Positions 1 through 64,000 of a stretch of DNA of 64,000 nucleotides are shown here, one piece after another; position 1 is the stretch's first letter, and the number at the start of each line of letters is the position of its first letter. Source of the stretch: Fervidobacterium pennivorans (GTDB lineage: Bacteria > Thermotogota > Thermotogae > Thermotogales > Fervidobacteriaceae); contig NZ_CP011393.1 of NCBI RefSeq assembly GCF_001644665.1, positions 1,138,001 to 1,202,000 of the forward strand. Reading direction: 5' to 3'. Made by a program: the position numbers and the translations under genes. The notes under the pieces were generated by a model. The model saw only the letters and a list, made by a program, of their open reading frames with translations, had not been told where the DNA came from and made no database searches.

Positions 1-149
1 TTTTTATCTTTAAAACAAAATTCGAATGTGTCTCAGAAAAACTCACAGACTCTTGTCTTTGAAAAATTTCTTCCTTTTCCTTTTATTATCTAATTTTTTT
101 ACACTCTTTCATAGTATTCTGTTAGACAAATAATAAACTTCTTCATTGC

Positions 150-178
150 TTCACCCAATTAACGATGTATGGTATAAT
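150..178 (+). promoter_or_regulatory. Extended -10 promoter for the first acetyltransferase gene
   Basis: TATAAT at 173-178 is preceded by TG at 170-171, giving the extended -10 form TGnTATAAT. A weak -35-like TTCACC lies at 150-155 with 17-bp spacing. It points at the gene starting at 250. Bases 1-149 are AT-rich and show no gene or clear signal. Confidence 0.6.
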
Positions 179-249
179 TTTGCTGATAACAAGGTTTTAT
201 GTCAGTTTCGATTTTTGTTTGCTCTCAGTCGATAAACGAGGTGATTTTG

Positions 250-849
250 TTGGAAATCATAAGGAAGGCAGAAATTTCCGACGCAGATGTTGTTGCAAGT
301 TTAATTCTTGAAACCGGACGTTCGTTTTTACCGTTGCTCTTTGGTCCTTATGTGAAACTGATACTTGGTAGATTAGTGAAGACTCCAGGGACAGTCTTTT
401 CTTTCGACAGCGCCTATGTTCTTGAAATTGACGAAGGAAAAGTTGTGGGAATAATCGTTATGTTCGATGGAAAAACTATTAGGAAGCGTGCTTTGAAAAC
501 TGCATTTGCACTTTTTCAATTGATGGGCTTTGAGCTTCTCAGAAGGCTTCCCATATTCCGACTCGTCTGGCAACGAAATAAAATTCGAAGCAATGAATTT
601 TACGTTTCAAATGTTGCTGTTGATAAGAATTACCGAGGTATGGGGTACGGACGAAAACTGATGCTCTTTGCTGAAGAAGTTGCTAAGCAAAGAGGATTCA
701 AAAAAATATGCTTGGATGTTGAGAATACAAATATTCAGGCTATTGAATTATACAAAAGACTTGGATATGTAGGAACCAGGGTAAACAGAATCAATATTAA
801 AAACGTGCGTTTTGCGTTCATCAGGATGGAAAAGATATTGTCAAGTTAA
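250..849 (+). CDS. GNAT-family N-acetyltransferase
   Basis: The protein is predicted to move an acetyl group from acetyl-CoA to an amine; the substrate is unknown. The acetyl-CoA pyrophosphate-binding motif RGMGYG lies near residues 129-134 after the strand NVAVDKNYR, and the C-terminal part NTNIQAIELYKRLGY is typical of GNAT motif B. The reading frame is open from an ATG at 199, but TTG at 250 is preferred because GAGGTG at 238-243 sits 6 nt before it; the extra 17 residues of the longer form do not resemble a GNAT N terminus. About 199 aa. It is the first gene after an extended -10 promoter and is followed 39 bp later by a YqeH-type GTPase. Family assignment is firm; the function could be protein or small-molecule acetylation. 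Confidence 0.8.
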   Translation: MEIIRKAEISDADVVASLILETGRSFLPLLFGPYVKLILGRLVKTPGTVFSFDSAYVLEIDEGKVVGIIVMFDGKTIRKRALKTAFALFQLMGFELLRRLPIFRLVWQRNKIRSNEFYVSNVAVDKNYRGMGYGRKLMLFAEEVAKQRGFKKICLDVENTNIQAIELYKRLGYVGTRVNRINIKNVRFAFIRMEKILSS

Positions 850-888
850 GTCGTTATTTAGTCCATCAAAAGTAGGACGGTGAAATGA

Positions 889-2001
889 ATGGCAAAGTGT
901 CCCGGCTGTGGTGCAGAAATTCAATTCGACCATCCCGGCAAACCAGGATTTATACCCTATGAAGTTTACACCAAACGATTAGAGGAAGGAAAAGAAATCG
1001 TTTGTCAAAGATGTTTTAAACTCAAACATTACGGTATGCTTGTGAGCGAAGCTGACGAAGAGGAAATAATGGATTTTATAATGAAAGCAATTAAGAAATT
1101 CAAGCACATTATCTACATCTTCGATGTGTTCGATTTCGAGGGCACCTTTAGGTCTGAAATTGTGGAATTGTTAGCCGGTGCCAATGTGTTCTACGTTGCA
1201 AATAAATTTGATACATTACCAAAAACGGTAAGTGGAAGTCAATTAAAGGAATGGTTGAAACATCGAATTCCTGCAAAGAGTTCAGAGATTTTTATTACAA
1301 GTACGAAAAATGGGTTCGGAATCAGCAAGCTGAAAAAAGAGTTGGAAAATCTAAAAGGTAGTGCTTTAGTCCTGGGTGTTACAAACGTTGGTAAATCGTC
1401 TTTACTTAAAGCTATCACAGACTCAAGTGCGACAGTTTCACCCTACCCTGGAACAACGATCGGACTGATAGAACACAGGTTGGGTAGCCTTAAGTTATTC
1501 GATTCGCCCGGTATCGTTGTCAACGATAGAATGATAGACCTCTTTGACCCAGAGTGTCAGTCGAAAATATTGGCAAAGGGGGAGGTTACAAGAAAGACAT
1601 TCAAACCATTCCCTGAAGAAACTATATTTGTTGGAGGATTATGCCAGTTAAAAGCTGAAATGAAAGATGTTAGTCTAAGACCTATATTCCAAATCTTTGC
1701 ACCAGAGAATGTTACGTTCCACAAGACGAAAAATCAGAACTTTTTGCAAAATTATCCTAAACACTTCGGAAAACTATTATTCCCGCCTTGTGGTAAAATG
1801 GATGTGGAAAAAATAGCATTTAAAGAAGAGAAAGTTGTTGTGGATGTAAACCAGGAACTCTCGATTTCTGGTCTTTGTTGGATAAATGTGAAAAGAGGTC
1901 CTGTGGAGTTCACAGTGAGGGTTCCTGAAAATGTGAGGATTTATGTAAGAGAAGCTTTAATAAAGCCGAAAAGAAAAATTAACCCAAATTCTGAGAATTA
2001 A
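889..2001 (+). CDS. yqeH: Circularly permuted ribosome-biogenesis GTPase, YqeH type
   Basis: This is a 370-aa GTPase with the permuted motif order of the YqeH/RbgA group. An N-terminal zinc finger has Cys4, Cys7, Cys39 and Cys42. G4 (NKFD, 105-108) comes before G1 (GVTNVGKS, 163-170) and G3 (DSPG, 205-208). The C-terminal third is the YqeH-specific part. Known YqeH proteins assist assembly of the 30S ribosomal subunit in the cytoplasm, and that role is inferred here. The ATG follows GGACGGTG. The gene sits between an acetyltransferase and pduL with short gaps and is probably co-transcribed with them. Confidence 0.9.
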   Translation: MAKCPGCGAEIQFDHPGKPGFIPYEVYTKRLEEGKEIVCQRCFKLKHYGMLVSEADEEEIMDFIMKAIKKFKHIIYIFDVFDFEGTFRSEIVELLAGANVFYVANKFDTLPKTVSGSQLKEWLKHRIPAKSSEIFITSTKNGFGISKLKKELENLKGSALVLGVTNVGKSSLLKAITDSSATVSPYPGTTIGLIEHRLGSLKLFDSPGIVVNDRMIDLFDPECQSKILAKGEVTRKTFKPFPEETIFVGGLCQLKAEMKDVSLRPIFQIFAPENVTFHKTKNQNFLQNYPKHFGKLLFPPCGKMDVEKIAFKEEKVVVDVNQELSISGLCWINVKRGPVEFTVRVPENVRIYVREALIKPKRKINPNSEN

Positions 2002-2032
2002 ATCATTAGATTTCAGAGAGGAGGAGTATTAT

Positions 2033-2623
2033 ATGAAAAAGAAAGAGATACCTATCGTTGCTGGTGTTAGCAACAGACATGTTCACCTTTCAAGGGAAGA
2101 TGTGGAGATACTCTTTGGAAAAGATTATCAACTCACTCCAATTAAGGACCTCGGTCAACCTGGTCAGTTTGCATGTAAGGAAACGGTTATTATAGTTGGT
2201 CCAAAGGGAGCTATTGAGAATGTCAGAGTGCTTGGACCTGAGAGAAAAGAAACGCAGGTCGAAATTTCTCTAACTGATGCCTTTAAACTAGGTATTATGC
2301 CTCCTGTTAGGGACAGTGGAGACCTCGAAGGAACACCTGGTATAGTCATCGTTGGTCCAAAAGGTTCTGTAATTAAGGAAAAAGGTGTAATAATTGCCAA
2401 AAGACATATACATATGCATACAACAGACGCTGAAAAGTTTGGGGTAAAAGACAAGGATATAGTCAAAGTTGTTGTTGAAAAAGGCGATAGAAGGTTAATT
2501 TTTGATGATGTACTTATCAGAGTTAGTGAAAAATTCGCACTTGAATTCCACGTTGATACCGATGAAGCAAATGCAGCAATGCTAAAAACTGGGGACGTAG
2601 TATATATTGTCGAAGAGCTTTAA
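2033..2623 (+). CDS. pduL: PduL-type phosphate acyltransferase (phosphotransacylase)
   Basis: This 196-aa protein matches the PduL family, which interconverts acyl-CoA plus phosphate with acyl-phosphate plus CoA and is unrelated to classical Pta. The two metal-binding His clusters are visible: SNRHVHLS (residues 13-20, His16 and His18) and KRHIHMH (122-128). The N terminus shows no encapsulation-peptide extension and there are no microcompartment genes nearby, so the enzyme is likely cytosolic and used in acetate or propionate formation with ATP gain through acetate kinase (not in the window). GAGGAG precedes the ATG by 7 nt. Methylmalonyl-CoA genes elsewhere in the window make propionyl-CoA a plausible substrate, but that is inference. 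Confidence 0.9.
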   Translation: MKKKEIPIVAGVSNRHVHLSREDVEILFGKDYQLTPIKDLGQPGQFACKETVIIVGPKGAIENVRVLGPERKETQVEISLTDAFKLGIMPPVRDSGDLEGTPGIVIVGPKGSVIKEKGVIIAKRHIHMHTTDAEKFGVKDKDIVKVVVEKGDRRLIFDDVLIRVSEKFALEFHVDTDEANAAMLKTGDVVYIVEEL

Positions 2624-2654
2624 TTTCATAGAGAAAAAGGAGCGATGAAAAACT

Positions 2655-2843
2655 GTGAAGGTTTTTTACGAGTTTAAAATTTACGAATTCAATGAGTCTA
2701 TGCGTGGTTATGATTTACTGAAGAAACTTGGACTAAATCCCGAGGAACATTTGATAATAGTGGATGGAGAACTTTACACCGAGGATAGGGTTATAAAGAA
2801 GGACAAAGAGGTAAAGATAGTGAAGGTTACAAGTAGCGGATAG
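2655..2843 (+). CDS. Small ThiS/MoaD-like beta-grasp protein
   Basis: A 62-aa protein with the size and strand pattern of ThiS/MoaD sulfur carriers: a short N-terminal strand pair, a helix at RGYDLLKKLGL, then VDGELYTEDRVIKKDKEVKIVKV, which resembles the family's hydrophobic end region. Classic sulfur carriers end in Gly-Gly, which is adenylated and thiocarboxylated; this one ends Ser-Ser-Gly. It could be a tRNA-thiolation carrier of the TtuB kind, or a diverged protein. The start is GTG at 2655; AAGGAG lies at 2637-2642, a rather long 12 nt away. It lies in the same direction as pduL with a 31-bp gap. No partner E1-like or TtuA-like gene is in the window. Confidence 0.65.
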   Translation: MKVFYEFKIYEFNESMRGYDLLKKLGLNPEEHLIIVDGELYTEDRVIKKDKEVKIVKVTSSG

Positions 2844-2913
2844 GAAAAAAGAAAGTTCTCAGTACTGTTTTGCCATTTCGACACAGTAGAGTCTACCGTT
2901 GGGAGGTCGCGGT

Positions 2914-4062
2914 GTGGAGATTACAAGTATTGTAACCTTAGCTTTGGGATTATCGGTAGCAACAAATGTTTTTCTGATATCGAAGTTGAGAAAAAGAACG
3001 AATCTGAACAAGTATCTTTCAACGCAGCTGCAAAAATTTAAGGACCTTTCATCAAAACTCAGGGACATTGTCGTTCAAAGGGAAGAGACGTTTTATAAAA
3101 ATTTGCACGACGTTGCCGTTGGATTTTTGGACGAAGTAGAAAAAAGTTATTTGATAGTTTTTGATGGCGAATATGGAAATGTAGTATCTGTCTTCGGTGA
3201 TACTTCAAACAATATATCAAAGCGAGTAAAAAAGACTGAACTTCCATTCGCAACTCAACGTGTTTATTCTGTCGAGAAAGAAAAATTAAGAGCCCTTTTT
3301 CCGAACTTAACGAAAGATGGTTCTGAGGAAACACAAGTTCTAGTTTCAGATATTTTTATTGGAGGAGAACTTAAAGCCAAACTTATTTTCGAGCGAAAAC
3401 GCAATTTTGTAGAAGAAGAGATGGATACTATTAAAAGTTTAGGTTCTTTCTTTACGTCTTTTATAGCCACTCATAGCTATGTGTCAAACCAAGGAAAGTT
3501 CCAAAAAGACATGATTCTCACAATCATACGTATCCTGGAATATCATGACCCTTACACAAAAGGACACTCAAAGAATGTTGCAACGTTAGCTTCTCTTGTC
3601 GCTGAAAGAATGGGACTTCCTGATGAAATGATTAGAAAAACTTATTGGGCAGCTTTGGTACACGATATCGGAAAGATAGTTATTCCTTCAACGATACTAA
3701 ACAAAGAAGGGAAATTGACACTTGAGGAATTTGAAGTTATAAAAAAGCACCCAGTTTATGGTCATGATTTTCTTTCAACTTCTTCCGAATTGAGGGAACT
3801 TGCTAAATATGTTTATCATCACCATGAACGGTGGGATGGGAAGGGATATCCTTCTGGACTTTCTGGAGAGGATATACCTTTGATATCAAGGATTATAGCA
3901 GTAGTAGATGCTTGGGATGCAATGAGAAGCGACAGACCTTATAGAAAAGGATTACCAAAAGAAATAGCCTTAAAAGAATTAATAGAGCATGCAGGTATGC
4001 AGTTTGACCCAGAGATTGTAAAAATCTTCGTAAGTTTAATCGAAGAACAAGGAATTGGGTAG
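2914..4062 (+). CDS. Membrane-anchored GAF-like and HD-GYP domain protein, probable c-di-GMP phosphodiesterase
   Basis: The N terminus (about residues 3-24) is one hydrophobic segment. It is followed by a short basic and coiled stretch, a GAF-like region (about 60-190) and an HD-GYP domain. The HD pair is in VHDIGK (about 250-251), and the HHE.WDGKGYP signature follows at about 304-313. HD-GYP proteins hydrolyse cyclic di-GMP or related dinucleotides. GTG 2914 is chosen because GGAGGT at 2902-2907 is 6 nt upstream; an in-frame TTG at 2899 would overlap this ribosome site. About 382 aa. Neighbours dnaN and pduL do not suggest a specific pathway. Confidence 0.85.
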   Translation: MEITSIVTLALGLSVATNVFLISKLRKRTNLNKYLSTQLQKFKDLSSKLRDIVVQREETFYKNLHDVAVGFLDEVEKSYLIVFDGEYGNVVSVFGDTSNNISKRVKKTELPFATQRVYSVEKEKLRALFPNLTKDGSEETQVLVSDIFIGGELKAKLIFERKRNFVEEEMDTIKSLGSFFTSFIATHSYVSNQGKFQKDMILTIIRILEYHDPYTKGHSKNVATLASLVAERMGLPDEMIRKTYWAALVHDIGKIVIPSTILNKEGKLTLEEFEVIKKHPVYGHDFLSTSSELRELAKYVYHHHERWDGKGYPSGLSGEDIPLISRIIAVVDAWDAMRSDRPYRKGLPKEIALKELIEHAGMQFDPEIVKIFVSLIEEQGIG

Positions 4063-4098
4063 TGAATCTTTGAAAAAATAAGCAAAAGGGGGAATTAG

Positions 4099-5202
4099 AT
4101 GCTCAGGTTTGTTGTGAGTAAAGCAGAAATTCAAGAGAAGATTTCTGTTGCGTCTTCTTCAATCGGTTCGAGAACGGTTGATCCTATTTTGCAGTGCCTG
4201 CTCTTTAAACCAGTAAACGGTCATATCAATATTCATGCGACAGATTTACAGACTTCGGTTGTATCAACAGTAAAGGTGGGGGAATACGAAGGTAGTGAGG
4301 CGTTCGCAGTTGATGCCGATTTGATTGATGACATTGTAAAGAATTTACCAGAAGACGAAGTCATCTTCGAATACGCTAATGGAAAGCTTTTAGTAAAAAG
4401 CGGGAAGTCAAGGTACAACCTTACAACAGTTTTAGATGTCGAAAGATTTCCGATAATAGAAACAGATGAAAGTGGTATAAAATTCAGCATAGATACTTCC
4501 ATACTAGAGGAAATGCTCGACAGGGTTAGTTTCTGTGCTTCCAGTGAAAGCGCAATGAGAGCACTGAATGGTGTATACTGGGAAGTCCACGGTGGTTTCT
4601 TAAGACTTGTTGCAAGTGACGGCTACAGGCTTGCCTTGGCTGAGCAAAAGCTCGATATAGACAACGAATTTGACTTCATTATTGCACTTAAAAGTGTAAA
4701 AGAATTGGAAAAGTTGCTCTCAAGCACCACAGAACCGATGATAAACATCACGTACGACCATTCAATTGTCTCGTTCAATGCAGGTGACGTTACGATGATA
4801 GTTAGAACCGTCGAGGAAACATTCCCAGATTACAAACGAGTTCTTCCAAAAGCGTTTAAAACACGGGTGGTACTCAACGTTGATGACTTTGCAGAAGCTC
4901 TGAAACGCGTTATGGTCATCGCAAAAAGAGGGACAGAAAAAGTGCAATTAAAAATTTCCGATGACGTTATGGAATTGTCTAGCCAGAGCCCTGATTACGG
5001 TGAAGCAGTCGAAAATATTCCCGTGACAAAAGATGGAGAAGACTTGATTGTAAACTTTAATCCGAAGTTCTTAAATGAAGCAATAAAACACATTGATGAA
5101 AAAGAAGTAGAATTCAATTTCGTAGATAACCTTAGCCCACTTCAAATCAACCCAAGAAATGTAGAAGGATACATGTACATAGTCCTTCCTGTGAGAGCAT
5201 AA
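4099..5202 (+). CDS. dnaN: DNA polymerase III beta sliding clamp
   Basis: A 367-aa protein with the length and three-domain repeat of bacterial beta clamps. Recognisable stretches include VASDGYRLALAEQ in the middle domain and the C-terminal end PLQINPRNVEGYMYIVLPVRA, which matches the clamp's MPMR-like tail. It encircles DNA and tethers the replicative polymerase. The ATG follows GGGGG with normal spacing. In many bacteria dnaN lies beside dnaA and oriC; here no dnaA is nearby, and the predicted origin is about 46 kb away. Confidence 0.95.
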   Translation: MLRFVVSKAEIQEKISVASSSIGSRTVDPILQCLLFKPVNGHINIHATDLQTSVVSTVKVGEYEGSEAFAVDADLIDDIVKNLPEDEVIFEYANGKLLVKSGKSRYNLTTVLDVERFPIIETDESGIKFSIDTSILEEMLDRVSFCASSESAMRALNGVYWEVHGGFLRLVASDGYRLALAEQKLDIDNEFDFIIALKSVKELEKLLSSTTEPMINITYDHSIVSFNAGDVTMIVRTVEETFPDYKRVLPKAFKTRVVLNVDDFAEALKRVMVIAKRGTEKVQLKISDDVMELSSQSPDYGEAVENIPVTKDGEDLIVNFNPKFLNEAIKHIDEKEVEFNFVDNLSPLQINPRNVEGYMYIVLPVRA

Positions 5203-5228
5203 TTTTTTAAAGAAAGAAGGAGGTAACT

Positions 5229-5633
5229 TTGAGGCGAGGTTTTACTCTCATTGAGTTACTCATAGTTATGTCGATTATCGCTGCGTTGATGTCAGTTGCA
5301 ACACCTTTAGGTTTGAATGCTATAGCACAAGCGAAGGCAACAAATGTTGCCGCGAATTTTCGCACACTCCAACAAGCATTAGTACAAATGATAACGTTAG
5401 AACCAAATCCTCCAAAAAATCCAGATGCAGACATTCTGCAGTACCTTTACGAGCAAAAATATATATCAACAAAGCCTTTAGGATTCGAAGTTCGGTACAA
5501 CGAAGAGAGAAAAGCTTACATAATAAAGTACACTCAGAGCGACATTGATCCACTCAAAGTTAAGAACGTATACAGCTCTATAGAAATCGATGACGCTACA
5601 GGACAGCTTGTTCTCTACGTGCCGCTACCATAA
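5229..5633 (+). CDS. Type IV pilin-like / type II pseudopilin protein
   Basis: The N terminus is a class III signal: MRRGFTLIELLIVMS, where the prepilin peptidase is expected to cut before Phe5, with the conserved Glu at position 5 of the mature protein. The hydrophobic helix continues to about residue 30 and the rest is a small globular domain. At 134 aa it is the size of minor pilins or GspG/GspH-like pseudopilins. The TTG start follows a strong GGAGG. No other pilus or secretion genes adjoin it (dnaN before, ABC ATPase after), so its assembly partners must lie elsewhere. Confidence 0.8.
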   Translation: MRRGFTLIELLIVMSIIAALMSVATPLGLNAIAQAKATNVAANFRTLQQALVQMITLEPNPPKNPDADILQYLYEQKYISTKPLGFEVRYNEERKAYIIKYTQSDIDPLKVKNVYSSIEIDDATGQLVLYVPLP

Positions 5634-5651
5634 GCATTTGAAGGTGAATAT

Positions 5652-6509
5652 ATGATTAAATTTGAAAATATATCGCACCAGTTTAAAGATAAAAAGGCTC
5701 TTGAGAACATAAATGGAATCATAGACGACGGAGAGGTAGTTGCAATCATCGGTGAAAACGGCAGTGGAAAAAGTACACTGCTTAATGTTGTTGCTACGTT
5801 TATAAAACCTTCGAGTGGTAAGTTAATCTACAACGATATGAATGTGTTTGAAAGAAAAGAAAATATTGAAAAATTTAGAGAACTCATCTCTTACGTATCT
5901 GAAAAAAGCACTTTTATACCAGAGCTCACTCTCAGGGACAATCTATTATATTTCAAGTCTGTTTTTAGTTCGCAAAGATGCATACACGATATAGCCATGC
6001 ACGTGAAGATAGATAATCTATTAGACGAAAATCCGAACAAACTTTCAAAAGGCCAAAAACAGAGGTTCGCATTGGCGATCAGTTTGCTTAAAGATGCCAA
6101 AATCATACTTTTGGATGAACCGGCGGAAGGACTCGATATCGAAACCAAACAGATTGTGAAAGATTTGGTCAAAGAATTCAAAGAAAAAAGTTGCATAGTC
6201 TTTTATGTTACACACGATGAAGATGAATTGGAAGAAGTGTGCGATAAAATCATCGCTTTGAAAGACGGAAAAATCAAGTTTTTCGGGACCGTTGACGAGT
6301 TTTGGAAAACCTATGAAAAGTTTTATTCGGTAACCTTCGAACCGCCTGAGAATCCCGGTAAGAAATTGACTCGTATCATGAACATAGATGAGCTGAAAAT
6401 AGCACAAGAAAAGGTTCGGGTATTGCACATAAGGAATTTGGGATTGAGAGAGATTATTAACATAACTGAAAATGTGGATGTGGAACATGAAGCCACTCAA
6501 CAGAGGTGA
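5652..6509 (+). CDS. ABC transporter ATP-binding protein
   Basis: A 285-aa ABC ATPase. Walker A GENGSGKS is at 34-41, the signature LSKGQ at 131-135, Walker B ILLDEP at about 152-157 and the switch His in YVTHDEDE. The N-terminal ~210 residues are the nucleotide-binding domain; the remaining ~70 residues are an extension as in exporter-type ATPases of the CcmA/NatA group. No permease gene is adjacent: the next gene is an acetyltransferase. Substrate therefore unknown. The start codon follows GAAGGTGA. Confidence 0.85.
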   Translation: MIKFENISHQFKDKKALENINGIIDDGEVVAIIGENGSGKSTLLNVVATFIKPSSGKLIYNDMNVFERKENIEKFRELISYVSEKSTFIPELTLRDNLLYFKSVFSSQRCIHDIAMHVKIDNLLDENPNKLSKGQKQRFALAISLLKDAKIILLDEPAEGLDIETKQIVKDLVKEFKEKSCIVFYVTHDEDELEEVCDKIIALKDGKIKFFGTVDEFWKTYEKFYSVTFEPPENPGKKLTRIMNIDELKIAQEKVRVLHIRNLGLREIINITENVDVEHEATQQR

Positions 6510-6514
6510 AAAAG

Positions 6515-7051
6515 ATGAGAATGGAAGGTAAATTGGCAACACTGAGACCCATTGAAGTAACTGATGCCAAGAAATTCGTAGAACTTATCAATGATGAAAG
6601 AACAAAAGATTATCTCAGTGGCGTTTTTCCAATAAACGAATTCATGGAGGAAGAATGGATAAAAAAGAACGCCATTACCCATAACGCTGTGAATTTTGCA
6701 ATAGAAGTGGGAGGCTATCTTGTCGGCTCAACAGGGCTGATGGCAATTGATTGGGTTGCGCGAAGTGCAGAGTATGGAATAGCAATCTTCGACCCTGCTT
6801 ATTGGGACAAAGGAATCGGAACGGAAGTTACACACATGATGTTGAGATATGCTTTTGAATACCTGAATTTAAACAGAGTTTGGCTCCGAGTTTTTGAAAA
6901 TAACCAGAGAGCTATAAGGGTGTATGAAAAGTGTGGATTTATTCAGGAAGGTAGAATGAGACAGGCTAGGTACTTGAAGGGGCAGTATATAGATGTAATA
7001 ATCATGGGGATTCTTTCCGATGAGTACTGGAGAATGAAATCGGAATTTTGA
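6515..7051 (+). CDS. RimJ/RimL-type GNAT acetyltransferase
   Basis: A 178-aa protein of the Acetyltransf_3 group: LRPIEVTDAKKFVELINDE near the N terminus, KGIGTEVTHMML as the acetyl-CoA motif and VYEKCGFIQEGRMRQA near the end. Relatives acetylate N termini of ribosomal proteins or act on small amines such as spermidine; the substrate here is not known. ATG 6515 is preferred because AGAGGTG at 6502-6508 lies 6 nt before it, although GTG 6506 also fits and overlaps the ABC gene's stop codon. It is translationally linked to the ABC ATPase gene. Confidence 0.8.
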   Translation: MRMEGKLATLRPIEVTDAKKFVELINDERTKDYLSGVFPINEFMEEEWIKKNAITHNAVNFAIEVGGYLVGSTGLMAIDWVARSAEYGIAIFDPAYWDKGIGTEVTHMMLRYAFEYLNLNRVWLRVFENNQRAIRVYEKCGFIQEGRMRQARYLKGQYIDVIIMGILSDEYWRMKSEF

Positions 7052-7094
7052 AAGGCTCTTTAGTCTCTGCTTTGTGGAAAAAATTTAGGTTTTG

Positions 7095-7103
7095 TGATAT
7101 AAT
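7095..7103 (+). promoter_or_regulatory. Extended -10 promoter stranded upstream of IS110 copy 1
   Basis: TGATATAAT at 7095-7103 fits TGnTATAAT. It lies only 11 bp before the left IS junction. Without the IS it would be about 20 bp upstream of the Shine-Dalgarno of the zinc peptidase gene now at 8561, so it is probably that gene's native promoter. Now it reads into the transposase gene in antisense. Confidence 0.55.
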
Positions 7104-7118
7104 GATTTATGATAGGAG

Positions 7119-8336
7119 TCAACTATGTAAAATTAAATTTTGAGTAGAAGACGAAAATGTATGATCGATGTTGAATTTCTCGCGCTTTTTCATCATAGCA
7201 AATATCGTCCTTAGCAATTTGTGCGCTACACTCATCATCGCTTTTTTGTATACTAACCCTTGCGCTCGTTTTCTTTGAAAATATGCTTTAAAATATTCGT
7301 TGTGTCTCACTACATTCACACTCATCAGCCAAATTATTCGTCTCAGGTGGGCATTGCCCCTTTTGGATATGCGGCTTTCTCCTTTGTGTTTGCCTGATTC
7401 ATCTACGCTTGGGTCAAGCCCACAATAGGCAATTAGTTTTTTGTGTGTGCTAAATCTTGAAATATCGCCAACTTCGGCAAGAAAATACAGTGCGCTATTT
7501 TCACCAATTCCGTCAATTGACGTGAGTATTTCAACATCTTGATTAAGCGAAGCACATTTGCAATATTCTTTGAGCATCTCATCAAACTCATTAAGTTGCT
7601 GTTGTAAAAATCGAAGTTCCTTGATAGTTTGAATAAGAATCTTCTCTTTCACTGGCCAATACTGAGCGATGGAGTTGTTAGCAAGCTCTTTAAGAGTTTC
7701 TGGGGTAAGTTTTAACTTTCTACCGATTGTTTTTGAAAAGAAAACACGTAGAGAATCAATGGAGGCTTTTTGGATAGCTTTAGCAGAAGGGAAAGAAGAA
7801 AGCAAATCCAAGATAGCATCATTGTAGATGTTGGTCACTTTTTCAAGTTCAGGGAAGAGGAGAGAAAGAAGCTTTTCGATGTCGTTTTTGACTCTTGAGA
7901 TTTGATGAGTGATGCTTTCCTTTTTCCTTGCAATATCCCGAAAATCTGAGTTGAGGAAAGAAGAAGTAGGAAGAAGATGATGGGTATAGAAGACGGTAAG
8001 AGCAATAGAGCGAGCATCGATTTTGTCAGTTTTAGTTTTCCTAAGCCCAACGGGAAGAGATTTGTTAACAAGCAAAGGATTAAGAACGACACAAGAGAAA
8101 TCATTGAGAGAGAGGAAAGAAAGAAGGTTAAGATGGTAACAGCCAGTAGACTCCATAGCGATAAGGACAGAAGACTTAGGGAAAACGGAGAGCTTTTGAA
8201 CAAAGGAGGAAAACCCTTGTTTGGACATATCGAAAGCAGATTCGAAGATGATAGAATTAGGATTTTGGATAGCACAGGCGTTGAACTTATGCTTGGAGAT
8301 GTCAATACCGACAAAGATGGAGAAGTTTTGAGACAT
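7119..8336 (-). CDS. IS110-family transposase (DEDD recombinase), copy 1
   Basis: A 405-aa recombinase. The N-terminal RuvC-like domain carries the DEDD residues: Asp12 in VGIDISK, Glu62 in AMESTG, and Asp104 and Asp107 in KTDKIDARS. A coiled region follows at about 150-260, then the Tnp_20 domain with SIDGIGENSALYFLAEVGD and AYCGLDPSVDESG. These enzymes cut and rejoin DNA at element and target under guidance of an element-encoded RNA. GGAGG precedes the ATG by 7 nt. The stop codon lies inside the left end of the element. The gene is intact and differs from copy 2 at three residues (V/I, L/I and H/Y). Confidence 0.95.
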   Translation of the reverse strand: MSQNFSIFVGIDISKHKFNACAIQNPNSIIFESAFDMSKQGFSSFVQKLSVFPKSSVLIAMESTGCYHLNLLSFLSLNDFSCVVLNPLLVNKSLPVGLRKTKTDKIDARSIALTVFYTHHLLPTSSFLNSDFRDIARKKESITHQISRVKNDIEKLLSLLFPELEKVTNIYNDAILDLLSSFPSAKAIQKASIDSLRVFFSKTIGRKLKLTPETLKELANNSIAQYWPVKEKILIQTIKELRFLQQQLNEFDEMLKEYCKCASLNQDVEILTSIDGIGENSALYFLAEVGDISRFSTHKKLIAYCGLDPSVDESGKHKGESRISKRGNAHLRRIIWLMSVNVVRHNEYFKAYFQRKRAQGLVYKKAMMSVAHKLLRTIFAMMKKREKFNIDHTFSSSTQNLILHS

Positions 8337-8547
8337 ACTAAAACCTCCTTTCGATTGATAAGGTTAAAAGGCGAGGGCAGGGGCCTGCTGAACCAAACCT
8401 CCGGGGTGACGAGGGTTAAAAACCCAACCAACTTATCATGGTTAAAGGCAGGCGACAGACTCCTGTAATGGCTTGAAAGCCAAGGGACACTAAGTCGTCC
8501 TGCCCTGCCTATTTTTTGACTAAAATATTTATACCATACTTTTACGT
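8337..8547 (-). ncRNA. Candidate IS110 bridge RNA region, copy 1
   Basis: This 211-bp noncoding stretch is upstream of the transposase, where IS110-group bridge RNAs are encoded. Read on the minus strand it folds by eye into two stem-loops with large internal loops. The first has GCAGG.CGAC pairing with GTCGCCTGC around an inner TGGCT/AGCCA hairpin, and one loop strand contains TTACAGGAGTC, which matches the element's left end (AGGAGTC). The second has AACCA/TGGTT around an inner GGGTT/AACCC hairpin, with loop strands ATGATAAG and CACCCCGGAGGT. This is the layout of donor- and target-binding loops. Transcription and exact ends are not shown by sequence. Confidence 0.5.
8515..8542 (+). promoter_or_regulatory. 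Possible outward promoter at the right end of IS110 copy 1
   Basis: TTGACT at 8516-8521 and TACTTT at 8537-8542 are 15 bp apart (or TTTGAC with 16 bp). This points out of the element into the peptidase gene. The spacing is short and the -10 weak, so it is only a candidate. The same sequence is present in copy 2 before aspartate kinase. Confidence 0.35.
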
Positions 8548-8560
8548 AGGAGGTGAAAAA

Positions 8561-9238
8561 ATGTTCTGGTATGACCCAACATTCATAATTTTAGTGCCAG
8601 CTCTTCTTTTATCTTTGTGGGCATCTATAACCGTTCAGTCACGGTTTGCTCAATATTCTCGAGTCAGATCTAGAATAGGAATGACAGGAGTCGAACTTGC
8701 CAGGTTCATCCTCGACTCAGCTGGACTTTACAATGTGAGTATAGAGAGAATTCAGGGTTCGTTAACAGACCACTATGACCCGCGGGAAAAAGTTGTAAGG
8801 CTCTCACAAGCAACATATAGTAGTGATTCTATTGCCGCACTTGGCGTTGTAGCGCACGAAATTGGACACGCTATACAAGACGCAAAAGGATATGTTCCAC
8901 TTGTTATAAGAAATGCTATTGCACCTGTTGCTCAATTTTCTTCAAATCTTGCTTGGGTATTTTTCATAATAGGGATTGTTACCGGTGCCTTTGATCTGGC
9001 AAAGTTTGGAATAATACTTTTCTCAATAGCTGTTTTCTTCACTATAGCTACACTTCCTGTCGAATTTAACGCAAGTAGAAGAGCACTGCAGATTCTTGAA
9101 AAAAATTTGATGATGCCTGTTGATGAACTTAAGGGTGTTAAAGCTGTGCTCTCTGCAGCTGCAATGACCTATGTTGCTGCTATGCTTATGGCCGTTTTGC
9201 AACTCATAAGGATGATATTGATAGCAAGAAGAGATTAA
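8561..9238 (+). CDS. Membrane zinc metallopeptidase, YugP family
   Basis: A 225-aa protein of the neutral zinc metallopeptidase 2 (YugP) family. The zinc site is HEIGH (His99, Glu100, His103). Hydrophobic segments lie at about residues 7-24, 120-140, 147-170 and 200-220. Family members are integral membrane peptidases of unclear substrate. ATG 8561 follows GGAGGTGA at 8549-8556. An in-frame start at 8516 exists but its first 15 residues are encoded by the IS end and also occur before the aspartate kinase gene, so it is not the native start. The IS insertion cut the gene off from its upstream promoter but left the ribosome site intact. Confidence 0.85.
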   Translation: MFWYDPTFIILVPALLLSLWASITVQSRFAQYSRVRSRIGMTGVELARFILDSAGLYNVSIERIQGSLTDHYDPREKVVRLSQATYSSDSIAALGVVAHEIGHAIQDAKGYVPLVIRNAIAPVAQFSSNLAWVFFIIGIVTGAFDLAKFGIILFSIAVFFTIATLPVEFNASRRALQILEKNLMMPVDELKGVKAVLSAAAMTYVAAMLMAVLQLIRMILIARRD

Positions 9239-9262
9239 AAACCATCAAAATTAACAATCAAG

Positions 9263-9293
9263 AAGCCACCTCAATAGCGAGGTGGCTTTTTTT
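9263..9293. terminator. Bidirectional intrinsic terminator
   Basis: AAGCCACCTC (9263-9272) pairs with GAGGTGGCTT (9279-9288) across a 6-nt loop and is followed by a T run. It lies between the peptidase gene and the convergent DUF2520 gene and can serve the plus strand; the minus-strand gene's stop is at its edge. Confidence 0.85.
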
Positions 9294-10104
9294 ATTTCTC
9301 GTTCAGCTGTTTAAGAACCTTTACTAGTATGTCGTAAAGTTCGGAAAATCCTGGAAAATATTCATTGAATATTTCTCCTTCCTGTTTTACAACTTCCCAA
9401 TCTCCTCGCTTTACAGGACCAGTGAGTGCATCTTTTAAATTCTTAGAAGCTATGTTTTGACTAACGCTCTCAAAGAGTTTTGAGATAACCTTTCTTGAGA
9501 GTTCTTCTGAAAAACCAATGTCTGTGTAAAGCTTTTGGGAAAGATAAGCCAAAGCTACTGGGAAGTTGCTTGCGATAACTGCTGCCAAATGATATTCAGC
9601 TTTCTTTTCCTTAGGGATTAAAACATACTGCCCACCAAGAAGCTCAATTAAGTATTTCGCTATTTGGAGTCCTCTTTCCATTCCTTCAATACCAAACACA
9701 ACGTCTTTAAAGTTATACCTTTCATTCGAAACTGCACAGTTCGGATGCATAGAAGCAGGAGACCAGCATTCCGGTAATATATCAGAAGGCAAAAATCCAC
9801 TGAAATGGATAGCCACTACGTTTTTGTCAACTTTCTTTTCAATCAGCTTGCAAACATCGGGCAAAGCAGAATCGCTAACACCAAGTAAGATAGCTCCACT
9901 AAGTAGAAAGTCATCCTTGTATGTTTTTGCTTCTGCACCTATTTCTTTTGCTAAATTCTCCGCTTTACCTTTGTCACGTGATATAACATAACCAAATTTT
10001 ACCTTTCCAAAGAGGTTCCTTGCTATTGAAGATGAAACATGACCAACACCTATTATGTTAATCTTAATCTCGCAAAGCTCAGAAATACTTCCGCTTAGTG
10101 GCAT
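9292..10104 (-). CDS. Rossmann-fold and DUF2520 domain protein
   Basis: A 270-aa protein. The N-terminal half is a Rossmann fold with a dinucleotide-binding pattern INIIGVGHVSSSIARNL, similar to NADP-dependent dehydrogenases of the pyrroline-carboxylate or ketopantoate reductase type. The middle has HFSGFLPSD and the C-terminal helical DUF2520 domain has KAEYHLAAVIASNFPVAL. The true reaction of this family is not established. It is the last gene of an mcmB-meaB-DUF2520 run. GGGGAGAAA within the end of meaB serves as the ribosome site, with only 3 bp between the genes, so translation is probably coupled. Confidence 0.8.
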   Translation of the reverse strand: MPLSGSISELCEIKINIIGVGHVSSSIARNLFGKVKFGYVISRDKGKAENLAKEIGAEAKTYKDDFLLSGAILLGVSDSALPDVCKLIEKKVDKNVVAIHFSGFLPSDILPECWSPASMHPNCAVSNERYNFKDVVFGIEGMERGLQIAKYLIELLGGQYVLIPKEKKAEYHLAAVIASNFPVALAYLSQKLYTDIGFSEELSRKVISKLFESVSQNIASKNLKDALTGPVKRGDWEVVKQEGEIFNEYFPGFSELYDILVKVLKQLNEK

Positions 10105-10107
10105 AAT

Positions 10108-11076
10108 TTAAGATTTCTCCCCAACACGTGAGTGCTTTTGGCAAAATTTTGCAATCACATCCCTTACAACTTCTGAAACTTGTACAGCGTCTGTCAAATT
10201 CTGATTCGATAGAATTTCAACAATACCTTTGTTTATAATCACTTCTGCATGTTTCTTTATACGTCGCTTAGCCCTCTCATTTATTTCTCCTGTGTCTTTC
10301 AATTTAATTTTGTGGTTCTCGATTTCTCTGTGAAGTTCTTCAATTCCCTTCCCTGAAGTTGCAACCGTTAGTACTATCGGTTTTGAAGACTCAGAAAACT
10401 GGAGAACCATCTCGAGGTTTACTTTAAGTATGTGCGCACCTTCCAGGTCTGACTTGTTAATGACAAATATGTCGGCTATCTCCATAATACCAGCTTTCAT
10501 AAGCTGTATTTCATCACCAGCAGCTGGGGAAAGGACTAATACAACCGTATCAGCAACATAAGCTATATCAACTTCGCTTTGGCCAGCACCTACGGTCTCG
10601 ATAATAATGTAATCAAACCCGTAGAGTTTGTAAAGGGTAATTACTCCAAAGACAGCATCATTTAGTCCTCCAACGTTCCCTCGACTGCCCATGCTTCTGA
10701 TAAAAACATTATCATCGGTAAAATGTCTCTTCATTCTTATACGGTCACCCAGAAGTGCTCCTCCTGTGAACGGGCTCGAAGGGTCTACGGCTATTATCCC
10801 AACTTCTTTGCCTTCTGACCTTAGTTTGACAACATAAGCATCTGTTAATGTGCTTTTCCCAGCGCCTGGACTGCCTGTGAAGCCGACTATGTGTGAACTG
10901 TTTTTAGTCAGCGTATCTTTGTATTTTTCTTCAATATGAAAAATGAGCTCGGGGTTGTTTTCTATAAGCGTGATAGCCCTTGCAAGAGCAAGCTGGTTCT
11001 TTTCATTTATTCTTTCCGCCAAAGATAAGATGGTTTCAATTTCGCTGTTAACAAAATCTTTCCATTTTTTCTCCAT
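10108..11076 (-). CDS. meaB: Methylmalonyl-CoA mutase-associated G3E GTPase (MeaB/ArgK)
   Basis: A 322-aa GTPase with Walker A GSPGAGKS (68-75), then AVDPSSPFTGGALLGDRIRM, the ETVGAGQSEVDI switch region and NKSDLEGA as the guanine-specificity motif. MeaB protects and reloads cobalamin in methylmalonyl-CoA mutase. It lies 3 bp downstream of mcmB, the B12-binding subunit, which strongly supports this role. The large catalytic mutase subunit is not in this cluster. Confidence 0.92.
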   Translation of the reverse strand: MEKKWKDFVNSEIETILSLAERINEKNQLALARAITLIENNPELIFHIEEKYKDTLTKNSSHIVGFTGSPGAGKSTLTDAYVVKLRSEGKEVGIIAVDPSSPFTGGALLGDRIRMKRHFTDDNVFIRSMGSRGNVGGLNDAVFGVITLYKLYGFDYIIIETVGAGQSEVDIAYVADTVVLVLSPAAGDEIQLMKAGIMEIADIFVINKSDLEGAHILKVNLEMVLQFSESSKPIVLTVATSGKGIEELHREIENHKIKLKDTGEINERAKRRIKKHAEVIINKGIVEILSNQNLTDAVQVSEVVRDVIAKFCQKHSRVGEKS

Positions 11077-11079
11077 TTA

Positions 11080-11481
11080 TCAAGCTACTCCTTGTCCAAC
11101 AACTTCTTGAACTTTCTTCACAATTTCTGATATTGGGGTGCCAGGTCCAAAGACGGCAGCAATTCCCATTTTTAAAAGTTGTTCTGCATCGTCTGGAGGG
11201 ATGATCCCGCCTACGAAAACTGGTACATGGAAGTTGTACTGCTCCATCAACTCTAAAACCTTTCTGCATATGCTCATATGCGCACCTGATAGTATCGACA
11301 AGCCTATTACATCAACATCCTCCTGAATAGCCGCTTTGACTATTTCTTCGGGTGTTTGACGTAAGCCTGTATAAATTACCTCCATACCCGCATCTCTTAA
11401 ACCTCTTGCAACAACTTTTGCGCCTCTGTCATGACCATCAAGACCCGGTTTGGCTATGAGGACGCGGATTTTCTTATCCAT
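11080..11481 (-). CDS. mcmB: Methylmalonyl-CoA mutase small, B12-binding subunit
   Basis: A 133-aa stand-alone cobalamin-binding domain. The base-off/His-on motif DGHDRG (residues 15-20) supplies the His ligand, followed by [17 protein letters not shown] and the [11 protein letters not shown] and FGPGT loops. With the large subunit it interconverts succinyl-CoA and methylmalonyl-CoA. It heads the meaB operon. AAAGGGGAG lies before the ATG. A TTGAAA-16-TAAAAT promoter lies about 60 bp upstream. No mcmA gene is present in the window, which is unusual. Confidence 0.92.
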
Positions 11482-11543
11482 ATCCCATCTCCCCTTTCTG
11501 CAAAAGAAATCCGCAATATTTTGATTTTTAACTGTCCTTTTTT

Positions 11544-11571
11544 ATTTTAGCATGAGCGGTGATAATTTCAA
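11544..11571 (-). promoter_or_regulatory. Promoter of the mcmB-meaB operon
   Basis: On the minus strand TTGAAA (11571-11566), a 16-bp spacer and TAAAAT (11549-11544) form a good sigma70-type promoter directed at mcmB. Confidence 0.6.
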
Positions 11572-11585
11572 ACTCGTTTGTCTTT

Positions 11586-11597
11586 AGGACTAGTCCT
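11586..11597. promoter_or_regulatory. Perfect 12-bp palindrome, candidate operator
   Basis: AGGACTAGTCCT is fully self-complementary and sits 14 bp upstream of the -35 of the mcmB promoter, in the 448-bp divergent intergenic region. Its position suits an activator or repressor site, but the binding protein is unknown. Confidence 0.35.
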
Positions 11598-11810
11598 TTT
11601 CAAAAGCTGTGAAATCGAAAAAATGAGAATTACTTTTCTTTTTAGAAATTTGCCAATACAAAGCGATATTTAAGCTATTTTTCCTTGTCTCATAATTCAT
11701 GTACATATTTCTACCGCAAATGTTCAACAGTGTCACTTTATTAATAGCCCGTAAAAATTAACGTAAATAATATTTAAGTATTGTCACGATGTAAATTAAA
11801 ATACTAAGAG

Positions 11811-11850
11811 TATAATATTTTGACGCATGTAAAACGTAACTCATGTGAAA
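11811..11850 (+). promoter_or_regulatory. Putative -10 element and direct repeat before the SARP-like genes
   Basis: TATAAT at 11811-11816 points to the SARP-like gene, but no good -35 is visible at the normal distance, so it may need an activator. CATGTAAAA (11826-11834) and CATGTGAAA (11842-11850) form a direct repeat 16 bp apart downstream of it. SARP-type regulators usually bind direct repeats, so autoregulation is possible. The remaining 11598-11810 is AT-rich without a gene. Confidence 0.3.
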
Positions 11851-11929
11851 AGGGGTACTATTTCATTATTATTCCATCCAGTGATAGTTTGTAGTTGTTA
11901 CACATCAGGCGTTGGGGGAGTGGTGGCAC

Positions 11930-12688
11930 TTGATCCGGCTTTTGGGGGATTTTTACATTGACGAACTTCCTGATTGTAAGCTCTCAAAAAGTGAGCTTAT
12001 AGTTTTTTCTTATCTTATTGTAAAAAGACAGGCGTGGTTAACAGAGGTCCTCAACATTCTTGAAGCTAGTGATTCTTATGATGAATCATATGTTAGGAAA
12101 ATATTAAAAAACTTAGATAGAAAATTGAACGGCTACTTTAAGGTTGATTTGTTAAAACATTCAAAGATTATCATAGAGCACTCTATTAATGCTGACATTA
12201 ACATCCTTCAATCACAGATCGAAGCACTTAATACGAGAAAGCAAGAATTCCAAGAAGCTGTTACACAAATCTTGGAACTTTACAAGGGAGATTTTTTACC
12301 TTTTCTGGACAACCCATGGATAGTTTCTTTCAGAAATCTTTTGAGGTCTCTTGTTTTCTCTGTGTTTTCGAAAGCTTATTTTAACCCTGAAATTCCTGGT
12401 CAAATAAAGATTAGGCTTTTAAGGATTTTACCGGAATTTTATTTATCAGCAGTGAATTCCGCTGTTTTTAAGTTGATATCTGAAGGATTTGAATTTTCTA
12501 TAGCTGATAGTGTTTTCGATTTTTCGGAAGGTTTGACTGTTGTTAAATTAAAAGTCAAAGAACCAGAGATTCTAAATCAGATACTCTCTAAAGGCAAGAA
12601 AGCTTCCATACTTAGTGACACTGAAATTCTTCTTTTAGTTGAATCGGAAGCAGCAAAAGAACTTCTTACTGTTCGCAGCGTTAAATAA
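11930..12688 (+). CDS. SARP/BTAD-like regulator, first of a pair (diverged)
   Basis: The 252-aa protein begins IRLLGDFYID, like the first strands of the winged-helix domain in SARP-type regulators, and its middle ELYKGDFLPFLDNPWIVSFRNLL matches the BTAD helix pair (LYxGxFLxxL...W...R). The DNA-binding part is less well conserved than in the next gene. The last ~90 residues are not recognised. TTG 11930 is preferred because GGGGGAG lies 10-11 nt upstream and the alignment with its neighbour starts there; an in-frame TTG at 11912 overlaps the ribosome site. It heads a run of five genes reading into the secretin genes, so it probably controls them. Confidence 0.55.
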   Translation: MIRLLGDFYIDELPDCKLSKSELIVFSYLIVKRQAWLTEVLNILEASDSYDESYVRKILKNLDRKLNGYFKVDLLKHSKIIIEHSINADINILQSQIEALNTRKQEFQEAVTQILELYKGDFLPFLDNPWIVSFRNLLRSLVFSVFSKAYFNPEIPGQIKIRLLRILPEFYLSAVNSAVFKLISEGFEFSIADSVFDFSEGLTVVKLKVKEPEILNQILSKGKKASILSDTEILLLVESEAAKELLTVRSVK

Positions 12689-12736
12689 CCAATTAAGAGT
12701 GTCGAGGAATCAAAAAAAGACAACAGAGGTGAGAAC

Positions 12737-13510
12737 GTGCTTTATATCAAATTTTTCGGAGATTGGAAAGTCTATAAAGATGGAAATGAGTTTAATGATT
12801 TCACTTCAAAAAAAGCTTTAAAGCTTTTGTTTTACATTCTGCTTTCTAATAGAAGTAAGGTTTCTGTCGAAGAGCTTTCGAGAACTTTCTGGCCCGGTTA
12901 CGGCCCTGATTATTTTAAAAAGAATTTGAATGCCCAACTTTACTATATCAGAAAAGATTTAGAAATTCCTTACAATTATTTGAGGAACGAGAGAGGCTAT
13001 GTATTTATTGACCTCAGCTACTTTCCGAGTGATTACAGCGAGTTTATGAAAGCTATCGATAACGCTGATGCAAAAAGAGCTTCAGAATTATATACAGGTT
13101 TGTTACTTGATGGTCTTGAAGATGATTGGGTGAGAAAACACCGGGTTAGGTGTCAAAGACTTTACGAGGAGCTTCTCAAGGTAAGTTCTAAGACTGAAAC
13201 GGAAAATTCAAAAGTGACTGTTTCATCGATTTTGAAAGCTAAGATATTGCTGGAACATCAAAAAGCTACCCGTGAGAAGTATTTTATACCGATTGAATTA
13301 AAAAAGGGCTATGTTAAAGAAATCAGGGTTCGAAAAGGAGATATAGTCCTTGATTTAGGCGATAAACTTTTTTTGATACTTGAGCGGGGTAAAAAAAGCT
13401 CAGAAGAAGTAGTTTTTGGTTTCGCTAAAAGGCTAGGATTAGACCTAAGTTACGTGGTCTTTCTTTCAGAGGAAGATGTTCTGAATCAAATCGATTCAAA
13501 TATCGCGTAA
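12737..13510 (+). CDS. SARP-family regulator with BTAD domain
   Basis: A 257-aa protein with a clear SARP plan. Residues 1-100 are an OmpR-like winged helix: LYIKFFGDWKVYKDG, KKALKLLFYILL, VSVEELSRTFWPG, NLNAQLYYIRKDL and NERGYVFIDL. The BTAD domain follows (about 100-150) with SDYSEFMKAI, ASELYTGLLLDGLEDDWV and RCQRLYEELL. The last ~100 residues are unrelated to known SARPs by eye. Such proteins are transcription activators best known from actinomycetes. GTG follows AGAGGTGAG. It lies 48 bp after the first regulator and 12 bp before a secreted-protein gene. Confidence 0.8.
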   Translation: MLYIKFFGDWKVYKDGNEFNDFTSKKALKLLFYILLSNRSKVSVEELSRTFWPGYGPDYFKKNLNAQLYYIRKDLEIPYNYLRNERGYVFIDLSYFPSDYSEFMKAIDNADAKRASELYTGLLLDGLEDDWVRKHRVRCQRLYEELLKVSSKTETENSKVTVSSILKAKILLEHQKATREKYFIPIELKKGYVKEIRVRKGDIVLDLGDKLFLILERGKKSSEEVVFGFAKRLGLDLSYVVFLSEEDVLNQIDSNIA

Positions 13511-13522
13511 GGAGATGGTGGA

Positions 13523-14890
13523 ATGGTTAAGAAGTTTGGTGGTTTTATTTTTGTGTTTTTTCTAGTAAAACTTGTATTCGCATTAGAAATATCCCCCAGC
13601 CTAATATATCAAATTGATACTTCGAAATATCAATTTACATATGACTTCCTTATAAAAAACGACATTCCTGCTGAGTCGCAAATAACAATAGAAGTTATAG
13701 ACTTTATAACTGACGGCAGAAGCTATTCATTTGACGACCCTGATTATAAATACAGTCTCAAAAAATACGTTCAAGTTACTGACAAGTCTTTCATCTTGGC
13801 GGTCAATGAACAAAAGTCAATCAAGGTTGAGTTCAACGTTCCACAAAATTTCCCCGGTGCAACAGGTGTTTTCGCTCTCAAGATAACGCAAGAAAGTGTC
13901 TCAGGAGGAAGGATACAGGTTAGGTTGAATTATATTGTGCCGTTCTTTGTAAGGTTCACGAATATACCTGTGTATCAGTCCTTAGTTATCAATGATATAT
14001 CCGTCAAAGACCTTCTGACTGAACCTGATGAAAAATACGGTGACTACGGTTCAATAATAACGTTGGAAATCGAGAACAAAGGTAACATTGCCTTCATACC
14101 AAAAGGGAGCATCCAAATCTCATCCAGAACTCTTAGAGCGATTATTGCAGAACTTCCCCTAGATTCCTTTGACTTTGTAGTCTTTCCTGAAAGAAAAACT
14201 TTTTACTCAATATTTGTACCGTACATTCTACCTTCAGGAACTATTGATGTTTTGCTCACCGGAAAATCTTACGGGCAGGATTTTAGTATAAGTGGGGCAA
14301 AAGAATTGAAGACAGAGAACCAGTTCCTACTTATCCAAACAGCGCCAGATATAGTCTTGTTTTCGGACAATACTAAGAGTGTTACACAGAGTCTGGTTTT
14401 AAAAAACCTCTCACCCTACAAAGAAACGTTGCAAGCTAGTATTTCCGAAAATTTTATCTCATTCTTACCAAAGAAATTTACAGTCTACCCATATAGAGAA
14501 GTCACCGTTAACATTAAAAATAACCTCAAAGATTTTAACTTCACAGGTGACAAGATATATTTGATTGAGCTCTCTATAGACTCGGGACGAAATATCAGAA
14601 ATGTCTCGCCAAGTTATGTGGTACTACGTGGAAAGAGCATAACTCCATCATTAAAAGCCTCTCTTAACTCTTCTCAAACAAATTCCATACTCAGTGTTCA
14701 GAATACCGGAGACTGTCTTTTGCAGTTCAATGTTCTTTACAATAACCGAATGCTTAACGAAACACCCATAACAATATTTCCAGGGCAGGCGATAAATTTG
14801 GATCTCGAAAGGGTTGTTAGGGGAAATCTTTTGAAAATAGAATATTTTCCATACGGAGACCAAAAGAAATACATCTTCGATGACTTTTGA
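13523..14890 (+). CDS. Secreted multidomain beta-sandwich protein, PapD/DUF916-like N terminus
   Basis: A 455-aa protein with a signal peptide (basic MVKK, hydrophobic to Ala20). The mature N terminus resembles pilus chaperones and WxL-interacting proteins: ISPSLIYQI..., the later NEQKSIKVEFNVPQNFPGATGVFALKI and RLNYIVPFFVRF. Two further Ig-like repeats may follow (GSIITLEIENKGNI and QSLVLKNLSPYKETL). It has no membrane anchor at the C terminus. Its position between the SARP genes and a secretin gene suggests a periplasmic or surface part of the same apparatus. The assignment to a chaperone is only structural resemblance. Confidence 0.5.
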   Translation: MVKKFGGFIFVFFLVKLVFALEISPSLIYQIDTSKYQFTYDFLIKNDIPAESQITIEVIDFITDGRSYSFDDPDYKYSLKKYVQVTDKSFILAVNEQKSIKVEFNVPQNFPGATGVFALKITQESVSGGRIQVRLNYIVPFFVRFTNIPVYQSLVINDISVKDLLTEPDEKYGDYGSIITLEIENKGNIAFIPKGSIQISSRTLRAIIAELPLDSFDFVVFPERKTFYSIFVPYILPSGTIDVLLTGKSYGQDFSISGAKELKTENQFLLIQTAPDIVLFSDNTKSVTQSLVLKNLSPYKETLQASISENFISFLPKKFTVYPYREVTVNIKNNLKDFNFTGDKIYLIELSIDSGRNIRNVSPSYVVLRGKSITPSLKASLNSSQTNSILSVQNTGDCLLQFNVLYNNRMLNETPITIFPGQAINLDLERVVRGNLLKIEYFPYGDQKKYIFDDF

Positions 14891-14924
14891 TAAATTCTTG
14901 TTTTGACAGATTGGGGGAACATAA

Positions 14925-16073
14925 ATGAACAGGGGGTTTATATTGCTTTCTTTGTTAATCTTTTTTGCAACTAGGATTTTAGCAATCGAAATATCATTTT
15001 TCAATACAAATCTTAAAGATGCACTCAATATGCTTTCTGTAGATACAGGTGCTGTAATTATATATGAACCTTCAATAAGCGGTGCCATTAGTATACAAGT
15101 CGAGGCAGAATCTCTCGAAAAAGTTTTAGATCTTTTGTTAATGCCTTACAGCTACTATTGGACAAAAGTGGATGGTGTATATTTCGTAGGAAATTCAAAT
15201 CCTAACTCCAGCGGTTTTACAAACGTTGCAAGAACCTATCAAATTCCTCTGAGATACAACTCCGCAGAAACAATTATGAAATCCCTTCCTAAGGCTTTCC
15301 AAGATTATATTCTCAACCCTGTCAACCAGAATAGCCTACTTGTCTATGCCCCTCCACCGTTAGTTTCAAAAATAGCGTCCTCCATCTCCCAAATAGACTT
15401 ACCAAGTAGAGGTGAAGAAGTGTACGTAAAAATAATAGATGTGAGCGAGCGCTTTCTGAATTCATATCTAATTGACGTTGGAATACAACCTTCCGTTGCT
15501 GGTACAAGCTATATGCTAAACTTTTTTCAAATACCAGTTCTCAGCACAAATCTCTATTTCATTTTGAATCTATCAAATTCTAATATCGACGTTACCGATT
15601 TAGAAGTGCTCTATGAAGGAAGGATTAAAGCATTTGACAGCGCTCAAAGTAAGTTATCAGCTCAACGCAACTTCACAACCACGAGGTATGTAGATGGGAA
15701 ATTAACAAGTGTAACGACTCAAGCTAACGTAGAACTTTCAATTGTTCCCAGATTTTTGTACAACAACTGCGTGCTAGATTTATCAATCAGAATAGAAGGC
15801 TTCCCCTCTGTCAATGAAATGAATACTGAAACCCGTGGGACTTCTTTACAAACTACTTTAAGCGTAGAATACAACAAACCTTACGTTGTCGGTATATTTA
15901 GTTACGAAAGAGTTGTTCAGAAGGAAGGTGGTGTCAGCTTTTTAAAAGATTTACCCATTATCGGTTGGCTTTTTAAGAGGTTTTATAACGAATCTGAAAA
16001 GCGATACATTGTTTTCCTATTGTCCATAGGTTCAGACTTAGGAAAAAATAACTTGGTTGGTGATTCGAAATGA
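14925..16073 (+). CDS. Small secretin-family outer-membrane protein
   Basis: A 382-aa protein with a signal peptide (to about Ala20). An STN domain covers about 21-75 (ISFFNTNLKDALNMLSVDTG, VLDLLLMPYSYYW). An N1-type domain covers about 80-140. The C-terminal secretin domain has NVELSIVPRF, an NKPYVVGIFSYERV strand and the hallmark LKDLPIIGWLFKRF, which matches PxLGxxPxxGxLF of secretins. It is about half the length of GspD or PilQ. Secretins form gated ring channels for pilus or protein export. The following gene overlaps it by 4 bp (ATGA). Confidence 0.75.
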   Translation: MNRGFILLSLLIFFATRILAIEISFFNTNLKDALNMLSVDTGAVIIYEPSISGAISIQVEAESLEKVLDLLLMPYSYYWTKVDGVYFVGNSNPNSSGFTNVARTYQIPLRYNSAETIMKSLPKAFQDYILNPVNQNSLLVYAPPPLVSKIASSISQIDLPSRGEEVYVKIIDVSERFLNSYLIDVGIQPSVAGTSYMLNFFQIPVLSTNLYFILNLSNSNIDVTDLEVLYEGRIKAFDSAQSKLSAQRNFTTTRYVDGKLTSVTTQANVELSIVPRFLYNNCVLDLSIRIEGFPSVNEMNTETRGTSLQTTLSVEYNKPYVVGIFSYERVVQKEGGVSFLKDLPIIGWLFKRFYNESEKRYIVFLLSIGSDLGKNNLVGDSK

Positions 16074-17587
16074 GGACTATTAAATTGACCATTTTAATTG
16101 TTTTTACCTTTTTTGTAATTTTTGATGCCACTGTTCTTGCTTTAACTGCTAATTTTTCAAATATACCTCTTTCTGAATTTTTGAATTACATATCATCTCA
16201 AGAAAAATTGAATTTTGTTTATCCATCCAAGCTGGGAAACGTACCAATCTCAGTTGACCTTCAAAATGTAGATGTCGAAACTGCCTTGAGAATGGTTTTA
16301 TTACCGCTAAGATTTGACTATGAAAAGGTCAGTAACGATACTTATTTGATAATTGACCTCTCTTCCTATGCTCACATGCCAAATTATGTATCAGTATACG
16401 AACCACGTTACACAGACCCTAAAACATTAAGAGTAATACTTCAAAAGATTGGAATTGAGAGTTTTCTTTTGAATGGCAAACTGGTCTACTACACAAGCAC
16501 TAAAAATCAGCTATCACAAGTGGCTGATTTATTAGCCAATCTCGATGTAACTGAAAGTATTTCTTCGCACATGCTTTTGGTCAAATTTAGCTACTTTTCA
16601 TTATCTGAATTCCACTTGTTGAAAGAAATTTCAGCGGAAGATTTCGGAAAAATACTTTTCAAAGAAAAATACAAAAGCCTTTTACAGGATACACATTATG
16701 TTTTGTTTAACTATTCTTCTGAAAAACAAAACTCTAATCTTGAAGAATTTTCGGCAAGAGAACCATCACATGAATCTATCCCAGAGTCGATTCTAGCAAA
16801 GTTCGAATTTAACGAACATGATATTAAGGTAAAGCTTGAACTTTTAAGAAAAAATGAGAGTACCATCTTGAAGGTTTTAAACGACCTCACGGAATCTGAG
16901 TTACCACTTTCTGAAATAACGGATGGAGAAAACTTAAATGAAACTTTTGAAAATGTCGTGTTTTTAAAGTCAGGTAACTTCGTTGTTGGCATACAAGCTT
17001 ACAAAATCGATGCTCGTTCTTTATTAATCAATGAAAATACAATATCCATGATTTCTAATAAGGATTTTAGAAAAGTTCAGAGTAACGTTTTACAAAATTC
17101 ATTTGAAGTTACGATCAACGCATCCGTTACGGAAGTAACCATAGCAAACGAAAATAAAAGGTTCTATATGAAATTAACAAACAACTCGCAAAATGGATGG
17201 ACAGACTGGAATGTACAATCCACAGGTGTTTTAGTAAAAATTTTGGATAAAACCTACGCCGGTGTTCTGTTTAACTTGTTTGATAACACTCTGTATTTAG
17301 TAATAGATGACGAAATCAACATTTTCAAACAATTCTCTTTAACACCTAGAATCTTGTTTAATGTCAATTCCGGTTCATTCTCAACTTCCATAGGTTCAGA
17401 ATTTTCTCTATCTCTTTCCGGAGTATCAGTATTAATCAGTGGTAGAATATCGAAAGATTCTTCAGCAATTACACCCATCTTTAACTTCAAAGCTGCTCTG
17501 GGATTTAAATCAGGTCTTATCGAATACTGGGTAGGTGTTAATTTAGAGGACAATAGAATAGGATTTTACGGGGCTATTAAGTGGTAA
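16070..17587 (+). CDS. STN-domain secretin-like protein with a unique C-terminal half
   Basis: A 505-aa secreted protein (signal peptide to about Ala25). It has an STN domain at about 25-80 (LTANFSNIPLSEFLNYISSQEKLNF, ETALRMVLLPLRFDY), like its neighbour, and an N1-like domain at about 90-150 (TDPKTLRVILQKIG, QLSQVADLLANLD). The C-terminal half lacks the secretin signature. Its last ~130 residues alternate polar and hydrophobic residues and end VNLEDNRIGFYGAIKW, which looks like a membrane beta-barrel. The ATGA overlap with the upstream secretin gene implies coupled synthesis. It may be a paralog that interacts with the secretin ring. Confidence 0.55.
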   Translation: MRTIKLTILIVFTFFVIFDATVLALTANFSNIPLSEFLNYISSQEKLNFVYPSKLGNVPISVDLQNVDVETALRMVLLPLRFDYEKVSNDTYLIIDLSSYAHMPNYVSVYEPRYTDPKTLRVILQKIGIESFLLNGKLVYYTSTKNQLSQVADLLANLDVTESISSHMLLVKFSYFSLSEFHLLKEISAEDFGKILFKEKYKSLLQDTHYVLFNYSSEKQNSNLEEFSAREPSHESIPESILAKFEFNEHDIKVKLELLRKNESTILKVLNDLTESELPLSEITDGENLNETFENVVFLKSGNFVVGIQAYKIDARSLLINENTISMISNKDFRKVQSNVLQNSFEVTINASVTEVTIANENKRFYMKLTNNSQNGWTDWNVQSTGVLVKILDKTYAGVLFNLFDNTLYLVIDDEINIFKQFSLTPRILFNVNSGSFSTSIGSEFSLSLSGVSVLISGRISKDSSAITPIFNFKAALGFKSGLIEYWVGVNLEDNRIGFYGAIKW

Positions 17588-17618
17588 ACTAAAACAAAGT
17601 GTTTCGTAACGTCTGCAT

Positions 17619-18044
17619 TCAGAAAGGATAAAATGTGAATTCCAACACAACAGGGAATTCTTCTGCTTGCAAGTTCTCCCAGTCTATTTCAAAAACTACC
17701 GACAAGTTGCCCTGTAAATTTTTAGGAGTTACCACAAGAACTTCACCAACGCCTATTGTTTCTGAGCCAATTTTCACTTGCTTTGGTACAACCAACGGTT
17801 GAATCGAAGTCTCGGCAACATAGACGTTTGCTGAAATCTTAAATTGTTTGTTTGAATATATTCTTATAAATCCAACCACCGATTCTGAATCTCCTCTATC
17901 TACGGCTATAGGCTGCGTTTCATCATACTGCCATTCTACCTTTACCGTTTGTTTTACTGTAAAGGTAAGGATTTGACTCCATGTCGTTCCACCGGGTTCA
18001 ATAAGTGCGTAAAAAGTTCCAGATGCAAAGCTCTTTAAAGCAAT
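17619..18044 (-). pseudogene. Third small secreted paralog lacking a normal start and signal peptide
   Basis: The frame is open from 18074 down to the stop at 17619. It encodes TTWSQILTFTVKQTVKVEW and QYDETQPIAVD, then IRIYSNKQFK and a C-terminal LEFTFYPF, which align with the protein at 18567-19019 (WSQTLTFSVRQWIKVTW, DYDETQAFAID, ...FTFLPF). No ATG, GTG or TTG occurs in frame before residue ~55 (GTG 17879). The only near-start is ATT at 18044, just after the stop of the gene upstream, without a Shine-Dalgarno. It is either a 5'-truncated pseudogene, or translated by re-initiation at a non-standard codon. The shorter form from GTG 17879 would lack half the domain. Confidence 0.55.
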
Positions 18045-18045
18045 C

Positions 18046-18486
18046 TTAAAGGGGTAAAAATACGAAAGTGAACTCTACTTTGAAGTCTTCAGGCGGTTCG
18101 ATGTATGAAAAGTATATTACCATGGTTCCATAAATCCATTTGTTTGTGACAATTGTTGGGCTCGATGGATTCATAGATATAAATTGATTTTTTATTCTAA
18201 CACCAGTTACGGTCACACCTTGAACGTCTAAAACCTTTGGAATTACATAAAATTTGAATTTTACGTTGGAGTATATGTATATCGTTCCTATACTTACTCC
18301 TTGGTAAATCTCATCTATAATGAAAGTAGTTCCTTCATCATAATACCATTCTATGTTAATTGTATGAGATAAAGCAAGAGAACTAAAAATCAAAACGAAC
18401 AAAAAAACCAGAATTCGTCCAAATCCGAAAATACTTACATAATTGTGTATTTTTAGCAGAATCCTCAACTTCTTCATCACCTCCAC
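18046..18486 (-). CDS. Small secreted beta-rich protein, second paralog
   Basis: A protein of about 140 aa with a long N-terminal hydrophobic segment (GRILVFLFVLIFSSLALS) acting as signal peptide or anchor. The mature part, IEWYYDEGTTFIIDE, IGTIYIYSNVKFKFY and the end DFKVEFTFVFLPL, aligns with the two flanking paralogs but lacks their first conserved block (WSQxLTF). GGAGGTG lies just before ATG 18477, and TTG 18468 (11 nt after GGAGG) is another start option. Function unknown; it faces the secretin operon tail to tail and may be an exported subunit. Confidence 0.6.
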   Translation of the reverse strand: MEVMKKLRILLKIHNYVSIFGFGRILVFLFVLIFSSLALSHTINIEWYYDEGTTFIIDEIYQGVSIGTIYIYSNVKFKFYVIPKVLDVQGVTVTGVRIKNQFISMNPSSPTIVTNKWIYGTMVIYFSYIEPPEDFKVEFTFVFLPL

Positions 18487-18515
18487 AAGATTATATCACA
18501 ACTCATCCTAAAAAT

Positions 18516-18543
18516 AAAAAAGGGGCGTTTTGCCCCTTTTTTG
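18516..18543. terminator. Intrinsic terminator between two small secreted paralogs
   Basis: GGGGC (18522-18526) and GCCCC (18532-18536) form a short GC stem flanked by A6 and T6 runs, so it can work in both directions. It probably ends the transcript of the gene at 18567-19019. Confidence 0.7.
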
Positions 18544-18566
18544 CTTTTTTACTCTTAAATCAATTG

Positions 18567-19019
18567 TTAGAATGGAAGGAATGTAAAGTCAAATTTTACT
18601 GAAAAGTCATTTCCTACATTTAATACTTCAGGGTTGAATCCAATCTCAAGTACTCCGCTCAACAGTTTTGTAGAAACTTCCGTCGGAGTTGTCGAAGAGT
18701 TTGACAAAACTACTGAACCTACTTTGACCGATACAACATTCACGCCTGATGGGAGTGTGTTACCAATACCATAGTAAAGTTTGAAGCTCTTGTTGGACTT
18801 AAATTCAATGTTTCCAACTGTTGCCGTATAGCTTGTGTCGTCAATTGCAAAAGCTTGCGTTTCATCGTAATCCCAAGTGACTTTTATCCACTGGCGAACA
18901 GAAAAGGTTAGCGTTTGACTCCAGCTTGCATTTGGGTTGAATCTCAAGGAAACACTGCCTGCTGCGAAGATAAAACTTGCAAGAATCAATGTGACCAAAA
19001 CAACAAACACTTTTCTCAC
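18567..19019 (-). CDS. Small secreted beta-rich protein, first paralog
   Basis: A 150-aa protein with a clear signal peptide (VFVVLVTLILASFIFAAG, cut near Ala20). The mature part contains WSQTLTFSVRQWIKVTWDY, VGNIEFKSNKSFKLYY and VVSVKVGSVVLSNSS and ends DFSVKFDFTFLPF. The pattern of alternating hydrophobic residues and the terminal aromatic residue resemble fimbrial or barrel-forming proteins, but no family is recognised. GTG 19019 follows GGGAGGGG. It has its own promoter and terminator, suggesting strong separate expression relative to the secretin operon. Confidence 0.7.
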   Translation of the reverse strand: MRKVFVVLVTLILASFIFAAGSVSLRFNPNASWSQTLTFSVRQWIKVTWDYDETQAFAIDDTSYTATVGNIEFKSNKSFKLYYGIGNTLPSGVNVVSVKVGSVVLSNSSTTPTEVSTKLLSGVLEIGFNPEVLNVGNDFSVKFDFTFLPF

Positions 19020-19071
19020 AAAAACCCCTCCCTCACTTATATAGGTTGTAAACTTTCAAAGTCCACTTCAA

Positions 19072-19099
19072 ATTATATGGGTTTTCTTGTGCATAACAA
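19072..19099 (-). promoter_or_regulatory. Promoter of the first small secreted paralog
   Basis: On the minus strand TTGTTA (19099-19094), 16 bp, then TATAAT (19077-19072), about 53 bp before the GTG start at 19019. Confidence 0.5.
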
Positions 19100-19164
19100 A
19101 GGAAAAATGATAAAATTTTGATAAAAAATGAAGATGCACCAATCTTACAATTTTAAGCATAATA

Positions 19165-19196
19165 AAAACACTGGTGGCTTTAACCACCAGTGTTTT
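19165..19196. terminator. Strong intrinsic terminator after the decarboxylase operon
   Basis: AAAACACTGGTGG (19165-19177) pairs perfectly over 13 bp with CCACCAGTGTTTT (19184-19196) across a 6-nt loop. It lies 38 bp downstream of the biotin carrier gene on the minus strand. Confidence 0.85.
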
Positions 19197-19233
19197 GCCG
19201 GTAAAAATATTGGAGTTGTAGCGTTTAAAACTT

Positions 19234-19665
19234 TTACTCTAATTCCACAAGCACTTGTCCTGTATCTACGTTGTCCCCTTCTTTTACGTATATCTTCTTC
19301 ACAGTACCTGGCTTGTCTGATACTATATCATTTTCCATTTTCATAGCTTCAAGTATCACCAATTTTTGACCATATTCAACCTTTTGCCCTTCGCTAACAA
19401 GAATTTTTAGTATGACACCTGACATAGGGGATACTATTTTGGCTCCACCACCAATTTCTGACGTCGTTGAAACTGGAGCACTCTCTTGTTTTACCGGTTT
19501 ACTTTCAGGTTGAGTAGGTTTTGCTGACTGGACCTGTTGTTGAACAACAGGTTTTGGTTGTTCGAGAATTTGTGGTTGTTGCATTGGCTGGGCTGGTGTG
19601 CCGAGTTCTTCTACCTCAACAATGTACTCTTTTCCATTAACCCTAACAACAAACTTTCTCACCAT
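19234..19665 (-). CDS. Biotin carboxyl carrier subunit of Na+-pumping decarboxylase
   Basis: A 143-aa protein. The C-terminal biotinyl domain (about 72-143) has the biotinylation motif EAMKMEND with Lys109 as the acceptor. A flexible Gln/Pro-rich linker (25-65) joins it to an N-terminal VRKFVVRVNGKEYIVEVEE segment typical of MmdC/GcdC. The biotin carries CO2 from the carboxyltransferase to the membrane beta subunit. It overlaps the OadG-like gene by 7 bp. The biotin ligase gene birA is at 41628-42341 in this window. Confidence 0.9.
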   Translation of the reverse strand: MVRKFVVRVNGKEYIVEVEELGTPAQPMQQPQILEQPKPVVQQQVQSAKPTQPESKPVKQESAPVSTTSEIGGGAKIVSPMSGVILKILVSEGQKVEYGQKLVILEAMKMENDIVSDKPGTVKKIYVKEGDNVDTGQVLVELE

Positions 19666-20192
19666 CTATTTCCACCTCGCCATCCGTATGTTCTCCATTC
19701 TTCCCAACCACGTTGACCTTTGGTTCTTGGTACATTCGAGGAAGCTCTGTTAATGGATCTAATTTTTATATTCGTTCCAAGCATGGCATAAATAGCCGCA
19801 AAAACAGCTGCTATTTCTTCTGTTTCATCTACCCCCGCTGGCATGGCTTCTTGACTTTGTTTTTTTGCAACCGATTGCATCAATCCTTCGTTTTGTTCTT
19901 TAGCAACCTCTCCGATCATTTTTGAGGACGGAGTTTTTATTCGCTTATTCTTACCTCTTCCAAAAACCTCCATCAATTTGAATATTGCGTAGAGTATTAC
20001 GAAAACAAGAAAAACAGTACTTACTCCTACAATTGTAACCGTAACCTCTATCGGCAATGCCGTAGGTGTAGCACTATGAGCTACCGGTTGGGCTGTTTGA
20101 GATAATGTAGTCGCAGTTTCATTGATTAGTTGTGTAGCAAGAACAGTTTGTGTTGCTTGCGCTGCCGTAGTTATTGTTGCTTCTATAGGCAT
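19659..20192 (-). CDS. OadG/MmdD-like gamma subunit of sodium-pump decarboxylase
   Basis: A 177-aa protein. One transmembrane helix lies at about 48-70 (VTVTIVGVSTVFLVFVILYAIFKLME), and the end SNVPRTKGQRGWEEWRTYGWRGGNRW carries the Trp/Gly-rich tail of the family. The N-terminal ~45 residues are a Thr/Ala-rich stretch, longer than usual. The subunit holds the carboxyltransferase to the membrane beta subunit. It is placed between the biotin carrier and carboxyltransferase genes. Confidence 0.8.
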   Translation of the reverse strand: MPIEATITTAAQATQTVLATQLINETATTLSQTAQPVAHSATPTALPIEVTVTIVGVSTVFLVFVILYAIFKLMEVFGRGKNKRIKTPSSKMIGEVAKEQNEGLMQSVAKKQSQEAMPAGVDETEEIAAVFAAIYAMLGTNIKIRSINRASSNVPRTKGQRGWEEWRTYGWRGGNRW

Positions 20193-20228
20193 CCGTTTAT
20201 CACCTCGGAAAGTTTTAAATTACTTAAA

Positions 20229-21773
20229 TCACAGCGGTATGTTTCCATGTTTTTTTCTAGGTCTTGATTCAACTTTCGTTGCGCTGTATTCAAGCGCTTT
20301 TATAATCCAGCTTCTCGTTTCTCTTGGGTCAATTACAGCATCTATATAACCTCTTGATGCTGCAACATACGGATTAGCAAAGAGTTGTCTGTATTCTTCT
20401 ATCTTTTGTTTTCTGGTTTCCTCTGGATTCTCCGAAGCATCTATTTCCTTTTTGAATATGATGTTAGCTGCGCCGTCAGGACCCATGACAGCTATCTCTG
20501 CTGTTGGCCACGCTGCCACAAAATCTGCACCAAGGTGCTTGCTTCCCATTGCGATGTAGGCTCCACCATACGCTTTTCTGAGGATTATCGTTATCTTTGG
20601 AACCGTTGCTTCACTGTAAGCATACAGCAACTTTGCACCGTGCCTAATTATTCCTCCGTGCTCCTGTTTTACGCCAGGGAGATACCCCGGTGTATCAACA
20701 AAGGTTACAATCGGTATGTTGAATGCATCGAGGAATCTTATGAACCTCGCCGCTTTGTCGGAAGAGTCTATGTCAAGCACCCCAGCAAGGTAGTTTGGTT
20801 GATTTGCAACTATACCTACCGCTTTTCCATTAATTCTTGCAAATCCAATAACTATGCTCTTTGCAAAGTGTTCGTGCACTTCAAAAAACGTTCCTTCATC
20901 AACGACCCTTCTTATAACATCACGTACATCAAAACCTTTCTTTGGGTCGACAGGAACAACTGTTTGTATATCAGATGTATCTGGCTCAATTATTTGCTCT
21001 TCTAAAGGAGGTTCTTCCATGTTGTTTTGTGGTATGTAGGAAAGTAGTTTCCTTACCGTCTCTATAGCCTGTCTATCATCTGAAGCTAAGAAATGTGCGT
21101 TTCCACTCTTTGTGTTGTGAACCAACGCGCCTCCAAGGTCTTCTTTTGATATATCTTCGCCCGTAACGGCTTTAATAACGTTTGGACCGGTAATAAACAT
21201 TTGAGCTGTTTGGTCAACCATAATAACGAAGTCAGTTATCGCAGGTGAGTAAACTGCACCTCCAGCACATGGACCAGCTATAACCGTGATTTGTGGTATT
21301 ACTCCAGAGGCTATCGTGTTTCTAAAGAATATCTCACCGTACCCGTAAAGCGAGTCAACGCCTTCCTGTATTCTTGCACCACCGGAATCGTTTATTCCAA
21401 CAAGGGGAATCCCCATCTTAAGAGCCAAATCCATTACCTTCATTATTTTTTTCGCATGCATTTCGCCGAGTGAACCACCCATGACCGTAAAATCTTGTGA
21501 GAAGGCAGCTACTGGTCTTCCATTCACCTTTCCAATTCCAGTAACAACACCATCAGCGGGTAATTTCATCTTATCAAGACCAAACATTGTATTTCTATGC
21601 TTTACGAATTTGTCAAGTTCTTCAAATGTTCCTTCGTCAAACAATAATTGTAACCTCTCGCGAGCCGTTAATTTTCCTTCAGCGTGTTGTTTGTCTATCT
21701 TCTCTTGTCCTCCACCTAATTCAACTTCAGCTTCAAGGGATTTCAGTTGTTGTATAAGTTCTTCCATTTCCAT
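20229..21773 (-). CDS. mmdA: Acyl-CoA carboxyltransferase, methylmalonyl-CoA decarboxylase alpha subunit
   Basis: A ~514-aa protein of the carboxyltransferase beta-type family (MmdA, propionyl-CoA carboxylase beta). Both crotonase-like halves are visible: AFSQDFTVMGGSLGEMHAKK with GINDSGGARIQEGVDSLYGYGEIF and AGPCAGGAVYSPA in the first; FVDTPGYLPGVKQEHGGIIRHGAKLLYAYSEATVPK with GGAYIAMGSKHLGAD in the second. It removes the carboxyl from (S)-methylmalonyl-CoA onto biotin. ATG 21773 is preferred because AGGGGTG is 6 nt before it. The neighbouring epimerase supports methylmalonyl-CoA as substrate. Confidence 0.9.
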   Translation of the reverse strand: MEMEELIQQLKSLEAEVELGGGQEKIDKQHAEGKLTARERLQLLFDEGTFEELDKFVKHRNTMFGLDKMKLPADGVVTGIGKVNGRPVAAFSQDFTVMGGSLGEMHAKKIMKVMDLALKMGIPLVGINDSGGARIQEGVDSLYGYGEIFFRNTIASGVIPQITVIAGPCAGGAVYSPAITDFVIMVDQTAQMFITGPNVIKAVTGEDISKEDLGGALVHNTKSGNAHFLASDDRQAIETVRKLLSYIPQNNMEEPPLEEQIIEPDTSDIQTVVPVDPKKGFDVRDVIRRVVDEGTFFEVHEHFAKSIVIGFARINGKAVGIVANQPNYLAGVLDIDSSDKAARFIRFLDAFNIPIVTFVDTPGYLPGVKQEHGGIIRHGAKLLYAYSEATVPKITIILRKAYGGAYIAMGSKHLGADFVAAWPTAEIAVMGPDGAANIIFKKEIDASENPEETRKQKIEEYRQLFANPYVAASRGYIDAVIDPRETRSWIIKALEYSATKVESRPRKKHGNIPL

Positions 21774-21800
21774 CCAGTTCACCCCTTTTGTCCACAGAAA

Positions 21801-22208
21801 TTAATGTTCGCCTTCAACAAGTTCAATTAAGGCTCCACCTGTTGTCTTTGGGTGCAAGAACAACACCCTCGTTCCACCTGCTCCCGGTTTTGGTTCCTCT
21901 GAAAGTGGCTGAAGCCCTTGTGCCTTTGCCAAAGCCGCTGCTTCGTCAATACCGTGAACGTTGAAAGCTATGTGATGTATGCCTTCACCCTTCTTTTCAA
22001 GAAAACCTGAAACTTCAGAATTTTCATTCATTGGTTCTAATAGTTCTATTCTCGTGTCACCAACTTTTATAAAGTAAACCCTTAGGCCTCTTTCGGGTAA
22101 CTCTTCTACCTCTGTAACTTCCAACCCAAGAAAGTCTTTGTAAAGTCTTAGTCTTTCTTTTGCATCCTTTACAGCTATTCCTATGTGGTCTATCCTGTTC
22201 GTATGCAT
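21801..22208 (-). CDS. mce: Methylmalonyl-CoA epimerase
   Basis: A 135-aa protein of the vicinal-oxygen-chelate fold. HIGIAVKDA (metal His near residue 9), IELLEPMNENSEVSGFLEKKGEGIHHIAFNV (second His and Glu) and the end GALIELVE match the family. It interconverts (R)- and (S)-methylmalonyl-CoA, linking the B12 mutase product to the decarboxylase encoded downstream. GGAGGTG precedes the ATG. It is first in the four-gene operon mce-mmdA-oadG-like-biotin carrier. Confidence 0.92.
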   Translation of the reverse strand: MHTNRIDHIGIAVKDAKERLRLYKDFLGLEVTEVEELPERGLRVYFIKVGDTRIELLEPMNENSEVSGFLEKKGEGIHHIAFNVHGIDEAAALAKAQGLQPLSEEPKPGAGGTRVLFLHPKTTGGALIELVEGEH

Positions 22209-22278
22209 AGTTTAACTCACCTCCGCAAGAGCTTTACTTAATCTGAAAATCGGATTTGAATTAATTATTCACACTAAT

Positions 22279-22306
22279 ATTGTACAGCTCTTTTTAAACT
22301 TCTCAA
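22279..22306 (-). promoter_or_regulatory. Promoter of the mce-mmdA operon
   Basis: On the minus strand TTGAGA (22306-22301), 16-bp spacer, TACAAT (22284-22279), about 70 bp before the epimerase ATG. Confidence 0.6.
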
Positions 22307-22322
22307 ACTTTTTTAAGCCGCT

Positions 22323-22646
22323 TCAAATCCAACCTAAGGCTTTTGCTGTCCTTTTCATAAAACTTTTGAGTGCTTCCTTCCCAACTTCAGTTTTTACGTA
22401 TATATCCTTGAATTCATTTTTCTCACATCTAATCACCTTCACAGTCCCTACAGCAATACAAGTCTCTGTATACGGCTCATCGATTAACGCTTCAAGACCA
22501 AAAACATCTGGAAGCTCCTCTGAAAGGAGTGTTTCGTATGTCCCCAAAGAGACCTTTACCTTTCCAGATTTTATAATGTAAACATACGGTTCCTGCTTGC
22601 CTTTTTCAATTATTGTATATCCATCTTCAAATTCAAGCGTTTCCAC
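22323..22646 (-). CDS. Small cyclic-nucleotide-binding-like protein
   Basis: A 107-aa protein that is essentially one cNMP-binding-type beta roll: FEDGYTIIEKGKQEPYVYIIKSGKVKVSLG, then LPDVFGLEALIDEPYTETCIAVGTVKVIRCEKNEF. The phosphate-binding cassette Arg of true cAMP receptors is not evident, so ligand binding is doubtful. No DNA-binding domain. GTG 22646 overlaps the end of the upstream gene by 14 bp and has its own GAGGTG site 7 nt before it. Together with the upstream gene it mirrors the fused protein at 30048-31259. Confidence 0.65.
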   Translation of the reverse strand: METLEFEDGYTIIEKGKQEPYVYIIKSGKVKVSLGTYETLLSEELPDVFGLEALIDEPYTETCIAVGTVKVIRCEKNEFKDIYVKTEVGKEALKSFMKRTAKALGWI

Positions 22647-23364
22647 GTAACATCACCTCTAAAACTTTTGCCATTTTTCCATATCGTCTGTATATTATGT
22701 TCCCCTCTTCTTTGTATATACTTTCCAATGTTTTTACCGCTTCGTAGCTGTAATCTAAAAGATGCGGATAGTAAAGTAAAACTTTTTTCAGCAAAGCTTT
22801 GGCAACATATCTATCATTTAGTACGATGTAAACCTTTGCTGCTGTCTCAATAAGGAACTTCGCACCAATTTGTTCTTCTGGGAAACGTTCCACAAATTTT
22901 TTCACCAAATTGACTTTTGTAAAAAGTTTATCCTCTTCCAAACTCTCTATAAGTTCTATTGCCTTTTCTTTGTCTTCAGGTAGTTCTCCCCCGGATAGTG
23001 TTAAAAGCGACTCAATTTGGTTTAGATATTCATCTATATTCTCTGTCTCAAAGTTGAAATCATCAAGGACTAAATTTTCAAAGTCTACGGAGGTTTGGTA
23101 TATAATTTTCCTAAGCTCTACAATATTTCGAATAATGTTTTCATAATCGCTCTCTATATCAGTTTCTACGAGCTCTGTTTCTTCTAAAGCTATGATGTCG
23201 TCTTCTAAAGGAAGCCCGAGTAAATACTCCAAAAGTGCTACATATTCACCTTTTGTTAAGTCATGGTAAGTGTTATTTCGAGTTTCTCGAACTGTGCCAG
23301 AAACTATTTTGAGAAGTGTTTTAGGTATCTCACCTTTTTTGAAAATTACCCCTTCGATTCTCAT
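22633..23364 (-). CDS. Protein with partial cNMP-like N terminus and helical repeats
   Basis: A ~243-aa protein. The first ~60 residues (IEGVIFKKGEIPKTLLKIVSGTVRE, LTKGEYVALLEYLLGL) resemble a cNMP-binding domain that is shortened. The rest is helical, probably TPR-like (LVKKFVERFPEEQIGAKFLIETAAKVYIVL and VAKALLKKVLLYYPHLLDY). ATG 23364 is preferred over GTG 23373 on ribosome-site spacing. Its layout corresponds to the first two thirds of the 403-aa protein at 30048-31259. Role unknown. Confidence 0.55.
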   Translation of the reverse strand: MRIEGVIFKKGEIPKTLLKIVSGTVRETRNNTYHDLTKGEYVALLEYLLGLPLEDDIIALEETELVETDIESDYENIIRNIVELRKIIYQTSVDFENLVLDDFNFETENIDEYLNQIESLLTLSGGELPEDKEKAIELIESLEEDKLFTKVNLVKKFVERFPEEQIGAKFLIETAAKVYIVLNDRYVAKALLKKVLLYYPHLLDYSYEAVKTLESIYKEEGNIIYRRYGKMAKVLEVMLRGNA

Positions 23365-23415
23365 CTCTTTCACTTCCCGTCATTGCAAAAGTCTTTCGTA
23401 AAAGCAAATAGAGTC

Positions 23416-26025
23416 CTAACCTCTTTTTATCTTCAACTTTGGTCTTTTGTTGCCAGACTTTTCCCCCTTGCTCTCGTCAATTAGTTTGAATTCCTCGTGA
23501 ATGGTACTGACTTTTGCAAGCTCTTTCTTTGACTCTTCCTCAGCTTTGTTGTCAACTCTTCTGAGGTTAAGCAGGTAAGAAACTGCCAGTTCGTAACTGC
23601 GCATCATCATTTCTGTGAACATCTGATATGTCTCTTTTTTGAATTCCAAAACAGGGTCTTTTTGACCGTAACTTCTTAGCCTGACAGACTCTTTAACGTG
23701 TTCAACTTCTTCCAAGTATTGTCTCCAATTCTCGTCTATTATCCTTAGCACGATAAATTTTGCGACGTGTTCGAAATCTTCTCCGAATTCTTTTTTCTTT
23801 TCTTCGTATGCATGTTTTATCTGATTTATCAATTCCTCCTTGAGTTTTTCTCTGTCATCAATTGTTTCTAAGAGTCCTTCAACATTTACGTAGTCTTTTA
23901 TGATAGCAAAGGAATCTTTCAATCCTTCTTTGTTCCACTCAGGAGTTGAACAAAATTCTTCCAATCTTGACTCGACAAAGTTTTCGATTGCTTCTTCCAT
24001 AAAATTGTCAACGTTGTGTTCCAAGATATAATCTCGGTATCCATAAACTGCTCGTCTTTGCGTATCTAAAACACTGTCTAGTTCAAGTAAGAACTTACGC
24101 ACCCCAAAGTTTATGCCCTCTACTTTCTTTTGCACCTGTTCAATTAGTTTAGTCAGTAACGGGTGATAAATAGGCTGACCTGGTTCGATTTTGACCATGT
24201 CCATAACTTTTTGTAGTTTGTCACCTCCGAATATTCTCATCAAATCATCCTCAAGGGAGAGAAAGAATATCGACTCGCCGGGGTCACCCTGTCTACCTGA
24301 CCTCCCACGTAATTGGTTATCTATCCTTCGGCTTTCGTGCCTTTCCGTTCCTATAACTAACAATCCTCCGAGTTCTTTAACACCAGGACCAAGTTTGATA
24401 TCTGTTCCTCTACCTGCCATATTCGTCGCAATTGTAACCATACCCTTTTGACCTGCTTGTGCTATTATCTGTGCTTCTTTTTCATGATATTTTGCGTTCA
24501 AAACTTGATGAGGAATTTTTTCTTTTTTGAGCATTTCGCTAAGTTTCTCACTTTTCTCAATCGATGTTGTTCCAACAAGAACAGGCTGACCTTTCTCGTA
24601 TCTTTTCTTTATCTCTTCAACAATTGCTCTATATTTCTCTTCGGTTGTTCTGTATATCAAATCGTCCCTATCTATTCTTATCATCGGTTTGTGAGTAGGT
24701 ATAACCACGACATCCAAGCCATATATTGCTTTGAACTCTTCTTCCTCTGTCTTCGCAGTTCCAGTCATACCAGCGAGCTTTTCGTACATTCGGAAGTAAT
24801 TCTGATAAGTTATAGTGGCGTACGTTATACTTTCTTCTTTTATCGGAACTCTCTCTTTTGCTTCAATTGCCTGATGTAATCCACCACTGTAACGTCTTCC
24901 TGGGAGAACACGACCTGTGAACTCATCAACAATCAAGACTTGCCCATTGTGAACGATATAATCAACATCCTTTTTGAACAAGTGAATTGCTTTAAGAGAG
25001 TTGATTATGTGGTAAATACTGTTAACATTTGCTGGGTCATATAGATTGTCAACACCTAGTAGTTTCTCAAGATAGGATATGCCCTCATCGGTAAGAATTA
25101 TCGACCGATGCTCTTCATCTACTTTGAAGTGTTTATCTCTTTCCAAGCGCTTCGCAATTTGGTAAAAGTGTTTATAGACCGATGCGTTGTTTTTCGACGG
25201 ACCACTTATTATCAGTGGTGTTCTTGCTTCATCTATAAGTATGCTATCAACTTCGTCAACAATAGCATAAAAATGGCCAGTTTGGACCTTATCCTCTAAA
25301 GAGATGACAAGGTTGTCCCTGAGGTAGTCGAATCCAAATTCTGAGTTTGTTCCGTACGTTACATCACATCTGTATGCTTCTTTTTTGCTCACTTCAACGA
25401 CATCCACTTCAAACGCTTCAACTGCCTTTTTAACTTTTGCTTCGTCGGGTAGAAATTCACCATCGAAATCCTCGAGCCAGACGCAGTAATTCTCCTCAAG
25501 ACCTTTTTGAGCCAACTCTGGATTTTTCCAGACCACTTCATAAGCTTTTCCAGATGTAGTTATGACTCCTACTCTTAAACCAAGAGCCAGATATATTGGA
25601 CCCATCCACATAGCGTCCCTTTTGGCAAGGTAATCGTTCACAGTAACCATATGAATGTTTCTGTTCATAAGCGAATTCAAAACGACAGGCAGGGTTGCAA
25701 CAAGGGTCTTACCTTCTCCTGTCTTCATTTCAGCTATCTTTCCTTTGTGGAGTACTATGCCACCTATAAGCTGGACATCAAAATGCCTCATTCCAACCGT
25801 TCTTCTTGCAACCTCTCGTGTGAATGCAAAAACATTTACCAGATGTTCATCAAGCTCATCCAAGTTTTCTAAAGTTCCCTTCTTGGAGAGTATGTAATCT
25901 CGCATCTGGGAAAATGACATCTTTCGAACTTCTGGTTCGAGCTCATTTATCTGCTCAACTAATTTTCTCGCTTTTCTAATCTCCATCTCATTTTTGTCAA
26001 ATAACTTTTTCAATTTTCCAAACAC
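23416..26025 (-). CDS. secA: Preprotein translocase ATPase SecA
   Basis: An 869-aa SecA. Walker A is in [13 protein letters not shown], Walker B region is [19 protein letters not shown], and the later motifs [24 protein letters not shown] and [10 protein letters not shown] are present. It powers protein export through SecYEG. The C terminus ([10 protein letters not shown]) lacks the zinc-binding Cys cluster found in many SecA proteins, as in other thermophiles. GTG 26025 follows AAGGAGG. The downstream small genes run in the same direction. Confidence 0.97.
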
Positions 26026-26091
26026 TTTCGTATTCCTCCTTGCGGCTGCTGATTTTCTTAAAGCATCAATAGTATTCTACCACAAAAAAAG

Positions 26092-26130
26092 AAAAAGGTC
26101 ATCCTGCCGTTGGGCAAGGATGACCAAAAA
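26092..26130 (-). terminator. Intrinsic terminator after the 2-oxoacid oxidoreductase gene
   Basis: GGTCATCCT (26097-26105) pairs with AGGATGACC (26117-26125), with additional inner pairs GCC/GGC and one bulge. On the minus strand it is followed by a T run, separating the oxidoreductase gene from secA. Confidence 0.8.
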
Positions 26131-26141
26131 GAAGATATACA

Positions 26142-27311
26142 TTAGAAGTCTATGCCTTCGAGGAGCATGTTATTAAGTTCGTTCAATATCTCGTGAGGTG
26201 CTATGAGTTCACCACTAACTTTACCGAGTAACCTCAATTTGGTTCCAGGTCGTACTAGTTTCACTACCTCGCTTGCGTATTGACCCAAGTTCATTTCAGC
26301 AACTAGCACATTCTGGACGTTCGCAAGTCTTTTTCGCATTTTTTCTATCGGAATGGGCCATATAGTTATTGGTCTAAGTAATCCTACCTTAATTCCCTCT
26401 TTCCTTGCTATCAACACAGCTTCTTTTGCAGACCTTGCAACGGAACCATAAGCAATTATTATCGTCTCAGCATCCTCGGTCATAAACTCTTCGCACTCAG
26501 CTATTTTGTCTATGTGTAACTTTATTTTATTCACAAGTCTTCTGATAAGTTTTTCAGCAGTTTCTGCCGTCGCCATCGGGAATCCTGATTCGTCGTGAAC
26601 CAAACCAGACACATGGAAATGCGCCTTTCCCATTTCTACCAACGATGGTGGAAGGTTTTCTGCATACTCGCTTTCAGAGAACGGAACAAATAGTTCTTCT
26701 TCCTCAAGCTCTCGAGCAGAAACTCTTTCGACAATTTCTATCTCACTATCAGGTGGTAAGATAAAATTTTCGTACATATGTCCAAGTACTTCGTCCATCA
26801 AAAGTATGACCGGAGTTCTGTACTCTTCAGCTAAGTTAAAAGCTTTTATGGTGTATTTGTAAACTTCTTCAACTGTCGAAGGATAAAGCGCGATGATTGC
26901 ATGGTCACCGTGTGTTCCCCACCTTGCTTGCATGATATCACTTTGCGAAGGTTTGGTTGGCATACCTGTTGAAGGTCCACCACGCATTACGTTGACAAAT
27001 ACTGTTGGTGTTTCCGTCATTATTGCATAACCTATAGCCTCCTGCATAAGACTGAAACCTGGACCACTAGTCGCGGTCATAGATTTTACTCCAGCAAGCG
27101 AGGCTCCTATTATCGCAGCAGCACTTGCTATTTCGTCTTCCATCTGTATAAATACGCCTCCAACTTTAGGTAATTCCCTTGCCATAGTCTCCGCTATCTC
27201 TGAAGACGGCGTGATTGGGTAACCTGCATAGAAACGGCATCCTGCTTTTATCGCACCATATGCGCAAGCCTCATTTCCCTGCCAGAAGACCATCCTTGGG
27301 TTTTTAGGCAT
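26142..27311 (-). CDS. 2-oxoacid:ferredoxin oxidoreductase alpha subunit
   Basis: A ~389-aa protein of the KorA/VorB type: GNEACAYGAIKAGCRFYAGYPITPSSEIAE at the N terminus, then QMEDEIASAAAIIGASLAGVKSMTATSGPGFSLM and VFVNVMRGGPSTGMPTKPSQSD. The alpha subunit binds the pyrimidine part of thiamine diphosphate and carries domain VI for CoA-linked oxidation of 2-oxoglutarate or branched oxoacids. ATG 27311 overlaps the stop of the ferredoxin gene and follows GCAGGTG. The beta and gamma subunits, usually next in line, are absent: a terminator and secA follow. Confidence 0.85.
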   Translation of the reverse strand: MPKNPRMVFWQGNEACAYGAIKAGCRFYAGYPITPSSEIAETMARELPKVGGVFIQMEDEIASAAAIIGASLAGVKSMTATSGPGFSLMQEAIGYAIMTETPTVFVNVMRGGPSTGMPTKPSQSDIMQARWGTHGDHAIIALYPSTVEEVYKYTIKAFNLAEEYRTPVILLMDEVLGHMYENFILPPDSEIEIVERVSARELEEEELFVPFSESEYAENLPPSLVEMGKAHFHVSGLVHDESGFPMATAETAEKLIRRLVNKIKLHIDKIAECEEFMTEDAETIIIAYGSVARSAKEAVLIARKEGIKVGLLRPITIWPIPIEKMRKRLANVQNVLVAEMNLGQYASEVVKLVRPGTKLRLLGKVSGELIAPHEILNELNNMLLEGIDF

Positions 27312-27537
27312 TTTCGACACCTGCCTTGCTCTCTTCAGATACTTCTACTATGTTTATAACAAAATCCGGACACAAATTTTCGCACATCAGACAACCAATA
27401 CATTTACTATGGTCAGGAACTGCTGGTCTGTTCAATTCTCCTTGGATAATGGTCTTTGTAGGACAGACATGATAACAAATACCGCACGCTTTGCACCATT
27501 GATATTTTATCTCAACTCTGTACTGTTTTTTTGCCAT
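27304..27537 (-). CDS. Ferredoxin-like delta subunit of 2-oxoacid oxidoreductase
   Basis: A 77-aa protein with two [4Fe-4S] motifs: CKACGICYHVCP (about 14-25) and CIGCLMCENLCP (about 46-57). It would pass electrons from the thiamine enzyme to ferredoxin. It overlaps the alpha-subunit gene. AGGAGGTAAG precedes the ATG. Confidence 0.88.
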   Translation of the reverse strand: MAKKQYRVEIKYQWCKACGICYHVCPTKTIIQGELNRPAVPDHSKCIGCLMCENLCPDFVINIVEVSEESKAGVENA

Positions 27538-27568
27538 TTTCTTACCTCCTTCAAGCTAGCACAATAAA

Positions 27569-28723
27569 CTACCTACCAAAAATAGCCAAGAAAACACCCG
27601 CTGCAACAGCCGAACCAATAACTCCTGCAACGTTTGGAGACATGGCATGCATAAGAATAAAGTTTGTTGGGTCTTCTTCTTGGGCGAGTTTTTGAGCAAC
27701 CCTCGCAGAGTCCGGTACAGCCGAAACTCCTGCAGCACCAATGAGCGGGTTTATTTTATCTTTCAAGAAAAGGTTTAAGAATTTCGCAAACAAAATACCG
27801 CTTGCAAGCGATGAAACAAATGCGAATGCTCCCATACCAAAAACAAGCAAAGATTGTGGTGTTAAGAAAACATCTGCCCTCGCGGATGCACCAACAGATA
27901 GACAAAGTAAAATTGTCGTTGTATCGAGAATATATTTACTTGCTGCTTCAACAAGTCTTTTGACATTTCCAACTTCCCTGAGCAAGTTACCAAACATGAG
28001 AGGACCTACCAAAGTCAGCGACTGAGGAACAAGTAACGCAGTAACAAGCGTTGTAATGATTGAAAACACTATCTTCTCTGCTTTTGAAACTTTTCTTGGA
28101 GCCTTCATTCTTATTAATCTTTCTTTTCTGGTTGTAAGTAATTTAGAAACTGGTGGCTGAAGTATAGGGATAAGTGCAATGTATGAATAAGCAGCGATTG
28201 CTATTATAGACAGAAGTTCTGGTGCAAATTTTGTAGAAACATAAATAGATGTTGGTCCATCAGCACCTCCGATGATACCTATAGACGCGGCTTGTTTGAG
28301 TGTGAATCCGAAAGCACGTGCAAGTAAGAATGTTACAAATATTCCAATCTGGACTGCTCCACCAAGAAATATCGTGAGTGGGTATGAGATCATAAATGAG
28401 AAGTCCGTAAGTGCCCCTATTCCCAGAAAAATGAGAGGTGGATAAATACCAAGGTCAAGACCCTTTTTTATATAGTACATGAATCCTCCAGGAATAAACC
28501 TGCCATCCGGGAAAGTCTGTGGCGGATTCAAAATACCCGTTGCAACCGGTGGGATATTGGAGAGAATGATACCAAATGCAATAGGTATCAAAAGCAAAGG
28601 TTCGGCATCCTTTTTAACGGCAACGTATATTAAGACACCAGCTATAGCTATCATGAAAATGTTTCCGAGTGTCATTTGTGAGAACGCCATTGTTTTTAGG
28701 AACACAAAAAACTCTTCCAGCAT
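27569..28723 (-). CDS. Sodium ion-translocating decarboxylase beta subunit
   Basis: A 384-aa integral membrane protein of the OadB/MmdB/GcdB family. It has about ten hydrophobic segments and the conserved GGADGPTSIYVSTKFAPEL helix, plus NPLIGAAGVSAVPDSARVAQKL, which carry Na+ and carboxybiotin residues. It decarboxylates carboxybiotin and exports Na+. It is 5 kb away from the alpha, gamma and biotin-carrier genes and precedes the 2-oxoacid oxidoreductase genes. GGGAGG precedes the ATG. Confidence 0.92.
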   Translation of the reverse strand: MLEEFFVFLKTMAFSQMTLGNIFMIAIAGVLIYVAVKKDAEPLLLIPIAFGIILSNIPPVATGILNPPQTFPDGRFIPGGFMYYIKKGLDLGIYPPLIFLGIGALTDFSFMISYPLTIFLGGAVQIGIFVTFLLARAFGFTLKQAASIGIIGGADGPTSIYVSTKFAPELLSIIAIAAYSYIALIPILQPPVSKLLTTRKERLIRMKAPRKVSKAEKIVFSIITTLVTALLVPQSLTLVGPLMFGNLLREVGNVKRLVEAASKYILDTTTILLCLSVGASARADVFLTPQSLLVFGMGAFAFVSSLASGILFAKFLNLFLKDKINPLIGAAGVSAVPDSARVAQKLAQEEDPTNFILMHAMSPNVAGVIGSAVAAGVFLAIFGR

Positions 28724-28782
28724 TTATCCTGGCCTCCCTGATGCTTTATTCTTTTTCAGTCGCGCTGTATTTTTCAATATCC

Positions 28783-28811
28783 AGTATACTATTATTGCAA
28801 AGACTTTTCAA
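28783..28811 (-). promoter_or_regulatory. Promoter of the decarboxylase beta-subunit operon
   Basis: On the minus strand TTGAAA (28811-28806), 17 bp, TATACT (28788-28783), 60 bp before the ATG at 28723. This is one of the best sigma70-like matches in the window. Confidence 0.7.
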
Positions 28812-28864
28812 CTATTAACTGTGAGAAGAAAACAAAGTATATGTGAACATTCTTCCGAATTCTC

Positions 28865-30028
28865 TTAAAATTCAAAGTTTAAATTCTTCAGTACCCCATC
28901 TTTCATCAGAAATTCGCCTTTAGATACTACGCTTACGATTTCCAGGGTTTCCTCATTTACCAAGACAAAATCAGCATCGTATCCCTTTTCAATTCTTCCC
29001 TTATTTAATTTAAAGACTTTGGCTGGGTTTGTAGTTGAAACCTTTATGGCTTCTTCCAAAGGCAAGCCATTTTCTACCACTTTGCGTATTGTATGCCAAA
29101 CCGAGCTAACGCTCCCAACGCTGAGCCCTACAAAATTTCCCATTTCATCAAACTTTGGAAGACTACCCTGCCCATCCGAGGAAATGGTTATATTCTCCAA
29201 CAAATTATTTTCATACGCTTTTAATATTGCATCAATTGTGTTAAATTCGCTCTTGGAAGATTCATCGTTTTTTGGTTGAAGAGCTGTTAAATCTATCATC
29301 CCACCTCTCATGGCAAACTCAAGCCCATGTTCGAAAAGCCATTTGTTTCTACTCATGTGCGTAGGATACAGATGCTGAATAGGAATCTCTGTGTTTTGGA
29401 TGATTTCAAACAAATAGTCAATTCCTCTTTTACCAGCGCCTACATGAAAATTCACAGTACCCGGCTTTCCAGAAATCATTCCACCTACCCTTGCATCTGC
29501 TACAACCCGCAAAATCTCCTCAAAAGTAGGTTGAGACGAACGATGGTCGGATATCGCTATTTCCCCAACCCCAATAACTTTGTCGATTAAAACAATATCT
29601 TTTATCACACTACCGGTAAAGGTTACAGGTGGAAGGCGGTAAGAACCTGTGTATATGAAGATGTTTAAGCCCTCATTTTCAAGAGCTTTTGCTTTCGCAT
29701 ACAAATTCTCAAGACTTCTAGTAACTCCGTCTGTTCCCAAACAACCAATAACCGTTGTTATTCCATTCTTAATACATTCTGAAATCTTCAGTTCCGGGGT
29801 CCTAGTTTCAAACCCGCCTTCCCCACCTCCACCAGTTATATGTACATGTGGGTCGATAAGTCCAGGTAATAGCAACAAGCCAGAAGCATCGTAAATTTCT
29901 ATTTCGAAGGGGACAAAAAAGGGATTAACGTCTTTGCTTATGTGAATGATTCTATTGTGAAAGATAACATCTAACTTCCCTACATACTTAGGGGCAAAGA
30001 TTTTTGCGTTTTTTATAACTCTTACCAT
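28865..30028 (-). CDS. iadA: Isoaspartyl (beta-aspartyl) dipeptidase
   Basis: A 387-aa amidohydrolase. LPGLIDPHVHITGGGGEGGFETRTPE carries the first metal His pair (HVH) and the Gly-rich loop typical of IadA. GEIAISDHRSSQP and VNFHVGAGKRG, then PTHMSRN, give further metal ligands, and ISSDGQGSLP carries the catalytic Asp. It hydrolyses beta-aspartyl dipeptides from damaged proteins. GAGGAGG precedes the ATG. It runs in the same direction as the upstream cNMP-like gene, 19 bp away. Confidence 0.9.
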   Translation of the reverse strand: MVRVIKNAKIFAPKYVGKLDVIFHNRIIHISKDVNPFFVPFEIEIYDASGLLLLPGLIDPHVHITGGGGEGGFETRTPELKISECIKNGITTVIGCLGTDGVTRSLENLYAKAKALENEGLNIFIYTGSYRLPPVTFTGSVIKDIVLIDKVIGVGEIAISDHRSSQPTFEEILRVVADARVGGMISGKPGTVNFHVGAGKRGIDYLFEIIQNTEIPIQHLYPTHMSRNKWLFEHGLEFAMRGGMIDLTALQPKNDESSKSEFNTIDAILKAYENNLLENITISSDGQGSLPKFDEMGNFVGLSVGSVSSVWHTIRKVVENGLPLEEAIKVSTTNPAKVFKLNKGRIEKGYDADFVLVNEETLEIVSVVSKGEFLMKDGVLKNLNFEF

Positions 30029-30047
30029 TTGAATTCCTCCTCAAACC

Positions 30048-31259
30048 TTAACTAATAGAACCATCAATTCCTATCTTGTGTCCCTTCCGTCTGACTTCTT
30101 CAATAACACGTTCAACATTCACATCCACCAAATAGGCTATGTCTTTCACATTAACTTTTGCTTTTCCAAAAATCGGTTGGAAATAATTTATCGCCATGAT
30201 GGTACGTTGGATTTGATTACCTTGGTTTTTAATCTCCAGAAGCTGCTTTACCTGAATTATACGTTTGAGTTGTGATTCGCATATCTTGAGTATAAATCCT
30301 GGATTTGTTAAGGTTGCTTTCTCTATACTCTCAGCACTCAATGGTATCAAATCAACTGGTGAAATTGAATATAGCGTCGCCATTCTAATCTTTGAATTCA
30401 TTATCGCTCCTTCTCCTACAAACTCGCCAGGTCCTACAATACTCATTAGAACTTCTTTATCTTCAAAAAGCTTTACTGCTTTTAAGTAACCCCTTAAGAT
30501 AAGGAAAGCTTCGGAAGCAACTTCACCTTCCATGGTTACAATCGTTTCACTTGGAATATGAAGTCCCGCTTTCATGTAGATATCCAAAATCTCCTGCTTT
30601 TCTCCCCCTTTGAAGAAGCTTACCAAAAACTGGTAGGACAAATATTCTGCATACTCTTTTGGATTTAGGCGCCTAAAATGTATCTCTGCCTTCTCCGGTT
30701 CCAAAACCATACTAAGTAATGTGTGCCAAATCATCACTTCTTTTCGCAAATCCTCAGTGACCACTTGCGGCATCAGTTTTACTATTATCTCGAACGCTTC
30801 CTTGTAGCAACCTGACGCGTAGAGTGACTTGGCTTGAAGGATATCTTGAAAAATAGCATCAGTAATCTTGTAAGCTCCTGGATGCGCTTTGTTAAAGAAT
30901 CTCATTTTGTCAGCACCAACGTAGGTTGGGAGCTCCTGGGCTTCCGTAAGCTCAGAATCAATTAAGAGCAATCTTTTAGCAATTGAGGGGATTATGTTTT
31001 TCACAACTTTTTGCGTGTGTTCTAAATTGAAAATTTCTTCAGGTTTGATAGCATAAAGTGTTACTTCGCTTGTTGAAATCACTTGCTCTTGCGAAGGAAG
31101 ATTGAAGAGCGACCATTCTCCAAATGTGCCCGAATTAAACTCTTGAACCTTTCTAAAAAGTTTGGTTTCGACTGTTCCATCCACCAAATAATACAAATAT
31201 TTCGGGATTTCTGAATAATCGTATATCTTCGTACCCGATGGGAATACAATAATCTCCAT
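30048..31259 (-). CDS. Double cNMP-binding-like protein with central helical repeats
   Basis: A 403-aa protein with a cNMP-binding-like domain at about 1-85 (FPSGTKIYDYSEIPKYLYYLVDGTV, GTFGEWSLF) and TPR-like helices at about 120-215 (QAKSLYASGCYKEAFEIIVKLM). A second, better conserved cNMP-binding domain covers about 230-330 (HIPSETIVTMEGEVASEAFLILRGYLKAVKLF, GPGEFVGEGAI), and a C-terminal helical part may be a winged helix (VNVKDIAYLVDVNVERVIEEVRRKG). It could be a Crp-like regulator or a scaffold. A two-gene version of the same plan is at 22323-23364. Confidence 0.65.
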   Translation of the reverse strand: MEIIVFPSGTKIYDYSEIPKYLYYLVDGTVETKLFRKVQEFNSGTFGEWSLFNLPSQEQVISTSEVTLYAIKPEEIFNLEHTQKVVKNIIPSIAKRLLLIDSELTEAQELPTYVGADKMRFFNKAHPGAYKITDAIFQDILQAKSLYASGCYKEAFEIIVKLMPQVVTEDLRKEVMIWHTLLSMVLEPEKAEIHFRRLNPKEYAEYLSYQFLVSFFKGGEKQEILDIYMKAGLHIPSETIVTMEGEVASEAFLILRGYLKAVKLFEDKEVLMSIVGPGEFVGEGAIMNSKIRMATLYSISPVDLIPLSAESIEKATLTNPGFILKICESQLKRIIQVKQLLEIKNQGNQIQRTIMAINYFQPIFGKAKVNVKDIAYLVDVNVERVIEEVRRKGHKIGIDGSIS

Positions 31260-31307
31260 AAATCCATCCCCTTGGACTTTGGTTTTAAGGTGATTTGCCT
31301 AAAGAAA

Positions 31308-31332
31308 AACCGGGCACATAACGTGCCCGGTT
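31308..31332 (-). terminator. Intrinsic terminator after kbl
   Basis: AACCGGGCAC (31308-31317) and GTGCCCGGTT (31323-31332) form a 10-bp GC-rich stem with a 5-nt loop, just after the kbl stop codon on the minus strand. Confidence 0.8.
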
Positions 31333-31340
31333 AAATTTTA

Positions 31341-32528
31341 TCATATAACAGCTAATTTCTTTCCCACCTTTTCAAACTTTTCAAGTGCAAAGTCGAGGTC
31401 TTCCTTGGAATGCACCGCACTTATCATCACCCTTATCCTTGCCTTGCCTTTTGGAACGGTTGGATAACCTATTGCTTGCGCAAATATGCCCTCCTCGAAT
31501 AGTTCTTTACTGAATTGCGTCGCAACTTTGGCATCGTAGAGCATAACAGGTGTTATCGGTGTTTGGCTTACTCCGAGGTCGAACCCCAGTTTCTTCATCT
31601 CTGTTTTGAAGTAATTTGCGTTGTCCCAAAGTCTTTTAACCCGTTCATCACTTTCTTGGAGTATTTTTACTGCTTCTAGACAAGCTGCAACATCTGCTGG
31701 TGTAAGCCCTGTGCTGAAAAGGAACGGCCTTGCTTTTTGTTTCAGATATCTGACAAGTGTTTCACTCCCCGCTATATAGCCACCAAGCACTCCGAACGCT
31801 TTTGAAAGCGTTCCTATCTCCATGTCCACTTTACCATGTAGCCCGAAGTGGTCAACAATGCCTCTTCCACCTCGTCCCAACACACCTTCGCCATGTGCGT
31901 CATCAACCATAACAGCTGCTCCATATTCTTCTGCAAGTTTCACAATATCAGGTAGTGGTGCAATATCTCCATCCATGCTGAACACACCGTCTGTGACAAT
32001 CAGAATTCTTCTGGCTTTTTGAACATCCCTTGCTTCTTTAAGTCTTGCTTCAAGTTCATTCATATCGTTGTGTTTGTACACATACCTCTTTGCCTTAGAA
32101 AGTCTAACACCATCTATAATACTTGCGTGGTTGAGTTCATCAGAGATAATTGCATCGTTCTCATCTCCGAAAATCGTTGGTATAGCTGCTTGGTTTGCTA
32201 CAAAACCTGACTGCAAGAAAATTGTCGCTTCTGCACCCTTGAACTCAGCAAGCGCTTTTTCAAGTTCTTCATGTATTTTCATAGTTCCAGCAATTGTCCT
32301 AACAGCACCGGGTCCAACGCCCCATTCTTGGATAGCTTTTATTGCAGCTTGTTTTAGTCTTTCATCATTTGCGAAACCAAGGTAATTGTTCGAACAAAGG
32401 TTCAACACCCTTTTCCCGTTGACTACAATCCACGCACCCTGTGGTGACTCAAGTGTGCGAATATTGATATAGAGTCCTTCATTTTTCAACATTTCCATTT
32501 CGTCTTCTAATATCTTGTAATTAAACAT
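31341..32528 (-). CDS. kbl: Glycine C-acetyltransferase (2-amino-3-ketobutyrate CoA ligase)
   Basis: A 395-aa PLP enzyme of the alpha-oxoamine synthase family: [18 protein letters not shown], then [34 protein letters not shown] and the PLP-lysine region [16 protein letters not shown] (Lys in TLSKAFG). It cleaves 2-amino-3-ketobutyrate with CoA to glycine and acetyl-CoA. It is directly downstream of tdh, giving a complete threonine-to-glycine route. The related AONS/BioF activity is less likely because of the tdh neighbour. Confidence 0.92.
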
Positions 32529-32561
32529 ACTGTTCCCCCCTTCAAAACAAGTTTTTAATCA

Positions 32562-33620
32562 TCAGTCCAAATTCAGAACAACTTTACCACACTGCTTATT
32601 CAACATGAGTTCAAAACCTTTTTCCCACTGGTCAAATGGGAGTATGTGTGTAACCACTTTCGAAAGGTCCACTTTCTTCGTTCGGAGCAGTTCATCTGCA
32701 ATTCTCCAAGTTTCAAACATGCGTCTACCTGTTATACCGTAGACAGCCAGTCCTCGCATTGTAATCAAAGCATCAAAGTTTATTTCTATTTTCCCACCAA
32801 ATATTCCAAGCACAGATACTTCTCCGCCCATGGTAACGCATTTCAATCCATCCTCAAACGCCCGTCTGTTACCACTCATCTCAAGTAACACATCCACGCC
32901 ATCATCAAGAAGTTTGTAAACTTCTCTGACTAAATCTTTTTCTGCAGGATTGATAACAACATCTGCACCATTTTCGTAAGCCATTTTGATTCTCAACGGA
33001 TCGACTTCAGAAACTATTACAGTACTTGCTCCGGCAACTTTTGCGACCTGGATAGCCATCAAGCCGATAGGTCCCGCACCGGTGATAAGTACTGTTTTAC
33101 CAAGTAAGTTTGTAACAGAGGCAGTATAGATCGCATTTCCAAATGGTTCCATAACAGAAGCGTAGTCAAGAGGAATTTCAGGAGAGAATCTCCAAAGAAC
33201 TGTTTCGGGAATAATCGCATATTCTGCAAATATACCATTTGTATCAACACCCAAAATCTTAAGGTTCTTACATATGTGCATCCTACCGGTTTTACATTGA
33301 TAACAATGTTCACAAGGAATATGTGTCTCTGCCGCTACCAAGTCTCCAACTTTAACTTGCGTAACAGCACTACCAACTGCAACAACTTCGCCTGCCATCT
33401 CGTGTCCTGTTATTAATGGAGGAATTATACGTGACTGTGACCATTCATCCCATTTGTATATGTGAACATCTGTTCCACAGATTGACGCACGTCTTATCTT
33501 AACAAGCACGTCCCTCGGTCCAAGGTCTTCTTGTGTAGGTTTCTTAACTTGCTCCATTACTAATCCGGGACCTGACACCTTTTTCATTATTGCTTTCATT
33601 GTTTCATTTGTTGTTCCCAA
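32562..33620 (-). CDS. tdh: L-threonine 3-dehydrogenase
   Basis: A 352-aa zinc-dependent medium-chain dehydrogenase. The catalytic zinc ligands are Cys in SICGTDVHIY and the His-Glu pair in ITGHEMAG. The structural zinc site is CEHCYQCKTGRMHIC. The NAD-binding loop is ITGAGPIGLMAIQVAK. It oxidises threonine to 2-amino-3-ketobutyrate, used by Kbl. The start is TTG 33620, 8 nt after AGGAGG. The 217 bp upstream hold a TATAAT on the minus strand (33679-33674) without a clear -35. Confidence 0.93.
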   Translation of the reverse strand: MGTTNETMKAIMKKVSGPGLVMEQVKKPTQEDLGPRDVLVKIRRASICGTDVHIYKWDEWSQSRIIPPLITGHEMAGEVVAVGSAVTQVKVGDLVAAETHIPCEHCYQCKTGRMHICKNLKILGVDTNGIFAEYAIIPETVLWRFSPEIPLDYASVMEPFGNAIYTASVTNLLGKTVLITGAGPIGLMAIQVAKVAGASTVIVSEVDPLRIKMAYENGADVVINPAEKDLVREVYKLLDDGVDVLLEMSGNRRAFEDGLKCVTMGGEVSVLGIFGGKIEINFDALITMRGLAVYGITGRRMFETWRIADELLRTKKVDLSKVVTHILPFDQWEKGFELMLNKQCGKVVLNLD

Positions 33621-33837
33621 GACAACCGCCTCCTCCTATAAGGATGTATATGTTTAGTACAATCTGCATTTCAATTATACAACCAACAAAAAAACATCGA
33701 AATTCTATCAAACGTTAAATTAACGAGTATACAAGAGAAAAAACATCAGAAGGATACCTAATGTGGTAAAATTCACTAATTTTCTTAATAATGTTCGCTA
33801 TGTGAAATTTATACAAACTTTCACAGAAATCATTACC

Positions 33838-34533
33838 TCATTCGAATTCTGCGTAGTCTCTAACGTACCGTTCACTCTTTATTTTCACCTTTTTTCCATC
33901 CATCTCTATAACGCCAAGCTTCTCAAGTTCTATAAACACTCTGGAAAGTGCAGGTCTTGTTGCTCCAAACTCCCTGGCAAGTTCTTCTTTTGACATATCC
34001 ATCGTAACAATAGAAGAACCCTGCTCTTCCATTAAACGGACAAGATATGAACAAACTTTTTGAACGAGATTTTTCATCGTTATCTCGTAGAACCGGTCAG
34101 TTATAAAAACAAATGCATCACTCACATATTGAAGATAGTTTCTCAAAAGTCTTTCGTTTTTCATCATCAACGAGACGAAAAAGTTTTTATCTAACGTAAG
34201 AAAAACAGAAGGTCTAACGGTTTCTACATCAACAGGATACTGCGAGTCAGCTGCAAAAATGACAGCTGCAGCCAAAAGCTTTGGTGCAAACATGTGGTCT
34301 ATCTGCAAGACTCTTCCCTCAGGATTCGTAAACAGCCCAAATGCTTCTCCTTCCACCAAGAATAGCAGTTCACTGCATTCATCACCACGTATCCTTACTA
34401 ATTCCTTCGCTCCGTATCTCTCAATCTTTGCGTTCCGAACAACTTCATCTATAAAGCTTTTTTCCACACCTTTAAATATTTCGCAATTTTCAAGAGTTTC
34501 TACAAACCTCATGTTTGAACTGCTTATGTGCAT
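33838..34533 (-). CDS. CRP/FNR-family transcriptional regulator, likely HcpR-like
   Basis: A 231-aa regulator. The N-terminal cNMP-type beta roll (ELVRIRGDECSELLFLVEGEAFGLFTNPEGR) is followed by a dimerisation helix and a C-terminal helix-turn-helix, where MSKEELAREFGATRPALSRVFIELEKLGVI is the recognition unit. No Fe-S Cys cluster like FNR is seen. It is divergent from hcp, and a palindrome lies between the two genes, so it probably activates hcp under nitrosative stress as HcpR regulators do. GGAGGAGG precedes the ATG. Confidence 0.85.
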   Translation of the reverse strand: MHISSSNMRFVETLENCEIFKGVEKSFIDEVVRNAKIERYGAKELVRIRGDECSELLFLVEGEAFGLFTNPEGRVLQIDHMFAPKLLAAAVIFAADSQYPVDVETVRPSVFLTLDKNFFVSLMMKNERLLRNYLQYVSDAFVFITDRFYEITMKNLVQKVCSYLVRLMEEQGSSIVTMDMSKEELAREFGATRPALSRVFIELEKLGVIEMDGKKVKIKSERYVRDYAEFE

Positions 34534-34591
34534 TAAAACCTCCTCCCTAATCAGTAAACTTTCGATAGTTTTCTTGGTCTCAACAAAAATT

Positions 34592-34633
34592 GTAACATAG
34601 GTTACGGAAAAATTTGAGCATCCCTGCTACAAT
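34592..34633 (+). promoter_or_regulatory. CRP/FNR-type operator and -10 element of hcp
   Basis: GTAAC-ATAG-GTTAC at 34592-34605 is a perfect palindrome with the half-site spacing of CRP/FNR-family sites. TACAAT at 34628-34633 fits a -10 element, which puts +1 near 34640 and the palindrome centre at about -41.5. That is the position of class II activators. No -35 match is present, as expected for an activated promoter. Confidence 0.7.
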
Positions 34634-34715
34634 AACAGTGAACGGTCAAAATAAATCTTTCACAAAGTTTGTAAATTGAAAAACCATGAAAAATTCACTT
34701 GTAGGAGGTGTTAGT

Positions 34716-36017
34716 ATGGCGCTGAACATGTTTTGTTACCAATGTTCACAAGCGATGAACGGAGAAGGTTGTACAGTAACGGGTGTTTGTGGAAAGGAAC
34801 CAACAGTTGCAAGGTTACAAGACAACTTAGAATTCGTATTGAAAGGTATCTCAGCGTATTATTACCATGCAAGAGAACTCGGTTACAAAGACGAAGAAAT
34901 AGCAGCATTCCTCAGCGAAGGGCTATACACAACTCTCACAAATGTGAACTTCGATGCTCAGGAGTTTGTGAACCTTGCACTTAAGGCAGGGATGATGAAC
35001 TTCAAGGTTATGCAACTTTTGAAAAAGGCACATATTGAAACTTACGGAGAACCAACACCCGTTGAGGTTGAAACTGGTACAAAGGAAGGTCATGCTATTA
35101 TCGTTACCGGTCATAACTTGAAGGCTCTCGAAGAATTACTTAAGCTGGTTGAAGGAACAGATGTTTACGTCTACACTCATTCAGAAATGTTACCAGCTCA
35201 CGGCTATCCTGGACTGAGAAAATACAAGAATCTTGCCGGTAATCTGGGTGCAGCATGGTATGACCAAAGAGAACTCTTCGACAAAATTCCAGCCGCGATA
35301 TTGGGAACAAGCAACTGTGTATTGATTCCAAAAGAATCCTACAAAGACAGGATGTTTACAACATCAATTGCAAGACTACCTGGTGTGAAACACATTGAAG
35401 GCTACGATTATTCAGAGGTTATTGCCAAAGCAAAGTCCCTGCCAAAACTCCCAGAACAACCAGGAAAATACAAACTAACAACCGGATATTCAACAACTGT
35501 TGTGAAATCTCTTGCGGGAAAAATCAAAGAGCTTGTTGAATCAGGTAAAATCAAACACTTCTTCGTCGTTGGCGGCTGTGATACACCGACAAAACGCGGT
35601 GCATATTACAGGGAATTTGTTGAGAAGCTTCCAAAAGAGACCGTTGTTATTACACTCGCCTGCGGAAAGTTTAGAATTAATGACCTGCAACTCGGAGACA
35701 TTGAAGGCATCCCAAGACTTATTGACGTTGGACAGTGTAACGATACAATTGTGGCACTTGAAATTGCAATGGCGCTTGCGGAAACGTTTGGAGTTCCAGT
35801 CACTGAATTACCTCTAACGCTTGTTCTCACATGGATGGAACAGAAAGCTGTTGCAATATTATGGACGTTACTTGCTCTTGGATTGAAAGGTATCTACATA
35901 GGTCCTGTACTGCCAGCATGGGTTAATAAAGACATACTCGATGTTCTTGTGAACAACTATGGTATAAAGCTCATCGGAGAACCTGAGGAAGATATTAAGG
36001 CGATTTTGAAAGCATAA
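34716..36017 (+). CDS. hcp: Hydroxylamine reductase (hybrid-cluster protein)
   Basis: A 433-aa hybrid-cluster protein. The N-terminal cluster Cys are in [22 protein letters not shown]. Hybrid-cluster ligands appear in [15 protein letters not shown] and [10 protein letters not shown]. The protein is shorter than the ~550-aa class I/II forms, like class III Hcp of thermophiles and archaea. It reduces hydroxylamine or nitric oxide. ATG 34716 is chosen because AGGAGGTG (34703-34710) lies just before it; an in-frame ATG at 34686 would include the ribosome site. Confidence 0.93.
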
Positions 36018-36024
36018 ATAAAAT

Positions 36025-36056
36025 AAAGCGGTTCCTATTCAATGGGAACCGCTTTT
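36025..36056. terminator. Bidirectional intrinsic terminator between hcp and a convergent gene
   Basis: AAAGCGGTTCC (36025-36035) pairs with GGAACCGCTTT (36045-36055) over 11 bp with a 9-nt loop, followed by a T run on each strand side. Confidence 0.85.
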
Positions 36057-38179
36057 ATCTTTTCATGGTAAAAAATTGGATAGTTCCATCAGCCAAAGTT
36101 ACAAGGATTCCATTTTTGTAAGGTAAAACATCCATCACAAATCCTGTCGAAACAACAAACTTATCATATCTTCCAGTATTTGCATCGATAACAGTCAGTT
36201 CTCCGTTGTTAGTTCCCAGCACAAGTTGCCCAGTGTCGAGGATTTTCGGGGAGCAGCCCATCGTTGAAGAACCTATATTGCTGGACCAAACAATGTTCCC
36301 ATTCTTCCCATCTATTTTATACACTTTACCGTTAATTGTGGAAATAAATATAAAATCCCCTATGTTTTCAACGGCTGAATAACCTATACCTGGGATTCTT
36401 AGATTCCAAATTTTTTCTTTTTTTCGTATATCCATCGCATTAACAGTTCCTTCGATACTTGAGTAAATCAGTAAAGTTCCAACAAGTGCAGGGGTTGAAC
36501 TACCAGATGTGTAGTAGGTTTTTCCAATGTTAAATCGCTCAATTGGATTTCCATATTCATCTATTAGGTAAATGTTTCCGTCCCAGGAAGGTTGAAAATA
36601 AATATTATCTTTGAAAAATGGTTGCACTTGTAGTAGACTTTTAAAGTCGTGTTTTGCTATCACTCTAGAGTCGGAAAGTCTCAAGATATAGAAATACCTA
36701 CCAGCACAGATAGCAATTGTGGAATTACCTTTTTTTAGTGAATAAACTGGCTCCGACAATTTTATTTGTCTCGTGAAATTTCCTGTGCTATCAAAAAAAA
36801 CGAATTGTCCCTTCTAAATCTCCAACAACTATTTCTCTTGTACATATTTTTGAATGAGTTTCTTGGGAAATCACTTCTACATTTGCCACAACAGGACCTA
36901 CGCTTTTTCTCCAAATTACTTTACCATCTTTTAAAAAGACTACATTGCCAGAGTAATCAGCAACGATAACTCCATCTTCGAAAACTGCTGGTTTTGAGTA
37001 GATAGTGTCTTCCAGACTAAAAGTCCAAGCCTTCTTTAATACATTATTTTCTCTATTTTCTGCCCTTTCCAATTTAAAAAATCTTTGGTAAATTCCATCC
37101 TTACCAACAACGGAGATTCTTAAAAGAACAGAAAAATCACTTTTTGGAACGTTAGTAAGTGTAACTTCATAGGTTAAAAACTTCTGTGTGTTATACTGCA
37201 ATGCTCGTTCATATATCAATCTGCCATTAGCCAAGATTCTTATTCTCTCAGCTCCAATGTAATCAACTTTTAGTTTCACTTTATTATCAGAAGTTTCCAT
37301 AAGCTTTATTGTCGCATCAATCATTCGTCGTTTTTTCTTTTCAAGGGGTATGCTTTTAATCAATTGAAAGCTATCGCTATCCACGTTGTATTTCCACAGG
37401 TAAGCATTTTCTTTATCCCAGCTTAAAACACTCATATTTCCATCCTTTGCAGCACCAAGGGTTTGAAACCATGCACCGTTGTAACAACCTGAATAGTCGT
37501 ATTTGTGAACATGTCCAGAAAAGGCAAAAATAACGTCATATTTGGATATTAAGTCGATTATTTTCCAACCATCGTCCGTGTATGTTACAGGTCCGCCCAA
37601 TGGGTGGTGCGAAAGCAGTATTACTCGCTTGCCTTTTGCTGATGCTTTCTCCAGTTCTTTTTCCAACCACATTATTTGGGCTTTCCCAATATGACCACCA
37701 TGTTGGAAATACATTGTAGTGTCGATACCTAAAAAGATAAAGTTACCAACTTCCTTAGAAAAAACTTCGTAAAGACCTTTGGAAAAACTGTCCGAATTTT
37801 CTAATACCTTACTCTTCCTTACCACATAACTCCATCGCACGTCATGGTTCCCCAGAAGAGAATTGTATGGAATTTGCGCTTTTTCAATTATAGATAGCGC
37901 ATTTTTTAATCCTTCAAATTCCTCGTTACTTCCCATCTCGGTTAAATCTCCAAGTAAAAACACATGCTGTGGCTTAATCTCTGTTATTTTGTTTAGCAAT
38001 CTTTCTATGGTTTTCTGTTTGTACGGAAAGTGCAAATCCGTCAGCAAAACAACGTAGCCTTGATGCGAGAAAAACGGATAAGATTGTGTATTCCTATTTT
38101 GGCCATGAAGTATCTGCGAAGTAAATATAGCAAAAAACAAGAGCAAAAACACTAAAGTTCGTATATGTTTGCTTTTCAA
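36055..38179 (-). pseudogene. Frameshifted gene: secreted metallophosphoesterase fused to PQQ-like beta-propeller
   Basis: The first frame (36791-38179, 462 aa) has a signal peptide, then a calcineurin-like phosphoesterase with LTDLHF, LGDLTEMGS, LLGNHDVRW, SHHPLGG and FSGHVH metal ligands. Propeller-like repeats then start and the frame ends at GDLEGTIRFF. In another frame (36055-36790, 234+ aa) the repeats continue as DSTGNFTRQIKLSEPVYSL and so on. The switch falls exactly in a run of eight T (coding strand). Removing one T joins the two into a single ~700-aa protein. The second part has no Shine-Dalgarno. It is either a recent null mutation, a sequencing error, or transcriptional slippage on the homopolymer. 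Confidence 0.8.
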
Positions 38180-38226
38180 CTTCGGTTCTCCTCCTATTTT
38201 TTTGAGATTTTCACAATTTCATTTTT

Positions 38227-38252
38227 AAAAACTCCCGCCGTTGTGGCGGGAG
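38227..38252 (-). terminator. Intrinsic terminator after the small winged-helix gene
   Basis: CTCCCGCC (38232-38239) pairs with GGCGGGAG (38245-38252). On the minus strand a T-rich run follows. It separates the winged-helix gene from the phosphoesterase gene. Confidence 0.75.
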
Positions 38253-38274
38253 AGTTTCCAGAATTTTATTCTTT

Positions 38275-38457
38275 TCACTGTTTCTTAGCCTGGTAATAGC
38301 ATCTTTTAGGAGATTCTATCCTGCCTTCCTCTTTTAGTGCCTTTATCGCTTTATCAACATCTTCTTTTGAAAGTCCGGCTTTTTCCGCAATGTCACCTGG
38401 TCTTAAAGGCTTGTCTGATTCCATGAGAACTTTGAAAACCAATTCCTTCTTGTCCAT
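38275..38457 (-). CDS. Small winged-helix DNA-binding protein
   Basis: A 60-aa protein that is one helix-turn-helix unit: VFKVLMESDKPLRPGDIAEKAGLSKEDVDKAIKALKEEGRIESPKRCYYQ. This is the pattern of a winged helix with a short wing. GGGGGG precedes the ATG. Single-domain proteins of this type may be regulators or may assist larger complexes; its targets are unknown. Confidence 0.8.
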   Translation of the reverse strand: MDKKELVFKVLMESDKPLRPGDIAEKAGLSKEDVDKAIKALKEEGRIESPKRCYYQAKKQ

Positions 38458-38505
38458 TCATACATCCCCCCTAAATATAAAGTAAACCTGCTTTAAATTG
38501 ATACG

Positions 38506-38514
38506 TGGTATAAT
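38506..38514 (+). promoter_or_regulatory. Extended -10 promoter for the DUF523 gene
   Basis: TGGTATAAT (38506-38514) fits TGnTATAAT, about 36 bp before the GTG start at 38550. No -35 is needed for this class. Confidence 0.6.
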
Positions 38515-38549
38515 TATTATAGCACAAAAAGACCAAGGGAGTGACTGAT

Positions 38550-39524
38550 GTGAAAAAAGTGACGGAGAGAGAAATTCTGAATACGAAAGATATTAAACCA
38601 AAATTAGTTGTCAGCAGGTGTTTTTTTGAACACACAAGATACGATGGTGGAATCATCTCGAGTGAAATTGTAAAAAAGCTTGAAAAATATTGTGACTTTA
38701 TAAAAGTTTGTGCCGAAGTTGAAATAGGTCTACCAATTCCCAGAGAACCCATAGATGTCTTTCTTATAAGAAACAAATTGAGACTTATGAACAAAACGAT
38801 GTCAGAGGATCTTACGGATAAGATGATTTCTTTCAGTCATAAATTTGCCGATAGTCTCCCAAACGACATCGACGGAATGATATTAAAATCCAAGTCTCCA
38901 TCCTGTGCTTTGAATGATGCAAAACTGTACGGAGAAAATGGGAGAGTCATTTCAAAAACGCCTGGGTTATTTGCAAAGGTTATGTTAGAAAGGTTTCCTC
39001 ATCTTGCCATTGAAAGCGAAATGAGACTTACAAATGATAAGCTGAGATTTGAATTTCTCACATTCATTTTCACACATGCACGTTTTAGAAATGTCACCAA
39101 CAAGAAAGAACTTATTGAATTCCATTCAAGGAATAAGTATTTACTATTAGCGAAAAATGAGAAAGTGATGCGTGATATGGGAAAGTTGGTAGCACAAAAG
39201 GGGTTTGATGACACTACTAAAATCGCATACGAACAACTGCTTGTAAAGGTGCTGAAAACACCTTTGAAAGTGCCAAAGGTTATTAATACACTTCTACATT
39301 TGTATGGCTATTTCAAAGACAAGCTATCATCGCAGGAAAAAGCGTATTTTATGGATTTGTTAGAAGACTACAAAAATCATATTGTAAACTTGCAAACTCT
39401 ACTAGCAATCCTAAAATCCTGGGCTATAAGATATTCAGTCGATTATATCTTGGATCAAACATTTTTTGAACCATATCCCAAGGAATTGGACCAGCTGAAA
39501 CTCGAAAAAGATGCCGCGAGGTGA
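38550..39524 (+). CDS. DUF523 and DUF1722 domain protein
   Basis: A 324-aa protein. The N-terminal DUF523 domain (about 15-150) has VVSRCFFEHTRYDGG, VCAEVEIGLPIPREPI and LKSKSPSCALNDAKLY, where Cys residues may bind metal. The C-terminal DUF1722 domain (about 185-300) has FHSRNKYLLLAKN, typical of YbgA-like proteins. Biochemical role unknown, although such proteins are often near photolyase or thiouridine genes in other bacteria. GTG 38550 is chosen for its 8-nt distance from AAGGGAG. Confidence 0.85.
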   Translation: MKKVTEREILNTKDIKPKLVVSRCFFEHTRYDGGIISSEIVKKLEKYCDFIKVCAEVEIGLPIPREPIDVFLIRNKLRLMNKTMSEDLTDKMISFSHKFADSLPNDIDGMILKSKSPSCALNDAKLYGENGRVISKTPGLFAKVMLERFPHLAIESEMRLTNDKLRFEFLTFIFTHARFRNVTNKKELIEFHSRNKYLLLAKNEKVMRDMGKLVAQKGFDDTTKIAYEQLLVKVLKTPLKVPKVINTLLHLYGYFKDKLSSQEKAYFMDLLEDYKNHIVNLQTLLAILKSWAIRYSVDYILDQTFFEPYPKELDQLKLEKDAAR

Positions 39525-39534
39525 AATAAAGTAA

Positions 39535-40428
39535 ATGAAAGCAGCTCCTAGCATTGTTTCACATGTTATGTACACACTCTTAAAGATTACCCGGTTTTCG
39601 AAAGTTGTTGAAAAGAAAATGATAGAAAACAAATTTAATAAATCTCCAGCGCCTCCGAAGAAATCTATCTATAGAGTGGCTGATGTTTCACTCTCGTATA
39701 TCTTAGAGAGACAGGTTTGGGAAATTAAACCGAAGAATTCTAGACCAGAAATTGTGGTTATCTTTCTTCACGGTGGAGCGTACATTGCAAATATATCTAA
39801 GATGCATTGGAATGTTGTCCAGAAAATATTTGAAATGATTCGTCCAATAATTTATGTGCCGGATTATCCCTTAGCTCCAGAATCAAATTGGAGAGATACC
39901 TATACATTCATGGATGAGTTATATTGGAGGGTGCAGGAAAAATATACAGATAAGAAAATCGTTTTTATAGGTGACTCGGCCGGTGGAGGACTAGCCTTGG
40001 GGTTTGCACAAAAGTTGAGAGATGAAGGTAAGAACTTACCAAACCACATTGTTCTTTTTTCTCCATGGCTTGATTTAAACATGGACAATCCCGAAATTAG
40101 AGAATACGAAGATAGGGATGTGATTTTAACTACTAAAGGTTTGATGGCAGCTGCACAAAAATATAGCGGAGGTACTAATTTTAAAAACCCTTATCTAAGT
40201 CCTATCTATGGCGATTTCTCGAAACTTTGCCCAATCACCGTCTTCACAGGGACAAATGATTTATTGCACCCAGACTCTAAAAAATTGCGGGAGCTATGTT
40301 TGTCTCAAAACCTCTCGCTTAATTACTTTGAATATCCTCGAATGTTCCACGATTGGGTGATCTTCACATTTCTACCAGAATCAAAAGACGCGCTTGAAAA
40401 GGTCAAAAGCATATTAGTGACAGATTGA
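39535..40428 (+). CDS. Alpha/beta hydrolase, hormone-sensitive-lipase type esterase
   Basis: A 297-aa hydrolase. HGGAYIANIS carries the oxyanion HGG motif, GDSAGGG holds the nucleophile Ser, and TGTNDLLHPDS and MFHDWVIF supply the acid and base of the triad. The fold has no signal peptide, so it acts in the cytoplasm on short-chain esters; the substrate is unknown. The ATG follows GAGGTG by about 11 nt, and the gene lies 10 bp after the DUF523 gene. Confidence 0.88.
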   Translation: MKAAPSIVSHVMYTLLKITRFSKVVEKKMIENKFNKSPAPPKKSIYRVADVSLSYILERQVWEIKPKNSRPEIVVIFLHGGAYIANISKMHWNVVQKIFEMIRPIIYVPDYPLAPESNWRDTYTFMDELYWRVQEKYTDKKIVFIGDSAGGGLALGFAQKLRDEGKNLPNHIVLFSPWLDLNMDNPEIREYEDRDVILTTKGLMAAAQKYSGGTNFKNPYLSPIYGDFSKLCPITVFTGTNDLLHPDSKKLRELCLSQNLSLNYFEYPRMFHDWVIFTFLPESKDALEKVKSILVTD

Positions 40429-40432
40429 AGTT

Positions 40433-41659
40433 TTAATAATTATTCCAAACAAACCTAATTATCTCATCTTGGTACTCCATGGCGACGTATGTTGGCACAA
40501 CAAAGTTGTTGACCATTATGGCGAATGCCACTTTTCTACCAGTCTTTGTAACCATCACCCCTGCTATGTTCGAAACTTTCTGCAAAGTTCCAGTTTTTGC
40601 ATACAATGTTATATCCCCAAGTCTTCTTTCCATAGTTCCCTCTGTTCCTGACCTTGCTAACGTTGATATGAACCCGTTAAAACCTCCGTGGTTTCTGTAT
40701 GCGTAAACTAACGTTTGTGCAACCATATACGGTGTAGCAAGATTGTAAGTTGATAAACCTGAACCGTCGTTCAATTTGAAAGGATAATATTCTCCGAAAA
40801 GTTTCTTGTAAAAGTCATTCATCACTTTGAGTGAATTGTAAATACTACCCAATCCGTAGACTCTTAGACCCACGGTTCTTAATATTTGTTCAGCGTAAGA
40901 ATTGCTGCTATACTTGTTTGCAATCGCTATAAGGTTTTTCAAAGTGGCGGATTTAATTACTATGAATTCTCTGTAGTCGTTTCTTAATTTGCCAACTTTA
41001 ACTGTACCGTAAACTTTGATTCCGTAATCATTGAGAATTTTTATAACGTTAAGCCCAAAATTCAACGCCACAGCGTTGACATCGTATGGATTAAATGCAT
41101 TAGGGTTTTCTTTAAGCACAAGAGCATCGATACTTGGATTTTTGTAATCCCACTCCCAACCAATACCCCATCTTTCGTTTGAGAAAAAGGAATTATCAAT
41201 AACGATATCACCTTCGATTTCTTTAACACCTTCGAAAATGAATTTCTTAAAATTTTCTCTGAGTGTCTCAACACTCATTGAGGGATCTCCATTACCTTTT
41301 ATGACAATATCTCCCCTAATCCTTGGTGAAATGTTACCACGTGGAACATAAACAGTAGTCGTATAGCGAAATTCAGGTCCAAGCACTTCCCAAGCCACAA
41401 GTGTGGAAAACACTTTTGTCAAGGAAGCTGGGATAAAAAGGGTATGCTCATTATAGTGAACGAGAGCATTACCGTTGTCTGCATCAACAAAATATACACC
41501 AACAAAGCCACCTTGTGGTATTCTCGATGTTATCAGTGAATAAACATCTTTTGATGAACCAAAAGAAGGGTAAAGTAGCAGTGATACCGATAAAAGTAAG
41601 AGAAAAAATCTGGAATTCTTAATCTCCTTACTCAACAACTTGATGAATGCTCTGAACAC
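40433..41659 (-). CDS. dacB: D-alanyl-D-alanine carboxypeptidase/endopeptidase, S13 (PBP4) family
   Basis: A 408-aa penicillin-binding protein of the DacB type. The three active-site motifs are SLTK, SSNSYAEQ (SxN) and KTGTL. An N-terminal signal or anchor is FFLLLLSVSLLLYPSFG. It trims or cuts peptidoglycan peptides in the periplasm. GTG 41659 starts within birA (32-bp overlap), and GGAGG lies 11 nt upstream inside birA, so translation is coupled. Confidence 0.88.
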   Translation of the reverse strand: MFRAFIKLLSKEIKNSRFFLLLLSVSLLLYPSFGSSKDVYSLITSRIPQGGFVGVYFVDADNGNALVHYNEHTLFIPASLTKVFSTLVAWEVLGPEFRYTTTVYVPRGNISPRIRGDIVIKGNGDPSMSVETLRENFKKFIFEGVKEIEGDIVIDNSFFSNERWGIGWEWDYKNPSIDALVLKENPNAFNPYDVNAVALNFGLNVIKILNDYGIKVYGTVKVGKLRNDYREFIVIKSATLKNLIAIANKYSSNSYAEQILRTVGLRVYGLGSIYNSLKVMNDFYKKLFGEYYPFKLNDGSGLSTYNLATPYMVAQTLVYAYRNHGGFNGFISTLARSGTEGTMERRLGDITLYAKTGTLQKVSNIAGVMVTKTGRKVAFAIMVNNFVVPTYVAMEYQDEIIRFVWNNY

Positions 41660-42341
41660 CGATTACTTTGCCTCCTACATCAACGTACAAAGTATCTTCT
41701 GTGATTTTTAAAACAGTCCCTTCAGCAATCTGTTCATCAACGTTTACCTTAATCTTATCTCCTTCTCTTGGGACTAAGTATTTCTTCCAGAGTTTTGTGA
41801 TGCTCTCAGTTTCATTTCTGTAAGTTATCAATAAATTCCAAGCATGTTTGTTAATCGCATCGAGTATGTAAGTGATTTTCACCTTTTTCTTTAGGATGTC
41901 TTTTAATGAGATTGCGATATCTTTTAAGTCATCTGGAATGTCGTTGTTCACGTTAATTCCTATACCTACAATTATTGCAACTACTCTATCGTTAACAGAA
42001 ACAGCTTCTGAGAGTATACCAGCAAGCTTTTTGCCGTCGTAATATATGTCATTGGGCCATTTTATGTAAGCTTTCACCTTCAACTTTTTTAGTACTTCCA
42101 CAATGGCTACAGAAAATACTTTTGTGTATGCATGAAGGCTTATGTGCACCTTCGGCTTAAAGAGAACTGAGTACCAGAGTCCCCCTTCTGGAGAGTACCA
42201 CGTTCTTCCCATCCTACCTTTGCCGGCCGTTTGCTTAATAGCAACAACTATAGCTCCATCGTGGAAAGACTTGTAATTCCTTTTCAAAAACTCGTTGGTG
42301 CTATCTACCTCGTAAAGTACTTCTATCTCTTCTCCTATCAT
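41628..42341 (-). CDS. birA: Biotin-protein ligase (BirA catalytic type)
   Basis: A 237-aa ligase lacking the DNA-binding domain of repressor-type BirA. Motifs: KQTAGKGRMGRTWYSPEGGLWYSVLF (biotinyl-AMP loop), IKWPNDIYYDGKKLAGILSE and IVGIGINVN. A C-terminal SH3-like domain follows. It attaches biotin to carrier Lys residues, such as the carrier at 19234-19665. It overlaps dacB. Confidence 0.92.
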   Translation of the reverse strand: MIGEEIEVLYEVDSTNEFLKRNYKSFHDGAIVVAIKQTAGKGRMGRTWYSPEGGLWYSVLFKPKVHISLHAYTKVFSVAIVEVLKKLKVKAYIKWPNDIYYDGKKLAGILSEAVSVNDRVVAIIVGIGINVNNDIPDDLKDIAISLKDILKKKVKITYILDAINKHAWNLLITYRNETESITKLWKKYLVPREGDKIKVNVDEQIAEGTVLKITEDTLYVDVGGKVIGVQSIHQVVE

Positions 42342-42391
42342 CTCTACACCCAGCTCCCCTTATACGTTTTCCAGAAAATTTACCTGTAAAA

Positions 42392-43828
42392 CTATAATGT
42401 TTTCCTTCTTAAAAACTCTTTCAGCCTGTGTCTCAAGAAAATTGCGGAAGAAAGTAAATAAACCAATGCGCCAAAAACTGTGGATGGAATTACCCAAATA
42501 CGTTTTGATGAAATATTAGAAAAGAAATAAGTTGCCACTCCCATGATAAGCGAAGATAAGATAATGTACAAATCTTCTTTTTCGAAAAGCTTTTTGTTTT
42601 TCTCTTTTATCAAAAGGTACAGAAAACCTATTATTCCTGCAACACTTGTGGCTAATGCAACGCCAATTGGTCCATACTTCAAACCAACAAGAAGGTCCAT
42701 CACTACATTCGACAAAGCAACTATTATTGTAGCCTTTAAAGGGGTCTTCATATCTTTCATCGCGTGGCGTGCACGTGCCATTGTTGAATACATACCATAA
42801 AAAGGTAATCCTAAGACGTATGCGTTTAGTACCTGGGCGGTAATTCTGGTATCCTTTGCTGTAAATTGCCCGTATTCGTAAAACAACCGAAGTATTGGCT
42901 CGTCAAGAACGATAAGACCTATTGTTGCTGGAACTGTGAAGAACAATGTTGAAGTTATTCCGTGTTTTAAGTGCTGGGTATAATTTTCTCTATCGTTGCT
43001 GATTGTTGAGAGTATCACAGTTGCCACAGCCACTCCAAACAAACCATATGGAAGCATGTAAAATCTTGATGCATATTGGAGGTAGGAAACACCTCCACCA
43101 AGTCCTCGACTGTAATAAGAGACCACATTTGTGTCCACTATGCTGTTGATTTGAGAAATAGACATCGCTAGAAAACTGGGCCAAAATAGTTTTAAAAACT
43201 CGTTTGTGTATTTAAATGTGAAACGGAGTTTGTGTCTTCTTAATGGATAAGCTAGCGCCAAGAACGCAGCTGCTTCTCCTATTAGAAATCCCCAAGTGGG
43301 TCCGTAAATACCCAAACCCGGGAGTAACGTAAAGACTATGATCACAATATTTGGAATAATAGGTGTTAACGCCGGGTAAAAGAATTTACCACGTGTGTTT
43401 TCAATAGAATACGTTATTGCCCACCAAAAGATGAAAAATATCGAAGGAGCAGTTATTCTTGCCAAAACACGTATGAGTTCTTTTGTTTGCGGTGCTGCAC
43501 CTGAACTGAAAAGGTATATGACTATATCTGGGAAAATCATAACAGTCGACACTATAACTAGCAAGACTATTGTAAAACTAGTTAGCACGGAAGATAGAAA
43601 CTCATCTTTATCTTTCGATTCACTGTAAAGTGGTACAAATGCAGAAGTCATCGCACCTTCGCCGAAAACCCTTCGTAAGAAAAACGGGAACAAGATGGCA
43701 ACGAAATATGCATCTGCTTGCCATGATGTTCCAAATTTTGAGGCTATGAGCATGTCTCGAACAAGTCCCAAGACTCTTGACAAGAATGTTGCTACGGCGA
43801 ATGCAAGACTACTTAACATTACACTCAA
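42392..43828 (-). CDS. murJ: Lipid II flippase MurJ (MviN family)
   Basis: A 478-aa membrane protein with about 13-14 hydrophobic segments. Family marks are FLSRVLGLVRDMLIASKFGTSWQADAYFVAILFPFFLRRVFGEGAMTSAFVPLYSE at the N terminus and ARHAMKDMKTPLKATIIV. It flips lipid-linked peptidoglycan precursors. TTG start about 10 nt after GGAGG. It follows rny and precedes birA in a cell-envelope and RNA run of genes. Confidence 0.93.
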   Translation of the reverse strand: MSVMLSSLAFAVATFLSRVLGLVRDMLIASKFGTSWQADAYFVAILFPFFLRRVFGEGAMTSAFVPLYSESKDKDEFLSSVLTSFTIVLLVIVSTVMIFPDIVIYLFSSGAAPQTKELIRVLARITAPSIFFIFWWAITYSIENTRGKFFYPALTPIIPNIVIIVFTLLPGLGIYGPTWGFLIGEAAAFLALAYPLRRHKLRFTFKYTNEFLKLFWPSFLAMSISQINSIVDTNVVSYYSRGLGGGVSYLQYASRFYMLPYGLFGVAVATVILSTISNDRENYTQHLKHGITSTLFFTVPATIGLIVLDEPILRLFYEYGQFTAKDTRITAQVLNAYVLGLPFYGMYSTMARARHAMKDMKTPLKATIIVALSNVVMDLLVGLKYGPIGVALATSVAGIIGFLYLLIKEKNKKLFEKEDLYIILSSLIMGVATYFFSNISSKRIWVIPSTVFGALVYLLSSAIFLRHRLKEFLRRKTL

Positions 43829-43857
43829 TTTTCGACAACCTCCGAAGACAAAGTGTT

Positions 43858-45411
43858 TTACTTTGCGTAAGCTATTGAACGTTTTTCTCTTATCACGACA
43901 ACTTTTAGTACACCTGGATATTGCAGTTCATTCTCGATTCTTGTTGCGATATCATGTGCCAATTTCTCGATTGTTGCATCATCGGTTTTTTCTGGCTGGA
44001 CAATAACCCTAATCTCCCTACCAGCTTGTATCGCATACGCATTTTCAACGTATTTGTAACTTTTTGCTATCTCTTCAAGCTTCATCAATCTTTTGATGTA
44101 GCTTTCCACGTCTTCCCTTCTTGCCCCAGGTCTTGCGGCCGAGATGGCATCTGCAGCGGTTACGATGGCTGCTTCTGGTGTCATCGGTTCTTCTTCTCCG
44201 TGGTGTGCCATTATCATGTTGATAATCTCGTCAGATTCACCGTATCTTTTAAGAATCTCTGCACCTATAATTGTGTGTGAACCTTCAACTTCGTGGTCAA
44301 GCGCTTTACCTATATCGTGCAACAAACCTCCACGCTTTGCCTTATCAACGTTCAAACCAAGCTCAGCTGCAAGTAAGCCCGCAATTTGAGCTACTTCGAT
44401 TGAATGACTCAGAACATTCTGACCGTAGCTTGTCCTAAATTTCAATCTACCGAGCAATTTAATAATTTCTGGGTGGAGTCCTCCAACACCAACCGTGATT
44501 ACTGCTTCTTGACCTGCCTCTTTGATTTCTTTTTCAACTTCCGCTTTGGCTTTTTCGTACATCTCTTCTATCCTCGCAGGATGAATTCTACCATCCTGGA
44601 CCAATTTTTCTATCGTTCTTCTTGCGATTTCTCTTCTCAGTGGGTTGAACGAACTCAAAGTAACCATTTCAGGTGTATCGTCGATAATGAGGTCAACACC
44701 TGTTATCTTTTCAAAAGTCCGTATATTTCTTCCTTCTCTTCCTATCAAACGACCTTTCATATCATCATTTGGCAAGGCAACCGTGCTGATAGTAACCTCG
44801 CCAGTATACTCAGGAGCGTACCTCTGAATAGCATCAGCGATAACTTTTTTCGCGTATTTTTCAGCATCTTCTTCGTATCTCGCCTTTATTTGAACAAAGA
44901 CCTTTGCTATTTCGTGTTCGTATCTTTCCCTAGCTTCTTGCAAAACTATTTCTCTTGCTTGTTCGTGAGTAAGACCTGCTAGTTTGGTAAACTTCTCCTG
45001 AATTTCCTTTTCCTTTGCTTCAAGTTCCTTTGCCTTTGCTTCTAACTCCATTTTTAAGTTTTCAATGAAACTCTCGCGTTTATCGAGCATCTCTTCGCGT
45101 TTACTGAGAAGTTCTTCACGCTTCAAAATTCTTTCCTCGAGTAGCTTTATTTCTTCTTCTCTTCTCTTTCTTTCTTTTTCTATCTCCTCGCGAATCTGAT
45201 GTGCCTCTTCGCGTGCTTCTATTATCATCCTTTTCTTTATCTCAGTTGCTTCTTTTTCTGCATTCTTTATTATGCTTTCCGCATCTTCCTTAGCAGCCTT
45301 TAATTTCTTCTCAATATCTTCTTGTGCCTTTTTTCTGCCAACCGTGCTTCCAAGGTAGAAACCTAATGCCAGACCTACGACTGCTAAAATTATGTATATC
45401 AAAATACCCAT
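43858..45411 (-). CDS. rny: Ribonuclease Y
   Basis: A ~517-aa protein: one N-terminal transmembrane helix (ILIYIILAVVGLALGFYLG), a long Lys/Glu-rich coiled coil (about 30-200), a KH domain with GRLIGREGRNIRTFEKITGVDLIIDDTPE, and an HD domain with GLLHDIGKALDHEVEGSH. It is a membrane-tethered endoribonuclease that starts mRNA decay. ATG 45411 shares its first base with the recX stop codon (TAATG) and follows GGAGGTG. Confidence 0.95.
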   Translation of the reverse strand: MGILIYIILAVVGLALGFYLGSTVGRKKAQEDIEKKLKAAKEDAESIIKNAEKEATEIKKRMIIEAREEAHQIREEIEKERKRREEEIKLLEERILKREELLSKREEMLDKRESFIENLKMELEAKAKELEAKEKEIQEKFTKLAGLTHEQAREIVLQEARERYEHEIAKVFVQIKARYEEDAEKYAKKVIADAIQRYAPEYTGEVTISTVALPNDDMKGRLIGREGRNIRTFEKITGVDLIIDDTPEMVTLSSFNPLRREIARRTIEKLVQDGRIHPARIEEMYEKAKAEVEKEIKEAGQEAVITVGVGGLHPEIIKLLGRLKFRTSYGQNVLSHSIEVAQIAGLLAAELGLNVDKAKRGGLLHDIGKALDHEVEGSHTIIGAEILKRYGESDEIINMIMAHHGEEEPMTPEAAIVTAADAISAARPGARREDVESYIKRLMKLEEIAKSYKYVENAYAIQAGREIRVIVQPEKTDDATIEKLAHDIATRIENELQYPGVLKVVVIREKRSIAYAK

Positions 45412-45941
45412 TACCAATCACCTCCAAAACCATGTCTGTATAGTTTTTCTCGCTTTTTGTGTTCATCTAATCCTTTTGTTAGTTTTTCGATAATCTCTTG
45501 AACATCAACTTCTTCAAGGACTTTTTTTATTGCGTCCTCTATAATGTATTCATCTACATGTAGTTGCCTGAGTTCATAGCGTATCCTATAAGGACCTTTG
45601 TAATGTATTACCAAACTATCGTATGCATAGAGATACGCAAACTTTTCGTCATCTATAAAAGCACTCTCTTTGAGCTTTTGTATTGTTTGGTTTATAACCT
45701 CATCTGAAAAACCTTCTCTTTTTAGCCTATTTTCTACTTCCCACTGGGAGCGGGCTCTAAATTTGATGAATCTCAAAGCGATACTTAAAGGATCACGTTT
45801 GGTCCTTTTTTTTGAGCTTCTGCCCAATTGTTTATTATCTTGATAGTCTTTTTCGTCTTCCCAATCGTTATGGAACTCAAAATTATCTATGTTGTTTCTG
45901 GTGTTTTCAACTTCGTATTTACTTTGTCGCCTTTTCCGCAT
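45411..45941 (-). CDS. recX: Regulatory protein RecX
   Basis: A 176-aa protein. The N-terminal ~45 residues are charged and disordered, followed by three-helix repeats typical of Rec[37 protein letters not shown], then [38 protein letters not shown]. It modulates RecA filaments. It overlaps recA by 23 bp and rny by one base, which is strong evidence for coupled synthesis. Confidence 0.9.
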
Positions 45942-46986
45942 TCTTCGTTCCTTCTACAACTTGCGTTTCTTCAGTTGGCTTAGAGAAGTATTTCTCTCGG
46001 ATTCTTTTTTCAATTTCATCCGCGATTTCAGGATGTTCCACAAGATAACTCACAGCGTTTGTTTTTCCTTGTCCAAGAGAATGTTCTTTTCCATCGAGTG
46101 CCTCGTACGTGAACCAACTACCTCGTCTATCTATAAGTCCTTCGTTCACCGCGATGTTGAAAAGTTCATTTTCGCGAACAATTCCTTTTCCGTAGATAAT
46201 ATCGACCGTTGTTGTTTTAAACGGAGGTGCGACCTTATTCTTCACAAATTTAATCGTTACCTCGTTTCCTATGTGTTCGTTTCCTTCAACTATCTTACCT
46301 GAAGACCTAACTTCCATCCTCATCGTCGCGTAAAACTTTAACGCAACTCCACCAGTGGTTGTTTCTGGATTACCATACATAACCCCTATTTTCATACGCG
46401 TTTGGTTGATAAAAATGACTACGGTTTTGGATTTGTTTACATTTCCTGCGAGTTTTCGAAGTGCCTGCGACATCAACCTTGCCTGAAGACCTATCTGAGC
46501 ATCCCCCATTGCCCCTTCGATTTCAGCACGTGGAACAAGTGCTGCAACGGAGTCAATAACGATAAGGTCCACAGCGTTGCTTCTGACAAGTTCATCAACG
46601 ATGTCGAGTGCCTGTTCACCGTAGTCTGGCTGTGAAATTAAAAGCTCAGAAAGGTTTATTCCAAGGTTTCTTGCATAATTCAAATCTAGTGCGTGTTCTG
46701 CATCAACAAATGCGGCTATTCCGCCAAGTTTTTGGACAGAAGCGATAGCATGGAGCGCTATCGTTGTCTTACCACTTGATTCTGGACCATAGATTTCTAT
46801 GATTCTTCCACGAGGATAACCACCAACGCCTGATGCAATATCGATAGCGAGCGAACCACTTGGAATAACCTCTATACTTTGAACGAGGTTATCTTCACCA
46901 AGAATCATTATAGAACCTTTACCATACTGTTTTTCAATTTTGCTGATAGCTTTTTTCAGTACATCCTTTTTCATTTCATCTGACAT
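45919..46986 (-). CDS. recA: Recombinase RecA
   Basis: A 355-aa RecA. Walker A is GPESSGKTT, followed by [31 protein letters not shown] and [16 protein letters not shown] (Walker B), and [20 protein letters not shown] (loop L2). It catalyses strand exchange and DNA repair. It sits between thpR (11-bp overlap) and recX. No LexA-like box was recognised near it. Confidence 0.97.
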
Positions 46987-47548
46987 TCTTAATCAGACCT
47001 CCCTCAAATTTCAGTTTGTAGACCCATTTGTAAATGGGACCTTGTGGTGTTAATGTGGAACTGTAAATCGTTACTCCATCAACTACAAGCGTTATCTTGG
47101 GCGTTTGGATACCTTCAACCAACTTTTCCCAATCGTTTGGGTATTCTTTTACCCTGCCTAAAGTAACATGTGGAACGAAGTTGCCTTGCTCATCGTATTT
47201 GATTTTGATTTTGTTAAGCTCTGACTTCATTTCAAGGAATAACCTTTGCAAAGATTTCGTAGGTTCAAGTTTTAAAAACAGCACCCTTGGCGAATGCTTG
47301 AATTTGAAATAACCAAAACCTGCTAAATCCGTGCTGAACGAGGGAAAACCTTGCAATCGTTTCTGAAGAGCATGAGCCATTGAATCAACGACTTTCTCAT
47401 CCATCTCACCCAAGAAAAAGAGCGTAAGGTGAAGGTTCTCCGGTTTTGTCCATGTAGCCTTGAACTCCATGGAAATAAGTTTGTCTATAACCTCTTGCGC
47501 AACCTCTCTTATTTCTGGATTTACGTCAATAGCTATAAACGTTCTCAC
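46976..47548 (-). CDS. thpR: RNA 2',3'-cyclic phosphodiesterase (LigT/ThpR)
   Basis: A 190-aa 2H phosphoesterase with both HxT/Sx motifs: HLTLFFLG (about 42-49) and HVTLGRV (about 125-131). It opens 2',3'-cyclic phosphates on RNA ends. GTG 47548 follows GGAGGGG. It is upstream of and overlaps recA, a common arrangement in low-GC bacteria (pgsA, cinA/thpR, recA). Confidence 0.9.
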
Positions 47549-47596
47549 AGTAAACCCCTCCAGGTCCTTTGCTTAAGTACTCTTTTAAGCAGTTTT

Positions 47597-48163
47597 TCAG
47601 CGGTTCAAGTATATTCGATTTTGGTAAAGATAAAGCATTCCCGAGAGTATTGTAACAATAGCTACAAAGTATACCAGAACCAAATTCACTTTTCCAAATA
47701 ATAAGCCAAGAGAGAGAAAGTCAAGTTTTTCAACGAACAGCCCAATTGCCAGAACCATCTGAGACACTGTCTTCATCTTGCCGAAAATATTAGCAGCGAT
47801 GATGTTCCCAGCTTCGGATGCAACCATTCGAACGGTACTAACCAATGTATCACGAAAAACCAATATAACCACGAGCCAACCAGGGAGCATACCAAACTCT
47901 ACAAAAACAACAAAAATCGACGTAATTAAAATCTTATCACTCATCTGGTCAAGAACCTTACCAAGTTTTGTAACCTGCCCGAGCTTTCTGGCGAAATAGC
48001 CGTCTACATAGTCGCTAATGGCTGCTAACAGGAACAAAAAGAAAGCCCAGGCATATAGATCAAGATACATCAGCAGCACAACGAAAACTGTTGAAATAAT
48101 CCTCAACCAACTTATCGTGTTTGGTAGATTGAAAACAACGTTCGTATCATCCGATAATTTCAA
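47597..48163 (-). CDS. pgsA: CDP-diacylglycerol-glycerol-3-phosphate 3-phosphatidyltransferase
   Basis: A 188-aa membrane enzyme. The CDP-alcohol phosphotransferase motif D-x2-DG-x2-AR-x8-G-x3-D-x3-D appears as DYVDGYFARKLGQVTKLGKVLDQMSD. Four or more hydrophobic helices surround it. It makes phosphatidylglycerophosphate. The TTG start shares bases with the rimO stop (TTGA), so the two are coupled. Confidence 0.92.
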   Translation of the reverse strand: MKLSDDTNVVFNLPNTISWLRIISTVFVVLLMYLDLYAWAFFLFLLAAISDYVDGYFARKLGQVTKLGKVLDQMSDKILITSIFVVFVEFGMLPGWLVVILVFRDTLVSTVRMVASEAGNIIAANIFGKMKTVSQMVLAIGLFVEKLDFLSLGLLFGKVNLVLVYFVAIVTILSGMLYLYQNRIYLNR

Positions 48164-49455
48164 ACTAACTCTCCCTCCAAATCATATGTGTCCGCCTCTG
48201 TGATTTTAACCCTTACAAACCCTTTTAAATTACTACCTTTAAAAAAGACGTTACCATCTATCTCTGGAGCATCCATGTAACCGCGACCTATGAGGACTCC
48301 ACTGGCTTCTTCCTCAATCAAAACATCAATAACTTTTCCAACATATCTTTGGTTTCTAATAAACGAAATCTCTGCTTGTGCTTCCATTAACTGATCCAAT
48401 CTTTTTTGAGCGGTTGATGGACGAACTTTGTGTGGTAATTTGTAAGATGGTGCGTCTTCTTCATCTGAATACATAAATGCTCCAAGCTTATCAAACTCAA
48501 CACGTCTTATGAACTCCAATAATTCTTCGAAATCCTGAGATGTTTCTCCTGGAAATCCTATAATAACCGATGTTCTCAGCACCGCTTCTGGGTACATCGT
48601 CCTAATTTTCTCAAACAAATCTTCGAGTCCTTCTGGTGTTTTGGTCCTGTTCATAAGTTTTAAAATCTTATCGCTACCATGTTGAACTGGTATATCAAAG
48701 TACTTTACTACTTTTTGGTATGAAAACCCCTCAAGAATTTCGTCCGTTACATGGTCTGGATGCATGTACATAACCCTTATCCAGAAGTCTCCAGGTATAT
48801 CGTTCAATTGCTTGAGTAGTTCTGGAAGCATCGATTTTCCGTACAAGTCAACACCATATCCCGTCGTATCTTGAGCAACCAAGATAATCTCTTTTTTTCC
48901 ATGTGCGACCAAGTGTTTCACTTCTTTTACTATATCCTCGAGCTTTCTGCTTACAAAACCCCCCTTGAATTTTGGTATTGTACAAAAAGTACAAGCACGG
49001 TCACAACCATCAGCTATCTTTACATACGCGTACGGAAGGTCATCATCGACCCTTCCTTCAAAATCGTATACAGCTATGGGATCCGTTACGTACTTTTTGG
49101 TTTTCTCAAGGTTGTCCGCTAACACTTTTGGTGGAAGGACGCCGAACCATCCGTCTACTTCTGGAATTTCTACAGGTAACTCCTTGGGATATCGCTGGAC
49201 CAAACATCCTGTGACAAATATTTTGAAATCTCTTCCTTCTTTTTGTTGTTTTCTTTTGTGTTCAACGAATTCCAAAACTGTGTCTATCGACTCTTGCTTG
49301 GCATCTAATATGAACCCACAAGTATCGATAACTACTCCGTCTGCCTCATCTAAATCGTCAACAATTTCATGCCCAAGTTGTTTAATATGGTGCTTAAATA
49401 GAGCAAAATCTGCCTCGTTCTTTGGGCATCCCAAAACCACGATGTATAATTTCAA
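48160..49455 (-). CDS. rimO: Ribosomal protein S12 methylthiotransferase RimO
   Basis: A radical-SAM methylthiotransferase of about 431 aa. The N-terminal UPF0004 domain (GCPKNEADFALFKHHI, VDLD..., DTCGFI) binds one Fe-S cluster; the radical-SAM motif is CDRACTFCTIP, and a C-terminal TRAM domain ends the protein. It methylthiolates Asp88/89 of ribosomal protein S12. TTG 49455 is chosen because GGAGG lies 9 nt upstream; the longer in-frame form from GTG 49473 would put the ribosome site inside the gene. Confidence 0.93.
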   Translation of the reverse strand: MKLYIVVLGCPKNEADFALFKHHIKQLGHEIVDDLDEADGVVIDTCGFILDAKQESIDTVLEFVEHKRKQQKEGRDFKIFVTGCLVQRYPKELPVEIPEVDGWFGVLPPKVLADNLEKTKKYVTDPIAVYDFEGRVDDDLPYAYVKIADGCDRACTFCTIPKFKGGFVSRKLEDIVKEVKHLVAHGKKEIILVAQDTTGYGVDLYGKSMLPELLKQLNDIPGDFWIRVMYMHPDHVTDEILEGFSYQKVVKYFDIPVQHGSDKILKLMNRTKTPEGLEDLFEKIRTMYPEAVLRTSVIIGFPGETSQDFEELLEFIRRVEFDKLGAFMYSDEEDAPSYKLPHKVRPSTAQKRLDQLMEAQAEISFIRNQRYVGKVIDVLIEEEASGVLIGRGYMDAPEIDGNVFFKGSNLKGFVRVKITEADTYDLEGELV

Positions 49456-49469
49456 GAATTCCAACCTCC

Positions 49470-50039
49470 TCACCTAACACGCTTTTCACTTTTCACAAAA
49501 TTTTGCAGATACTTCTTCCTTTTTTCAAGGTACAGGTCTCTGATTTTCGAAAGTTCAAATTTATAGACTTCTTCTTTGTAATTTGGATAAGTAAAATCGT
49601 AATCTTTCCAGGCTCCATTTATATACATCAACGTTGGTTCTGCATATATGCCTTGCCCTATATATATCCTGTGGGGCCACATTTTTGTTGTAGCCAATAC
49701 GAACTGCATGTGGTGTATATATCCAGGGTCAAGGTTGAACCGTCTTTTGCCGTCTACCGCATGCTTTAACTCCAATTCGTTTGTCTTAATCTTTATCGAA
49801 GCTAACAGCGACGGATGAATCAACCTTTCAAAACTAATTAACCTTCCTGTTATTCCAGACCCCATTTCTTCGTTGTAATAAAGTGTGTACTTTTCAAAAT
49901 CTAGCTCTGGACTGATATAATCTATTGGTCCAAAAAGAGATATCAAATCAGGTTTCACAGTTTCGAGCCAATAATCTAACTGTGCCGAAAAAATAAATAT
50001 CACTAAATTCACCGGCTCAACAATTCTCACTTTTCCCAT
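49470..50039 (-). CDS. DUF4416 family protein
   Basis: A 189-aa protein of unknown function that matches DUF4416 as seen in Thermotogota and other thermophiles: FGPIDYISPELDFEKYTLYYNEEMG, then RRFNLDPGYIHHMQFVLATTKMWPHRIYIGQGIYAEPTLMY and DYKEEVYKFELSKIRDLYLEKRKKYL. It overlaps the upstream small gene by 13 bp and ends 15 bp before the preferred rimO start, so it belongs to the same transcript. Confidence 0.8.
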   Translation of the reverse strand: MGKVRIVEPVNLVIFIFSAQLDYWLETVKPDLISLFGPIDYISPELDFEKYTLYYNEEMGSGITGRLISFERLIHPSLLASIKIKTNELELKHAVDGKRRFNLDPGYIHHMQFVLATTKMWPHRIYIGQGIYAEPTLMYINGAWKDYDFTYPNYKEEVYKFELSKIRDLYLEKRKKYLQNFVKSEKRVR

Positions 50040-50314
50040 ATAACTTCCACCTCGAAACGTGGTATTTTAACCACATTCACACGGTTCCCGTAAAGTCGCA
50101 AAATGCTCTCACCAAAAACTACATATTTTCCGACATCCAATTGTGCTTCTTGGCTGTGTAAAACCCCATTAAGCACATAACTGCCCCTTAAACCTTCTAT
50201 CGTCACAAGAGGGGCATTCTTCACTCTTGACACGTATTCATATGTGAATAACAACATAAAAACACTTAGTAGTGTCATCACATAAAACAAAATTCTTATC
50301 CACTTTTTCGACAT
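50027..50314 (-). CDS. Small membrane-anchored protein of unknown function
   Basis: A 95-aa protein with one N-terminal transmembrane segment (ILFYVMTLLSVFMLLFTYEYV) and an exposed ~65-residue tail containing VTIEGLRGSYVLNGVLHSQEAQLDVGKYVVFGESILRLYGNRVNVVKI. ATG 50314 follows AAGGTGA at 6 nt; a longer in-frame form to 50380 lacks a ribosome site. It is the first gene of the long rimO-recA-rny run and lies just beside the predicted origin. Confidence 0.6.
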   Translation of the reverse strand: MSKKWIRILFYVMTLLSVFMLLFTYEYVSRVKNAPLVTIEGLRGSYVLNGVLHSQEAQLDVGKYVVFGESILRLYGNRVNVVKIPRFEVEVIWEK

Positions 50315-50535
50315 TTCTTCACCTTTTAACTCTACTAGCGATTCAGTAAAAACCCCTGACCTTAATTTTGCCTGCTTCAAATTCAGGAATCCTGGAACCT
50401 ATGATTAATTATACAATAAAATTCCAAAAAATGAACACCGTAACGAAATAATTAAAAATATCCGCAATTATTACCATTTATGAATCAAAACTTTTTTAGC
50501 CAAGAATAACTTCGAGAAACAGCAAAATTATAACC

Positions 50536-51030
50536 AAATTTACCACTATATATTGTTGGTGGTAAATTTTCAAACACAACTTATTGATTGGTGGTAAATT
50601 TCTGGTAAGTTTTTACCACCTGGTGGTAAGTTTTTTACCACTATATTTTGTGAAAAACAAAATTAGTTTACTATCCATAGTTTCTTGAGAATGACTCTCA
50701 ACAAAAAACTTACCAAATTTACCATTAGTGAAAAATTTCACATTTTTTAGGCATGCCTAATTGCACTTAAAATGTGTATTCATCATTATTAGAAAAATTT
50801 ACCACCTTTAATGTGGCTTAAAATCAAGGTTTTTCGTAAAAACTTACCAGGGTGGTAAGTTGTAACAAAAAGGTGGTAAGTTGTAATATGAGTCTATAGT
50901 GCGCTTGGATAAAAACTTCCAGTGTTACATTTAGGTAAACTTACCAAATTTACCACCCATATATATATACTACTACTATTAACTTAACGTAGTATATATA
51001 TCTAACGTTAAGGTATAAGGTGGTAAATTC
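50536..51030. other. oriC: Predicted replication origin (oriC) with 12-mer DnaA-box cluster
   Basis: The region between 50315 and 51212 has no gene but many copies of AAA(T/C)TTACCACC. Perfect copies are at 50558-50569, 50590-50601 and 50622-50633 (reverse) and at 50795-50806 and 50946-50957 (forward). One-mismatch copies are at 50536, 50851, 50872 and 51019, and weaker ones at 50609, 50631, 50706, 50715, 50840 and 50937. From memory, the Thermotoga maritima DnaA box is the 12-mer AAACCTACCACC, two bases different. An AT-rich tract follows the last forward box. dnaA is not next to it, as in other Thermotogota. Confidence 0.8.
50970..50981 (+). other. DnaA-trio-like tract next to the AT-rich unwinding region
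   Basis: CTACTACTATTA (four trinucleotides) begins 12 bp after the forward box at 50946-50957. On the other strand this reads 3'-GATGATGATAAT-5', the form of DnaA-trios that load DnaA on single strands. It is embedded in ATATATATA tracts (50959-50969 and 50993-51002), and CTTAACG and CGTTAAG form an inverted repeat nearby. Confidence 0.6.
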
Positions 51031-51092
51031 AAAAGTTAGCTAGGTCAACCATACTACCATGATGGGTTACACTACAACAACTAAAAGATACG

Positions 51093-51141
51093 AAAAATTG
51101 TTTAGGATGAATCCAGCAAAGCGTTGAATCATCCTAAACAA
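51093..51141 (-). terminator. Inverted repeat, probable terminator of the nhaC remnant
   Basis: TTGTTTAGGATGA (51098-51110) pairs perfectly with TCATCCTAAACAA (51129-51141) across an 18-nt loop. On the minus strand a short T5 run follows. Confidence 0.6.
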
Positions 51142-51212
51142 CCAAATTCCAAACCAAAAAATCTGAACTCTAAAATCTTGAGAAAGCTTTTTTAATGAAT
51201 TCAAATGTAGTA

Positions 51213-51465
51213 TCAAATAAACGCAATTCCAGCCCCAATTATCAAACTGAAAAGCAAAAGCTTTGCATTCCATTCATCGGCAACAGAGCCTGCAATCTTC
51301 TCAAGTGAGTAAACAACAGCTGAAAATGGGTTGAAGTTGTTAAGTAATAAGCAACCAGTCAAAATACCTAAAAAGAGGGACGATATAAGATTTTTTTGTG
51401 ATAAAACTAAGCAAAATCGATACAAATTGTATCAAATCGATGGGAAATTAACCAAAAAAAGACAT
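51213..51465 (-). pseudogene. Remnant of an NhaC-family Na+/H+ antiporter gene
   Basis: Only the N-terminal ~80 codons survive. Reading from ATG 51465, an in-frame TAA occurs at codon 6. The frame then gives IQFVSILLSFITKK and, after a shift in an A7 run, continues as LISSLFLGILTGCLL, FSAVVYSLEKIAGSVADEWNAKLLLFSLIIGAG, which looks like the first helices of NhaC-type antiporters (SLFLGI.GALLL...ADsWNAaillFsl.iGG). It then stops. The gene therefore has a nonsense codon, a frameshift and a large 3' deletion. The other reading frame at 51067-51273 is not a gene. Confidence 0.65.
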
Positions 51466-51498
51466 GGATTGAGTGGAGGTGTAAGAAATTAGAATATT

Positions 51499-52242
51499 TC
51501 AAAATTCTTTCCTGGGAATGTCTTTCAAAAATTTTTCGATGAACACACTCATGTTCTCGTAGTGCGTTCCACCCCAGTAGATTTTTCCACACCTTTCGCA
51601 TTTGGCAAATTCGTCAAATGTTTCCCTGACTTTTTCAGGAACATGTTCCTGGACATCTCTTTTTGGAACACTTATTAGTTTACCGTTGCATTCCATACAT
51701 CTTGTGAATGGAGCAAACCAATTTTGAAGGCTATATCTGAGAGTTACTTCCCTAAGTTGTGTTTTGGGGTCATCCGAGCGCAATATGTAGCCATAAGTAA
51801 CTTCGTTTCTTTTCAAAATCCCCCTATCCCTTGTAAGGATGATAAGATTTTCAGAGAGTGCTTTTGAAACGATTTCATTGTCGTCCACAGTTCCATACTC
51901 GGCACTGATTCCAAGCATTCTTAGAAGTCTTGCAAGCTTTCCAAGGTGGATATCCAAAATAAATTTTGGAACACCTTCATATTTTGGGGTTAAAATGTAT
52001 TCCTTTGGTATATCCAAATTACACTCTGGATAAACAAAATACATATCTCCATTTTCCACGATTTTATCAAAACGCACAAAGCTTTTTTGTAGCGTTATAA
52101 AATATACCTCGGTGTGTGGAACACCGAGGCGCTCTACACAATCTTTTATTGTTTGATTAATTCCAGCGTCTAACTGTACGTATTGTTTTCCAACTAAGTC
52201 GACCAAACCACCAAAAAATCTGATTGTTATTTTGGTTTCCAT
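51499..52242 (-). CDS. Mut7-C RNase domain protein with N-terminal ubiquitin-like domain
   Basis: A 247-aa protein. Residues 1-85 match the Mut7-C ubiquitin-like fold (ITIRFFGGLVDLVGKQYVQLDAG, GVPHTEVYFITL). The Mut7-C RNase (PIN-like) domain follows: KFILDIHLGKLARLLRMLGISAEYG and ILTRDRGILKR with conserved Asp residues, then a zinc ribbon with CMECNGKL and CERCGKIYWGGTHYENM. It is predicted to be a ribonuclease in RNA processing. It is 3 bp downstream of purA. Confidence 0.88.
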   Translation of the reverse strand: METKITIRFFGGLVDLVGKQYVQLDAGINQTIKDCVERLGVPHTEVYFITLQKSFVRFDKIVENGDMYFVYPECNLDIPKEYILTPKYEGVPKFILDIHLGKLARLLRMLGISAEYGTVDDNEIVSKALSENLIILTRDRGILKRNEVTYGYILRSDDPKTQLREVTLRYSLQNWFAPFTRCMECNGKLISVPKRDVQEHVPEKVRETFDEFAKCERCGKIYWGGTHYENMSVFIEKFLKDIPRKEF

Positions 52243-52245
52243 ATG

Positions 52246-53463
52246 TCAAGATACCATCACAATATCGCTAATAAGGGCTCCTGTGGATATGTAAGTTATC
52301 TTTTTGCCTGTCTCTGATTCGATAAACTTGACAAATTTTTCAAAATTCTTGTCGTCTAAGCTTTTCCAACCATCGAATTCCACATACTCAGCATGAACAT
52401 TGGAAATCAAGTCTAAATCATAAGGCATATCTATAACCTTGCCATGCTCACTTGTTCTGTAGTTAACAGCGACCTTTATCTTTTCCATTCCAGTTAAAAC
52501 ATCTGCTTTTGTCATTATCATTTCGTCACAATTGGATATTTCAATTGCGTATCTGAGAAGTGGTAAATCGAGCCATCCACATCGTCTTGGTCTACCAGTT
52601 GTTGCTCCATATTCTTTCCCAGCTTTTCTGAGCTCGTCTGCTTCCTTACCGAATAATTCAGTTGGAAACGGACCTTCACCAACCCTTGTCAGGTATGCTT
52701 TAAAAACACCTATGCGCTTATCGATTTTTATAGGATAACCCAAACCTGTTTCAACACCTGTAACATTGCAGTATGTTCCGGTAACGTAAGGATAGCTACC
52801 CATATCAACATCAAGCAAAACTCCTTGAGTTCCTTCAAATAGAACGTTTGAATTATTTAGTTCAAACCTGATTTCGAGTGGAGAAACAATCTTGTCTTTG
52901 AGTTTCTCGTATTCTTCAAAGATGCAATCGTAATCGTCCCATTCTATCGAGTAGAGATTTTTATATAGCTCGCTCACAAAACGCAATTTTTCAAGAGCCA
53001 GTTCTTTTTCTTTTAGGTCTACCAGCCTCAATCCTATCCTGTGCACCTTGTCGGCATATGCAGGTCCAATTCCTCTTTTTGTTGTTCCAACAGCCTTACT
53101 CCCTTTTGAAAGTTCAAGCTTTTCGTCAAGCATTTTGTGAACAGGCAAAACAATATGAGCTAGACTGGAGATTTTCAGCCTACTTGAGATATCAAATCCT
53201 ATCTTTTTTAGTTCTTCCACTTCGTCGTTTAAGACCTTCAAATCCACAACGACACCGTTTGCAATATATCCTTTTGTCTTTGTTCTTACGTCAAACGAAG
53301 GCACCAAGTGATGGACCACCTTGAATTCACCGTACTCAACTGTGTGCCCAGCGTTACTACCTCCACTGTACCGAACAACGTAATCAAAATCCTTGGAAAG
53401 GTACGTCGTTACCTTTCCTTTTCCTTCGTCCCCCCACTGAAGACCGTAGCATGCCACTTTCAT
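52246..53463 (-). CDS. purA: Adenylosuccinate synthetase
   Basis: A 405-aa enzyme joining IMP and aspartate with GTP hydrolysis, the first step from IMP to AMP. GDEGKGK (residues 12-18) is the phosphate loop; [52 protein letters not shown] and [17 protein letters not shown] are other family marks. It is about 25 residues shorter than the E. coli enzyme, as usual in thermophiles. GAGGAG precedes the ATG. Confidence 0.95.
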
Positions 53464-53542
53464 TTCTCTTCATCTCCTCTTCCCGTAAGTTTTGTGAGAT
53501 TTGTATACAAAATTAAGTTTCTTATTCCATTCTTCGAGTTGT

Positions 53543-53821
53543 TTAGAACTCGACATGGAAATCTTTGTAATCTTGTGGAGGCAAGATTTCTTCGTCGTAA
53601 TCGGTGATATAACTCCAGCCGTTCCCTTCCATAACCCTTTTGAAAAGTTCAGTTAGTTGCTCCGAATTTCCTCCAGCAACGATTGTTACACTCCCATCCA
53701 TTTCATTCTTCACGTAACCTTTAACACCTATTGCACGTGCCACGTTCTTAACGAAATGTCTGAATCCCACACCCTGGACAATACCACGAACATTCCACTT
53801 TTTCCAAATGGTGCCTTCCAT
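53543..53821 (-). CDS. acyP: Acylphosphatase
   Basis: A ~92-aa enzyme with the signature RGIVQGVGFRHFVKNVARAIGVKGYVKNEMDGSVTIVAGG; Arg in GFRHF and Asn in KNEMDG are catalytic. It hydrolyses acyl phosphates. ATG 53821 is preferred (AAAGGTGGTG 8 nt upstream) over GTG 53830. Confidence 0.92.
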   Translation of the reverse strand: MEGTIWKKWNVRGIVQGVGFRHFVKNVARAIGVKGYVKNEMDGSVTIVAGGNSEQLTELFKRVMEGNGWSYITDYDEEILPPQDYKDFHVEF

Positions 53822-53916
53822 AACTTTCACACCACCTTTGGTCCCTTTTCCTTCAAAGTTTCATATTTTTTCCAAAACACGCTTTTTTTATAGCACAATT
53901 TTTTGAAAATTCAATC

Positions 53917-53944
53917 TTGAAATATCGAAGTTTTTGTGTATAAT
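53917..53944 (+). promoter_or_regulatory. Promoter of the methionine-leader transcript
   Basis: TTGAAA (53917-53922), a 16-bp spacer and a perfect TATAAT (53939-53944) form one of the best promoters in the window. Transcription should start near 53951, about 48 nt before the leader ATG. Confidence 0.8.
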
Positions 53945-53998
53945 TCTTGCCAAAGGGAACATCAATCAAAAAGTAATAAGAAGGAGCAATTTAACCTT

Positions 53999-54109
53999 AT
54001 GAAAGAAATCAGAAGGATGAAAGCTTTAATAATTGATGAATACCAGAGCAACCAAATAAGCATGATGGCTATGATGATGTGGCGTACCGACCGTCCGGTA
54101 TGCCTTTAG
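53999..54109 (+). CDS. Methionine-rich leader peptide
   Basis: A 36-aa peptide. Codons 22-27 read ATG ATG GCT ATG ATG ATG, giving five Met in six residues (seven Met in total), followed by Trp-Arg-Thr-Asp-Arg-Pro-Val-Cys-Leu and TAG. AAGGAG lies at 53981-53986, 12 nt upstream, somewhat distant but the only candidate. The Met run ends just before a set of competing RNA hairpins and a terminator, and the operon downstream makes methionine precursors. The ribosome should stall at these codons when charged Met-tRNA is scarce. The peptide is too short to be an enzyme. Confidence 0.8.
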   Translation: MKEIRRMKALIIDEYQSNQISMMAMMMWRTDRPVCL

Positions 54110-54138
54110 TTTGTTGGAAAGCAAAAGGACGGTCGGGT
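54081..54138 (+). promoter_or_regulatory. Attenuator: competing hairpin and antiterminator
   Basis: GGCGTACCG (54081-54089) can pair with CGGTATGCC (54096-54104), a 9-bp hairpin within the last leader codons. Alternatively CCGACCGTCC (54087-54096) can pair over 10 bp with GGACGGTCGG (54127-54136), which overlaps the 5' arm of the terminator at 54131. The two structures exclude each other, as in classical amino-acid attenuators: a ribosome at the stop codon masks the antiterminator arm and favours termination, while a ribosome stalled on the Met codons breaks the first hairpin. Confidence 0.75.
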
Positions 54139-54162
54139 GAGAAAATCACCCGACCTTTTTTT
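54131..54162 (+). terminator. Intrinsic terminator of the methionine-leader region
   Basis: GGTCGGGTGA (54131-54140) and TCACCCGACC (54146-54155) form a perfect 10-bp stem with loop GAAAA, followed by seven T. It lies 22 nt after the leader stop codon and 22 bp before the IS junction. Confidence 0.9.
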
Positions 54163-54188
54163 ATATCCAAAGAAAAATTTTACAGGAG

Positions 54189-55406
54189 TCAACTATGTAA
54201 AATTAAATTTTGAGTAGAAGACGAAAATGTATGATCGATGTTGAATTTCTCGCGCTTTTTCATCATAGCAAATATCGTCCTTAGCAATTTGTGCGCTACA
54301 CTCATCATCGCTTTTTTGTATACTAACCCTTGCGCTCGTTTTCTTTGAAAATATGCTTTAAAATATTCGTTGTGTCTCACTACATTCACACTCATCAGCC
54401 AAATTATTCGTCTCAGGTGTGCATTGCCCCTTTTGGATATACGGCTTTCTCCTTTGTGTTTGCCTGATTCATCTACGCTTGGGTCAAGCCCACAATAGGC
54501 AATTAGTTTTTTGTATGTGCTAAATCTTGAAATATCGCCAACTTCGGCAAGAAAATACAGTGCGCTATTTTCACCAATTCCGTCAATTGACGTGAGTATT
54601 TCAACATCTTGATTAAGCGAAGCACATTTGCAATATTCTTTGAGCATCTCATCAAACTCATTAAGTTGCTGTTGTAAAAATCGAAGTTCCTTGATAGTTT
54701 GAATAAGAATCTTCTCTTTCACTGGCCAATACTGAGCGATGGAGTTGTTAGCAAGCTCTTTAAGAGTTTCTGGGGTAAGTTTTAACTTTCTACCGATTGT
54801 TTTTGAAAAGAAAACACGTAGAGAATCAATGGAGGCTTTTTGGATAGCTTTAGCAGAAGGGAAAGAAGAAAGCAAATCCAAGATAGCATCATTGTAGATG
54901 TTGGTCACTTTTTCAAGTTCAGGGAAGAGGAGAGAAAGAAGCTTTTCGATGTCGTTTTTGACTCTTGAGATTTGATGAGTGATGCTTTCCTTTTTCCTTG
55001 CAATATCCCGAAAATCTGAGTTGAGGAAAGAAGAAGTAGGAAGAATGTGATGGGTATAGAAGATGGTAAGAGCAATAGAGCGAGCATCGATTTTGTCAGT
55101 TTTAGTTTTCCTAAGCCCAACGGGAAGAGATTTGTTAACAAGCAAAGGATTAAGAACGACACAAGAGAAATCATTGAGAGAGAGGAAAGAAAGAAGGTTA
55201 AGATGGTAACAGCCAGTAGACTCCATAGCGATAAGGACAGAAGACTTAGGGAAAACGGAGAGCTTTTGAACAAAGGAGGAAAACCCTTGTTTGGACATAT
55301 CGAAAGCAGATTCGAAGATGATAGAATTAGGATTTTGGATAGCACAGGCGTTGAACTTATGCTTGGAGATGTCAATACCGACAAAGATGGAGAAGTTTTG
55401 AGACAT
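54189..55406 (-). CDS. IS110-family transposase (DEDD recombinase), copy 2
   Basis: A 405-aa recombinase with the same DEDD residues and Tnp_20 domain as copy 1. It differs by Ile for Val in ALTIFYTHH, Ile for Leu two to five residues later, and Tyr for His in RFSTYKK. The reading frame is intact, so both copies may be active. GGAGG precedes the ATG. Transcription runs opposite to the methionine operon around it. Confidence 0.95.
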   Translation of the reverse strand: MSQNFSIFVGIDISKHKFNACAIQNPNSIIFESAFDMSKQGFSSFVQKLSVFPKSSVLIAMESTGCYHLNLLSFLSLNDFSCVVLNPLLVNKSLPVGLRKTKTDKIDARSIALTIFYTHHILPTSSFLNSDFRDIARKKESITHQISRVKNDIEKLLSLLFPELEKVTNIYNDAILDLLSSFPSAKAIQKASIDSLRVFFSKTIGRKLKLTPETLKELANNSIAQYWPVKEKILIQTIKELRFLQQQLNEFDEMLKEYCKCASLNQDVEILTSIDGIGENSALYFLAEVGDISRFSTYKKLIAYCGLDPSVDESGKHKGESRISKRGNAHLRRIIWLMSVNVVRHNEYFKAYFQRKRAQGLVYKKAMMSVAHKLLRTIFAMMKKREKFNIDHTFSSSTQNLILHS

Positions 55407-55617
55407 ACTAAAACCTCCTTTCGATTGAATAGGTTAAAAGGCGAGGGCAGGGGCCTGCTGAACCAAACCTCCAGTGTGACGAGGGTTAAAAACCCAACCA
55501 ACTTATCATGGTTAAAGGCAGGCGACAGACTCCTGTAATGGCTTGAAAGCCAAGGGACACTAAGTCGTCCTGCCCTGCCTATTTTTTGACTAAAATATTT
55601 ATACCATACTTTTACGT
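55407..55617 (-). ncRNA. Candidate IS110 bridge RNA region, copy 2
   Basis: Same position and fold as in copy 1. Four base changes distinguish it: two adjacent ones near the transposase ribosome site (copy 1 positions 8359-8360), and two (8403 and 8405) that turn the loop strand CACCCCGGAGG into CACACTGGAGG on the RNA strand. The latter reads ACTGGAGGT, close to this copy's own target ACAGGAGGT. It is a candidate only; expression is not shown. Confidence 0.5.
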
Positions 55618-55630
55618 AGGAGGTGATACC

Positions 55631-57031
55631 GTGAGCAAAATGGATGGTTTTATTGTAGTTAAGTTCGGTGGTTCGAACTTCAAAAACTTTCAAGGCTACT
55701 GCGAAGTAATAGCAAAAATTAAAGAAATACTCGAGTTTGAGAAGGGGAAAACGTTAGTTTTGGTTGTGAGTGCTGCTTATGGTATTACCGATAGATTGAT
55801 TAACGCGGTTAACAACTTTCAAAACATTGATGTTCGAACATTTTTGCGTGAGCTTTACGATCTGCACTCTTCACTATTATCAATGAGTAATGATGGAAAT
55901 TCGCATCAAATAACAGAAGAGCTTAAAGAATTGGAAAACAAAGTCTTTGAACTAGAGAAAATATTCGATGCGGTTAAATTACTTCACAAGGTGCCTGATT
56001 TTGCAAAAGACTTAATCATAAGCTATGGCGAACGTCTTAACGCATATGTGTTGCAAAAATTACTGCAAAAGGAAGGTCTTGATTTTGAACTTAAGATGCC
56101 GGAGGAGTGGATAATAACCGATGGAAAATTTGGGACTGCATCTGTGCTCCTTGAACCCACAAAATGTATGATTGAAAAACGTTTGGATGATTGGAAAAAC
56201 AAGCATTCCATAGTTCCTGGGTTTTATGGTGTATCGAAAGATGGTGATGTAACTCTCTTAGGACGTGGTGGGAGTGATTACACGGCCACTGTTTTGGCAT
56301 ACGCTTTAGATGCTAGTTATGTTATACTTTTCAAAGATGTTAACGGTTTTCTTAGCGGTGATCCGAAAATCGTTGAGAATCCAATATTGCTTGAAAAACT
56401 CAGTTACGATGAACTTGAGGAGCTCTCATATTTTGGTGCAAAGATTGTCCATTCAAATGCAGTGGAACCACTTAAGAACCGTTCAATACCGTTGTATGTG
56501 TGCAGTTTTTCAGGAAATTTCAGCCTCAGCAACTGCACGGTAGTTTCAAATGAAAAACATCTTTCTGAGAAATGTGTAAAGAGTGTTTCGTTCACGGATG
56601 ATGTGGCAGTTGTTCAGTTCTTCGGGGCAAATTTGGGACGGGTTCCAGGTGTATTGGGTGAGATTTCAAAAAGCATGGCACAGTCTGGTTTAAATATTAA
56701 GTTCGTTATCACCTCCCAGACAGCGATAAATCTAATAGTTTCTAAAAAAGACCTTCCGGAAGTTATGAGAGTTGCTGAAACGCTTAGGCTTAGGGAAGTA
56801 GAGAGAATTTCATACAGAACGGACAAAGCACTCGTGGCAGTTGTGGGTTACGGTTTACTCGATACACATGGTATAGCAGCTAAAGTTTTTGGTGCTCTAT
56901 CAAAATGTGAGATAAACGTTGATATGATTTCCGCAGGCGCTTCTGAAGTTTCGATGTACTTCTTAGTTGATGCCCAGAAAGTAAAGGATGCAGTTAGGAT
57001 GGTTCACAGTGAACTTTTTGGGAAGGGTTAA
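55631..57031 (+). CDS. Aspartate kinase
   Basis: A 466-aa monofunctional aspartokinase. KFGGSN (about 11-16) is the lysine-binding start of the kinase domain; GRGGSDYTATVLAYAL and FKDVNGFLSGDPKIV follow. Two C-terminal ACT domains (about 325-395 and 400-460) suggest feedback control by an amino acid. It makes aspartyl phosphate, the first step to homoserine, methionine, threonine and lysine. GTG 55631 follows AGGAGGTGA; the in-frame extension to 55586 is IS sequence. It is the first enzyme gene of the methionine operon. Confidence 0.92.
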   Translation: MSKMDGFIVVKFGGSNFKNFQGYCEVIAKIKEILEFEKGKTLVLVVSAAYGITDRLINAVNNFQNIDVRTFLRELYDLHSSLLSMSNDGNSHQITEELKELENKVFELEKIFDAVKLLHKVPDFAKDLIISYGERLNAYVLQKLLQKEGLDFELKMPEEWIITDGKFGTASVLLEPTKCMIEKRLDDWKNKHSIVPGFYGVSKDGDVTLLGRGGSDYTATVLAYALDASYVILFKDVNGFLSGDPKIVENPILLEKLSYDELEELSYFGAKIVHSNAVEPLKNRSIPLYVCSFSGNFSLSNCTVVSNEKHLSEKCVKSVSFTDDVAVVQFFGANLGRVPGVLGEISKSMAQSGLNIKFVITSQTAINLIVSKKDLPEVMRVAETLRLREVERISYRTDKALVAVVGYGLLDTHGIAAKVFGALSKCEINVDMISAGASEVSMYFLVDAQKVKDAVRMVHSELFGKG

Positions 57032-57058
57032 GAAAACCGAAGAAAGGGGGCGATGCAG

Positions 57059-58474
57059 TTGGACAAGTTGAGAAGCATAGAGGAAATCAACAAGAAAATT
57101 GCCAGAGGTGAAGTTGTTGTTCTTACTGCTGAAGAGGTTGTAAAACTTGCCAAAGAAGAAGGTATTAGAGAAGTTTCAAAAAAAGTGGATGTTGTGACTA
57201 CAGGAACGTTTGCTCCAATGTGCTCCAGTGGGGCGTTTATAAACTTTGGTCACACAATGCCCCCTATGAGAATGGAAAAGATAAAACTTGCTGGTGTGGA
57301 GGTTTACGGCGGACTTGCTGCTGTCGATGGATACATTGGTGCAACGCAAGAGTCGGAATTTGATAAAACGTTTGGTGGTGGGCATGTTATAGAGATGCTC
57401 ATAAGAGGTGAGAACCTCTTACTTGAAGCTTATGGAAAAGGTACAGATTGCTATCCGGGAAAATACTTCAGAGGGTATATCAACAAGGATATGATAAACG
57501 ATTTCTTCCTATTCAATCCGAGAAACGCCTATCAAAACTATGCTGCAGCTACAAATAGTTCTGATAGAACACTTTATACCTACATGGGCAAGCTGTTACC
57601 AAATTATGGCAATGTCAACTATTCAACATCCGGTGAGCTTAGTCCGTTACTTAAAGACCCGAAAATGTTGACAATAGGTATTGGAACAAGGATATTCCTT
57701 GGAGGTGCGGTTGGATACGTTGCTTGGTATGGAACGCAATTCAGAACGCAAGTGAAGGAAAGCGAATATGGTGTTCCACTTGTTCCTGCACGTACACTCG
57801 CGCTGATTGGCGATGCTAAGAAGATGGATTCAAAATTTGTAAAAGGAGCATACTTTAAAAACTACGGTGTGACACTATTTGTCGGAGTTGGTGTTCCGAT
57901 ACCAATTTTAAATGAAGAAATAGCCTACTATGTCAGTCTTTCCAACGAAGAGCTCCACACGGAGATAAAGGATTATTCCAAACTGGAAAGACCTACTGTT
58001 GGTGTAGTAAGTTACGCACAACTGAAGTCAGGTAAGGTTGAAATAAACGGTAAAGATGTAAGAACAACATCACTCTCGAGCTTAGAAAAAGCCAGAGAGA
58101 TAGCCCATACTCTCAAAAAATGGATACTAGCCGGCAACTTCTTTTTGACGAATCCATCAGCAATGCTTGACGAAGAACGAACGTTGAAAAACCTTTCAAA
58201 AGTTGAGCAGATTGTTTCTCATTTGGAAAATGAGAAAGTCGAATATGTTATGGGAGTGCTAAATCCAAAAGATAAACTAAACAAACACAAAGAATGTGTC
58301 AATTGTGGTGCTTGTGTTTCGGTATGTAACTATGAAGCTCTTTATTGGGAAAAGGATAAGGTGAAATTTGATGAGTCAAAGTGCGTATATTGTATGTTGT
58401 GTACTGATACGTGTCCCATTGGACTCAAATTACCGGATGAAAAGTCAGAGACGAAATTTGAAATGCCTTATTGA
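57059..58474 (+). CDS. Homocysteine biosynthesis protein (COG1900/DUF39) with C-terminal 2[4Fe-4S] ferredoxin domain
   Basis: A ~471-aa protein. Residues ~1-380 match DUF39: VVTTGTFAPMCSSGAFINFGHTMPPMRM with conserved Cys, GATQESEFDKTFGGGHVIEMLIRGE, TDCYPG and LGGAVGYVAWYGTQF. The last ~60 residues are a ferredoxin with CVNCGACVSVC and CVYCMLCTDTC. In methanogens the COG1900 protein and a ferredoxin partner make homocysteine directly from aspartate semialdehyde and sulfide; here both parts are fused. TTG 57059 is preferred since GGGGG is 8 nt upstream; ATG 57053 is only 2 nt from it. Confidence 0.85.
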   Translation: MDKLRSIEEINKKIARGEVVVLTAEEVVKLAKEEGIREVSKKVDVVTTGTFAPMCSSGAFINFGHTMPPMRMEKIKLAGVEVYGGLAAVDGYIGATQESEFDKTFGGGHVIEMLIRGENLLLEAYGKGTDCYPGKYFRGYINKDMINDFFLFNPRNAYQNYAAATNSSDRTLYTYMGKLLPNYGNVNYSTSGELSPLLKDPKMLTIGIGTRIFLGGAVGYVAWYGTQFRTQVKESEYGVPLVPARTLALIGDAKKMDSKFVKGAYFKNYGVTLFVGVGVPIPILNEEIAYYVSLSNEELHTEIKDYSKLERPTVGVVSYAQLKSGKVEINGKDVRTTSLSSLEKAREIAHTLKKWILAGNFFLTNPSAMLDEERTLKNLSKVEQIVSHLENEKVEYVMGVLNPKDKLNKHKECVNCGACVSVCNYEALYWEKDKVKFDESKCVYCMLCTDTCPIGLKLPDEKSETKFEMPY

Positions 58475-58502
58475 TAAATTGAAATCTTGGCGAGGGATGT
58501 AC

Positions 58503-59345
58503 ATGGAATTTGAAGGTGAGGGAAAAATGCAAAAGAAACACCATGGATATGTTGGGCAATTTGATAAATTTGAAGAAATCCAAATGAGTCAAAGAAAATT
58601 CAAAGTTGTTAAGAGATTTTACAGAGATTACTACTCTGAAAGATTCACAAGATTTTACGTTAAATACAAATACACCGACTTAGCAATAGGGGTCGATAAA
58701 TTCAACCTTCAGATGCTTGAAGGAGTTTATGATTTAGTTAGGAACCACTACAAAGAGCTTGAAAGATTAAGAGAATTCAACAAGGAGTTCTTTGAATCTT
58801 TCAAACCTGTTGATGTTTCTCTTTTTCAACCAATAACAGATATAATCCTCGCAATGGCTGAAGCGTCTAAATTAGCAGGAGTAGGACCGATGGCTGCCGT
58901 TGCTGGAGCTTTTGCTGAATCGGTTGGAAAGTATCTGTTGAAGATACACGGAAGCAAAGAGGTTATTGTAGAAAATGGTGGTGATATTTATTTAAACGTT
59001 CGAAGTGAGGTAAGAATAGGAATTTTTGCAAATTTTGATAGTGAATTCAACAAACTCTCTATTATTTTAGGACCTGGTGAATATGGGGTATGTACTTCTT
59101 CTGGAAAAATAGGCCATTCGGTAAGTTTTGGGAATGCCGATGCAGCTTGTGTAATAGCAAGGAGTGCAGTGATTGCTGATGCTTTCGCAACGAAATACGG
59201 GAATTTAATAAAAAGCGAGAAAGACTTTGAAAAGGTCTTGGGGCTTGTCAAGGATGATATCGATGAAAAAAGATATATATTGGGTGTATTGTTTGTTGTT
59301 AAGAATAAACTACTTGTTTACGGAAATGTGAGACTTTCAGTTTAG
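58503..59345 (+). CDS. UPF0280 (COG2122, ApbE-like) protein
   Basis: A ~280-aa protein with KFKVVKRFYRDYYSERFTRFYVKYKYTDLAIGVD at the start and GVGPMAAVAGAFAESVGKYLLKIHGSKEVIVENGGDIYL in the middle, typical of UPF0280, a family related to ApbE flavin transferases. In methanogens a COG2122 gene was linked to homocysteine synthesis together with COG1900; this operon repeats the association. ATG 58503 follows GAGGG by 6 nt. Longer in-frame starts lie inside the previous gene. Confidence 0.85.
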   Translation: MEFEGEGKMQKKHHGYVGQFDKFEEIQMSQRKFKVVKRFYRDYYSERFTRFYVKYKYTDLAIGVDKFNLQMLEGVYDLVRNHYKELERLREFNKEFFESFKPVDVSLFQPITDIILAMAEASKLAGVGPMAAVAGAFAESVGKYLLKIHGSKEVIVENGGDIYLNVRSEVRIGIFANFDSEFNKLSIILGPGEYGVCTSSGKIGHSVSFGNADAACVIARSAVIADAFATKYGNLIKSEKDFEKVLGLVKDDIDEKRYILGVLFVVKNKLLVYGNVRLSV

Positions 59346-59385
59346 TTTTAGTTTTGTAGATTGTAAAACTTTGGAGGTGGGGAAG

Positions 59386-60327
59386 TTGAAGGTTACGGAA
59401 ATGGTCAAAGAAAGAAGGATTATATCCATAGAGATAATCCCACCAAAACGTGGCGAGGATGTTGAAAATATCTACAGAACCCTGGATAAGCTTATGAACT
59501 ATGACATTTCATTTATAAGTATTACAAGGCATCCTGTCGAAGTAGATTACATTGAATACGAAGACAAAATTGTTAAGGTTCATAAGGTCAAAAGGCCTGG
59601 AACACTTGGCTTAACTGCTGCGTTGATGAATAGATACAGAATTGATGTTGTCCCTCATCTTATTTGTGTTGGGATGAGTAAATTTGAAATGGAGGATATG
59701 TTGATAGACCTGGATATAATGGGGGTTGATAATGTTTTCGTTATACGTGGTGAAACTGCCTCAAGTGTTGAGAATTATAACAAGGGAGATTACAAGTACG
59801 CTGTTGAGCTGGTAAGACAAATAAAAGACCTGAACATGGGAAAATACCTCTACACATCAGCTAAGCCGACAAATTTTTGCGTAGGGGTGGCGGGATACCC
59901 AGAAAAGCACTACGAATCCCCAAACCTGGAAACTGATTTGAAATTTCTCAAGCAAAAAGTAGATGCAGGAGCGGGTTATATCATCACACAAATGGTCTTC
60001 GATGCACAAGTTTATAAAGACTTCGTTGAACGTTGTCGAAGTATAGGCATAAATGTCCCAATAATTCCAGGAGTGAAACCTGTAGTAAGCAAAAGTTCAG
60101 TGTTTAACATTCCAAAGAAATTTTTTGTGACCATACCTCAAAGGTTTGTTGAGGCAATCGATAATGCGAAGACAAAGGAAGAAGAGTTTAAAGTAGGAAT
60201 ACGTTTTACAGTCGAGCTTGTTGAAAAGCTTATCGAATACAGTGCTCCAGGTATACACATTTTTACAATGGGGCGTGGAGAGGAGAGCTGTGAAGTAATT
60301 AAGCATACTCAAAGCATACTCAAATGA
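59386..60327 (+). CDS. metF: 5,10-Methylenetetrahydrofolate reductase
   Basis: A ~313-aa flavoprotein of the MetF family: ISIEIIPPKRGEDVENIYRTLDKLMNYDISFISITRHP, GVDNVFVIRGE, FCVGVAGYPEKHYESPN and YIITQMVFDAQVYKDFV. It makes 5-methyltetrahydrofolate, the methyl donor for homocysteine to methionine. TTG 59386 lies 6 nt after GGAGGTG. It completes the aspartate and methyl branches of the operon. Methionine synthase itself is not in the window. Confidence 0.92.
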   Translation: MKVTEMVKERRIISIEIIPPKRGEDVENIYRTLDKLMNYDISFISITRHPVEVDYIEYEDKIVKVHKVKRPGTLGLTAALMNRYRIDVVPHLICVGMSKFEMEDMLIDLDIMGVDNVFVIRGETASSVENYNKGDYKYAVELVRQIKDLNMGKYLYTSAKPTNFCVGVAGYPEKHYESPNLETDLKFLKQKVDAGAGYIITQMVFDAQVYKDFVERCRSIGINVPIIPGVKPVVSKSSVFNIPKKFFVTIPQRFVEAIDNAKTKEEEFKVGIRFTVELVEKLIEYSAPGIHIFTMGRGEESCEVIKHTQSILK

Positions 60328-60419
60328 GAATGAGAAATTTTGAGAACTATCGATTGAATGAGTAAAAGTTCACTCTTGCTGTGCTTAATATGAGACAGAA
60401 AATCACAGGATGAATTCGA

Positions 60420-61736
60420 TTGGTAAAACAATTTGTGATAGAATATTTTCAACACGTGGTTGAACAGCTGTTGATTAATGCAAGGGTGGGATGTGAATTG
60501 GCTGAGTTCGAAAAGCTTGGTAGACTTTCAAAGATTAGGCAAATAATTCGTAATGTTTTTTTTGACAACGTGAAGCTCTCTTACGGGTGCACAGAACCTG
60601 TTGCTGTTGGGTTATCTGTCGCCGTGGGGAAAGATTATCTGAAGGGTGAACTGGAAAGGTTAGAAATAGTAATGGATAGAAACACTTACAAAAACGGTTT
60701 GGAAGTTGGTATTCCAGGAACTCATCTACACGGCTTTGAAATTGCAGCGATGCTGGCTTATTTAGTAGGTGATTCCAAACTTGGGCTCGAGGTCTTTAAA
60801 AACGTGACAACCGAAGTGATTTCTAAAGCGTATGAGATGAAGGATAAGGTTACTGTGAAATACGAAAACGATATGCGCTTGCACATAAAAACAAAGCTTG
60901 TGGGAGAGAACGAGGTAATTGTTGAGATAACAGATTCTCATGATAATGTTACTAGAATCGTTGTGGATGGAGATGAGATACTGAATGTACAATCGAGTGT
61001 GAATTTCAAAAAAGAAACAGCACGAAGTATCACACTGAACGAGATATTTGATTATGTGCAAAATCCTGAAGAAGATGTCTTAGAGATTGTTAGACAAGCT
61101 ATCCAATACAATGTCGAGATTTCAAGAATAGGTTTGGATACACAGGGAAATTTTGGAAGAATACTTGAAGGTATACCACGGTACGTTGCTGCTGGTGTTG
61201 ACCAAAGAATGAGTGGAGCATTATTACCTGTGATGACTGTTGCTGGCAGTGGAAACCAGGGGATTTCTTGTATAGTCCCTGTAGCAGTTGTTGCGGATGA
61301 ACTTGGTGTATCGCAAGATAAGAAAGAAAAAGCAATTTTGCTTAGTATACTTGTTACCATTTACATAAAAGCTTACACAGGGATGTTAACCCCAATATGT
61401 GGAGCTGGTAGCATAGCTTCGGCAGGTGCGGCAGCTGGTATTGTGTATCTGAAGGATGGAACAGTCGAGCAAATCAAGAACTCCATCAACAACGTACTTG
61501 CTACATTGTTTGGTATGACGTGCGATGGTGCAAAGAGAAGTTGCGCGCTAAAAGCAAGTATAGGTACTCAGATGGCATTGAACTCAGTCAAGTTGTCTTT
61601 GAACGATACAAACATACCTTGCGGAAACGGATTTGCCGCAAAAGATGTGGAAGAAACTATAAGGAGATTGGAACTTCTGACCAATTCTCTTAGAAACTTT
61701 GATGAGGATGTTATAAATTTTATAGGACATTGCTAG
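60420..61736 (+). CDS. UPF0597 / L-cysteine desulfidase-like protein
   Basis: A 438-aa protein of the serine dehydratase alpha-like family that includes L-cysteine desulfidase of methanogens. The Fe-S cluster Cys are in SYGCTEPVAVGL, PICGAGSIASAGAAAG and MTCDGAKRSCALK. It would release sulfide from cysteine or deaminate a serine-like substrate. It lies 92 bp downstream of metF, possibly with its own control. Sulfide release would feed the COG1900 route, which is inference. The ribosome site before TTG 60420 is weak. Confidence 0.75.
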   Translation: MVKQFVIEYFQHVVEQLLINARVGCELAEFEKLGRLSKIRQIIRNVFFDNVKLSYGCTEPVAVGLSVAVGKDYLKGELERLEIVMDRNTYKNGLEVGIPGTHLHGFEIAAMLAYLVGDSKLGLEVFKNVTTEVISKAYEMKDKVTVKYENDMRLHIKTKLVGENEVIVEITDSHDNVTRIVVDGDEILNVQSSVNFKKETARSITLNEIFDYVQNPEEDVLEIVRQAIQYNVEISRIGLDTQGNFGRILEGIPRYVAAGVDQRMSGALLPVMTVAGSGNQGISCIVPVAVVADELGVSQDKKEKAILLSILVTIYIKAYTGMLTPICGAGSIASAGAAAGIVYLKDGTVEQIKNSINNVLATLFGMTCDGAKRSCALKASIGTQMALNSVKLSLNDTNIPCGNGFAAKDVEETIRRLELLTNSLRNFDEDVINFIGHC

Positions 61737-61742
61737 TAGCTT

Positions 61743-64000
61743 TTAGCTTTTAAACCTCTCTTCAAATAGCTTTTCCACAAGTTTTATATACTCAGAAATC
61801 TTTTCAACATGTTCCAGATAATTAAATTCAGAGTTTCTATCACGCGCAGCATATTCGATATCTTTTGCCAGTTCACCTATTTCTTCAAAACCTAGTGAAC
61901 GTGCGGAACCTTTGATGCTATGGGCTTCTTGCCGTATTGTTTCAAAATCTCCCGTTGATAGTGCCATAATTATATTGTTTAGTGAGCCTTTCGAGGAGGT
62001 AAGAAATGTCTCAAGCAGTTCTTTCTCGAATTCCGGTGTCAGGTCGTATTCTTTTTCGGCTTTTTCAAGTTCTTCCCTTAGTTTGGATATATCGTCTGCA
62101 ATATCTTCAGCTTGTTCTTTTTCATCAGGTTTAGCTTTTCTTTTTGTCGTTTCAAAAATTGATGATTCAACACTTTTTACAGTTTCTGGTTTTTCAGTTA
62201 AGTGACTACAGTACGTCTCAAGAATGCGAGCTATTTCTTCAACTTTTATAGGTTTGACAACGTAATCGTTCATCCCGGATGCCAAAACCTCATCTTTGAT
62301 GTTTTTCATAGCGTGTGCAGTTAAGGCTACTATCGGAACATCCAGATTGAACTGCCTTATCTTTTTGGTGGCTTCTATTCCATCCATTTCTGGCATGATT
62401 ATGTCCATGAAGATTAAATCATAGTTGTTCTTTAGAGCTTTTTCTACAGCCTCCTTCCCATTAGATGCAAATTCAGGTTCTATTCCGAATTTTTTGAGTA
62501 TCTCTGAAATGAGCAGTCTGTTTACTTCGTAGTCTTCAGCAACCAAAACCTTCGCTTTATACTTTTTTATTTCAGAAGTTTTCTTCGTATCTTTTGTTGT
62601 TTTGGCTACACACTTTTTCAGTTTAAGAGTGAAGTAGAACTTGCTTCCTTTACCTTCTTTGCTTTCAACATTGATTTTTGAGCCCATAAGTTCCACTAGT
62701 TGTTTACTAATTGACAATCCAAGTCCGGTTCCTCCGTATTTTCTGGTTATTGAAACATCAGACTGCTCAAATGGTTCAAATATTTTTTCAATCTTTTCCT
62801 TGGGAATCCCTATCCCAGTATCCTTTACTGAGAAGCTTATATATTGATATTCCTCGTCTTCCCCTACCTTTTCGATACGAACAGACACTAGCCCACCTGC
62901 AGGCGTAAACTTGATTGCGTTGTTGATTAAATTGAACAACACCTGCTGGAGCCTGACAGGATCAAAAACTAAGCAATCTGCAATATTGTCGTCGATAAAA
63001 ATATTATAGTCCAGGTTTTTCTCTCTTGCTTTTGCTTCATACAACATGAGTGAGCTTTGAAGTTCGGCTTTTAGGTTAGATTCAACAAGCTCAAGTTGTA
63101 GTCTACCACTCTCGATTTTTGCTAAGTCTAGTATATCATTTATAACTCCAAGCAAGACCTCCGTAGATTTTAGTATAGTTGATAGACATTTCCTTTGTTT
63201 CTCGTCTAAGTTTGTTTCAGCAAGCAAGTTGGCAAAACCTACAATACCGTTCAAAGGTGTTCTAATTTCATGACTCATGTTCGCCAAGAAGTTACTTTTC
63301 GCTATGCTTGCCTCTTCTGCTAATTTCCTTGCTAATATCAGCTCCTGTTCGTATCGTTTCTTTGCCTCAACGTTTGCGATTAATGAAGCTAAGAGCTTGA
63401 ATATATTTTTCTCAATAGGATGCCAATCCTTATGTTCTTTAGATGCTGCACTTATAAAACCCGATACTTTGTTTTCTAATATTATTGGAGTGATAAGTGC
63501 AGCATAGTGTTCTCCGAGTATTCTTATTATCTCTTCGTTTTTTGTTTTTTCTTTTGTAATTACAAACTGTTTTCCTTGCATTAGATTTTCTAACTCTGGA
63601 CCTTTTACTTTTTCTACATCGAAAGTGATTGTAGAGGTTTCATTTGGATTTTCAGAATAAACCCAAGAACTAATAGATGCAAAAGTTCCCACGTCTTTGA
63701 TAAACCTGTAAACCCTTAGCCTTGAAATATTTAGCTCTTTGGCAACAAGTTCAACGGCTTTTGAAATCTCTTCATCAAGCTTTTCGATAGGAAGGTTTAT
63801 GAAGTTTATAGCTAAGTTTATGATAATTTGCTGATACTTTGCAAGCTTTCTAATGACTTCCTGTGCAATTTTTTGTTTGGTGATATCTTTTTGAATAGAA
63901 AGTATACCTCTTTTCCCATTGGGTAAAGTGATGCTCGTTTCGTAGAGCTCAAGATACCTAATTTCTCCGTGCTTTCCTACGTTTCTTACTGTATGCACCA
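61743..64000 (-). CDS. Hybrid sensor histidine kinase with REC and HPt domains (partial)
   Basis: At least 751 aa; the N terminus runs off the window end. Domains in order: end of a PAS/PAC domain (LYETSITLPNGKRGILSIQKDI), a GAF domain (about 45-210), HisKA with phospho-His in NMSHEIRTPLNG, HATPase with NNAIKF, DTGIGIP and GTGLGLSISKQL, a receiver domain with VLVAEDYEVNRLL and FMDIIMPEMDG (phospho-Asp), and a C-terminal HPt domain with AHSIKGSARSLG. This is a BarA-like phosphorelay kinase. It converges with the desulfidase gene, 6 bp apart. Signal and target unknown. Confidence 0.9.
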   Translation of the reverse strand, partial: VHTVRNVGKHGEIRYLELYETSITLPNGKRGILSIQKDITKQKIAQEVIRKLAKYQQIIINLAINFINLPIEKLDEEISKAVELVAKELNISRLRVYRFIKDVGTFASISSWVYSENPNETSTITFDVEKVKGPELENLMQGKQFVITKEKTKNEEIIRILGEHYAALITPIILENKVSGFISAASKEHKDWHPIEKNIFKLLASLIANVEAKKRYEQELILARKLAEEASIAKSNFLANMSHEIRTPLNGIVGFANLLAETNLDEKQRKCLSTILKSTEVLLGVINDILDLAKIESGRLQLELVESNLKAELQSSLMLYEAKAREKNLDYNIFIDDNIADCLVFDPVRLQQVLFNLINNAIKFTPAGGLVSVRIEKVGEDEEYQYISFSVKDTGIGIPKEKIEKIFEPFEQSDVSITRKYGGTGLGLSISKQLVELMGSKINVESKEGKGSKFYFTLKLKKCVAKTTKDTKKTSEIKKYKAKVLVAEDYEVNRLLISEILKKFGIEPEFASNGKEAVEKALKNNYDLIFMDIIMPEMDGIEATKKIRQFNLDVPIVALTAHAMKNIKDEVLASGMNDYVVKPIKVEEIARILETYCSHLTEKPETVKSVESSIFETTKRKAKPDEKEQAEDIADDISKLREELEKAEKEYDLTPEFEKELLETFLTSSKGSLNNIIMALSTGDFETIRQEAHSIKGSARSLGFEEIGELAKDIEYAARDRNSEFNYLEHVEKISEYIKLVEKLFEERFKS

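Follow-up and report, generated by a model that had tools for sequence, protein, structure and literature searches.

Does the short open reading frame with a run of methionine codons that lies ahead of aspartate-to-homocysteine genes in Fervidobacterium pennivorans act as an amino acid sensor, and if so, what does it sense? Our analysis of the window, meaning the whole 64,000-nucleotide stretch of contig NZ_CP011393.1 in which the locus lies, together with a comparison across 103 Thermotogota genomes, provides a framework in which this frame very probably encodes the leader peptide of a transcription attenuator that works through the ribosome and responds to charged Met-tRNA, a reading that derives from comparison of sequences.

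The leader, its helices and the interrupted operon

The elements that the first-pass annotation had described here, a promoter, a 36-codon open reading frame, a methionine run, a 9-bp hairpin, a 10-bp antiterminator and a 10-bp terminator with seven T, were all found where it had put them, and are given below with the insertion and the genes that follow.

53917-53944, + strand: predicted sigma-70-type promoter TTGAAA-16-TATAAT (-35 TTGAAA at 53917-53922, -10 TATAAT at 53939-53944, spacer 16 nt), called by consensus scan alone with 11 of 12 positions matching
53981-53986, + strand: leader Shine-Dalgarno AAGGAG, 12 nt 5' of the ATG, read from the sequence
53999-54109, + strand: putative leader peptide frame MKEIRRMKALIIDEYQSNQISMMAMMMWRTDRPVCL*, 36 codons and TAG
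54062-54079, + strand: putative sensor codons ATG ATG GCT ATG ATG ATG; Met runs are likewise placed in 37 Thermotogota leaders
54081-54104, + strand: hairpin 1:2 (GGCGTACCG/CGGTATGCC, arms 54081-54089/54096-54104), predicted to sequester the antiterminator arm, with a counterpart in most relatives
54087-54096, + strand: antiterminator 5' arm CCGACCGTCC (segment 2), supported by shuffles and covariation
54127-54136, + strand: antiterminator 3' arm GGACGGTCGG (segment 3), overlapping the terminator 5' arm by 6 nt
54131-54162, + strand: intrinsic terminator (segments 3:4) of 10 bp with a 5-nt loop and T7 (arms 54131-54140/54146-54155, T7 54156-54162)
54189-55619, - strand: IS110-family insertion of about 1.43-1.44 kb, inside the aspartokinase ribosome-binding site
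54189-55406, - strand: IS110 transposase (NF033542, above cut-off)
55619-55626, + strand: aspartokinase Shine-Dalgarno GGAGGTGA, restored where the IS ends on the right (compared with genome G004)
55631-57031, + strand: aspartate kinase (TIGR00657, AA_kinase and ACT domains), GTG start at 55631 placed by comparison with G004
57053-58474, + strand: COG1900 homocysteine synthase (HcyBio; PF01837, E=2e-144) with a C-terminal 4Fe-4S domain
58368-59345, + strand: COG2122/UPF0280 protein (PRK04334 from residue 79 on, below cut-off)
59371-60327, + strand: methylenetetrahydrofolate reductase, MTHFR (PF02219, TIGR00676)

Pairs comparable to the -35 and -10 elements were seen in several relatives. Within the window, a Met-run frame joined to a terminator occurs once, and a scan for leaders rich in Trp, His, Cys, Ile, Leu or Thr codons returned nothing comparable there, while a few other residues gave single, incidental-looking hits. 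The 2.06-Mb genome contains 31 ATGATGATG loci, and the leader arrangement was present at one of the 30 examined, the window's own. The pattern ATGATGNNNATGATG by itself was set aside as too common across the phylum.

The genes that the annotation had placed beyond the leader, encoding aspartokinase, the COG1900 homocysteine synthesis protein and MTHFR, are all present and share their operon with a COG2122/UPF0280 gene, but they do not adjoin the leader directly, an IS110 element standing in between. The listed COG2122 frame overlaps COG1900, and its real start probably lies further in. In methanogen homocysteine synthesis the COG1900 enzyme is an L-aspartate-semialdehyde sulfurtransferase (PMC12068725). 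The genome holds three further full copies of the IS110 element and one fragment, and of these three full copies one lies within the window at 7122-8336, its protein being 99% identical. An uninterrupted form, the empty site, is found in G004 (locus L035), where the leader is joined to aspartokinase as ...TTTTACAGGAGGTGATACCGTG; in the window, the left flank ends in ACAGGAG and the right side restarts with GGAGGTGATACCGTG. Comparison of these flanks with G004 indicates that the IS entered the aspartokinase ribosome-binding site, which has since been re-formed, and as judged from these sequences the ancestral layout is a leader directly 5' of aspartokinase-COG1900-COG2122-MTHFR.

In the window strain the insertion may therefore have uncoupled the attenuator from its operon, and the leader could be a relic that yields a short terminated RNA while the operon has been transcribed from elsewhere since IS110 arrived. 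The 1.43-1.44 kb of intervening sequence with its antisense transposase favours this reading, as does the possibility that untranslated IS sequence undergoes Rho-dependent termination; against it stand a leader and terminator that are intact, a + strand in which no intrinsic terminator was detected inside the IS, and the aspartokinase Shine-Dalgarno re-formed at the junction. We regard a relic as a serious but doubtful possibility, one that is limited to the window strain and leaves the mechanism in relatives unaffected.

Beyond MTHFR, the window and five relatives from its genus, G001-G004 and G008, encode a Serine dehydratase alpha-chain family protein (PF03313; 60420-61733 in the window), which is perhaps a cysteine desulfidase and would then supply sulfide to COG1900.

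Recurrence of methionine leaders in the Thermotogota

Methionine leaders number 37 in 36 of the 103 Thermotogota genomes, one genome (G021) having two, and are spread over eight families (f1, f2, f5, f7, f8, f9, f10 and f11); the count is a lower bound, set by which genes were inspected. They precede aspartokinase/COG1900 operons (19), metQ (14), metH-aspartokinase operons (3) and metY (1), and COG1900 itself is present in 35 of the 103 genomes. Family f1 keeps the gene order aspartokinase-COG1900-COG2122-MTHFR, and twelve f1 genomes, the window's included, carry the leader and terminator directly 5' of aspartokinase, with the methionine run reading MMAMMM in the window, G001-G004 and G008, MMPMMM in G009 and G010, and MMIM in G012, G013, G014 and G019. 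The search of relatives that the first-pass annotation had proposed thus recovered leaders in seven of the nine COG1900-bearing genomes of the window genus and its sister genus g2 (the window aside), in each of the four such genomes from g3 and g5, and in further families. Outside f1, a leader lies 5' of aspartokinase or COG1900 in G021, G025, G030, G033, G034, G072 and G100, and in f2 genus g9 (G082, G083 and G085), where the operon starts further upstream with metH (TIGR02082), the leader is found at the head of this longer operon. No methionine leader was found with the operon in G005, G024, G088 or f2 genera g7 and g8.

Genome G005 (L042) belongs to the window genus and has the aspartokinase-COG1900-COG2122-MTHFR operon with neither methionine leader nor terminator directly upstream; an occurrence of ATGATGCCTATGATG elsewhere in that genome lies within an ordinary gene and was rejected. 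In the f2 metH-aspartokinase-COG1900 operon, a protein of about 190 aa without an NCBIfam match is encoded 5' of metH (L110, 8126-8689; homologues in L108, L109, L111 and L112), and is possibly tied to methionine synthase function.

A covariance model (R1), built from eight operon leaders only, was run over the 103 genomes, and its new matches were methionine leaders 5' of metQ (G059, G050 and relatives), of metY (G101) and of the f2 metH operon (G085), with protein families confirming the targets as MetQ, O-acetylhomoserine sulfhydrylase and MetH. As metQ, metY and metH are unrelated genes with only methionine in common, the leaders before them give independent support to the methionine reading. 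A lenient upstream scan found a methionine leader with a terminator at 14 of 29 metQ loci (in G021, G037, G042, G044, G046-G050, G057-G060 and G062, with G045 and G061 as exceptions) and at 0 of 29 metY-like loci whose upstream sequence could be read; the metY leader of G101 was found via R1, and its contig begins close by. Weak R1 matches in G002, G003, G009, G010, G038, G055 and others were discarded as plain terminators or acidic coding stretches lacking a methionine leader. In the draft assembly of G060 (L288; 87% complete), stops break metQ into two pieces while the methionine leader is intact.

Short open reading frames are common in any window, and an ATG-rich one might have come to lie by chance beside the ordinary terminator of an upstream region. 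This explanation is confronted by recurrence of the arrangement before methionine genes in 36 genomes, by the outcome of one and the same lenient scan at metQ and metY-like loci, and by a control on COG1900 loci of other phyla (Spirochaetes, Bacteroidetes, Firmicutes, Archaea and others; 1.73 Mb of strand), which gave a single match, in strict and lenient scans alike, that is not upstream of the operon. Among 80 named loci, the sole other positive was a Mesoaciditogaceae MAG, itself a member of the Thermotogota. In our view the recurrence refutes a chance origin, to which we give almost no credence.

Across 21 tabulated leaders, the predicted peptides are about 23-46 aa long, their residues beyond the methionine run differ among genera, and the stop codon precedes the T-run by 45-58 nt. 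A start codon and a Shine-Dalgarno-like sequence are present in nearly all 21, the chosen start being uncertain in a few (the automatic choice is doubtful in G001, G002, G008 and G014). Methionine has a single codon, and its arrangements, all in frame, include MMAMMM, MMPMMM, MMIM, MIM, MMM, MNMWM and MMNTMMM. This varying spacing favours codons over a fixed RNA motif, and as the peptides share little besides in-frame methionine codons, the features common to the leaders are codons and architecture. The last methionine codon lies 5-8 nt from segment 2 in most leaders and 14-18 nt from it in the Thermosipho-like group.

These shared features also bear on the possibility of a riboswitch, an RNA that itself binds SAM, methionine or some other ligand and in which the ATG run is part of the aptamer. 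A stretch, ATGATGGCTATGATGATG, is nearly invariant in DNA among Fervidobacterium-like genomes, and a riboswitch, too, could work through such a terminator/antiterminator pair. Across families, however, the primary sequence is not kept, whereas the in-frame ATGs, the Shine-Dalgarno with its start and the stop are; the codons just 5' of the methionine run contain 0 in-frame stops across the 21 leaders, the two remaining frames having 39 and 26, and no conserved folded domain was seen 5' of the run. Rfam searches of the window, at gathering and at permissive thresholds, returned no family and no credible sub-threshold match in the region; weak matches to the L20 leader, an sRNA and other Rfam entries fell far under the gathering scores and were rejected. 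The SAM-I covariance model (RF00162) had no match in the window or in the f1 genomes searched, and the T-box model had none in the window. Direct ligand binding is in our judgement extremely unlikely.

Alternative helices and the proposed switch

Segment 54087-54096 has two possible partners, one inside hairpin 54081-54104 and the other at 54127-54136, and the antiterminator in turn has nucleotides in common with the terminator. Computed energies for the hairpin, antiterminator and terminator are -14.8, -22.2 and -20.3 kcal/mol at 37 C and -7.7, -10.5 and -11.4 kcal/mol at 65 C, which indicates that the alternatives are similarly stable, also near the growth temperature of a thermophile. Compared, by an ungapped search, with 1000 dinucleotide-shuffled versions of the sequence from the methionine run to segment 3, the window antiterminator was better than expected (p=0.005), and p<0.05 was reached in 28 of 33 leaders tested (19 of the 21 tabulated and 9 of 12 further ones). 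The five leaders that were not significant in this ungapped search are those of G030, G025, G057, G048 and G037; on inspection, a bulge or internal loop interrupts the antiterminator pairing of G025 and G030, and such a search does not score interrupted pairing. Hairpin 1:2 is clear in the window and f1, and by ungapped search weaker or unresolved in G030 and some others. In the Thermosipho-like genomes, so named by impression, segments 2 and 4 are nearly identical, ACTGGCCGCC occurring twice. Intrinsic terminators were found 5' of the first structural gene at the leader loci.

The pairs between 54087-54096 and 54127-54136, whose covariation the first-pass annotation had left to be checked, do covary in an alignment of eight sequences (A2), where 96.6% of antiterminator cells are paired, against less than 50% in slid controls, and four antiterminator pairs have changed on both sides, although many of the covarying changes may trace to one or two events within a small clade. 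In the antiterminator, alignment column 75 is the partner of column 33, and in the terminator it is that of column 103; the three covary jointly, as T-A-T in four sequences and C-G-C in the other four, so that the shared base keeps its partner in both helices, as expected if the helices are exclusive, and this triple change may be a single historical event.

The geometry fits classical attenuation as modelled for the established trp and his systems, an analogy from which we infer the following course. Once transcription has started behind the promoter (53917-53944), a ribosome would begin the 36-codon leader. When charged elongator Met-tRNA is scarce, it would stall on the methionine codons, mainly the last three (54071-54079), and with one of these in its A site would reach about 54085-54090 and cover the 5' arm of hairpin 54081-54104; segment 54087-54096, most of it left uncovered, could then pair with 54127-54136, blocking the terminator and letting the polymerase read on. 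The first two methionine codons (54062-54067) lie too far upstream for opening the hairpin and may only add sensitivity. When Met-tRNA is plentiful, the ribosome would proceed to the stop codon (54107-54109), where it would cover about 54092-54120 and thereby hide the 3' half of segment 2; 54131-54155 could then fold into the terminator. If the leader carried no ribosome at all, hairpin 54081-54104 would form and transcription would end. The recurrence, the covariation and the methionine-gene targets support the earlier proposal of ribosome-mediated attenuation by methionine, of which leader translation, ribosome stalling and a change in read-through are the inferred parts.

Methionine is an odd signal for such a device, since its shortage also lowers initiator fMet-tRNA and starves initiation. 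Strong starvation could prevent initiation on the leader and so favour termination, and the switch is therefore predicted to respond to moderate rather than extreme methionine limitation. A switch that works nonetheless would raise the question of how the charging of elongator tRNA is told apart from that of initiator tRNA, and the initiation problem may explain both the rarity of methionine leaders and their several methionine codons. The same fall in initiator charging lends some weight to a reading in which the leader is translated and terminates, yet senses the general state of translation, through initiation rate, fMet supply or arrest by a Met-rich nascent peptide, rather than the charging of elongator Met-tRNA. 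A nascent-peptide stall is compatible with the sequence; unlike in arrest peptides, however, the flanking residues are not conserved, the targets seen are methionine synthesis and uptake genes only, and the constant feature is the presence of multiple methionine codons beside hairpin 1:2. We therefore judge a general translation signal highly unlikely, and retain elongator Met-tRNA charging as the quantity sensed.

Known methionine sensors and the exchange with SAM-I riboswitches

Attenuation by leader peptides is best known in Proteobacteria and less so in Actinobacteria and Firmicutes. The Thermotogota leaders resemble the trp, his, leu, thr and phe attenuators in having a leader frame with regulatory codons, exclusive hairpins and a terminator before the structural genes, and differ from them in the methionine codon, in their targets (aspartate-to-homocysteine genes, metH, metY and metQ) and, at some loci, in a segment 2 that occupies the loop and 5' arm of hairpin 1:2. 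A Met-specific T-box likewise couples antitermination to Met-tRNA charging, but there a conserved RNA, of which the window contains no match, binds the tRNA directly.

The first-pass annotation knew of no described Met leader peptide of this kind in the Thermotogota, which holds within the literature searched, a full-text search (most subscription papers falling outside its scope) having returned none; in other bacteria, Campylobacter jejuni and Streptomyces lividans, methionine leaders had already been proposed. For MetL of C. jejuni, which precedes metBA, its authors proposed antitermination on Met-tRNA shortage (PMC3847290), and ribosome profiling gave a start-site signal (PMC11955535). It too is a short frame with three methionine codons, and a short RNA ends just past its stop, whereas its length of 20 aa, its restriction to C. 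jejuni, C. coli and C. doylei and its target genes set it apart (PMC3847290); the resemblance is one of function, and an origin of the Thermotogota leaders independent of MetL seems likely. The proposed metL leader of S. lividans lies upstream of metNIQ, where its authors describe no typical intrinsic terminator (PMC8079986); it precedes a methionine importer, as Thermotogota leaders do metQ, but is leaderless and has scattered methionine codons (PMC8079986). The mechanism itself is thus known, and as far as the literature was searched, what is new is the phylum and how widely the leaders are spread within it, together with their connection to the COG1900 pathway and the tandem arrangement with SAM-I. 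Such a regulon would assign methionine control to COG1900/COG2122 homocysteine synthesis across the whole phylum.

The SAM-I riboswitch (S-box, RF00162) occurs in 12 of the 103 genomes, all in f10, a family that is Petrotogaceae-like by impression. In some of these it controls the same genes by premature termination, but it senses SAM through an aptamer, and neither the window nor any of the f1 genomes searched contains it. SAM-I lies 5' of aspartokinase in G065 and G074 and 5' of metQ in genus g34 (G066-G071), and in G072 (L105, reverse strand, about 2720-3026) SAM-I with its terminator is followed by a methionine leader with a terminator of its own, both upstream of one aspartokinase gene. 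The presence of SAM-I, of a methionine leader or of the two together on the same genes speaks for a leader that reports methionine status, and these swaps and the tandem are a natural experiment in which two sensors can be compared on shared targets. We lean towards a broader view in which Met-tRNA leaders are the predominant methionine sensor of the Thermotogota and probably an old one, attached by lineage to homocysteine synthesis, metH, metY or metQ, swapped with SAM-I, and placed in series with it in G072; if so, the G072 operon would be read only when SAM and Met-tRNA are both low.

In G065 (L103, 2682-3010), the SAM-I riboswitch precedes a second terminator, for which GGCATAAC/GTTATGCC may form an antiterminator, and a Lys-rich short open reading frame, MSDMYNMKINNSIKSNKHKKVLIIGIT, which is possibly a leader for another amino acid.
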